Assembly: GCA_005800655.1 (NCBI GenBank)
Contig: SYEV01000005.1
Span: 1-36,311 of the forward strand
DNA from: Bacteroidota bacterium
GTDB taxonomy: Bacteria > Bacteroidota > Bacteroidia > Chitinophagales > Chitinophagaceae
Direction of reading: 5' to 3'
DNA length: 36,311 nt
Position numbers and translations under genes: made by a program. This document shows, one piece after another, positions 1 through 36,311 of the stretch. Every line of letters starts with the position of its first letter. Position 1 is the first letter of the stretch. Below the pieces are notes generated by a model. The model was not told where the DNA came from. It saw only the letters and a program-made list of their open reading frames with translations, and did no database searches.

Positions 1-433
1 AAAATATAAATAAATTAAACCAAGGATCTATAATACCACTTTTGAAATACAAAAAAGTAACAAAAGTTCCTAAATAAATCATGACCCAGATACGGGCAAA
101 ATTTTCATTGAAAATTTGCTTACCAATTCGAAATATAACCACCAAAGTTACAATACCACAAATGGCATTAGGGAAACGCGCACTAAATTCATTAACCCCA
201 AACAATTTCATACTCAAAACCTGCATCCAGAAAAAAAGTGGGGGCTTCTCCGTAAAACGAGTGAAATTAATTTGAACCGAAAAATAATTCCCCGAAGCCA
301 TCATCTCTCTCGCACTTTCTGCAAAATTGATTTCATCCCAATCAAACAAATGCACATTCCCTAAAAATGGAATAAACAAGATAGCTGCAACCAATGCAAT
401 GCTAAATTCGTTTTTTAAAATTTGTTTCATCAT
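1..433 (-). CDS. Family-39 glycosyltransferase (ArnT/PMT-like), 3' end outside window
   Basis: The first 144 residues of an integral-membrane glycosyltransferase that would transfer a sugar from a polyprenyl-phosphate donor on the periplasmic side. The start is the ATG-ATG pair at 433. A hydrophobic helix at residues 11-25 leads into a periplasmic loop with the acidic DWDE motif (about residues 31-34) and then EKPPLFFW, the loop seen in ArnT and related GT39 enzymes. Further hydrophobic segments follow to the window edge. The acceptor (lipid, protein or other glycan) cannot be read from this fragment. It begins only 18 bp after the tmRNA terminator hairpin, so its promoter is unclear. Family assignment is fairly secure; the specific role is open. 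Confidence 0.8.
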   Translation of the reverse strand, partial: MMKQILKNEFSIALVAAILFIPFLGNVHLFDWDEINFAESAREMMASGNYFSVQINFTRFTEKPPLFFWMQVLSMKLFGVNEFSARFPNAICGIVTLVVIFRIGKQIFNENFARIWVMIYLGTFVTFLYFKSGIIDPWFNLFIF

Positions 434-447
434 AGGTGAACTGGGTT

Positions 448-496
448 AAAACAAATAACTCCTGAATTCATAGTTAAAAATTCGAGGAGTTATTTG
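448..496 (-). terminator. tmRNA terminator hairpin
   Basis: A perfect 12-bp inverted repeat (452-463 with 485-496), extended by five more pairs past a one-base bulge, lies 6 bp beyond the tmRNA 3' end. It is followed on the minus strand by TTTTAA. Position and shape fit a rho-independent terminator. Confidence 0.75.
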
Positions 497-502
497 CAAA
501 TG

Positions 503-872
503 TGGAGTCGAGGGGAGTCGAACCCCTGTCCAAACAATGTTACCATTGATCTTCTACATGCTTATTGTTTTATTACTTGTCGGTGAATAACAGGAAAAAC
601 ACAAACCAATTATTCACTTAGCTGGATGGTACTTAAATAAAAGGCACAGCCTACTTTTATCGCATCCCGTTTTGTTTTGATTGGGCTGAGGAGCGGGTAA
701 CGGGCCTACCTTCTCGCTCGACCATAATGGAAGTTAATTCACTGAATTAAGCAGCCATGGCGTAATTTGCTTCGCCTTTTGATTGTTTGGTATTCATATT
801 AAAGTGCTAATTACCCAACGCACTGCATGCTTACCCCAACCGCTACGATTGCTGTCAAAACCATACGACCCC
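503..872 (-). ncRNA. ssrA: Transfer-messenger RNA (tmRNA)
   Basis: Rescues stalled ribosomes by acting first as an alanine tRNA and then as a short mRNA that tags the nascent chain for proteolysis. The 3' part has the T-arm GGGGTTCGACTCCCC-type sequence ending CGACTCC-A, which pairs with the 5' GGGGTCG at 872-866 to form the 7-bp acceptor stem with one G-U. The 5' side carries TATGGTTTTGACAG. The reading frame at 776-747 encodes the tag GEANYAMAA and a TAA stop, typical of Bacteroidota tags ending YA(L/M)AA. The terminal CCA is not encoded: the genomic bases after the discriminator A read CAT. The mature ends are inferred from pairing. Confidence 0.95.
747..776 (-). other. tmRNA proteolysis-tag reading frame (GEANYAMAA)
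   Basis: Ten codons inside the tmRNA: GGC (inferred resume codon), GAA, GCA, AAT, TAC, GCC, ATG, GCT, GCT and TAA. The C-terminal AA is the usual signal for ClpXP-type proteases. The resume codon is assigned by analogy with other Bacteroidota tags that begin GE. Confidence 0.85.
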
Positions 873-915
873 ATTTCACTATTAAATGCGCAAATGATTA
901 TTTAAAGTGAACCTA

Positions 916-948
916 CAAAATTACCGCTTATTTGAACAATCTCCAAAA
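916..948 (-). promoter_or_regulatory. Promoter for tmRNA, embedded in the 3' end of rseP
   Basis: On the minus strand TTTTG (948-944), a 20-bp spacer, then TAATTTTG (923-916), a perfect match to the Bacteroidota -7 consensus TAnnTTTG. The -33 element lies inside the last codons of rseP. Transcription would begin about 35-40 nt before the mature tmRNA 5' end, leaving a leader for RNase P to remove. Confidence 0.7.
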
Positions 949-2277
949 GTCCAAGCCTAATGCATAAAACATAAGCCCAAACATGAGCACCATCCCTACT
1001 ATTTGCGCGTATTCCATGAATTTATCACTTGGTTTACGACCAGTAATCATTTCAAAAAGTATAAATAGCGCGTGCCCTCCATCCAATGCAGGAATGGGAA
1101 GAACGTTCATAAAAGCTAAGATGATTGAAAAAACAGCCGTCAAGGTCCAAAACCTTTCCCAATCCCAACTGGAAGGAAATGTATTTCCAATACTAATTAA
1201 GCTACCCAAGGAATCATTCGGATTTACTTTACCTGTAAAAATTTGCTTGATGCCTTGTACATAATTATCTAAGGTGGTAAAACATCTACGGACCCCTTCA
1301 GGAAATGCTTCTATAAAACCAAATTCTTTATGTACGGTTGTAAATAAAGCATAAGGAAGTTTTACAAACAAGCCTATTTGACCTGAACCATTGATTAATG
1401 TTTTTACAGCAAGGGTATCTTCCCCTCTTTTCAAGTGAACAATCACCAAGGAATCCGCATATTTACTTTTCACCTCCAAAAATTCATATTGGTATTTAAT
1501 GGAATTACCATTCATGGCCAATAAGGTATCTCCTTTTTGAAAACTGCCCGATGTTACCACTGAATTTTTTCCAACAGAATCCACTACCACTGGTATACGT
1601 GGAATTACAAAGGGTGCTGTTTTTTTAAATTTTGCAATAGAAGTTGCTAAATTATTAGGTATCGCTAAACTAACCAAACTATCATTTCTTTTTACTTCTA
1701 ATGTTTTAGGATTAGTTAAAATTAATTTCGCTTCTAGGGCATCAAAATTTTCTAACTCCTTTCCGTCTATAGAAACGATTACATCACCTTCTTGAATGCC
1801 CATTCCTTTCGCATTATCACTTGCATGCACCCCATAAGTAACATTTTTTGAAGGCAAATAATCCTCCCCCCAAAACCAAGCGATCCCTATGAAAATCACA
1901 ATGGCTAATATCACATTTACAAAAACACCGCCCAACATCACAATTAATCTTTGATAAGCTGGCTTTGATCTTAACTCCCAAGATTCTGGTTCTTTTTTCA
2001 TTTGATCCTTGTCCATACTTTCATCAATCATCCCTGAAATTTTCACATACCCGCCAAATGGTATCCAACCAATGCCGTATTCAGTTTCACCAATCTTCTT
2101 TTTCCATAAACTAAATCCAGGATTAAAAAACAAGTAAAATTTCTCTACTCTTGTTTTAAATAAACGCGCAGGAATAAAATGACCTAATTCATGCAATACG
2201 ACCAATATCGAAAATGATAAAATAAATTGCGCTGTTTTCACACCAAACGACACAAAGTCAAATGCTAAAATATACAT
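928..2277 (-). CDS. rseP: RIP metalloprotease RseP (site-2 protease, M50)
   Basis: Intramembrane zinc metalloprotease that cuts transmembrane substrates such as anti-sigma factors and signal-peptide remnants. The zinc motif HELGH is at residues 29-33 in the first membrane segment, and the third ligand lies in the NxxPxPxLDGG motif (D399). The stretch WIPFGGYVKISGM after the first helix is typical of RseP. Two PDZ regions occupy roughly residues 130-320 (PDZ core around GMGIQEGDVIVSIDG). Membrane helices near residues 105-125, 380-410 and 425-445 complete the fold. At 449 residues it is of normal length. It starts 3 bp after dxr stops, so the two are almost certainly co-transcribed, a pairing also common in other bacteria. 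Its natural substrates are not evident here. Confidence 0.95.
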   Translation of the reverse strand: MYILAFDFVSFGVKTAQFILSFSILVVLHELGHFIPARLFKTRVEKFYLFFNPGFSLWKKKIGETEYGIGWIPFGGYVKISGMIDESMDKDQMKKEPESWELRSKPAYQRLIVMLGGVFVNVILAIVIFIGIAWFWGEDYLPSKNVTYGVHASDNAKGMGIQEGDVIVSIDGKELENFDALEAKLILTNPKTLEVKRNDSLVSLAIPNNLATSIAKFKKTAPFVIPRIPVVVDSVGKNSVVTSGSFQKGDTLLAMNGNSIKYQYEFLEVKSKYADSLVIVHLKRGEDTLAVKTLINGSGQIGLFVKLPYALFTTVHKEFGFIEAFPEGVRRCFTTLDNYVQGIKQIFTGKVNPNDSLGSLISIGNTFPSSWDWERFWTLTAVFSIILAFMNVLPIPALDGGHALFILFEMITGRKPSDKFMEYAQIVGMVLMFGLMFYALGLDFWRLFK

Positions 2278-2280
2278 AGT

Positions 2281-3438
2281 TTATAATTGTATTAAAGAGG
2301 CGGCAAAGCTACGTGCTTCGCCATCGGTTTCAAAATAATCATCTAAAGTAGGATGCGCGATAAAGGCTATTTTATCTAATGTGCGCTCAATTAATTCTGT
2401 CATATCCAAAAAGCCAATCCTATTTTTCAAAAATGCATATACGGCAATTTCATTGGCTGCATTCAAAACACAAGGCGCATTTCCACCCCTATTCATTGCA
2501 TCGGTTGCTAATTGTAAATTTCTAAAAGTTTTCACATCGGGTTCATCAAAAGACAATTGATTGGGTTTGTCAAAAAGATACCTTGGAAATTTATTGGCTA
2601 ATCTAATGGGATAAGCCATTGCATATTGAATGGGTAATTTCATATCCGGCAATCCCATTTGTGCTTTTATACTTCCATCTTCAAATTGTACCATGCTATG
2701 AATAATACTTTGTGAATGGACCACCACTTTAATTTGATGTGGCTCCAATCCAAATAACCATTTTGCTTCAATCATCTCCAGCCCTTTATTCATGAGGGTT
2801 GCAGAATCAATCGAGATTTTTGCACCCATACTCCAATTGGGATGCTGTAATGCATGATCTCTTTTTACATTCACTAAAAAATTAGGTTTCTTTCCTAAAA
2901 ATGGACCACCGCTTGCGGTTAATATAATTTTTTCAATGGGGTTGTGCGCTTCCCCTACCAAGCATTGAAATATAGCAGAGTGTTCGCTATCCACCGGAAT
3001 AATGTTTGCTTTATTTTCCTTTGCCTCCCGCATTACAATATCTCCCGCAACGACCAAGGTTTCTTTATTTGCTAATCCAATTGTTTTTCCATTTCTTACT
3101 GCAGTTAATGTTGGCTTTAATCCTGCAAAACCCACAATGCCCGCCATCATGAAATCATAACAATCCATGCCAGCCACTTGCTCCAAAGCTTCTTCCCCAG
3201 CAAAAACTTTAATCGGTTTCCCTTCTAAAGCTTTTTTAACATTTGCATATTTTGTGATGTCCCCAATCACAACAATATTGGGAACAAATTGTAAAGCTTG
3301 TTCAATTAACAATGCGTCATTTGAGTAGGCAGTTAATATTTCTGCAATAAATAATTCCGGATGCGCAGAAATTACTTCCAATGTTTGTTTCCCAATGGAA
3401 CCTGTAGAACCGTATATCGCAATTTTTTTTTGATGCAT
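2281..3438 (-). CDS. dxr: 1-deoxy-D-xylulose 5-phosphate reductoisomerase
   Basis: Catalyses the NADPH-dependent rearrangement and reduction of DXP to 2-C-methyl-D-erythritol 4-phosphate, the committed step of the non-mevalonate isoprenoid pathway, in the cytoplasm. The N-terminal NADPH motif GSTGSIG is at residues 10-16. Metal-binding VDSEHSA is at 149-155 (D150, E152). The substrate-binding segments TASGGPF (174-180) and NWSMGAKISIDSATLMNKG (201-219), with E221 just after, are intact. Length 385 is normal. It lies between the GH3-like gene (42 bp upstream) and rseP (3 bp downstream), all on the same strand, and probably uses the promoter at 5011-5042. No sign of damage. Confidence 0.97.
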   Translation of the reverse strand: MHQKKIAIYGSTGSIGKQTLEVISAHPELFIAEILTAYSNDALLIEQALQFVPNIVVIGDITKYANVKKALEGKPIKVFAGEEALEQVAGMDCYDFMMAGIVGFAGLKPTLTAVRNGKTIGLANKETLVVAGDIVMREAKENKANIIPVDSEHSAIFQCLVGEAHNPIEKIILTASGGPFLGKKPNFLVNVKRDHALQHPNWSMGAKISIDSATLMNKGLEMIEAKWLFGLEPHQIKVVVHSQSIIHSMVQFEDGSIKAQMGLPDMKLPIQYAMAYPIRLANKFPRYLFDKPNQLSFDEPDVKTFRNLQLATDAMNRGGNAPCVLNAANEIAVYAFLKNRIGFLDMTELIERTLDKIAFIAHPTLDDYFETDGEARSFAASLIQL

Positions 3439-3480
3439 CCGTTTAGTTTGTAACGATATTAAAAATACACTATTATTTAA

Positions 3481-4977
3481 TTAGTGTGAAATATATTGAA
3501 TTAAGTCATCTGCAATGACGCGGTCATTACTTAATCTTGGTACTTTATTTTGTCCGCCCAGTTTTCCCTTGGAACGCATGTAATCAATAAATGCATTTTT
3601 TTGCAATACCGAAATACGCAAAGGGGCTAAAATTTTTCCATCAATTAAATCCTGATAATATACATTTTGCAGACACATATTTTCATTTAATTGCTGGGCA
3701 AATAAATGCATGTCCAAAGGCGCTTTTTCAAATTCAATCAGCCATTCGTGGTAACTTTGACCCTGCCCTTGTTGAATATAGGGTGCCACCGTAAACTCTA
3801 CAACGCTTGCCTGCACTTGGTTTGCAACTTTCAACATTGCCTTTTCCACTTCCTCACCTATCACATGTTCGCCAAAAGCAGAAATAAAATGCTTTACTCT
3901 GCCTGCGACAATAATGCGATAAGGTGCAGTACTTACAAATTTTACAATATCGCCAATACTATAGCCCCACAAGCCAGCATTACTATTAATAATTAAAGCA
4001 TATTGTTCCCCTAACTTCACTTCCCCTAAACTTAAACGCGTAGGGTTTTCAAGGTGAACTTCGGCGATAGGAATAAATTCATAAAAGATACCGCTATTGG
4101 TATTGAGTAAAAGTCCTGGTTCGTTTCGATCATCTTGAAAAGCAAAAAATCCTTCGCTTGCCGGAAATAATTCAATAGTATCAATATTTTTCCCAATGGT
4201 TTCCCAAAGTTTCACTTTATAAGGTTCAAAATTTACACCCCCCTGCACCAACACTTGTAAATTTGGAAAGGAAGCAATCACAGGTTTTCCGGTTCTTTCC
4301 ACAATGCGGTCAAAATACATTTGCATCCATGGAGGAATGCCCCCAATCAAGGTCAGATCCTTCCCTAAAGTTTCATCTACAATTTTGTCCAATTTGGTTT
4401 CCCACTCTTCAATACAGTTGGTTTCAAAACTAGGAAGCTGGTTCCCTCTTAAATATTGGGGTATATGATGATTTACAATGCCACTTAAACGACCCGTTGG
4501 AATCCCCCCCACACGTTCAAGTTCCGGGGAGCCACTTAAAAATATCATCTTACCACCTGCGAAATCCGTATTGCCTGAACCAGACATATAAGTAAGTAAT
4601 GCATTTCGGGCACCTGATATATGGTTACTGATGGAGTCCTTTGAAATGGGGATGTATTTTATCCCACTAGTAGTTCCGCTTGTTTTGGCTAAATACAAGG
4701 GAAGACCCTTCCAAAGTACATTTTGGGTCCCTTTTTTGATTTGTTCTATATATTCCCTGAAACCCTCGTAGTCCCGGATAGGCACGGCATTTTTAAAACT
4801 AGCGTAGTCTGTAATTTGATCAAAATGGTGATCTTTTCCGAATTGGGTCCCCTTAGCTGCCTTAACTAATTGATTTAGAATAGATTGTTGATCGGCCACT
4901 GCAGTCAATTGCTCCTTTTTGATTTGCCGATGCACTACAGATGCAAATGGCTTGGCGAGCATTGATTTAATATTCAT
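3481..4977 (-). CDS. GH3 family acyl-acid-amido synthetase-like protein
   Basis: Member of the ANL-related GH3 family, which in plants adenylates a carboxylic acid and joins it to an amino acid. Bacterial members are widespread and mostly uncharacterised. Motif I (TSGTTSGIKYIP) is at residues 99-110, motif II (ASEGFFAF) at 273-280, and motif III (GYSIGDIVKF) at 338-347, followed by the hinge-like GRVKHF at 359-364. All three nucleotide-binding motifs are present, so adenylation activity is likely. No signal peptide, 498 residues, normal for bacterial members. First gene of an apparent operon with dxr and rseP, preceded by a near-consensus promoter. The acid and amine substrates cannot be inferred. 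Confidence 0.88.
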   Translation of the reverse strand: MNIKSMLAKPFASVVHRQIKKEQLTAVADQQSILNQLVKAAKGTQFGKDHHFDQITDYASFKNAVPIRDYEGFREYIEQIKKGTQNVLWKGLPLYLAKTSGTTSGIKYIPISKDSISNHISGARNALLTYMSGSGNTDFAGGKMIFLSGSPELERVGGIPTGRLSGIVNHHIPQYLRGNQLPSFETNCIEEWETKLDKIVDETLGKDLTLIGGIPPWMQMYFDRIVERTGKPVIASFPNLQVLVQGGVNFEPYKVKLWETIGKNIDTIELFPASEGFFAFQDDRNEPGLLLNTNSGIFYEFIPIAEVHLENPTRLSLGEVKLGEQYALIINSNAGLWGYSIGDIVKFVSTAPYRIIVAGRVKHFISAFGEHVIGEEVEKAMLKVANQVQASVVEFTVAPYIQQGQGQSYHEWLIEFEKAPLDMHLFAQQLNENMCLQNVYYQDLIDGKILAPLRISVLQKNAFIDYMRSKGKLGGQNKVPRLSNDRVIADDLIQYISH

Positions 4978-5010
4978 AGGTCAAATTAAGGGTATCCTTG
5001 TGATTTTGGG

Positions 5011-5042
5011 CAAAAATAGGCACATTTTCATGGAACTTCAAA
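5011..5042 (-). promoter_or_regulatory. Promoter for the GH3-dxr-rseP operon
   Basis: Minus-strand TTTG (5042-5039), 20-bp spacer, TATTTTTG (5018-5011), an exact TAnnTTTG -7 element followed by CC. It sits 34 bp before the GH3 start codon. Confidence 0.75.
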
Positions 5043-5121
5043 TGACTTTATCCCTCAAAAGCCGATAATAATGTTGGAAAATGGCCAAATTCAAATTGTC
5101 CTATAATTTTTTTAGATTTAA

Positions 5122-5152
5122 TTGCATTTTGGGATAATAATAATTACCTTTG
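5122..5152 (+). promoter_or_regulatory. Promoter for rplU-rpmA
   Basis: TTG (5122-5124), 20-bp spacer, TACCTTTG (5145-5152), an exact -7 match followed by CAA. The start codon of rplU is 21 bp further on, giving a short leader. It diverges from the GH3 promoter. Confidence 0.75.
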
Positions 5153-5173
5153 CAATCCTAATTTTGGACATTT

Positions 5174-5473
5174 ATGCTAGCAGTTGTAAAAATCTCAGGT
5201 CAGCAATTTAAAGTACAAGCCGGACAAAGCTTGTATGTGCCTCACCTGGAAGGTAAAACAGGAGATAAAGTTGAATTCAACGATGTAATTTTTGTTGATA
5301 ACAACGGAAGTATCTCATTTACGAGTAAAGTAACAGTGAAAGCTGAAATCTTGAACGATTTAGTTCAGGGTGACAAAGTGATCGCTTTTAAGATGAAAAG
5401 ACGTAAGGGTTTTCGTAAGAAGCACGGTCACAGAACACATTATACTCAAATCAAAATTGAGAACATCGCTTAA
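5174..5473 (+). CDS. rplU: 50S ribosomal protein L21
   Basis: Large-subunit protein that binds 23S rRNA near L20. Recognised from the N-terminal VVKISGQQFKVQAGQ region and the C-terminal basic motif with KMKRRKGFRKKHGHR at about residues 74-88, the RNA-binding signature of L21. Length 99 residues is typical. The ATG at 5174 follows the promoter by 21 bp. rpmA follows after 45 bp, the almost universal rplU-rpmA pairing. Confidence 0.97.
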   Translation: MLAVVKISGQQFKVQAGQSLYVPHLEGKTGDKVEFNDVIFVDNNGSISFTSKVTVKAEILNDLVQGDKVIAFKMKRRKGFRKKHGHRTHYTQIKIENIA

Positions 5474-5518
5474 TTAGCGACTAGTTCTAGTATATAACTT
5501 TAGTAAAATCATAATAAG

Positions 5519-5785
5519 ATGGCACACAAAAAAGGAGAAGGATCGGTAAAAAATGGCCGTGATTCGCATAGTAAGCGTTTAGGCGTTAAGATATATGGTG
5601 GTCAACCAGCTTTGTCTGGGAATATCCTAATTCGTCAAAGAGGTACACAGTACCACCCTGGTAAGAATGTAGGATTGGGTTCTGACTTCACTATTTTCGC
5701 TATGACCAACGGGGTTGTAGAGTTCAAAAAAGGTAAAAATAACAGAACTACCGTTTCTGTTTTACCAGCACAAGAAATAGCTTAA
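5519..5785 (+). CDS. rpmA: 50S ribosomal protein L27
   Basis: Large-subunit protein whose N-terminal tail reaches the peptidyl-transferase centre. It begins [19 protein letters not shown] and contains the L27 signature around [17 protein letters not shown] (about residues 45-61). There is no extra cleavable N-terminal extension of the Firmicute kind. Length 88 residues is normal. The stop is followed by a T-rich stretch containing a candidate promoter for the small basic gene downstream. Confidence 0.97.
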
Positions 5786-5794
5786 TAAAAATAT

Positions 5795-5827
5795 TTTTTG
5801 TAGTTATAATAAAAGTTTTTAATTTTA
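5795..5827 (+). promoter_or_regulatory. Candidate promoter for the histone-H1-like gene
   Basis: TTTTTTG (to 5800), 19-bp spacer, TAATTTTA (5820-5827), one mismatch to TAnnTTTG. It lies in the gap between rpmA and the small gene and would allow separate expression. Confidence 0.45.
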
Positions 5828-5861
5828 GTGTATTATTTACTAACCATTAAATCTAAAAAAC

Positions 5862-5987
5862 ATGGCAACTGCAAAAAAAGCCGCTCCTAAAAAAGCTGCA
5901 AAAAAAGCTGCTCCTAAAAAGAAAGCTGCTAAAAAAGCTGCTCCTAAGAAGAAAGCTGCTAAGAAGAAAGCTGCTAAAAAGAAATAA
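5862..5987 (+). CDS. Small Lys/Ala/Pro-rich histone-H1-like protein (41 aa)
   Basis: A 41-codon gene starting MATAKKAAPKKAAKKAAPKK and continuing with the same Lys/Ala/Pro pattern to three final lysines. Apart from the first Met and one Thr, every residue is Lys, Ala or Pro. This composition matches the C-terminal tails of histone H1 and the bacterial H1-like/AlgP-like nucleoid proteins, which bind DNA or RNA electrostatically. It has no folded domain. It is preceded by A-rich AAATCTAAAAAAC rather than a clear Shine-Dalgarno, and followed 56 bp later by a strong terminator. The gene is real in my view because the frame is open from a good ATG to a stop near the terminator and synonymous codons vary (GCT/GCA/GCC, AAA/AAG). 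A DNA- or rRNA-binding role is inferred from composition only. Confidence 0.8.
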   Translation: MATAKKAAPKKAAKKAAPKKKAAKKAAPKKKAAKKKAAKKK

Positions 5988-6043
5988 TTATCGCAAGATA
6001 ATTAAATCGTCTTTTTTGCTTTCAGCAGAAATAGATTATAAGG

Positions 6044-6075
6044 TCCTCTCCGATTTTCGGGGAGGATTTTTTTTT
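6044..6075 (+). terminator. Rho-independent terminator after rplU-rpmA-H1-like genes
   Basis: Ten-pair stem (TCCTCTCCGA with TCGGGGAGGA, one G-U), a TTT loop, then nine T residues at 6067-6075. Confidence 0.9.
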
Positions 6076-6104
6076 GTCTTATCTTTAATGCATTCATTTT
6101 TAAT

Positions 6105-7781
6105 ATGCACAATTACGAAATCGCCGAATACTTTTCATTGCTCAGTAAGTTGATGGAAATACATGGAGAAAATCCATTTAAAATTAAGTCCTATTCGAAC
6201 GCTGCTTTTACATTGGATAAACTAAATGATCCAGTAATTGACATGGAGCCTCATCAACTATTCTCTATACGAGGCATTGGTGATGCCATTGGTCAAAAAG
6301 TGCTCGAAATCATTGATTATAAACGACTTAGCCTACTTGACAGTTATATAGAAAAAACACCAACAGGCGTATTTGAATTTTTAAAAATCAAAGGATTAGG
6401 TCCAAAAAAAATTGTTACTATCTGGAAGGAATTAGAAATAGAAAGTATTGGAGAACTACTTTATGCATGCGAAGAAAATAGGTTAGTAAAGTACAAAGGC
6501 TTTGGTGCAAAGACGCAACAAAATATTCAAGACGCACTTGTATTTTATTTACAACATCAAGGAAGATATTTATTTCAACAAGTAGTTCCGCTTGTTGAAA
6601 ATTTAAAAATTGCTTTAGCAGAAAAAATAAATGGTCCTGATTTATTTTCAATTTCAGGTGGGTATAAAAGACAATTAGAAATTATAGATCATCTTGAAAT
6701 TGTAACCACATTCTCTGAAAAAGAATTAACCAATTGGTTAACAGAAAAAAGTTTTCAATGCACAAAAAATGAAAAATATTTAAGTTGTATTGGTACAGAT
6801 AAATTTGAAATCAGATGGTATTTTACCGACATTTCTGATTTTTATTGGACCGATTTTACCCTATCGGGCTCCCCTGAATTTTTGGAAAAATGGGAATCTG
6901 ACCCCCTATTTTCAAAAAAAATCCCATTTATTTCAGAAAAAAACATCTTTGACCAAATTAATTCACCCTTCATTCCAGCCCCTTTAAGGGAACTTCCAGC
7001 CATCATTGACCTCGCAAAAAATAATAAATTACCCAAACTTATACAACCAGAAGATATTAAAGGGATCATTCATTCCCATAGTACCTGGAGTGACGGTGTA
7101 CATACAATTGAACAAATGGCCTTAGCCGCCATCGAAAAAGGGTATGAATATTTAATGATTAGCGATCATTCCAAATCTGCATTTTATGCAGGCGGATTAT
7201 CTATTGATAGTGTAAAGGCCCAACATAGGGAAATAGACATGCTTAATAAAAAATTAGCCCCCTTTGTTATATTTAAAAGTATCGAGTCTGATATATTAAA
7301 TGATGGCAGCTTGGATTACCCAGAAGAAATATTAGCCTGTTTTGATATTGTCATTGCTTCCATTCATTCTAATTTAAAAATGACTGAAGAAAAAGCAATG
7401 ATGCGTTTATTAAATGCAGTGAACAACCCTTATACAAGTATTTTAGGACACCCTACTGGTAGATTATTATTAAGCAGGAAAGGATATCCTGTGAATCATG
7501 AAGCATTAATTGACGCTTGCGCAGATAATAATGTAGTATTAGAATTAAACGCACACCCAAGAAGATTAGATATGGATTGGCGTTTTATACACCTCGCATT
7601 ACAACAGGACGTTCTTATTTCCATTAATCCAGATGCACATGCGATTGAAGGATATGATGATTGCAAATATGGCGTACTGGTTGCCCAAAAAGCAGGATTA
7701 TCAGCCGCTCAAAATTTAAGCAGTTTTAATTTAGCTGAAATGATGGAGTTTGTAGAATTTCAACAATCTAAAAGAAACTAG
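6105..7781 (+). CDS. PolX-like protein: HhH repeats, degenerate polymerase palm, PHP phosphoesterase domain
   Basis: Bacterial PolX enzymes combine a gap-filling family-X polymerase with a C-terminal PHP 3'-5' exonuclease. Here three helix-hairpin-helix loops are clear: IRGIGDAIG (55-63), IKGLGPKKI (95-103) and YKGFGAKT (130-137). The PHP domain carries the expected metal ligands: HSHSTWSDG (323-331), ISDHS (352-356), E394, H421, GHPTG (448-452) and NPDAH (508-512). The palm looks altered. The segment equivalent to GSxRRgxExxGDxD is GGYKRQLEIIDHLE (185-198), so in an ungapped alignment the catalytic aspartates become H196 and E198, and the third one appears as E235. At 558 residues the length matches PolX. 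A DNA-binding PHP nuclease without polymerase activity is my reading. It is convergent with the GH13 gene, 17 bp away. Confidence 0.85.
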   Translation: MHNYEIAEYFSLLSKLMEIHGENPFKIKSYSNAAFTLDKLNDPVIDMEPHQLFSIRGIGDAIGQKVLEIIDYKRLSLLDSYIEKTPTGVFEFLKIKGLGPKKIVTIWKELEIESIGELLYACEENRLVKYKGFGAKTQQNIQDALVFYLQHQGRYLFQQVVPLVENLKIALAEKINGPDLFSISGGYKRQLEIIDHLEIVTTFSEKELTNWLTEKSFQCTKNEKYLSCIGTDKFEIRWYFTDISDFYWTDFTLSGSPEFLEKWESDPLFSKKIPFISEKNIFDQINSPFIPAPLRELPAIIDLAKNNKLPKLIQPEDIKGIIHSHSTWSDGVHTIEQMALAAIEKGYEYLMISDHSKSAFYAGGLSIDSVKAQHREIDMLNKKLAPFVIFKSIESDILNDGSLDYPEEILACFDIVIASIHSNLKMTEEKAMMRLLNAVNNPYTSILGHPTGRLLLSRKGYPVNHEALIDACADNNVVLELNAHPRRLDMDWRFIHLALQQDVLISINPDAHAIEGYDDCKYGVLVAQKAGLSAAQNLSSFNLAEMMEFVEFQQSKRN

Positions 7782-7798
7782 CGTTTTGGGGCAGCTCC

Positions 7799-9055
7799 CT
7801 ATTTGACATATATAAAATGATCCCCTGGCATGAGTTCAAAACTAACTTCCTTATCAAAGGAGAAAACAAGCCCAGAAAAAACATTAATAAATTCCCCTAC
7901 CAAAAGTTCATGGGAAAAGGAAATTTTTTGGATCTCATTGGACATATTGAGCACAATCAATAAAACTTGATTAGCATCATACCTTAAATAAGCCATGACC
8001 CTATTGGATTGGGTGGGCAAATTATAAGTGGCCCCATTAATTAATGCAGGATATTGTTTTCGACAACGCGAAAGTATTTTATAAAAATGATGCAATGCCG
8101 GCTCATTCCCCCAAGCAATACAATCCTTATCAAAGAATTGTAGTCTTTGATGGTTGGGTAGTTCCTGCCCGCTATATATTAATGGCAAGCCTTTCCAAGT
8201 ATGCGTAAACACCGCCCATGGCTTGGCTGCGATACCATATTTTTCATATTCGGTTCCATTCCAGCTATTTTCATCATGATTGGAAGTGAAAAATAATTTT
8301 AATGCCCCCGATGGATAATGGACATACGCTTCCAATACATTATACACTTCATTAATACCCACCTGACCATGATTCAGTTTTTCACTTACATGCATCCAAT
8401 CCCAAGCATAGCTTGCATCAAAAGTAGGATGATAATTTGCATTTTCACATTCCGCCAACCAGAACAATGGTTTGATGATATCACAATTAGTTCGGGCGGC
8501 TTGCCAAAAGTCCAAAGGCACTAAATGCGCCATATCACATCTAAAACCATCAATATTAAAATTGCGCACCCAATACTGCATGGCTCCTATCAAAGCAGCG
8601 CGCATCTCCTTATTGTCATAATTTAAATCAACCACATCTTCCCAGCCATTTCGTTCCATAAAATTACCAGCGGCATCCCGGGTGAACCAATCTGGATGAT
8701 TGTCCATCCACTCATGATTCGCGCCTGTATGATTGGCCACCCAATCAATAATTACTTTCATGTCATGATCATGGGCACACCTTATTAGGTTTGACAAGTC
8801 AGCTTCGTTTCCAAAGGCAGGATTAATTTTAGTATAACTACTACAGGCATAATAACTACCTAAGGACCCCTTCATTAACTTTTCACTAATTGGCGTAATA
8901 GGCATTAACCATAAAACGGTCACGCCCATATCTTTTAATCTTGGAATATGATTTTCAAATGCACTAAAAGTCCCTTCCGGCGTATATTGCCTTATATTAA
9001 CTTCATAAATGGTGGATGGGTTTACCCAAGCCGCTATATTAAAATGAGCCTCCAT
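7799..9055 (-). CDS. GH13 alpha-amylase family protein, cytoplasmic
   Basis: A (beta/alpha)8 glycoside hydrolase acting on alpha-glucans or related sugars. Conserved regions are present: DWVANH (104-109), GFRCD with the nucleophile D174 (170-174), the acid/base E202 in WLAECE, and SNHDE with D261 (258-262). The C-terminal 80 residues form the usual all-beta domain. There is no signal peptide, so it should work inside the cell on maltodextrins or glycogen. The 418-residue length is short for the family, with no N-terminal carbohydrate-binding module. Substrate specificity (hydrolase or transferase) cannot be set by eye. Divergent from the permease gene with 45 bp between start codons. Confidence 0.9.
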   Translation of the reverse strand: MEAHFNIAAWVNPSTIYEVNIRQYTPEGTFSAFENHIPRLKDMGVTVLWLMPITPISEKLMKGSLGSYYACSSYTKINPAFGNEADLSNLIRCAHDHDMKVIIDWVANHTGANHEWMDNHPDWFTRDAAGNFMERNGWEDVVDLNYDNKEMRAALIGAMQYWVRNFNIDGFRCDMAHLVPLDFWQAARTNCDIIKPLFWLAECENANYHPTFDASYAWDWMHVSEKLNHGQVGINEVYNVLEAYVHYPSGALKLFFTSNHDENSWNGTEYEKYGIAAKPWAVFTHTWKGLPLIYSGQELPNHQRLQFFDKDCIAWGNEPALHHFYKILSRCRKQYPALINGATYNLPTQSNRVMAYLRYDANQVLLIVLNMSNEIQKISFSHELLVGEFINVFSGLVFSFDKEVSFELMPGDHFIYVK

Positions 9056-9100
9056 TTATTTTCAAATTTTTAGTCAATTTTTTATTATCTTGGCAAATAC

Positions 9101-10456
9101 ATGAGTAACGCAAAGCCACATTTAGATCGCAAATTAAGTCTTTTACATGCAACGGCCATCAACATGATTGATATGGTTGGTATTGGTCCATTTGTTGTAT
9201 TAAGTGTTGTTGCGCAAATTATGGCTGGCCCCTATTTTTTATATGCATGGGTTGCTGGTGCCATTTTATCCTACTTAGATGCCATGGTTTGGTCACAGCT
9301 TGGGGCTGCACTTCCGAGAGCCGGTGGAAGTTTTCATTTTTTAAAAGAAGGTTACGGAAAAAAATTGGGTCCATTGATGAGCTTTTTGTTTGTATGGCAA
9401 ACCATGATTCAAGCCCCATTAGTGATTGCTTCTGCTTCTATTGGATTTTCACAATACGCGAGTTACTTTTTTAATTTTTCTTTTATTCAAGAAAAAATAG
9501 TGAGTGGCTCTGTAGTGATTTTAGTGATTAGTCTTTTATATAGAAAAATTGAATCAATTGGTAAGATATCCGTGTTTTTATGGGTGGGTGTTTTGGGCAC
9601 CATGGCATGGATTATTTTTGGCGGGGTGATGCATGGACAATTTTTAGAACCCATCAAACATATTAATGATGGCTTTTCGATGCAACATGGTTTTGTTGCT
9701 GCCTTAGGGTTTGCGAGTGTAAAAACGATTTATAGTTATTTAGGTTATTATAATGTATGTCACTTAGGGGGCGAAATCAAAAACCCAAGTAAAAACATTC
9801 CGAGAAGTATGTTTATTTCCATTACTGGAATTGCCATTTTATATTTATCCATGAATATCAGTGTGGCTAGTGTATTGCCCTTAGAAACCATCATGAGCAG
9901 CAAATATGTGGTGAGTGAATATATTAAAGCCTTGTATGGAGAAAAAGCCGGCGCACTAGTCACTGTATTAATTTTAATGGTGGCTTTTGCTTCTTTATTT
10001 TCAGCAACATTGGGCTACAGCAGAATCCCATATGCAGCGGCGCTGGATAAATCCTTTTTTAGTTTTTTTGGCGAGCTTCACCCCAAGCTACATTTTCCGC
10101 ACCGTTCCTTATTAGTATTGGGCGGCATTGCTTTTGCGTTTAGTTTATTATTTAGATTAAAGGAAGTAATCGATGCCATTTTAGCAATGCGTATCTTAAT
10201 CCAGTTTATTGGTCAAGCCATTGGATTAATGCTATTAGTAAACCGTAAAGGGAAAACTTATTTTCCTTGGAAAATGCCTTTGTACCCAATTCCCTTATTG
10301 CTAGCCATTATTATTTGGGTAGGTATATTTATTTCAACAGGTACAAAAATGATGTTGAGCGGATTGGTGGTCATCAGCTTAGGATTGATTGCCTATTTTA
10401 TAGCAACAAAAATGAAGTGGATCGGAAACGAAAACACAACTCCAACTACTGAGTAA
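9101..10456 (+). CDS. APC-family amino acid permease
   Basis: Inner-membrane transporter of the amino acid-polyamine-organocation superfamily. The unwound first helix shows GIGPFV (27-32), and a second family signature GGEIKNPSKNIPRS is at 223-236, following helix 6. Long hydrophobic stretches across 451 residues give about 12 helices. A TATCTTGG sequence 7 bp before the start (9086-9093) is a weak -7 candidate. The substrate is unknown. The gene ends 13 bp from the convergent small membrane-protein gene. Confidence 0.88.
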   Translation: MSNAKPHLDRKLSLLHATAINMIDMVGIGPFVVLSVVAQIMAGPYFLYAWVAGAILSYLDAMVWSQLGAALPRAGGSFHFLKEGYGKKLGPLMSFLFVWQTMIQAPLVIASASIGFSQYASYFFNFSFIQEKIVSGSVVILVISLLYRKIESIGKISVFLWVGVLGTMAWIIFGGVMHGQFLEPIKHINDGFSMQHGFVAALGFASVKTIYSYLGYYNVCHLGGEIKNPSKNIPRSMFISITGIAILYLSMNISVASVLPLETIMSSKYVVSEYIKALYGEKAGALVTVLILMVAFASLFSATLGYSRIPYAAALDKSFFSFFGELHPKLHFPHRSLLVLGGIAFAFSLLFRLKEVIDAILAMRILIQFIGQAIGLMLLVNRKGKTYFPWKMPLYPIPLLLAIIIWVGIFISTGTKMMLSGLVVISLGLIAYFIATKMKWIGNENTTPTTE

Positions 10457-10469
10457 GGGCAGATTAGAT

Positions 10470-10610
10470 TTATTTACTTCTTGTGCCAATACCACTAATC
10501 AACAGGCCTAACACAAGCCCTATAATTAATCCAATTTTCACATTCTTAATCATCCAGCCAACGCCAAGGCCAATGAGTAATAAAGTAAATAAACTTAGCT
10601 TTCGTCGCAT
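10470..10610 (-). CDS. Small two-helix membrane protein (46 aa), unknown function
   Basis: A 46-residue frame starting MRRKLSLFTLLLIGLGVGW. Two hydrophobic helices (about residues 6-19 and 24-41) are joined by a short basic turn MIKNVK, and the second has closely spaced glycines (GLIIGLVLGLLISGIG). It ends in a basic TRSK tail. The start lies 17 bp after the stop of the PIG-L gene on the same strand, so the two are probably co-transcribed. I do not recognise a family. Glycine-rich helix pairs like this occur in small oligomeric membrane proteins, but a function cannot be given. Confidence 0.65.
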   Translation of the reverse strand: MRRKLSLFTLLLIGLGVGWMIKNVKIGLIIGLVLGLLISGIGTRSK

Positions 10611-10627
10611 GGTATAATTTTTATTTG

Positions 10628-12988
10628 CTAATGTTTAGGCAATGCGATCAAGTTGGCTAATAACTTAAAGGCCCCTGGATTACCTGCGGGAAGTTGTCTA
10701 AATAATGTTAAACTAAGATATACAAAATTACCTTTCCCATAAGGCGCAATTAATAAACTTCCACTGGAAGGCGCCTCCCCTTTATCACTCATAGCAAGTG
10801 GCATTTCAAAATGAGCATCTACATTTTCTGCTTGATAGGTACTGCGCTCTTGCACCCAATTTTCAAAGTCAGTTGCAGTAATTTTGTTAGGTGTATTTAA
10901 TACCACATGTTGTGGTAAAGTAAATGTAACCGGAACATTTTCCTGTGTGACACGCCTTCCAGAATTTACAATAAATGGATAGGGCCCTACTTTAATTTTT
11001 TGTAAGCCTACCTGATTACTTTTTATATATTGCACAATCACATTACCACCTTGTTCAATATATTTATTTAGTTCCTCGTTTTCAGTGGTTAAGTATTCAT
11101 ATAAATTATAGGCCCTTATGCCTACAATGATGGCATCAAATGATTTTAATTTATCCAATACAAAATCTGAAGGCTTTATATAGGTCACCGAAAAGCCAAG
11201 CTCCACAAGCGCTTCAGGTATTTTATCACCCGCCCCATCAATGTATCCAATTTTTTTACCCTTCGTGTTTACTTGTGCCTTTACTAAAGTAGTGGTAGCC
11301 GTTGGGAAATACGTAATGGTAGAAATGTGATCATATTGAATTGTTTTTTGAAACACTGCAGATGCAGGCGTTGGCAACTGAATATTAGGGTCGCTTACTG
11401 TAAATGATTTTGATTCATTTTTCCCCAAGTGATTGATGATATGATAATTAACCGGAATGGACTTTTCGCCATTCATTAAATGCAACTCCTTATCATATTT
11501 TATTTCCTGCCCAGGAACTACCGCGATGGGTTGATGCACTTCACCTTTGGTGGGATCTACAAATTTGTATTGCACTGGAATTTGAAACTCAAATAATTGA
11601 TTCTCGATGGTCACATTTAATTTGCAAGTAAAGGCAGGGTCATTTTCGGGCTGGCCAATTAATTGTTGGTCATTCACGACGAACATGCCTTCTGTTTTTG
11701 GAGATACTAGCCAATAAGGTTGTGAAATAGATTGAGATGTTGGAATACTATAATTATGCTCCCAAACCAAATTCTGATTCACCACTAAGGTTTTATTAAA
11801 ATTAGAATCCCTACCAGGCAATTGCACTAAACCCAAATTTACTTGCACATTTGAACGCTGATTCATACTAAATTGCATTGACAAATTTTTACCTGGGAAA
11901 ACCTGTTGCTGCGAACTGGTGGCTTCCACAAATAAGCCTGCGCATGCCTGCACTAAGGATTTAATTTCGTTTAATTTATATGTTTTCCAAACCGAGCTGG
12001 GTAAATTATTAACCAACTTATATAATTGCACCAAATCCTTTACTGATTTTTCAGGATTTTCTATTTTATAGTTTTGTATAATTGCAGTAACAGCATCATG
12101 AATTTCAGGCGCATTCAATCGCGTCCAACTTGAGTTCACCCCCTCCATAATATCTTTACTAGCTTTATCTCCTGCCACCCAATCAAAATATTCGGTAATG
12201 CTTCCGCGTCGACGAGGCCTTCCCTCCCCTTGACTTTTATGCATGGATCGCGCTTCGGCGCCAATTTCACCATAATTTTTTCCTATTAATGCATTGTATC
12301 CACCTACTTCAATTTTTAGTTGTTGGTCATTGGTGGTATTTGCCCCACCAAAATTGAACGTATTCCAAAGTATTCTTTTCGCTTTCCAAACGGTGACCCC
12401 ATATTTCAATTGTTCTGGAAATTGATTTGAATCAGCCGCAGCAATAAAAGCCTCTTTTGCAATAATTGCGGATGCCGCATGATGTCCATGCCCTGCGCGC
12501 GCATCCGGAGGAAAGCGCGCAATAATTATATCAGGTTGGAATTTACGAATCACCCAGACTGCATCGCTTAATACTTGTTGGTGATCCCAAATGGCTAAGG
12601 CTTCCTCCGCTGATTTACTAAATCCAAACTCATAGGCCCTTGAAAAATATTGTTCTGCCCCATCTTGCTGACGTGCTGCAAGTAATTCTTTGGTTCTTAT
12701 TAATCCTAATTCAATCCCCTGCTCCTTACCTAATAAATTTTGTCCACCATCGCCCCTAGTCAAACTTAGATAAGCGGTACGGTACATGCGCTCATTGGTC
12801 AAGAAAGGTAAAAAGCTGTTGTTTTCATCATCCGGATGTGCAGCAACATATAAAACGCTCCCCACCACATCTAACTTTTTTAATTTAGAAAATATTTCAG
12901 CACTCGATTTTTGTGCATTGCTATTGGATATTTGCAACACAAAAAAAGTAAGTAGTAAAAAAAATGACTTTTTAAACGATTGATACAT
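10628..12988 (-). CDS. Secreted PIG-L (LmbE-like) deacetylase with C-terminal amidotransferase-like domain
   Basis: PIG-L enzymes are zinc deacetylases acting on N-acetylglucosaminyl or related amide substrates. A signal peptide (about residues 1-25, ending NSNAQ) predicts export. The zinc site is HPDDE at 51-55 with a second ligand in HGHH at 167-170. The middle (about 350-560) is rich in beta strands and may be an Ig-like or NEW-type spacer. The last 210 residues (575-786), from KKIGYIDGAGDKIPEAL to GKGNFVYLSLTLFRQ, resemble class-I-amidotransferase-like (ThuA/BPL-N-like) folds, but no catalytic Cys is evident there. At 786 residues it is much longer than single-domain PIG-L. The substrate is unknown; an extracellular glycan is a reasonable guess. 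Upstream is the divergent ggt gene. Confidence 0.85.
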   Translation of the reverse strand: MYQSFKKSFFLLLTFFVLQISNSNAQKSSAEIFSKLKKLDVVGSVLYVAAHPDDENNSFLPFLTNERMYRTAYLSLTRGDGGQNLLGKEQGIELGLIRTKELLAARQQDGAEQYFSRAYEFGFSKSAEEALAIWDHQQVLSDAVWVIRKFQPDIIIARFPPDARAGHGHHAASAIIAKEAFIAAADSNQFPEQLKYGVTVWKAKRILWNTFNFGGANTTNDQQLKIEVGGYNALIGKNYGEIGAEARSMHKSQGEGRPRRRGSITEYFDWVAGDKASKDIMEGVNSSWTRLNAPEIHDAVTAIIQNYKIENPEKSVKDLVQLYKLVNNLPSSVWKTYKLNEIKSLVQACAGLFVEATSSQQQVFPGKNLSMQFSMNQRSNVQVNLGLVQLPGRDSNFNKTLVVNQNLVWEHNYSIPTSQSISQPYWLVSPKTEGMFVVNDQQLIGQPENDPAFTCKLNVTIENQLFEFQIPVQYKFVDPTKGEVHQPIAVVPGQEIKYDKELHLMNGEKSIPVNYHIINHLGKNESKSFTVSDPNIQLPTPASAVFQKTIQYDHISTITYFPTATTTLVKAQVNTKGKKIGYIDGAGDKIPEALVELGFSVTYIKPSDFVLDKLKSFDAIIVGIRAYNLYEYLTTENEELNKYIEQGGNVIVQYIKSNQVGLQKIKVGPYPFIVNSGRRVTQENVPVTFTLPQHVVLNTPNKITATDFENWVQERSTYQAENVDAHFEMPLAMSDKGEAPSSGSLLIAPYGKGNFVYLSLTLFRQLPAGNPGAFKLLANLIALPKH

Positions 12989-13236
12989 TTATTGTAGATT
13001 AATAATTTTTAAAATTAGCTTGTGCAACAACCTTCTCCACCCTGCCGTAAATCAAATTCATTTTATTTATATATTGCTTATGCTTTTATTACACCCGGCC
13101 CTCCAATTGCGATGCTACTAAAATACGAGAAGTTTGGCTTTTTTTGTGGTTATAAAACAAGTAGTTTTACACAATAACTGCCCCACCTTTGAAGAATAAT
13201 TAAATAGTAGTAAATTGTTCCAATTAATTATAAGAT
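12989..13236. other. Divergent intergenic region between PIG-L and ggt genes
   Basis: 248 bp without a convincing gene. On the plus strand CACCTTTG (13184-13191) is one base off the -7 consensus and may serve ggt, but no good -33 element lies at the right distance. No strong hairpin or repeat was found. Confidence 0.5.
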
Positions 13237-14976
13237 ATGTTAAAGAAAATACCATTGAACCATTTAAAACACTTTATTTTTTGTACGCTATTTTTTACAA
13301 ATTTAAATCATGTAAAAGCCCAGATTTTCTTTAAATCACATATCGGTATTAACCCATATCAATTTGAAACCGTCAAAGAAAAGTTATTCAAGCATGCTGC
13401 CGTAACGTCGGCACATCCATTAGCAAGTATGGTGGGTGCCGCTATCTTGCAAGATGGCGGAAATGCTTTTGATGCAGCTATTGCTGTTCATTTTGCCTTA
13501 GCAGTTGTACATCCGGCCGCGGGTAATATTGGCGGCGGCGGTTTTTTGTTGGCAAGAACAAATAATGGCAAATTAATTGGACTTGACTTTAGAGAAGCAG
13601 CGCCAGCAAAAGCAAATAGAGATATGTATTTGGATGAAAAAGGAAATCCTATAACCACAAAATCATTAGAAGGCCCATTGGCATCCGGCATACCAGGAAG
13701 TGTTTCAGGTATGTTTGTTGCACTTTCCTATGCAAAGCTATCTATGGCACAGCTCATTGAGCCCGCAATTGAATTAGCCGAATATGGACATGCTTTAACT
13801 GAAAAAGAAGCCAACAGTTTGAATAGTGTAAAGAGGGAAATCATAAAGTTAAGTAGTGCGCCATCAGCCTATACAAAAAAAGAGAAATGGATGAAGGGGG
13901 ATACTATTTTCCAGCCGGAATTAGCAGCCACATTAAGACGCATTCAACAAAATGGATTGGCCGGTTTTTATGAAGGTATCACTGCTGATTTAATCGTAAA
14001 AGAAATGGCCAATGGGTCAGGAATTATTTCAACAACTGATTTAAAAAATTACCAAACAAAGCAAAGAGTACCCATTGAATTTGATTATAAAAATCATCAT
14101 GTCATTAGCTTTGCACCACCTTCCAGCGGTGGTATATTAATTGCGCAAATGATGAAAATGATCGCACCATTTGATATCGCATCCATGGGATACCAATCGC
14201 CCGAGGCGGTTGGATTAATGGTAGAATCACAAAGACGTGCCTATGCTGACCGAGCAGAACATATGGGCGATCCTGATTTTTGGAAAGTGCCTACACGCAC
14301 CTTAATCAGTGATGCTTATGCCAAACAAAGAATGAAAAATTATGTCCCTGGCATTGCTGGTAATAGTAAAAATACCGTTGCTGGACAAGTTAAGGAAAGC
14401 GAACAAACCACCCATTATAGTATCATAGATAAGGAAGGAAATATGGTGGCCATTACCACCACATTAAATGATTCTTATGGAAATAAAACGGTTGTCGCAG
14501 GCGCAGGATTTTTATTGAATAATGAAATGGATGATTTTAGTGTAAAGCCGGGTGTTCCCAACATGTTTGGTGCACTCGGAGGCGAAGCGAATGCTATTGC
14601 TCCAGGAAAAAGAATGTTAAGTTCCATGACACCCACTTTAGTTACTGTAAATAACAAAGCTTACTTAACCATTGGCAGTCCAGGTGGTACTACCATCCCA
14701 AATCAAATTTATGAAGGCCTCATCAACATGATTGATTTTAAAATGAGTTTAAAGCAATCCATCGATGCATCTCGCTTTCATCACCAATGGATACCTGATC
14801 AATTACAAGTGGAAGCAGATTTCCCAGATGCCACTATCCAAGCCTTGAAAAAGCAAGGGTATAAAGTGAGTCAAAGAGGCTATTTTGGTCGCATGGATGG
14901 CATCCGCATATTACCGGATGGTAAAATTGAAGCTGCAGGCGATAAAAGAGGCGATGATAGTGTCGCAGGGTATTAG
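13237..14976 (+). CDS. ggt: Gamma-glutamyltransferase
   Basis: Periplasmic N-terminal-nucleophile enzyme that hydrolyses glutathione and other gamma-glutamyl compounds or transfers the glutamyl group. Made as a precursor that cleaves itself before T391 in TTHYSIID, giving large and small subunits. Other active-site elements are present: R119 (LDFREAAP), D432-D433 (NNEMDDFS), S462-S463 (MLSSMTPT) and the oxyanion glycines G483-G484 (GSPGG). A signal peptide covers about residues 1-29, ending HVKAQ. Length 579 is typical. No gene for glutathione synthesis is adjacent; the GCS2-like ligase at 32564 is far away. The tamB-like gene follows 51 bp later. Confidence 0.95.
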   Translation: MLKKIPLNHLKHFIFCTLFFTNLNHVKAQIFFKSHIGINPYQFETVKEKLFKHAAVTSAHPLASMVGAAILQDGGNAFDAAIAVHFALAVVHPAAGNIGGGGFLLARTNNGKLIGLDFREAAPAKANRDMYLDEKGNPITTKSLEGPLASGIPGSVSGMFVALSYAKLSMAQLIEPAIELAEYGHALTEKEANSLNSVKREIIKLSSAPSAYTKKEKWMKGDTIFQPELAATLRRIQQNGLAGFYEGITADLIVKEMANGSGIISTTDLKNYQTKQRVPIEFDYKNHHVISFAPPSSGGILIAQMMKMIAPFDIASMGYQSPEAVGLMVESQRRAYADRAEHMGDPDFWKVPTRTLISDAYAKQRMKNYVPGIAGNSKNTVAGQVKESEQTTHYSIIDKEGNMVAITTTLNDSYGNKTVVAGAGFLLNNEMDDFSVKPGVPNMFGALGGEANAIAPGKRMLSSMTPTLVTVNNKAYLTIGSPGGTTIPNQIYEGLINMIDFKMSLKQSIDASRFHHQWIPDQLQVEADFPDATIQALKKQGYKVSQRGYFGRMDGIRILPDGKIEAAGDKRGDDSVAGY

Positions 14977-15027
14977 GGATCAGTATATTATACCGGTTTA
15001 ATTAGTATTTTTACAAAAATCATTTTT

Positions 15028-18000
15028 TTGCTAAAAAACAAGCTTACCATACTGAGAATTGTGATTGCTACCGTGGTAGGGTTTCTCCTATTTTGCTGTT
15101 TGTTATTATTGCTCCCTTGGGTACAAAATAAATTAATTACCCGTGTTGCTAGTAGTTTTTCAAAATCCATTGGAACGGAAGTTAAAATTGGTCATGTTGG
15201 ATTTTCCCTATTTAATAGATTAGACCTTGAAGATATTCTTATCAAAGATGAAAAAAACGATACTTTAGTTTTCTCGAAAATAGGTAAGCTTCGATTGACT
15301 GACTTATACTTTTCTAATTCAGCGCCTGTTATTCGATATATAGGCTTAGAAGGTACTCGGATTTATTTAAACAGAAGTACCCTAAAATGGAACTATCAGT
15401 TTTTATTGAACTACTTAAATAAAGACAGCTCCAATCAAAAATCAACCAGCTTAGATATCAAGAAAATTGATTTAAGTGATTTCCGTTTTATTTTAGATGA
15501 CCAATGGGATGGTGAAAAAACAGAAGTAACAGCAAAAAACCTGTTGTTAAACATGAAGTTGTTTAATCAAGCGAATAAGCAAATTGTTATTGACCAATTA
15601 ATCGTCAATAAGCCGTTCATTAACCTTCACTCCTACGAGGGAAAAAATACGACTATTCAAAAGGACACCAAGCAAGGTAATTTCAAATCGGCACAATTAA
15701 ATCCCAATGATTTAAGTATAGTTGCTAACGAAATTCAAGTGATTAACGGAAAGTTTTTAATTGAATACGGCTTCGAAAAACCAGTCCCCTATTTTGATGG
15801 CGCGCATATTCGTATGCATGACTTAAATGCACAAATTTATAATGCAACATTGTCCAAAGACACCCTCACTGCAAAAGTTAATTTAAGCGTTAAGGAAAGA
15901 TCGGGCTTTGAAATAAAAAAATTAAGCACCCATTTTAAATTGACGTCCCAAATAATGGAGTTTGCGCAATTGTCCTTAAAAACAAACAATAGCATTATTG
16001 GCCCTTACTTTGCAATGCAATACAAAAGCTTTAAAAAGGATTTTAATAATTACATACAAAATGTAAACATGAAAGCACATTTCGAAAATTCATTAGTTGC
16101 TATTAAAGATATTGCCTACTTCACGCCTGCTTTAAATAATATTGATCAAAAAGTTAAACTAAATTTTCATTTTAATGGTACCGTGGCCAATTTTGAGACC
16201 AAGGACTTGCTAGTAAATTATAACAACTCCACCATCAAAGGTAGCTTTAGTATGAAGGGCTTACCTAGCTTGAGAAATACGCAGATTGATTTTAATAATG
16301 TTGTATCTGCTACCAATTTTAATGATTTATCCAACTGGCTTCCTACCTTAAAGAATAATAAAGAAATAAAATTCGAAAAACTAGGCACCATTTTATTTGC
16401 TGGAAATTTCAAAGGAACTGTTTATGATTTTATTACCAAGGGGGAATTTAATACCGACATAGGCTATACGAATACAGAGATTCGATTACAGTTCCCGATA
16501 GATAAAGAGCCAAGTTATGAAGGGATATTAAAAACAAGCCATTTTAATGCAGGCAAACTGTTTGATATATCCTCATTAGGATTATTAAATTTTAATGGCA
16601 AAATTAAAGGCAGCTCATTTGATCTTAATAAACAAAAAACCAATATACAAGGTAATATTGACAGCATTGCATGGAATAATTACAATTATACCAACATCAC
16701 GACCAATGGTGATATTCAAAAAGGCGCTTACAATGGCAGCTTAAAAATTAAGGACCCCAATATTAATTTTATCAGCAATATTGAAGTGGACTTTAACCAG
16801 GCAAAGCCAAAGATCAATGCCGTAGGCGATTTGCAAAACACCAATTTAAAAGAATTAGGATTTTCAAAAAATAAAATTCAACTGACTGGATTATTGGACA
16901 TCAATTTTGATGGAGACAGCATTGATAACTTCATGGGCTATGCCAAGTTTTATAATGGTCAATTAATAGGGGAACAGTCAGTGGTGCGTTTTGATTCAAT
17001 TACCTTGAATTCTAGTATTGAAAAAGGAATTAAATATTTAAGATTAGCCAGTGATGATATTAATGCGAACATATCAGGCAAATTCAATATCTCCCATTTA
17101 CCTGCAAGCATTCAGTTTTTTATGCAGCGCTATTTGCCAAGCTATATCCCTGCCCCATCCAATACGCCAGCTAATCAATTGTTTGATATACAAATTAAAA
17201 CGAATTACATTGAGCCATTTATTCGCATTTTTAATAGCTCGTTCTCGGGATTCAATAATCTAAATTTAAAAGGTGCGATTAATACAGACAGTAAAACGCT
17301 AAAATTTAATGCCACAGTTCCCTTTGCACAATGGCAGGATATGGCATTTAAAGGCGGTGTATTTACCGGAAATGGAAATAAGGATTCTATTCATTTACTT
17401 GTAAAAGCAAATAACTACCAAATAACAGACAGCTTTAGCTTTGTTGATCCAATCATCAATATTCATACAGCAAATGATAAATCCAATATCCAAATTACTG
17501 CGACAAGTAATAATGCATTGCAAAATGTAAATTTAGCTGGCACTGTAAATACTTATTCCGATGGCTTGGCTATAAAGTGGAAGCCCTCCTATTTTTTATT
17601 AAATCAAAAAAGATGGGATATTAATAATGGTGGAGAAATTTCACTTCGAAAAAATAACGTTTTTGCAAAAGACGTAAAGTTTTCACAAGGAATACAGGAA
17701 CTATTATTATCAAGTGCCAAGGGTAATAATTTGCAACTAGAACTCAATGATATTATTTTAGGCGACATCACTAAATTATTTTTTCGATACCCGCAATTGG
17801 AAGGCGTTACCAATGGCATCATTGATTTAAAAAATGTATTGGATAATTTTGAGCTCAGTTCGGATATCAACATTGATCAATTTAGTTTTAACAACGAAGT
17901 GGTTGGAATGACTAATTTAATTGCTTCCTATAATAATAAAACGGGCATAGTCCCTTTTTCTTTTGATATACCCAATAAAGCGTATAATTTTTCAGCAGAA

Positions 18001-19713
18001 GGAACTTATAACACCAAGGACAGCGTTAATCCACTAGATGCCACTTTGTATTTAAACCACACTAAATTCAGTTTGGTAGAACAATTCATTGGTGGTGTGC
18101 TCACCAACTTAGATGGAAAAGCAGATGGAAAAATTCATTTTGGCGGGCGTATTGAAAACCCTGTATTATTAGGTGCGGCGACCATTCAAGATGCCTCATT
18201 AAAAGTGGATTATACCAAAGTGCGCTACTTTATAAAAGAAGCGACCATTCAATTTACAAAAGAAGGAATCGATTTTGGAAATATCCAACTAACCGATCAA
18301 TTAAATCGAAAGGCTTTATTTAAAGGTAAAATACGAAACGAGGGCTTTAAGCATTTGACCTATGACCTTGAAATGAGTAGCAATAAAATTGAAATGCTAA
18401 ATATGGGGTCTGCTGACAACATTTATTTTTATGGTAATGCAGTTGGGAAAGTTGCTATGACCATTAAAGGCCCAGAGGAAAACATTAAAATGACTATCAA
18501 TGCAGATGTGAATGACAGCTCCCATTTGTACATTCCCAATACCACCAGCAAAGAAGCTGGAAGCAACGATTTTATATTATTTAAAAAATATGGGAAAACA
18601 GGGGTAAAAAGTGCTGATATTCCAACCTACAATTTATCGGTAGACTTAGACCTTTCGGCCAATAATAAAACCAAAATAGATGTGATTTTAGACGAATTAA
18701 CGGGAGATATCATCAAGGCGAAGGGAAATGGTCGTTTAAAAATTAGAGCAGGTAATATTGAACCATTAAACATCAGAGGAAAATACAATGTTGAATCAGG
18801 AAATTACGACTTCAACTTTCAGTCTTTTATCAAAAAGCCATTTGAATTGATTCCTGAAGTTGGAAATTATATTGAATGGACTGGTAATCCATATGATGCA
18901 GAAATTCATGTGGATGCGCGTTACACTGCTGATCGTATTAGTTTAAATGAGTTGGTGGGCAGCGCTAATTTTAGCAATGCAGTAAAATCGTATCGCGGAA
19001 GTGTTTATGTGATTGCTGCACTAAGAAACAAACTATTCCAGCCAAATATTAAATTTAGCATCGCATTTCCTCAAGGCAATCCGATTAGCTCCGACAATGA
19101 ATTTTCTCAATTCATAACAAGATTAGAAAGAGACGAAAATGAAATTTTAAAGCAAGTTTCCTTCTTAATTGTATTTAACTCATTCGCGCCCGTTGGATTT
19201 AGCACAGGCAATAGCAACAACGCCTACAGTATGACCTCCATTGGTATCAATACCATATCACAATTGTTGACCAAAGAAGTCAATAAATCAGTGACGAATT
19301 TATTGAAAAAAGTAACCGGAGATAATAGTTTGCGATTTGATATTGGATCATCCGTCTATAATAGTGGAAATTTATTAGACCCCACTGGATCAGGCATTCC
19401 CATTAACGCCAATAAAATTGACCGTCAAAGAGTGAATTTAAAATTGGGCAGAAGCTTTTTAAATGACAAAGTAATTATTAATGTGGGTGGCGACTTAGAT
19501 TTTAATGTTCGCAGCAGCACTAATATTCAAAATGATAATTTACAATGGTTGCCTGATTTAAATATTGAGTTTATCTTAACGAGGGATCGTAAATTAAGAG
19601 CGATTGTATTTAATAGAAATAGCCTTGATATAAATGGAAGTAGTTTAGGCCGTCGTAATAGACAAGGGGTAAGTATCTCCTACCGAAAAGATTTTGAGAA
19701 ATTCTTATTTTAG
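15028..19713 (+). CDS. TamB-family translocation/assembly (AsmA-like bridge) protein
   Basis: Giant envelope protein (1561 residues) anchored in the inner membrane and spanning the periplasm as a long beta-rich groove. In other bacteria TamB-like proteins carry lipids to the outer membrane or help insert outer-membrane proteins. The start is TTG at 15028; no in-frame ATG lies nearby, and the signal-anchor helix (about residues 8-30, rich in Leu/Cys) begins just after it. The body is repetitive beta structure with recurring Asn/Lys/Phe patterns, as in AsmA/TamB proteins. The C-terminal part (about 1050-1561) fits the DUF490/TamB domain, with GDNSLRFDIGSS and RVNLKLGRSFLNDKV near the end. No TamA (BamA-like) partner is adjacent. 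It ends 18 bp from the convergent aroQ. Confidence 0.88.
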   Translation: MLKNKLTILRIVIATVVGFLLFCCLLLLLPWVQNKLITRVASSFSKSIGTEVKIGHVGFSLFNRLDLEDILIKDEKNDTLVFSKIGKLRLTDLYFSNSAPVIRYIGLEGTRIYLNRSTLKWNYQFLLNYLNKDSSNQKSTSLDIKKIDLSDFRFILDDQWDGEKTEVTAKNLLLNMKLFNQANKQIVIDQLIVNKPFINLHSYEGKNTTIQKDTKQGNFKSAQLNPNDLSIVANEIQVINGKFLIEYGFEKPVPYFDGAHIRMHDLNAQIYNATLSKDTLTAKVNLSVKERSGFEIKKLSTHFKLTSQIMEFAQLSLKTNNSIIGPYFAMQYKSFKKDFNNYIQNVNMKAHFENSLVAIKDIAYFTPALNNIDQKVKLNFHFNGTVANFETKDLLVNYNNSTIKGSFSMKGLPSLRNTQIDFNNVVSATNFNDLSNWLPTLKNNKEIKFEKLGTILFAGNFKGTVYDFITKGEFNTDIGYTNTEIRLQFPIDKEPSYEGILKTSHFNAGKLFDISSLGLLNFNGKIKGSSFDLNKQKTNIQGNIDSIAWNNYNYTNITTNGDIQKGAYNGSLKIKDPNINFISNIEVDFNQAKPKINAVGDLQNTNLKELGFSKNKIQLTGLLDINFDGDSIDNFMGYAKFYNGQLIGEQSVVRFDSITLNSSIEKGIKYLRLASDDINANISGKFNISHLPASIQFFMQRYLPSYIPAPSNTPANQLFDIQIKTNYIEPFIRIFNSSFSGFNNLNLKGAINTDSKTLKFNATVPFAQWQDMAFKGGVFTGNGNKDSIHLLVKANNYQITDSFSFVDPIINIHTANDKSNIQITATSNNALQNVNLAGTVNTYSDGLAIKWKPSYFLLNQKRWDINNGGEISLRKNNVFAKDVKFSQGIQELLLSSAKGNNLQLELNDIILGDITKLFFRYPQLEGVTNGIIDLKNVLDNFELSSDINIDQFSFNNEVVGMTNLIASYNNKTGIVPFSFDIPNKAYNFSAEGTYNTKDSVNPLDATLYLNHTKFSLVEQFIGGVLTNLDGKADGKIHFGGRIENPVLLGAATIQDASLKVDYTKVRYFIKEATIQFTKEGIDFGNIQLTDQLNRKALFKGKIRNEGFKHLTYDLEMSSNKIEMLNMGSADNIYFYGNAVGKVAMTIKGPEENIKMTINADVNDSSHLYIPNTTSKEAGSNDFILFKKYGKTGVKSADIPTYNLSVDLDLSANNKTKIDVILDELTGDIIKAKGNGRLKIRAGNIEPLNIRGKYNVESGNYDFNFQSFIKKPFELIPEVGNYIEWTGNPYDAEIHVDARYTADRISLNELVGSANFSNAVKSYRGSVYVIAALRNKLFQPNIKFSIAFPQGNPISSDNEFSQFITRLERDENEILKQVSFLIVFNSFAPVGFSTGNSNNAYSMTSIGINTISQLLTKEVNKSVTNLLKKVTGDNSLRFDIGSSVYNSGNLLDPTGSGIPINANKIDRQRVNLKLGRSFLNDKVIINVGGDLDFNVRSSTNIQNDNLQWLPDLNIEFILTRDRKLRAIVFNRNSLDINGSSLGRRNRQGVSISYRKDFEKFLF

Positions 19714-19731
19714 TTCCACTACAAAAAGAAA

Positions 19732-20163
19732 CTATTGATTTGCATTCGCTACAAACCACTCCGTAGCTAAAGCGTATCCTTTTAATCCCAGGCCCACAAT
19801 CGAACCTACTGACTTTGCAGATACATGGGAAATTTTTCGGAAGTCCTCCCTAGCATGCACATTACTAATATGAACTTCAATCACAGGTGTTTTAATTGCA
19901 GTAACAGCATCACCAATGGCCACAGAAGTATGGGTATAGGCCGCAGGATTTAATATAATCCCATCTTGGTTAAACCCGAATTGTTGAATAGCGTTTACCA
20001 ACTCACCTTCCACATTCGATTGAAAATAAGTGAAGTTGACTTGTGGAAAATCTTTTTTTAACTGCGCAAAAAAATCATCAAAAGTTTCATTGCCATAAAC
20101 TCCTGGCTCACGCATTCCTAATAAATTTAAATTAGGCCCGTTGATGATCGTAATATTTGGCAT
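19732..20163 (-). CDS. aroQ: Type II 3-dehydroquinate dehydratase
   Basis: Third step of the shikimate pathway: dehydration of 3-dehydroquinate, by a dodecameric cytoplasmic enzyme. Family signature NGPNLNLLGMREPGVYG at residues 8-24 contains the catalytic R18 and Y23 on the flexible lid. N72, H78, E96-H98 (EVHIS) and R105/R109 complete the site. Length 143 is normal. It lies downstream of carA with a 71-bp gap and is convergent with the TamB-like gene. A TATCTTTA sequence at 20199-20192 might be a weak -7 element of its own. Confidence 0.96.
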   Translation of the reverse strand: MPNITIINGPNLNLLGMREPGVYGNETFDDFFAQLKKDFPQVNFTYFQSNVEGELVNAIQQFGFNQDGIILNPAAYTHTSVAIGDAVTAIKTPVIEVHISNVHAREDFRKISHVSAKSVGSIVGLGLKGYALATEWFVANANQ

Positions 20164-20234
20164 AGTTACAAATTGAAATGCTTAAAAAAAGTAAAGATAA
20201 ATTGAATATCGATTATCCTTTTATGGTTACTAGA

Positions 20235-21329
20235 TTAATTCGTCTTCATTAAAGATACAAAATCATCAAACAAATACCTGCTATCATGCGGACCTGGTGT
20301 TGCTTCCGGATGGTACTGCACACTAAATGCTGGGCGATCGTTCAACTTGATACCTTCAATAGAATCATCATTTAAATTCACATGTGATATGGTTACATTC
20401 GGATGTTTGCACACTGCTTCAGGATCCACACCGAACCCGTGATTTTGTGTAGTGATTTCACATAAGCCTGTGATCACATTTTTAACTGGGTGATTTAAAC
20501 CACGGTGACCATGGTGCATTTTGAAAGTTGGAATATCATTGGCAAGTGCTAATAATTGATGGCCTAAGCAAATACCAAAAACTGGTTTTTTCTCATTCAA
20601 CACTTCCTTAATTGTTTTGATTGCATAATCCATCGGTGCTGGATCACCAGGGCCATTGGATAAAAAATATCCTGTAGGATTAAATGCCTTTAAGGTCGCA
20701 AAATCTGTTTTAGCAGGATGCACTCTTACATGTGCTCCTCTTTCAACCAAGCATTGTAAAATATGTTCTTTCACGCCAAAGTCTAAAACAGAAACTTTGA
20801 TCGCTGAATTTTTATCTCCTAATTCATATACTTCTTTGGTACTTACCGTACTCGCTAATTCAAGCCCATCCATACTAGGCACTTTTGCTAATTGTGCTTT
20901 TAAAGCAGCCACATCTATATTATCAGAGGATATAATACAATTCATTGCACCTTGTTGACGTACATGCGCCACGAGCGCCCTTGTATCTAATCCTTCAATG
21001 GAAACGATATTGTTATTAATTAAGTAATCATTCAAATTACCATCTGCCATTAGACGACTATATTTTTCTTCTAAGTTGCGACCAATTAAGCCATGAATTT
21101 TTACAGATTTACTTTCAACATCCGTTGATTTTACACCATAATTCCCCACATGTACATTATTCATGATAATGACTTGACCCGTGTAACTCGGGTCCGTAAA
21201 AACCTCTTGGTAGCCTGTCATCCCCGTATTAAAACAAATCTCACCAGTCGTTGTACCAATTTTACCAAAAGCTTGACCGTGAAATACATTACCATCAGCT
21301 AAAACTAAAATTGCAGGTTGTGTAGTCAT
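20235..21329 (-). CDS. carA: Carbamoyl-phosphate synthase small subunit (glutamine amidotransferase)
   Basis: Hydrolyses glutamine and passes ammonia to CarB for carbamoyl phosphate, feeding arginine and pyrimidine synthesis. The N-terminal CPSase_sm_chain domain covers about residues 1-135 (GEICFNTGMTGYQEVFTDPS). The class I amidotransferase domain follows with the nucleophile C254 in FGICLGHQ and the H340/E342 pair in YHPEATPGP. Length 364 is normal. The large-subunit gene carB is not in the window. The gene follows the ribosomal alpha operon on the same strand but is separated from it by a strong terminator. Confidence 0.97.
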   Translation of the reverse strand: MTTQPAILVLADGNVFHGQAFGKIGTTTGEICFNTGMTGYQEVFTDPSYTGQVIIMNNVHVGNYGVKSTDVESKSVKIHGLIGRNLEEKYSRLMADGNLNDYLINNNIVSIEGLDTRALVAHVRQQGAMNCIISSDNIDVAALKAQLAKVPSMDGLELASTVSTKEVYELGDKNSAIKVSVLDFGVKEHILQCLVERGAHVRVHPAKTDFATLKAFNPTGYFLSNGPGDPAPMDYAIKTIKEVLNEKKPVFGICLGHQLLALANDIPTFKMHHGHRGLNHPVKNVITGLCEITTQNHGFGVDPEAVCKHPNVTISHVNLNDDSIEGIKLNDRPAFSVQYHPEATPGPHDSRYLFDDFVSLMKTN

Positions 21330-21430
21330 TGTATTGGTGTTTTGTTATGCAAAAAAAGAAACAATTTTTTACTTTTCCATAATAACTTTTGAACATATTG
21401 TTTATTCCCCCTTTTAAGCCCATTTTAGGC

Positions 21431-21462
21431 AAAAAAAAGGCAAGACTGAAGTCTTGCCTTTT
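21431..21462 (-). terminator. Terminator of the ribosomal/rpoA operon
   Basis: A perfect inverted repeat, 13 bp per arm (21435-21447 with 21450-21462), with a minimal loop and eight T residues on the minus strand (21438-21431). The arms are GC-rich in the middle. It lies 21 bp after rplQ and 102 bp before carA. Confidence 0.92.
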
Positions 21463-21482
21463 ATGTCAAATAGTGATGATCA

Positions 21483-22010
21483 TTATTCAGCAGGTGTTGC
21501 TTCATCTGTAGCAGCAGGTGCTTCAGTTGTAGGTGTTTCAGCTTCAGCTGCGGCTTTTTTAGGCGCTGCAGTTGCTTTACTACGACGTGTTTTTTTAGCT
21601 GGTTCAGCTGCAGTCGCGATAGAATTACCGTAAATTTCATTGAAATCAACTAATTCGATCATTGCTTTTTCAGCATTATCGCCTGGACGTATACCTAATT
21701 TGATAATTCTAGTATAGCCACCTGGACGTGTTGCAATTTTAGGCGCCACTACTGTAAATAATTCTTTAACAGCAGTTTTGTCGTTTAAATAGCTAAACAC
21801 CACTCTGTGGTTATGCATGATTTCTTCCTTGTTTGCCGATTTTTTAGTTTTAGTAATCAATGGCTCAACATATTTTCTTAAAGCTTTTGCTTTCGCTAAT
21901 GTTGTTACAATACGCTTGTGCGTAATAATTTGACAAGCAAGGTTCATTAATAAGGCATCTCTGTGTGCCTTTTTACGACCTAAGTTGTTTTGTTTGTCTC
22001 CGTGACGCAT
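21483..22010 (-). CDS. rplQ: 50S ribosomal protein L17 with Ala-rich C-terminal tail
   Basis: Large-subunit protein near the exit tunnel. The conserved core (residues 1 to about 125) starts [20 protein letters not shown] and includes the [24 protein letters not shown] motif region. About 45 extra residues follow, rich in Ala, Lys, Thr, Glu and Pro ([20 protein letters not shown], then an acidic ATDEATPAE end). Bacteroidota L17 commonly carries such a tail, of unknown role. Last gene of the operon, followed by the terminator. Total 175 residues. Confidence 0.96.
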
Positions 22011-22026
22011 GACTTTTAAATTTTAT

Positions 22027-22068
22027 CCTCACACCGTGTCAGGAATTGCGAGGTTTGAGCTTTCGCTC
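22027..22068 (-). promoter_or_regulatory. Structured rpoA-rplQ spacer (GNRA hairpin plus palindrome)
   Basis: In the 92-bp spacer the RNA can form GAGC-GAAA-GCTC (22068-22057), a GNRA tetraloop hairpin. A 17-nt imperfect palindrome, CCTGACACGGTGTGAGG, follows at 22043-22027, ending 16 nt before the rplQ start. Function, if any, is inferred: intercistronic processing or translational control. Confidence 0.4.
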
Positions 22069-22102
22069 GGTTATAAATAGTGACCTACCCTAGCCTTAAC
22101 GA

Positions 22103-23107
22103 CTATTGTAAATCTAATTTGTCTAATCCTAATTTACCTAAATCCATTCCAAAGCTTAATCCTCTTTCGATTAAAACTTGCTCAATTTCAGATAAAGATT
22201 TTTGACCAAAGTTTCTAAACTTCATCAAATCTTCTTGCTCATATTGAACTAGTTCGCTTAAGCTATTAATTTTAGCAGCTTTCAAGCAATTGAATGCACG
22301 AACTGAAAGATCTAAATCTTCCAATGGTGTTTTCAATACTTTTCTTAATTGTAAAACTTGCTCATCTACTACATCTTCTTTCTTATCTTCTTTGTTATCA
22401 AAAGTGATATTCTCATCCGTGATAATCATTAAATGTTGGATCAAAATGCGAGATGCTTGTTTCACCGCTTCTTCAGGATGAATCGTACCATCTGTAGCCA
22501 CATCTAAAATTAATTTTTCATAATCCGTTCTTTGTTCAACACGATAGTTTTCGATAGCGTATTTAACATTTTTGATTGGGGTATGAATTGAATCAATAGC
22601 GATATAGCCAAATGGCATTTCTTTTAATTTATTTTCTTCAGAAGGAATGTAACCACGGCCTTTACTGATGGTTAATTCAATCTCTAATTTCGCAGTTGAA
22701 TCCATAGTACAAATTACTAATTCAGGATTCATTACTTGAAATTGTTGAGAAGCATCACCAATATTTCCTGCATTAAATTCACTGCTTCCTTTGATAGAAA
22801 TAGTGATTTTTTCTAATGAAACATCTTGGTCAGCTTTACGCTTAAAACGAACTTGCTTTAAGTTCAAAATTATTTCAGTAACATCTTCAGTAACACCTTT
22901 CAAAGTAGCAAACTCATGGTCAACTCCTTCAATTTTGATACCTACTATTGCAAAGCCTTCTAATGAGCTTAATAGAACTCTTCTTAAAGCATTACCTAAA
23001 GTTAAACCAAAGCCAGGCTCTAATGGACGGAATTCGAATTGTCCTTCAAAGTCGTTTGCTTTTTGTAAAACAATTTTATCTGGTTTTTGAAAACTTAATA
23101 TAGCCAT
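22103..23107 (-). CDS. rpoA: DNA-directed RNA polymerase alpha subunit
   Basis: Assembles beta and beta' and contacts promoter UP elements and activators. The N-terminal domain holds the dimerisation signature EPGFGLTLGNALRRVLLSSLEG (about residues 30-51). A linker of charged residues (KEDKKEDVVDEQ) joins it to the C-terminal DNA-binding domain at about 260-323 (LDLSVRAFNCLK, then FRNFGQKSLSEIEQVL). Length 334 is normal. It sits between rpsD and rplQ as in most bacteria. Confidence 0.98.
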   Translation of the reverse strand: MAILSFQKPDKIVLQKANDFEGQFEFRPLEPGFGLTLGNALRRVLLSSLEGFAIVGIKIEGVDHEFATLKGVTEDVTEIILNLKQVRFKRKADQDVSLEKITISIKGSSEFNAGNIGDASQQFQVMNPELVICTMDSTAKLEIELTISKGRGYIPSEENKLKEMPFGYIAIDSIHTPIKNVKYAIENYRVEQRTDYEKLILDVATDGTIHPEEAVKQASRILIQHLMIITDENITFDNKEDKKEDVVDEQVLQLRKVLKTPLEDLDLSVRAFNCLKAAKINSLSELVQYEQEDLMKFRNFGQKSLSEIEQVLIERGLSFGMDLGKLGLDKLDLQ

Positions 23108-23129
23108 GTCAATTTATTTTTTATTTGAA

Positions 23130-23145
23130 TCTTCCTAGTGGAAGA
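23130..23145 (-). promoter_or_regulatory. Small hairpin in the rpsD-rpoA spacer
   Basis: TCTTCC-ACTA-GGAAGA on the minus strand, a perfect 6-bp stem with a 4-nt loop between rpsD and rpoA. Modest stability; could be chance. Confidence 0.3.
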
Positions 23146-23162
23146 AATTTTGTTAATGCTTA

Positions 23163-23768
23163 CTACTTAGAATACAATTCGACGATTAATTGCTCCTTGA
23201 TATTTTCAGGAACAGCTTCACGCTCAGGCATGGTGATGAAAGTACCTGTATTGGTATTTTCATTCCAATCTACCCAACTGAATTTTGTATTTTTTCCGCG
23301 TTGTTTGCTAACGATTGAAGTGTTATGCGCACTCTTTGGACGATAAGCAATAACATCACCTGGGCGACATGTGTAAGAAGGTACATTGGTCACTTCACCG
23401 TTAACAGTGATGTGCTTGTGTGATACCAACTGACGTGCTTCAGGACGACTCGCTGTTAATCCCATTCTATAAATGGTATTGTCCAAACGTGATTCTAATA
23501 ATTTGATCAAGTTTTCACCTGTAACACCTTTAATACGAGAAGCTTCCTCAAATGTTTTGCGGAACTGACGCTCTAATACACCATAGGTATATTTCGCTTT
23601 TTGCTTTTCTCTTAATTGTAATGCATACTCTCCTAATTGCTTACGCTTGCGTTGTGCGCCGTGTTGGCCTGGAGGGTTGCTGTTTTTGCCTAACCATTTA
23701 GCGTTTCCTAAAATAGGTTCGCCGAAAATGCGACAAATTTTTGTTTTGGGTCCTGTGTAACGTGCCAT
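23163..23768 (-). CDS. rpsD: 30S ribosomal protein S4
   Basis: Primary 16S rRNA-binding assembly protein and, in several bacteria, autoregulator of this operon. It begins MARYTGPKTKICRIFGEPI, a form lacking the zinc-binding cysteines of C+ S4 proteins: only C12 is present in this region. The S4 RNA-binding domain (RLDNTIYRMGLTASRPEARQ region, about residues 92-111) is well conserved. Length 201 is normal. The gene lies between rpsK and rpoA. Confidence 0.98.
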   Translation of the reverse strand: MARYTGPKTKICRIFGEPILGNAKWLGKNSNPPGQHGAQRKRKQLGEYALQLREKQKAKYTYGVLERQFRKTFEEASRIKGVTGENLIKLLESRLDNTIYRMGLTASRPEARQLVSHKHITVNGEVTNVPSYTCRPGDVIAYRPKSAHNTSIVSKQRGKNTKFSWVDWNENTNTGTFITMPEREAVPENIKEQLIVELYSK

Positions 23769-23855
23769 AATTCTTGTTTGTGATTTTTTAGTGACGGTAC
23801 ATCATCAGTAAAAATCTAAAATGAATGATATACCCTTTTTATAAAATATAAATAA

Positions 23856-24266
23856 TTAAACTCTTCTTTGTTTTGGAGGACGACATCCGTTATGCGGCAT
23901 TGGCGTCACATCGCGAATACTTGTTACCTCGATGCCTGATTGTGAGATAGAACGAATCGCACCTTCACGTCCAGATCCTGGACCTTTCACAAATACATCT
24001 ACTCTTTTCACACCAGCATCTAATGCAACTTTCGCTGCGTCAGCTGCTGCCATTTGCGCTGCATATGGGGTGTTCTTTTTAGAACCTCTGAAACCCATTT
24101 TACCAGCACTGCTCCAGCTAATTACTTGGCCTACTTTGTTGGTAAAAGAAATGATTAAATTGTTGAAAGTAGCATTGATACGAACTTCACCCGATGCATC
24201 AATTTTCACGACTCTTTTTTTAGAAGCCGCTTTTGCACTGTTTTGTGCTTTGATTGGTTTTGCCAT
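23856..24266 (-). CDS. rpsK: 30S ribosomal protein S11
   Basis: Small-subunit platform protein next to the E site and Shine-Dalgarno helix. After a basic N-terminal extension ([18 protein letters not shown]) the core reads [18 protein letters not shown], and the C-terminal signature is [19 protein letters not shown]. 136 residues, slightly longer than E. coli S11 because of the N-terminus. Preceded by an unusually long 162-bp hairpin-bearing spacer after rpsM. Confidence 0.98.
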
Positions 24267-24313
24267 TTTTTTTGAGGTATGCTCTTTTTAAGGAGCGGTT
24301 ATTTAAATTGAAA

Positions 24314-24329
24314 TTCCGCCGAAGCGGAA
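24314..24329 (-). promoter_or_regulatory. UUCG tetraloop hairpin in the rpsM-rpsK spacer
   Basis: On the minus strand TTCCGC-TTCG-GCGGAA: a perfect 6-bp GC-rich stem with the extra-stable C(UUCG)G tetraloop, in the 162-bp gap 48 nt before the rpsK start. It has no T-run, so it is more likely an RNA structural or processing element than a terminator. Confidence 0.55.
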
Positions 24330-24384
24330 ACCAACACAATCTCCCCTGTTTCCAGGATCTAATTGCTATTGGATTTTTATAACA

Positions 24385-24420
24385 AAAGGAAGTAAGCTAA
24401 TGTATCAGCAAACTTCCTTT
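24385..24420 (-). promoter_or_regulatory. Hairpin just after rpsM, possible attenuator or processing site
   Basis: AAAGGAAGT (24420-24412) pairs perfectly with ACTTCCTTT (24393-24385). Inside, after an AA/AA internal loop, GCT pairs with AGC. It begins 8 nt after the rpsM stop. The following sequence TGTTATAAAAA is a poor T-tract, so full termination is unlikely; partial attenuation or RNase processing is possible. Confidence 0.5.
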
Positions 24421-24428
24421 AGGTATTA

Positions 24429-24809
24429 TTATTTCTTAGCCACTTTCTTCTTACCAGCAACTGTCTTACGCTTACCCTTACGAGTACGTGAGTTAGTTTT
24501 AGTTCTTTGTCCACGAACTGGTAAACCTTTTCTGTGACGCAATCCACGGTAACATGCGATATCCAATAAACGCTTAATGCTCATTGAAACTTCACTTCTT
24601 AACGCACCTTCTACTTTGAATTCAGCGTTGATGATATTACGAATAGCAGTTTGCTCATCATCATTCCACTCATTTACTTTTTTATCATAACTGATAGCAG
24701 CTTTGTCTAAAATGTATTGAGCAGTTGAACGTCCTATTCCAAAGATGTACGTTAACCCTATTTCTCCTCTTTTGTTTTTTGGTAAATCGATACCGGCGAT
24801 ACGAGCCAT
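24429..24809 (-). CDS. rpsM: 30S ribosomal protein S13
   Basis: Small-subunit head protein forming bridges to the large subunit. Starts [21 protein letters not shown] and includes the signature region [21 protein letters not shown] (about residues 94-114). The Lys-rich end ([16 protein letters not shown]) contacts P-site tRNA in known ribosomes. Length 126 is normal. rpmJ lies 50 bp upstream in the same operon. Confidence 0.98.
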
Positions 24810-24859
24810 ATTTTAAAACTTATTTTGTTTTTGTTAAAATGAATTTCTAATAATAAAAA

Positions 24860-24976
24860 TTATCCTTGTCTTTGTTTAAAACGAGGGTTCTTTTTGTTGA
24901 TTACATATAACTTTCCTTTGCGCTTCACGATCTTGCAATCAGTACTTCTTTTTTTGATAGATGCTCTAACTTTCAT
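24860..24976 (-). CDS. rpmJ: 50S ribosomal protein L36, zinc-independent form
   Basis: The smallest ribosomal protein, 38 residues, starting [20 protein letters not shown] and ending NPRFKQRQG. The family zinc ligands C-x2-C, C and H are mostly missing: only C14 remains. This is therefore a C- type L36 that does not bind zinc. Its place between infA and rpsM is the classic position, and the ATG start gives the conserved MKVRAS N-terminus. Confidence 0.96.
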
Positions 24977-25071
24977 CTTTTATTTTTTAATATTTATTTT
25001 CGACTATTTTTTAATCTAAACCCATACAAATCAATCCTATACTCAATTTCTACATCTCTTTTTACACCATC

Positions 25072-25290
25072 TTACTTATGTCTGAAATTGATTCTTCCTC
25101 TTGTCAAATCGTAAGGACTCATTTCCAAACCCACTTTATCCCCAGGCAAAATTCTGATATAGTGCATACGCATTTTACCAGAGATCGTTGCCAAAATTTC
25201 ATGTCCATTTTCTAATTTCACTCTGAACATGGCATTGCTCATAGCTTCTATAATTACTCCATCTTGTTTAATCAGCGGTTGTTTTGACAT
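25072..25290 (-). CDS. infA: Translation initiation factor IF-1
   Basis: S1/OB-fold factor that occupies the ribosomal A site during initiation. 72 residues starting [21 protein letters not shown], with [24 protein letters not shown]-type core (residues 24 to about 47) and [10 protein letters not shown] near the end. First gene of the operon here, with its own -7 element 17 bp before the start. The usual upstream neighbours secY and map are not present; instead a terminator and an unrelated membrane-protein gene lie upstream. Confidence 0.97.
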
Positions 25291-25306
25291 ACTTATTTTG
25301 GGGTTG

Positions 25307-25340
25307 CAAAGATATGGAAATGAATGGAATTATGAAAAAA
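25307..25340 (-). promoter_or_regulatory. Promoter of the infA-rplQ operon
   Basis: Minus-strand TATCTTTG (25314-25307), an exact -7 consensus followed by CAA. A T-rich TTTTTTC (25340-25334) lies 19 bp upstream as a weak -33 element. Confidence 0.65.
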
Positions 25341-25371
25341 TCACCCCGAAATATTGAAAAAAGCCCAAAAT

Positions 25372-25398
25372 AAAAGGAGAAGCAAATTTTATCCTTTT
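25372..25398 (-). terminator. Terminator between the membrane-protein gene and infA
   Basis: AAAAGGA pairs with TCCTTTT (7 bp, 13-nt loop), and on the minus strand the stem runs into TTTTATTTTGG. It lies 30 bp after the membrane-protein stop. Modest stem strength. Confidence 0.5.
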
Positions 25399-25427
25399 TA
25401 ATATATTGATATTTAACACTTTACATG

Positions 25428-25865
25428 TTACATCCCAGGGAACCAAGGACGACCCACCCCTGCCTTAAACGGCCAAGGTGTCATTAAAAGGATGAATACT
25501 AACGCAAGAAGGTATAAAACAGATGTCAAACCCGTTTTCCCAGACTTTTTATAACGGATATGTCCAATGGTAATCAAAATGATCGCTATAATCATCGTGA
25601 AGGCATGCTCCATTCCCCAAAAACGACTCACTGAATCACCCATCACTGTTTTCATTCCAGCAGATTGAATCGCCTTAAAACCCAATAAGCTGCTTACAAA
25701 GTATTGATACAACCCAATTAATAATGTGGTATGCGATGCAATGAATAAAATTTTGCTTGTCTTAAGGGCATCTTGTTTTACAAATAATTTGTAAATGCTC
25801 CATAAAAGGGTAATCAGGATCACCCATCTTAAAATATTATGCAAGTGTAATAAACCAGTATTCAT
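25428..25865 (-). CDS. Four-helix membrane protein with conserved-looking histidines (cytochrome-b-like)
   Basis: A 145-residue inner-membrane protein with four hydrophobic helices (about residues 11-29, 38-60, 86-103 and 112-129). Histidines lie at or near the helices: H7 and H9 in LLHLHN, H45 in ASHTT, H87 in MEHAF and H102 in IGHIRY. Four-helix bundles with such histidines often bind haem b, so a cytochrome-b-like role is possible but unproven. I chose the ATG at 25865 rather than the in-frame ATG at 25898, because a near-perfect promoter at 25939-25908 would start transcription around 25900, almost on top of the upstream ATG. The protein ends in the Trp/Pro/Gly-rich PWPFKAGVGRPWFPGM. It is 50 bp after the propeller gene. 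Confidence 0.75.
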   Translation of the reverse strand: MNTGLLHLHNILRWVILITLLWSIYKLFVKQDALKTSKILFIASHTTLLIGLYQYFVSSLLGFKAIQSAGMKTVMGDSVSRFWGMEHAFTMIIAIILITIGHIRYKKSGKTGLTSVLYLLALVFILLMTPWPFKAGVGRPWFPGM

Positions 25866-25907
25866 AGTAATTGATTTGTTTGAGTGGCTAAAATACAACT
25901 TTATCTA

Positions 25908-25939
25908 CAAACCTATTAATCCACCCAATCCGCTACAAA
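25908..25939 (-). promoter_or_regulatory. Promoter for the four-helix membrane protein
   Basis: Minus-strand TTTG (25939-25936), 20-bp spacer, TAGGTTTG (25915-25908), an exact TAnnTTTG match. The -33 element lies inside the last codons of the upstream gene. It supports the shorter start at 25865. Confidence 0.65.
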
Positions 25940-26989
25940 TAAATTCGTATCCCTGGTTCCTCCATTATTTCTATTAGAAGAGAACATAATTCTTTTACCA
26001 TCTGGGCTAAACATCGGAAAAGCATCAAAACCTTTATCACGGCTAATTTTTTCAATATTATTACCTTCAAGGTCCATTAAATACATATTGAAAGGGAATC
26101 CGTATTTGTATTCGTGGTTACTACAAAAAATGATATGCTTCCCATCTGGGGTAAAGTTAGGCGCCCAATTGGCTTGCCCTAAATTGGTGATTTGTTTCGC
26201 GTTGGACCCATCAGCATCCGCAATAAACACTTCCATTTTAGTCGGTGCTACTAAACCTTCAGCTAATAAGGATTTGTATTCTGCCACTTCCGCGGGCGTG
26301 GAAGGGCGACTGGCGCGCCAAACAATTTTTTTACCGTCTGGGCTAAACCAAGCGCCCCCATCATAACCTAAAGTATTAGTCACTTTTTTTTCTTTCCCTG
26401 TAGCCAAGTTCATGACATATAAATCCAAGTCGCCGTCTTTATCGCTACAATAAATCATGCGCTTACCATCATAGGATAAAGTTGCTTCCGCATCATATCC
26501 TTTTGCATTGGTTAATTGCTTCACTACTACCCCATTGGTATCGGCCATGAAAATATCATAGGTATTATATAAAGGCCAAATGTATTTGTTGCCATACTTC
26601 GCACGATCCACTGGTGGCGGGCAATCATTACCTCCGCCTTTTGTAGAAGCATAAATAATATGTGCCCCATCTTTTGTAAAATAGCTACAAGTAGTGCGCC
26701 CGTTACCACCACTAATTGATTTATAAGTAAAAGGGGTTGTGTTGTTATTCGGAACTACTCCCATGAATATTTGATCACAGTTAACGCCTTCTTTTGGATT
26801 GGATCTTTGAAAAGTGATTCGCTTATTATCAAAACTCCAATACGCTTCCGCATTGTCTCCCCCATTGGTTAGCTGAATCACATTTTTAAAATGGGGTTCG
26901 CCCGCAAATAAAATTGAATCATTTTGACTGAATGCAGTCATACAGCTAAACAATGCTGCTACAAAAAGGGTCGGCTTATTCATATACAT
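25916..26989 (-). CDS. Secreted TolB-like beta-propeller (PD40 repeat) protein
   Basis: A 357-residue exported protein: signal peptide at about residues 1-21 (ending AFSQ), then about six PD40/TolB-type repeats. Their signature strands read SFDNKRITF, TKDGAHIIYAS, SYDGKRMIYCSDKDGDLDLYVMNL, SPDGKKIVW, TPDGKHIIFCSN and SPDGKRIMFSSN. Such propellers are usually protein- or glycan-binding scaffolds; they resemble TolB and the C-terminal part of DPP-type proteins but no catalytic domain is present. No Pal or tolQRA genes are nearby, so it is unlikely to be TolB itself. Met at codon 3 is an alternative start. It is preceded by a promoter with an overlapping palindrome. Confidence 0.85.
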   Translation of the reverse strand: MYMNKPTLFVAALFSCMTAFSQNDSILFAGEPHFKNVIQLTNGGDNAEAYWSFDNKRITFQRSNPKEGVNCDQIFMGVVPNNNTTPFTYKSISGGNGRTTCSYFTKDGAHIIYASTKGGGNDCPPPVDRAKYGNKYIWPLYNTYDIFMADTNGVVVKQLTNAKGYDAEATLSYDGKRMIYCSDKDGDLDLYVMNLATGKEKKVTNTLGYDGGAWFSPDGKKIVWRASRPSTPAEVAEYKSLLAEGLVAPTKMEVFIADADGSNAKQITNLGQANWAPNFTPDGKHIIFCSNHEYKYGFPFNMYLMDLEGNNIEKISRDKGFDAFPMFSPDGKRIMFSSNRNNGGTRDTNLFVADWVD

Positions 26990-27002
26990 ATATAATTAAA
27001 CG

Positions 27003-27031
27003 CAAAAGTAATTGCTACTATTTTAAAACAA
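27003..27031 (-). promoter_or_regulatory. Promoter for the beta-propeller gene
   Basis: Minus-strand TTG (27031-27029), 18-bp spacer, TACTTTTG (27010-27003), an exact -7 match followed by CG. It lies 14 bp before the start codon. Confidence 0.65.
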
Positions 27032-27046
27032 CTGACTTTGGTCAGT
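27031..27046. promoter_or_regulatory. Palindrome ACTGAC-TTTG-GTCAGT, candidate operator
   Basis: Perfect 6-bp inverted repeat with a 4-bp centre, touching the -33 element of the propeller gene and lying 79 bp upstream of rpe. The core TGAC-N4-GTCA has the symmetry of CRP/FNR-family sites. Regulator and function are inferred. Confidence 0.4.
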
Positions 27047-27124
27047 GAATTTGATTTTATAAAAAAAATGACAAAAAAATGACAGTGTCTAAAAAAATCA
27101 GGACCTTTGATTCAAACTTAAACA

Positions 27125-27772
27125 ATGACCATCATTGCACCCTCCCTATTAGCTGCCGATTTTTTACATTTAGGTAATACCTGTGAGATGTTAAATAAGA
27201 GTGAAGCAGAATGGTATCATTTGGATGTGATGGATGGTAGTTTTGTTCCTAATATTAGTTTTGGTTTACCCATTATTGAACAAATAAGAAAAGCAACCAC
27301 CAAGGTTTGCGATGTACATTTAATGATTGTACATCCTGAAAAATATATTGAAGCATTTAAAAAAGCAGGAGCAGATATTTTAACTGTGCATTATGAAGCC
27401 TGCCCTAATTTATTAGACACCCTTGCGCAAATAAAAGCCCATGGCATGAAAGCGAGTGTTGCCATCAATCCGGATACTGACATTCAAGTTTTAAAAGAAT
27501 TTATTTCCGAAATTGATCTTGTTTGTGTGATGAGTGTATTCCCTGGTTTTGGCGGCCAAAAATTTATTGAAGGCACTTATGAAAAAGTGACCACTTTAAA
27601 ATCAATCATACAAAATGCAGGCGCAAAAACTTTAATTGAAATTGATGGTGGTGTTAGCGAAACGAATGCTGCCGCTTTAGTTACTTCAGGGGCCGATGTA
27701 CTGGTTGCGGGCACTACTGTTTTTAAAGCAGCAGATCCAATAAAAACAATTTCCGCATTGCGCAATTGTTAA
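27125..27772 (+). CDS. rpe: Ribulose-phosphate 3-epimerase
   Basis: Interconverts ribulose 5-phosphate and xylulose 5-phosphate in the pentose phosphate pathway, a cytoplasmic TIM-barrel enzyme. Metal and catalytic residues are present: S7 (APSLLAAD), H32 and D34 in HLDVMDGSFVPN, H65 in VHLMI, and D174 in IEIDGGV. The phosphate-binding MSVFPGFGGQKF loop is at about 136-147. Length 215 is normal. GACCTTTG (27102-27109) close to the start may be a -7 element with one mismatch. Transcribed divergently from the propeller gene. Confidence 0.97.
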   Translation: MTIIAPSLLAADFLHLGNTCEMLNKSEAEWYHLDVMDGSFVPNISFGLPIIEQIRKATTKVCDVHLMIVHPEKYIEAFKKAGADILTVHYEACPNLLDTLAQIKAHGMKASVAINPDTDIQVLKEFISEIDLVCVMSVFPGFGGQKFIEGTYEKVTTLKSIIQNAGAKTLIEIDGGVSETNAAALVTSGADVLVAGTTVFKAADPIKTISALRNC

Positions 27773-27881
27773 TTCGCAAAACAATTACTGCTTTCTGTTT
27801 TAATAATTAAGTGTATTATTCCTTAAAATTAAACGCTTTCAACTATTTCATACATTGGGAAGCATCCCCTTTTAATATACC

Positions 27882-27906
27882 AAAATGATCAGAATATTAT
27901 CATTTT
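27882..27906 (+). terminator. Possible terminator after rpe
   Basis: AAAATGAT pairs perfectly with ATCATTTT (8 bp, 9-nt loop) 109 bp after the rpe stop. AT-rich and without a long T-run, so weak. A second short inverted repeat, GCACA-TT-TGTGC (27913-27924), follows. Confidence 0.3.
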
Positions 27907-27964
27907 AGTAATGCACATTTGTGCGTATTTATTTATTGTTTTTTATATCTCCTTTTTCTAAATT

Positions 27965-28993
27965 GTGTTAGGCAGATTATTTTATACTACTAACCCTTTA
28001 AAACTAATCCCATTGAGTGAATCAATCATCAACCTAGAAACCGTTAACCCTATTGAGTTTTTCGGCGTGAACAACAACAAGTTTGACATTTTAAAAAAGA
28101 AATTTCCATTATTAAAAATTTTATCAAGAGGCACTCAAATAAAACTAAGTGGTGCACCAGAACAAATTGATTTGGCGAAAGAAAAAATTGAACTCATCAT
28201 TCAATACATGGAACGCAATGGTCATTTAAGTGAAAATTATTTTGAACAAATTTTAGGCGGAGATGATGCAGAAATTATTGACAATTTTGTAGAGCAAAAT
28301 CCCAATGAAGTATTGGTATTTGGGCCTAATGGAAAAACAGTACGCGCGCGCACAGCGAATCAAAAAAAGATGGTACAAGCAGCTGACAAAAACGATATCG
28401 TATTTGCCATTGGACCCGCAGGTACTGGTAAAACCTATACTGCCGTTGCGCTTGCGGTGCGTGCATTAAAAAACAAATTGGTTAAAAAAATTATTTTAAC
28501 AAGACCCGCCGTTGAAGCCGGAGAAAGTTTGGGATTTTTACCTGGTGATTTAAAAGAAAAAATTGATCCTTATTTACGTCCATTGTATGATGCATTGGAT
28601 GATATGATACCCGCAGATAAATTAGGTTACTACATGACCACACGTACAATTGAAATTGCACCACTTGCCTACATGCGCGGAAGAACTTTGGATAACGCAT
28701 TTATCATTTTAGATGAATCACAAAACGCCAATGATTTACAAATTAAAATGTTTTTAACGCGTATCGGTTCCAATGCAAAAGCAATCATCACAGGTGACCC
28801 TACCCAAGTGGATTTGCCGCGCAATCAAAAAAGTGGTTTAGAAAAAGCTTCACGCATTTTACAAAACATTGATGGAATAGCGCATATTCAACTAGATGAA
28901 GAAGATGTGGTAAGACATAAATTGGTTAAAGCAATTATTAAGGCCTACGAGAAGGAAAGGGAAAATGAAACTGAAAACTCCTACCACCGCTAA
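27965..28993 (+). CDS. PhoH family ATPase
   Basis: Cytoplasmic P-loop ATPase of the PhoH/YbeZ family, linked in other bacteria to RNA metabolism and ribosome maturation together with YbeY. Walker A GPAGTGKT is at residues 150-157, Walker B IILDESQNA at 247-255, and GDPTQVD at 277-283. A small N-terminal domain (about 20-85) precedes the ATPase domain. The start is uncertain: the longest frame opens with GTG at 27965, but family members usually begin near the sequence SESIINLETVNPIEF, which favours the TTG at 28013. Either gives a protein of normal size (342 or 326 residues). The YbeY gene is not adjacent. Confidence 0.92.
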   Translation: MLGRLFYTTNPLKLIPLSESIINLETVNPIEFFGVNNNKFDILKKKFPLLKILSRGTQIKLSGAPEQIDLAKEKIELIIQYMERNGHLSENYFEQILGGDDAEIIDNFVEQNPNEVLVFGPNGKTVRARTANQKKMVQAADKNDIVFAIGPAGTGKTYTAVALAVRALKNKLVKKIILTRPAVEAGESLGFLPGDLKEKIDPYLRPLYDALDDMIPADKLGYYMTTRTIEIAPLAYMRGRTLDNAFIILDESQNANDLQIKMFLTRIGSNAKAIITGDPTQVDLPRNQKSGLEKASRILQNIDGIAHIQLDEEDVVRHKLVKAIIKAYEKERENETENSYHR

Positions 28994-29147
28994 AAAATGA
29001 AGAAATTTGAAAGATTTATATCACATATAAATATTTTAAATAATATATATACTGCTTATTTTAAACAAAGTAATAATTTGTTAACAAAAACATAAATTAA
29101 GTAATCAATTTATTTTGTTTCTTTGCATCACTTAAACAATCAATTAT
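28994..29147 (+). promoter_or_regulatory. AT-rich leader with a probable promoter for the receptor gene
   Basis: A 154-bp AT-rich gap. TTTCTTTG (29118-29125) followed by CA resembles the TAnnTTTGCA element seen elsewhere in this window, with one mismatch. I could not find a good -33 element at the right spacing. Confidence 0.35.
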
Positions 29148-32100
29148 ATGTCAAGTAAAAAATTACTACATTTTATCGTAGCAATGTTATTGTTACCCGT
29201 TTTGACTTTTGCGCAAAACACTACTGGTAGCTTAACTGGATCTGTAAAAGCCGATAATGGCGAAATTCTTGTAGGCGCAACTGTAACTGTGTTACATGTA
29301 CCTACTGGAACCGAATACAAAGTACAAACAAGAAAAACAGGTGCTTTTGATATAAGCAACATGCAACCTGGTGGACCTTACACTATTTCAGTTTCTTATG
29401 TAAATTACCAATCTGAAAAAAAGGAAGATATTTATATCAACTTAGGTGATGCTGCTCGTGTAGATGTTGTTTTATACAACAAAGCTGCAAAATTAGCGGA
29501 CGTTACTGTTAGAGCAACACGTAATGCTTCTGATTTGTCAGTAAGAGGTGGTACACAAACAACCATCGGTCGTGATAAAATTGAAAACTTACCAACTGTT
29601 GGTCGTAATTTACAAGATTTTTTACGCTTTACCCCTTCTGTTAAATTATTAGGTGGTACAGGCGGATTAACTGGTATTTCAATTGCAGGTCAAAATAATC
29701 GTTTTAACTCTTTCTATATTGATGGTGCTGTTAACAATGACCAATTTGGTTTGAGCGCAAGTGGTACAAATGGTGGTCAAACTGCAGTAGGTCCTATTTC
29801 AATGGATGCGGTTGATCAAATTCAAGTAATGGTTTCTCCATTTGACGCTTCTATTGGTAACTTCACTGGTGGTGGTATCAACGCTACAACAAAAGGTGGA
29901 ACTAATACTACCTCTGGAACAGTTTATAGCTTTACACAAAACCAAGATTTAACGGGTAAAACGCCAACAGGTTTAAAATCTGCTGCTACAAAGTTGAACC
30001 CATTCAGTGCTAAAACAATGGGTGCTAGTGTAGGTGGTGCGATTGTAAAAAATAAATTATTTTTCTTCGTTAACTACGAAAGCATTGAAAGTAACCGTCC
30101 ACAACCATTTGATCTTGCTGGTTACAGAGGAATAAGCACTAAAGCAGATATTGATGCTTTGGTAACAACAGTTAAATCTAAATATGGTTATGATATGGGT
30201 TCATATGCTGATAATCCAGAGACCATTAGTTCAAAAAGATTAGCGACTAAATTAGATTGGAATATCAATTCAAATCATCGTTTAAGCATTTCTTATCGTC
30301 ACACAGAATCTCAAAATTATAATACTTCAGCTTCAAGTTCAACAAGAGTTAACTTTTACAACAATGGAGTTTTATATCCAAATAAAACAAATTCAGTATC
30401 TGCTGAGTTAAGAAGTAATTTCAAAAATGGCATTACCAATAAAATGTTATTCACTATTACTGATGTAACTGATGATAGAAGCCAAATTGGTGCGGCATTT
30501 CCTCGTGTTATTATTAATGACGGAAGTAGCTCAAACCAAATCACTTTTGGATCTGAAAACTTTTCAGCAGCCAATTTGTTGAAACAAACCAATAAAAACT
30601 TTTTGGATTATGTCAAATTCAACATCAATAAACATAGTTTAACTTTAGGTATTGATTATGAATTGAGTAAATCATACAATGTATTTATTCGTGATAACTT
30701 TGGTACATATACTTACAACTCTTTACCTGATTTCTTGACTGATAAGGCGCCATTCCAGTATGCAAGATCTTTCTCATTATTGGACAATACTTATGGTGAT
30801 AATACCAAAGCGGCTGCAAGTTTTTATACAGCTCGTGGAAGTGCTTTTATCAATGATGAAGTAAGGGTTACTGATAATTTAACCATCAACTATGGTATCA
30901 GAGGTGATTACACTAAGTTTTTATCTATGCCATTCCAAGATGATTATTTCAACAATAACGCCATCCCTACTATCCAACTTTACAACTATGATTTAGCTGG
31001 AGCAAGAAGTGGTCAAATTAGTGATCCTAAACTTTCTATTTCTCCTCGTTTAGGTTTCACCTATAAAGTTCCAACTGAGAGAATTACTATTCGTGGAGGT
31101 ATCGGTTTATTCACTGGCCGTGTTCCTTTGGTTTGGCCTGGTGGCGTATTTAATAATACAGGTGGAAGTGTAGGTGGTGTATCTTTATTTTCACCAACAT
31201 TTGCAACTACTTTAGCTTCTATGAAGTTTAGACCTAATCCTACACAGCAATATACCGCAAACGAATTAGGTATCAGTACTGCGTTTGCAAAAGGACAGGT
31301 TGATTTAATTGCGAAGGACTTCCGTTTACCTAAATTATTACGTGCTTCTTTAGCAGTAGATAAGAAATTTGACAACAACTGGTCTGTGACTGTTGAAGGA
31401 AGTGTTAGTAAAAACATCAACGAAATATATTACACAAGAATAGATATTCAAAACCCAATTGGAAACATGGTTGGACCTGATAATAGAAATATTTATAACA
31501 ATGGTGTAAGAATGAACTTCCCAGCATATGGTGGTTTACCAGCAGGTAACCCTTACACTGGAATTTATTTATTAAAGAACCAACCAAAGAATAGCCAAAA
31601 AGGTTTTGCTGCCAACTTTACAGCATCAGTAGATAAATCATGGGCTGATGGCTTCTCATTCAATGCTTTCTATACTTATGGAACTGCTTTTGTAACCAAT
31701 GAGCCTACTTCAAGCCAAAACAATAGCCAATGGAGATTTATGGAAACCGTAAATGGTCGTAATTATGTAAACAGATCAAGATCTGATTTTGATTTAGGGC
31801 ACAGAGTAAGCATGTTTGCTTCTAAAAAATTCACTTATTTGAAAGGCAATATGGCAACTACGGTTAGTGTGGTTTATAATGGTCAATCAGGAAATGCATT
31901 TAGCTATGTATACAGCAATGGTCCAGTTAGAGACAATAGTGCTACTGAATCAAATGACTTATTATTCATCCCTACAAAAGACCAATTATCTGCAATGACT
32001 TTTGTAACACAATCAGGATTTAGTTTAAGCCAAGATGCACAAAAAGCAGCATTTGAAGCTTATATCAATCAAGATAGTTATTTAAGCAAGCGCAGAGGAC

Positions 32101-32453
32101 AATATGCAGAAAGAAATGGTGCAAGATTACCTTTCCAAAATATAGTTGACTTAAAAGTGATGCAAGATTTCTTTGTTAAAGTAAGTGGTAAAAAATACCA
32201 GTTCCAATTAACTTATGACATCTTCAACTTTACAAATATGTTGAACAGAGTTTGGGGTCGTACTTACTTCTTAAGTAATGATCAATTTGGATTGGTTAGA
32301 TATGCTAACCCAACTTCTGGTGCACCATCATTAATACCTACTTATAGCTTTAACCCAATTAATAACAATACTCCATGGGGTATTAGTTCAAGTACTGCAC
32401 CTAGTTACAGTGCACGTTGGGTTAGCCAATTGGGTTTAAGATTTAAATTCTAA
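29148..32453 (+). CDS. TonB-dependent receptor-like outer-membrane protein with carboxypeptidase-regulatory-like domain (Oar-like)
   Basis: A 1101-residue outer-membrane beta-barrel. Signal peptide at residues 1-23 (ending LTFAQ), then a CarboxypepD_reg-like Ig fold at about 25-110 (GSLTGSVKADNGEILVGATV). A plug domain follows, with GRDKIENLPTVGRNLQDFLRF and the typical FNSFYIDGAVNNDQFG (about 190-205). The remainder is a large barrel ending in the strand LGLRFKF with a C-terminal Phe, the signal for BAM insertion. The lack of a neighbouring SusD-type lipoprotein argues against a glycan-uptake pair and fits Oar-like receptors. Codon use is strongly biased (GGT, ACT, AAC-rich) compared with neighbours, which suggests high expression. 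The ligand is unknown. Confidence 0.9.
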   Translation: MSSKKLLHFIVAMLLLPVLTFAQNTTGSLTGSVKADNGEILVGATVTVLHVPTGTEYKVQTRKTGAFDISNMQPGGPYTISVSYVNYQSEKKEDIYINLGDAARVDVVLYNKAAKLADVTVRATRNASDLSVRGGTQTTIGRDKIENLPTVGRNLQDFLRFTPSVKLLGGTGGLTGISIAGQNNRFNSFYIDGAVNNDQFGLSASGTNGGQTAVGPISMDAVDQIQVMVSPFDASIGNFTGGGINATTKGGTNTTSGTVYSFTQNQDLTGKTPTGLKSAATKLNPFSAKTMGASVGGAIVKNKLFFFVNYESIESNRPQPFDLAGYRGISTKADIDALVTTVKSKYGYDMGSYADNPETISSKRLATKLDWNINSNHRLSISYRHTESQNYNTSASSSTRVNFYNNGVLYPNKTNSVSAELRSNFKNGITNKMLFTITDVTDDRSQIGAAFPRVIINDGSSSNQITFGSENFSAANLLKQTNKNFLDYVKFNINKHSLTLGIDYELSKSYNVFIRDNFGTYTYNSLPDFLTDKAPFQYARSFSLLDNTYGDNTKAAASFYTARGSAFINDEVRVTDNLTINYGIRGDYTKFLSMPFQDDYFNNNAIPTIQLYNYDLAGARSGQISDPKLSISPRLGFTYKVPTERITIRGGIGLFTGRVPLVWPGGVFNNTGGSVGGVSLFSPTFATTLASMKFRPNPTQQYTANELGISTAFAKGQVDLIAKDFRLPKLLRASLAVDKKFDNNWSVTVEGSVSKNINEIYYTRIDIQNPIGNMVGPDNRNIYNNGVRMNFPAYGGLPAGNPYTGIYLLKNQPKNSQKGFAANFTASVDKSWADGFSFNAFYTYGTAFVTNEPTSSQNNSQWRFMETVNGRNYVNRSRSDFDLGHRVSMFASKKFTYLKGNMATTVSVVYNGQSGNAFSYVYSNGPVRDNSATESNDLLFIPTKDQLSAMTFVTQSGFSLSQDAQKAAFEAYINQDSYLSKRRGQYAERNGARLPFQNIVDLKVMQDFFVKVSGKKYQFQLTYDIFNFTNMLNRVWGRTYFLSNDQFGLVRYANPTSGAPSLIPTYSFNPINNNTPWGISSSTAPSYSARWVSQLGLRFKF

Positions 32454-32490
32454 ATCTAATTTGGGTTCGCCCTAGTCAGATTTTAACATA

Positions 32491-32533
32491 AAAAAATCCC
32501 CGTCTTGATTCATCAAGTCGGGGATTTTTTTTT
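32491..32533. terminator. Bidirectional terminator after the receptor gene
   Basis: Stem of TCCCCG and CTTGA pairing with TCAAG and CGGGGA (one T-T mismatch), extended by flanking A and T runs, with a TTCA loop and nine T residues after it on the plus strand. Confidence 0.9.
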
Positions 32534-32563
32534 AAAGCAAACTTTGCTTAATTTCAATGTAAT

Positions 32564-33673
32564 ATGGTTACCAAAAGTGTACAACAGTTTACCATTGGCG
32601 TGGAGGAAGAATACATGGTATTAGACCCATCCACGAAGGAATTAAAAAGCCACCAACAAACTATTGTCAATGAAGGACAGAAACTATTTAGGGACAAGAT
32701 TAAAGCAGAAATGCACCAGGCGGTGGTGGAAGTAGGCACTGGGATTTGTAAAAATGTAGATGAAGCATTTTCAGAGATTATTGAACTACGCAATGGGGTG
32801 CATAAAATTGCAGGGGACTTAGGCTTTAGCATTGGTGCTTCAGGCACCCACCCTTTTAGTTTATGGGAAAAGCAATTAGTGTCAGATCAAAACAGGTACC
32901 AGGAATTGTTAAACGAATTGCAGCAGGCTGCAAGGAGTAATTTAATTTTTGGGCTACATGTACATGTTGGAATGGAAGATCGCCGTATGGCCATCCATAT
33001 TGCAAATACAGCACGTTATTTTTTGCCACATATTTATGCATTAAGCACCAACTCCCCTTTTTGGGAAACCCGCAATACCGGATATAAATCCTACCGATCA
33101 AAAGTGTTTGATAAATTTCCTAGAACAGGAATCCCAGATTCATTTGAAAGCATCGAAGCGTACGATAGTTTTGTTCAGCTGCTCATAAAAACCAATTGCA
33201 TTGATGATGCAAAAAAAATATGGTGGGATTTAAGGGTACATCCTGTTTTCAACACCATTGAATTTAGGATTTGCGATGTGCCCATGACCGTACAGGAAAC
33301 CATCACGATTACAGCATTGTTCCAAGCAATTTGTGCTAAAATTTATTCCCTACGTCGTCAAAATATAAATTTCATTAATTACCAACGTGCACTCATCAAT
33401 GAAAACAAATGGCGTGCAAGCCGATATGGAATTGATGGAAAATTAATTGACTTTGGAAAGGAAAAAGAAATATCCACCAAGGATTTAATTAATGAATTAC
33501 TTGAATTTGTGGATGGCGCGGTGGACGAACTTGGCAGCCGCAAACATATTGAAAAAGTGCATCAGATATTTGAAACAGGCACCGGTGCCGACAGGCAATT
33601 ACGCGTATTTAATGAAACGGGTAGCTTGATTGAAGTAGTGAAATATATTGAGCAGAGTTTTTTAGCAGTGTAA
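32564..33673 (+). CDS. YbdK-type carboxylate-amine ligase (GCS2 family)
   Basis: ATP-dependent ligase related to glutamate-cysteine ligase type 2. E. coli YbdK has weak gamma-glutamylcysteine synthetase activity, and the true substrate of most members is unknown. Family landmarks: GVEEEY at residues 12-17, GTHPF at 94-98, HVHVG at 132-136, and TNSPFWETRNTGYKSYRS (about 162-179). 369 residues, normal length, no signal peptide. A glutathione-like thiol pathway could connect it to the ggt gene at 13237, but they are about 18 kb apart and no glutathione synthetase is visible, so I would not claim that. Confidence 0.9.
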   Translation: MVTKSVQQFTIGVEEEYMVLDPSTKELKSHQQTIVNEGQKLFRDKIKAEMHQAVVEVGTGICKNVDEAFSEIIELRNGVHKIAGDLGFSIGASGTHPFSLWEKQLVSDQNRYQELLNELQQAARSNLIFGLHVHVGMEDRRMAIHIANTARYFLPHIYALSTNSPFWETRNTGYKSYRSKVFDKFPRTGIPDSFESIEAYDSFVQLLIKTNCIDDAKKIWWDLRVHPVFNTIEFRICDVPMTVQETITITALFQAICAKIYSLRRQNINFINYQRALINENKWRASRYGIDGKLIDFGKEKEISTKDLINELLEFVDGAVDELGSRKHIEKVHQIFETGTGADRQLRVFNETGSLIEVVKYIEQSFLAV

Positions 33674-33698
33674 AATATCTGCTAATTTTTGCGATGAA

Positions 33699-34640
33699 CT
33701 ATTGCGCTAATTTATAGTCAAACAAAGTAGCCGTAAAAAGGCCACGTTCACTTTTTTTGAATATCACATCCCAGTTTCCTTTATACCTTAATATTTTAGG
33801 AACAAGCATTCCGTTAAAATAAGTCATTTCTACTTCCATTTGCACATTAAAATCATATACCCCTGCTTTGTAACTTAAGGAATAGTTGCGCCCGAGTACT
33901 TCCAAAGTTTTAGGATTAAACCAAGTAGTCATTTGATCAACCACTACCCTGTCCTTTGCAAAAAAGCCCAAATCCGATTTTGGCTGCACATCAAATACAT
34001 ATACCAACTGCCCATGGTAGTCCACGTAGTCCAATTTGTAATCATATAATTCATGGGCGGATTCATCATATAAGTCCAACTTATTTCCGATTAATGGGAT
34101 GCCTGCTATTTTTTTACCCGGATTAAAAAACAACATCTTTAATTGCTCCTTTGCTTTATCAATACCAGATCCTGTTATTTTTCTGTTTTTGCCTGAAACA
34201 ATATTGGACTCCCCACAAATACTTCCTTTGGTAAAAAACAAGCTCGCGTATAAAGCGGGTGTGGTGTAATTATATTCCCCTTTGTTATTTCGTAAGTTCC
34301 CAGTTATCTTTTCCTCTAACACATCCATGGTTCGACAACCGGCGATTTTATTTTGTCTTGTTTTGCTGTTTAAGGAAGCCTGCATCTTATTGTTCTCATC
34401 CATCATTTGGACATAATTATAAGAACTATAGCCAATGGTACGTAATGTTTTAAAAGCTTTATAAAAGCTCGTATCCTGTTTAATACGATTTAAAATATCC
34501 TTATAATCAAAATGATTGCGAACAATGGCATCCGTTAAAGTAAATTTTTGCCCATCCGCATTAAACACCGTATCCTGCGCCATTAACTGCAGGCTAAACG
34601 CGAAAATCGAAGAAACAAAAATTAAAATCTTTTTAATCAT
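33699..34640 (-). CDS. Secreted protein of unknown function (313 aa)
   Basis: An exported protein with a signal peptide (about residues 1-21, ending QLMAQ). The N-terminal third is probably helical (DAIVRNHFDYKDILNRIKQD). The C-terminal half alternates hydrophobic and polar residues as in beta sheets, with motifs LYDYKLDYVDYHGQLVYVFD and a closing KILRYKGNWDVIFKK. The pattern loosely recalls the beta-rich part of Bacteroidota DUF5686-type envelope proteins, but I cannot confirm it. Two cysteines (about residues 102 and 142) could form a disulfide. It lies 26 bp after def on the same strand, probably co-transcribed. Confidence 0.75.
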   Translation of the reverse strand: MIKKILIFVSSIFAFSLQLMAQDTVFNADGQKFTLTDAIVRNHFDYKDILNRIKQDTSFYKAFKTLRTIGYSSYNYVQMMDENNKMQASLNSKTRQNKIAGCRTMDVLEEKITGNLRNNKGEYNYTTPALYASLFFTKGSICGESNIVSGKNRKITGSGIDKAKEQLKMLFFNPGKKIAGIPLIGNKLDLYDESAHELYDYKLDYVDYHGQLVYVFDVQPKSDLGFFAKDRVVVDQMTTWFNPKTLEVLGRNYSLSYKAGVYDFNVQMEVEMTYFNGMLVPKILRYKGNWDVIFKKSERGLFTATLFDYKLAQ

Positions 34641-34666
34641 GAGATGTTATTATGCTATTGTTGCAA

Positions 34667-35242
34667 TTATTTAATTTGCATCATTTTGTAATCCACCCTT
34701 ACCTTGCCTTTGGAAATATCATTCAATTTACCTTGTAATATTTTTCTGCGCAAGGGCTTTAAATAATCAATGAATAATTTTCCTTGAATATGATCATACT
34801 CATGCAAGATTACCCTTGCGGATATCCCATTAAAGGTTTCCGTATGCGCAACAAAATTTTCATCCATATAACTTAAAGTAACTTCCGCTGGTCGTAATAC
34901 ATCTTCTCTGATTTTAGGAATACTCAAACAACCTTCATTATAAATCCATTCCACCCCACCCGTTGAAACTATTTGCGTATTTATGAATACTTTTTTAAAT
35001 CCTGGTGCATCTACATAGGTTTCATCTTCAGGTTCTTTGCTTTCAAAAATTTGCGCACTATCCATGACAAATAATCGAATATTTTTATTCACCTGTGGCG
35101 CAGCTAATCCTACCCCATTACTTTCATACATGGTTTCCCACATATCCGCAATGACTTTGGTCAAATTAGGATAATCCGCATCAATCGGCTCACTCACTTT
35201 TCGAAGTATGGCTGCTCCATAAGCAACAATAGGTAAAATCAT
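34667..35242 (-). CDS. def: Peptide deformylase
   Basis: Removes the formyl group from the N-terminal methionine of new proteins; a metalloenzyme, usually iron in vivo. All three motifs are present: GVGLAAPQ (43-50), EGCLSIP (103-109, with the metal-ligand Cys) and HEYDH (147-151), where the usual HExDH pattern is kept. Length 191 is in the normal range. An exact -7 element upstream (35299-35292) suggests its own transcription start, although ruvX precedes it on the same strand by 73 bp. Confidence 0.97.
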   Translation of the reverse strand: MILPIVAYGAAILRKVSEPIDADYPNLTKVIADMWETMYESNGVGLAAPQVNKNIRLFVMDSAQIFESKEPEDETYVDAPGFKKVFINTQIVSTGGVEWIYNEGCLSIPKIREDVLRPAEVTLSYMDENFVAHTETFNGISARVILHEYDHIQGKLFIDYLKPLRRKILQGKLNDISKGKVRVDYKMMQIK

Positions 35243-35291
35243 ATTTTCATCTTTATTTAAAAAACTAGAATACCCTCGCAGATATTGGGTG

Positions 35292-35299
35292 CAAAGTTA
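35292..35299 (-). promoter_or_regulatory. Probable -7 element upstream of def
   Basis: Minus-strand TAACTTTG followed by CA, an exact TAnnTTTG match 49 bp before the def start. No good -33 element was found at 19-20 bp, so this is a partial promoter call. Confidence 0.45.
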
Positions 35300-35315
35300 T
35301 CAATAAATGGTGGTT

Positions 35316-35729
35316 TTAGGAGCGGTAGGACAGATATTCCTGCAATAACATGGTTGCTGCTACCAAATCAATGTTTTTCTTATCTCTTCTGTCCACTTTT
35401 TTCATTCCCATCTCCACCATAGCACGCACTGCATTTTTGGAACTGTATCTTTCATCCACAGTAACCACGGGTATAGTGGGGAATTTTTTTTCAAGTTCTA
35501 CAATGGCTTTTTTTACCAAGGGTGTAGCATGTGTGGGTGTATTATCCAAGTTGAGGGGTTCTCCAATTAAAATGAGCTCCACATCTTCCTTCTTAAAATA
35601 ATCCGCTAAAAAAGTATATAAATTTTTGGTCTCCACTGTTAATAATGCAGTCGCAATAATTTGAAGTGGATCAGTCACTGCTAAACCACATCTTTTTCCA
35701 CCATAATCAATACAAATAATTCTAGGCAA
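35316..35729 (-). CDS. ruvX: Holliday-junction-resolvase-like / pre-16S rRNA nuclease RuvX (YqgF)
   Basis: RNase H-fold nuclease; YqgF is essential in E. coli for maturing the 16S rRNA 5' end. The core reads IICIDYGGKRCGLAVTDP with D8, then VTVDERYSS (D92/E93) and NIDLVAA (D121), the expected acidic residues. I set the start at TTG 35729, giving 137 residues and the usual N-terminus (x-P-R-I-I-C-I-D-Y-G). An in-frame ATG at 35816 would add 29 hydrophobic residues and overlap ubiA by 68 bp, which is unlikely. With the TTG start the gene begins 19 bp after the ubiA stop. Confidence 0.93.
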   Translation of the reverse strand: MPRIICIDYGGKRCGLAVTDPLQIIATALLTVETKNLYTFLADYFKKEDVELILIGEPLNLDNTPTHATPLVKKAIVELEKKFPTIPVVTVDERYSSKNAVRAMVEMGMKKVDRRDKKNIDLVAATMLLQEYLSYRS

Positions 35730-35748
35730 GGTTAATTTATTATACTGG

Positions 35749-36311
35749 TTAAAGATACATTTGAATAAGCATGGCGCCAATAACAAAAACACTAAATACA
35801 ATACTCGCAATACCATTGGCAGTCATAAATGCGAGGTTTACTTTACTAAGGTCATTTGGTTTAACAATACTTTGTTGGTAAATTAACATTCCAATAAAAA
35901 TGAGCAAACCAAAAAGATATAGAAAATGAAATCCCCCCACAAAATAAGCAGCAATTACAAATGATGCTGATAAAACATGTAGTATGCGTGAAATTCTTAA
36001 TGATTGTTTTAAGCCCCATTGACTTGGGATAGAATATAGTGATTGTGATTGATCAAAATCAATGTCCTGCAAAGCATAAATAATATCAAAGCCACTTACC
36101 CAAAAAATAACGGCGAATGAAAATAACAATGGTAAAATTGCGAAACTGCCCGTCACTGCTAAGTAAGCACCAATTGGCGCTAGGGACAAACCGATGCCTA
36201 AAACCAAATGGCATAAATAAGTAAAGCGTTTAGTATAACTATAAAATAAAATCACAAACAAAGCAACTGGCGATAAATAAAAACAAATGGCATTAATAAA
36301 ATAAGTAGCTA
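35749..36311 (-). CDS. ubiA: UbiA-family prenyltransferase, 5' end outside window
   Basis: The C-terminal 187 residues of a membrane prenyltransferase that attaches a polyprenyl chain to an aromatic acid, by similarity 4-hydroxybenzoate or a related quinone precursor. The frame is open through the window edge at 36311 (ATYFINAICFYLSPVA precedes the first possible internal start). The second Asp-rich motif is intact in the stretch DIIYALQDIDFDQ, and the SPVALFVILFYSYTKRFT and GAYLAVTG regions are typical. Several transmembrane helices follow. The exact substrate (4-hydroxybenzoate versus menaquinone or haem pathway) is not settled; the gene name is by similarity. It is followed by ruvX. Confidence 0.88.
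   Translation of the reverse strand, partial: ATYFINAICFYLSPVALFVILFYSYTKRFTYLCHLVLGIGLSLAPIGAYLAVTGSFAILPLLFSFAVIFWVSGFDIIYALQDIDFDQSQSLYSIPSQWGLKQSLRISRILHVLSASFVIAAYFVGGFHFLYLFGLLIFIGMLIYQQSIVKPNDLSKVNLAFMTANGIASIVFSVFVIGAMLIQMYL

Follow-up and report, generated by a model that had tools for sequence, protein, structure and literature searches.

Does an X-family DNA polymerase whose palm motif has become degenerate still polymerise, or has it been kept for its nuclease? The question is raised by a gene in a 36,311-nucleotide stretch of a Chitinophagaceae genome (contig SYEV01000005.1; the whole stretch is called the window here), for which the original prediction had proposed an inactivated polymerase site beside an intact PHP nuclease. 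The open reading frame was borne out in both coordinates and strand; it begins with ATG and encodes 558 amino acids (Table 1). The product is an X-family protein with 8-kDa/HhH, thumb, palm/fingers and PHP regions. All three HhH loops that had been claimed were found (GIGDAIG, GLGPKK and GFGAKT), supported by Pfam matches to HHH_8 (residues 1–71) and HHH_5 (91–145). A Pfam PHP match at residues 323–368 scored under its own gathering score, and the DNA_pol_B palm and thumb models gave no match to the window PolX at E 0.1; both models were matched by three of three short relatives with a DDD triad that were scanned. The top NCBIfam model was PolX (PRK08609), with a score of 390.8 bits where the cut-off is 426. 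With its altered triad and a score under the curated cut-off, the protein falls outside canonical PolX (PRK08609/NF006375).

Table 1. Coordinates of features in the window and in related loci, each in the numbering of its own sequence.
Feature	Sequence	Coordinates	Strand	Remarks
Noncanonical (putatively polymerase-dead) PolX, 558 aa	window	6105..7781	+	sequence, domain, alignment and tree evidence
8-kDa and thumb domains, three HhH loops	window	6105..6554	+	residues 1–150
Degenerate palm and fingers	window	6567..6974	+	residues about 155–290; H196, E198 and R237 in triad columns
PHP nuclease domain	window	7053..7778	+	residues about 317–558; nine metal ligands present
rplU	window	5174-5473		upstream of polX; name from reading of sequence
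rpmA	window	5519-5785		upstream of polX; name from reading of sequence
Lys/Ala-rich, histone-H1-like 41-aa ORF	window	5862-5987		upstream of polX
Hairpin, then T run	window	6044..6075	+	between Lys/Ala-rich ORF and polX; found by eye
tmRNA gene	window	500-872	-	tag peptide EANYAMAA
Protein of about 785 aa	window	10628-12988	-	N-terminal PIG-L deacetylase domain; no Pfam assignment beyond it
ORF of 1561 aa	window	15028-19713		no Pfam match at E 0.001
PHP-less short PolX, DDD triad	L114	2836-3858
PHP-less short PolX, DDD triad	L115	2753-3805
PHP-less short PolX, DDD triad	L116	2307-3332
PHP-less short PolX, DDD triad	L125-L128, L130

An AlphaFold2 model based on 33 sequences (mean pLDDT 91.4, pTM 0.83) predicted helical 8-kDa and thumb domains, a palm sheet (strands 181–184, 196–201, 218–221, 226–229 and 235–240) and a PHP fold. 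The nearest solved relatives are the PolX proteins of D. radiodurans (2w9m), which is the best PDB match by sequence, with 32% identity over the Foldseek alignment, and of Thermus thermophilus (3au2). Entries of these two were also the top PDB matches of the model in Foldseek, and their large rmsd values (9.5–18.7) are expected if domain placement differs. T. thermophilus PolX has the same domain order and fold; unlike the window protein, it keeps the DDD triad (198, 200, 243), the GSARR motif and full fingers. In the 8-kDa domain, K65 aligned with Lys in T. thermophilus PolX and Pol lambda and with Glu in D. radiodurans PolX, in a column that we take to be the position of the dRP-lyase Lys. 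Since K65 is kept in the window PolX and is Glu in D. radiodurans, the activities of these two proteins need not be identical.

The degenerate palm motif was confirmed: the canonical GSxRRxxExxGDxD is replaced by GGYKRQLEIIDHLE at residues 185–198. Triad columns were set by D198, D200 and D243 of T. thermophilus in a 179-sequence alignment, and the residues of the window PolX in these columns are H196, E198 and R237. As a positive control, the same columns in D. radiodurans contain A197, E199 and E234; the available text of Prostova et al. (2022, PMC9226535) gives this triad as AEE, with E199 and E234 mutated. Because the alignment recovers these published residues, Arg237 is the better third position, where the window protein differs from D. 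radiodurans. Glu235 had been proposed as the third Asp equivalent and was rejected, as it fits only with a two-residue gap and its own column is Gln in 44 of 46 canonical rows; alignment to Thermus PolX thus upheld H196 and E198 and replaced the third residue. The family is gapless in this strand (ENVLLKFY, DNFEIRWY and NGLKLRLY versus NGLQVDLR), and the R237 pairing was agreed by MAFFT in auto and local-pair modes, by profile–profile alignment with hhalign and by HMMER against T. thermophilus; HMMER against 2w9m aligned this stretch too loosely to decide. The distance from the first to the third triad position is 41 residues in the window PolX, 45 in T. thermophilus and 37 in D. radiodurans, which is a small shortening relative to T. 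thermophilus. H196 and E198 are also present in five public MAG loci that are 96–98% identical, four of which have the same 14 letters, so the altered motif is not an assembly error.

Two further changes were absent from the original prediction. About 22 residues are missing after GSPEF in the alignment, with segment 154–288 comprising 135 aa versus 161–162 aa in 30 canonical rows. The dNTP-contact stretch, canonically YFTGSKEHN, reads TLSGSPEFL: the steric-gate pair and the positions of Pol beta D276 (P257) and N279 (L260) are changed, and GS is kept. The PHP site is complete, as had been claimed, with ligands H323, H325, H355, E394, H421, H449, E480, D510 and H512 kept in 111 of 111 rows. 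They match the HHHEHHEDH ligand set of PMC9226535. Of the eight ligands tallied in the altered rows (E480 was not counted), six were present in 129/129 and D510 and H512 in 128/129, with one gap.

To see how far the altered triad extends, GTDB species genomes were scanned once, which confirmed 135 relatives, 80 of them kept; these were found through exact window peptides, so that the set leans to close kin. Three acidic triad residues occurred in none of the 81 rows made up of these relatives and the window. Among 147 sampled Chitinophagaceae genomes, non-DDD copies were read in 55 through two alignments (43 + 12), and 0/55 had three acidic residues; some copies keep two acidic residues (for example EER, EEI and QEE). 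PolX in the remaining family genomes was inferred from matches to a short DDD query, by which altered and canonical copies are indistinguishable; one match was weak (G444, E 1.8e-4), G437 was represented by a DDD copy only, and second matches in G375 and G376 were counted without reading the sequence. The window's own copy (L001) was left out before the triad alignment, a 151-residue frame without a palm (L117) was excluded from the triad counts, and the 129 altered rows include four loci twice (L148–L151 repeat L133, L135, L136 and L138).

A tree was built by quick search from 91 of the 179 rows, including 17 of 80 scan loci and 10 of 30 phylum loci, with the triad columns removed; the 30 phylum loci were best-scoring matches and hence canonical by choice. 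One branch (SH-aLRT 91) separated 64 altered from 27 canonical rows. The window PolX shares the altered side with Bacteroidetes members and with D. radiodurans PolX, whose placement on a long branch is less sure.

Mean modal-residue frequency in the 129 altered rows was 0.66 for the 8-kDa domain, 0.80 for the thumb, 0.45 for the palm, 0.48 for the fingers and 0.81 for PHP. When the window was compared with locus L007, dN was 0.056 for 8-kDa plus thumb, 0.124 for palm plus fingers and 0.064 for PHP, with dN/dS of 0.07, 0.22 and 0.05, respectively. Across nine pairs, dN/dS in palm plus fingers ranged between 0.14 and 0.72, compared with 0.02–0.09 for the rest of the gene, and the palm-plus-fingers values are inflated by a dS lower than that of PHP in 9/9 pairs. 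On these sequence comparisons the palm looks faster-evolving yet constrained. For the palm/fingers segment (window 6567–6974 versus L002–L009), dS against that of PHP was, for example, 0.03 versus 0.21 with L002; recombination is a possible cause of the low dS. A 2026 survey (PMC12926913), in its accessible part, reports that the PHP site is better conserved than the polymerase site.

These features correspond to a described group. According to the available text of Prostova et al. (PMC9226535), 27.5% of the prokaryotic PolXs surveyed have altered triads and are termed noncanonical; the main cluster is formed mainly by Bacteroidetes and Deinococcus-Thermus and takes in most Bacteroidetes PolXs, many but not all members have palm deletions, and the Figure 3 legend names Taibaiella soli and Flavisolibacter sp. 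Like that cluster, the window PolX has an altered triad (H196/E198/R237, or E235 with a gap), shortened fingers, changed dNTP contacts, the full HHHEHHEDH set and 8-kDa and thumb domains, its H-E-R triad being a variant among many; neither Ku nor LigD, however, was found in its genus, as described below. T. soli and Flavisolibacter sp. are presumably Chitinophagaceae. Judged by its sequence, the window PolX belongs to the noncanonical group described in 2022 and is ordinary for such bacteria; the polymerase-loss interpretation is very probably right, but it has already been published for the group.

Two members of the group have been assayed: D. radiodurans (AEE) and D. gobiensis (ARE) PolX are reported in the same source (PMC9226535) to be Mn2+-dependent 3'-5' exonucleases with no polymerase activity; its authors did not reproduce the weak polymerase activity that had been reported earlier for D. 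radiodurans PolX. Given these assays on relatives, the reading best supported by our analysis is that polymerase function was lost and the PHP nuclease retained. Very probably, then, the window PolX is a member of the noncanonical cluster with a dead palm scaffold and a PHP 3'-end nuclease that would act in repair independent of Ku and LigD, as sequence, model and comparative analysis together suggest. The HhH/8-kDa and thumb domains would bind gapped, nicked or broken DNA; the palm and fingers, given the lost ligands and the deletions, would persist as a folded, catalytically dead scaffold; and the PHP domain would take nucleotides or damaged groups off 3' ends with Mn2+. In the window's genus the protein would most likely act without Ku/LigD end joining, in 3'-end cleaning or base-excision-type repair.

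An alternative is that the palm holds a weak polymerase or nucleotidyl-transfer site formed by E198 and E235 in a shifted register. The two carboxylates lie on predicted palm strands 196–201 and 235–240; 114 of 129 altered rows have an acidic residue at the second triad position, and in the E235 column Glu is more frequent than any other residue (59/129). The conserved acidity at E198 might mean that this residue retains some function, and E235, which shares a predicted strand with R237, might conceivably come near the site. Against this, the first Asp is lost to H196, the third column is Arg in 78/129 altered rows and Glu in only 2/129, L260 stands in place of the dNTP-binding Asn, and the fingers have been shortened. 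D. radiodurans PolX, moreover, has Glu at both the second and third positions and showed no polymerase activity (PMC9226535). We therefore regard such a site as improbable.

It is likewise hard to credit that the window PolX is chiefly an end-joining nuclease working with Ku and LigD. This is what the NHEJ-gene enrichment reported for PolX genomes, Bacteroidetes included, would favor (about 49% versus about 19% in the available text of PMC9226535). Of 25 genomes of the window's genus, 22 had PolX and the three without a match are 57–77% complete, while neither Ku nor the LigD PE domain was found in any of the 25; of the 13 genomes with a completeness of 90% or more, 13/13 had PolX and 0/13 had Ku. 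The window's own genome (88% complete) contains one PolX and gave no match to Ku or LigD. In the family sample, 140 of 147 genomes had a PolX match, whether altered or canonical, and 63 had Ku, distributed over 61/140 genomes with a match and 2/7 without. PolX is thus near-universal there and is not tied to Ku, unlike the association described at the level of the phylum, and a link to end joining is disfavored for the window's genus. That the gene is a pseudogene in decay, or an artefact of assembly, as its degenerate palm motif alone might suggest, has a negligible probability and is refuted by the relatives, since the 558-codon frame is intact and near-identical in other MAGs, the HhH and PHP regions are strongly constrained and the altered triad is common to the clade.

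The neighborhood of polX showed no linked repair partner among rplU, rpmA, the Lys/Ala-rich ORF and three opposite-strand upstream genes (a GH3/OlsH-like gene, dxr and rseP), all three of which were present in 34 of 42 loci with at least 5.2 kb upstream. The hairpin preceding polX is present in six aligned loci and appears terminator-like by its sequence. Six aligned loci differ in the repeat number of the 41-aa ORF, the window having the fewest repeats; this may be a true difference or a collapse in assembly.

A separate further PolX was detected in 16 genomes (13/147 of the family sample and 3/40 of a second sample), and all 16 have the DDD triad. Eight of these copies are open frames of 340–382 residues that end where PHP would start, and PHP homology was not found in the fetched flanks of any of the eight (L114–L116, L125–L128 and L130), all from Chitinophagaceae genomes that also hold a putatively polymerase-dead PolX. 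Another copy was fetched in 15 of the 16 DDD-carrying genomes and was altered in 15/15; in the sixteenth (G437) the DDD copy was found and an altered copy was not. In three genus members, the neighbors of the short PolX include baeRF, BON, YdjM or PLD-domain genes. The literature searched yielded no description of bacterial PolX proteins from Bacteroidetes that lack PHP. PHP is called obligatory in prokaryotic PolXs in the accessible part of PMC9226535; the set of the same paper includes 10 sequences of <400 residues, so that PHP-less copies may have been seen before. PolX2, as described in the available text of PMC12926913, is a different PHP-less group that also lacks the N-terminal domain.

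We tentatively propose, as a possibility that we hold to be rather doubtful, that PolX has been split into its two halves in Chitinophagaceae, with a near-universal, vertically kept dead PolX serving as a Ku-independent 3'-end nuclease and a live PolX gained separately in some genomes, PHP-less in eight of those sampled. If true, nuclease and polymerase would be carried by separate proteins, which is also the eukaryotic arrangement. Small additions to the published picture are the Ku-less setting and the DDD copies found alongside altered PolX. The role of noncanonical PolX outside NHEJ is left open in PMC9226535, and small genomes of the Sediminibacterium type, where neither Ku nor LigD was found, offer a setting in which to ask about it. 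For the family, the window PolX would represent a clear, almost clade-wide case of a polymerase maintained for the sake of its nuclease.
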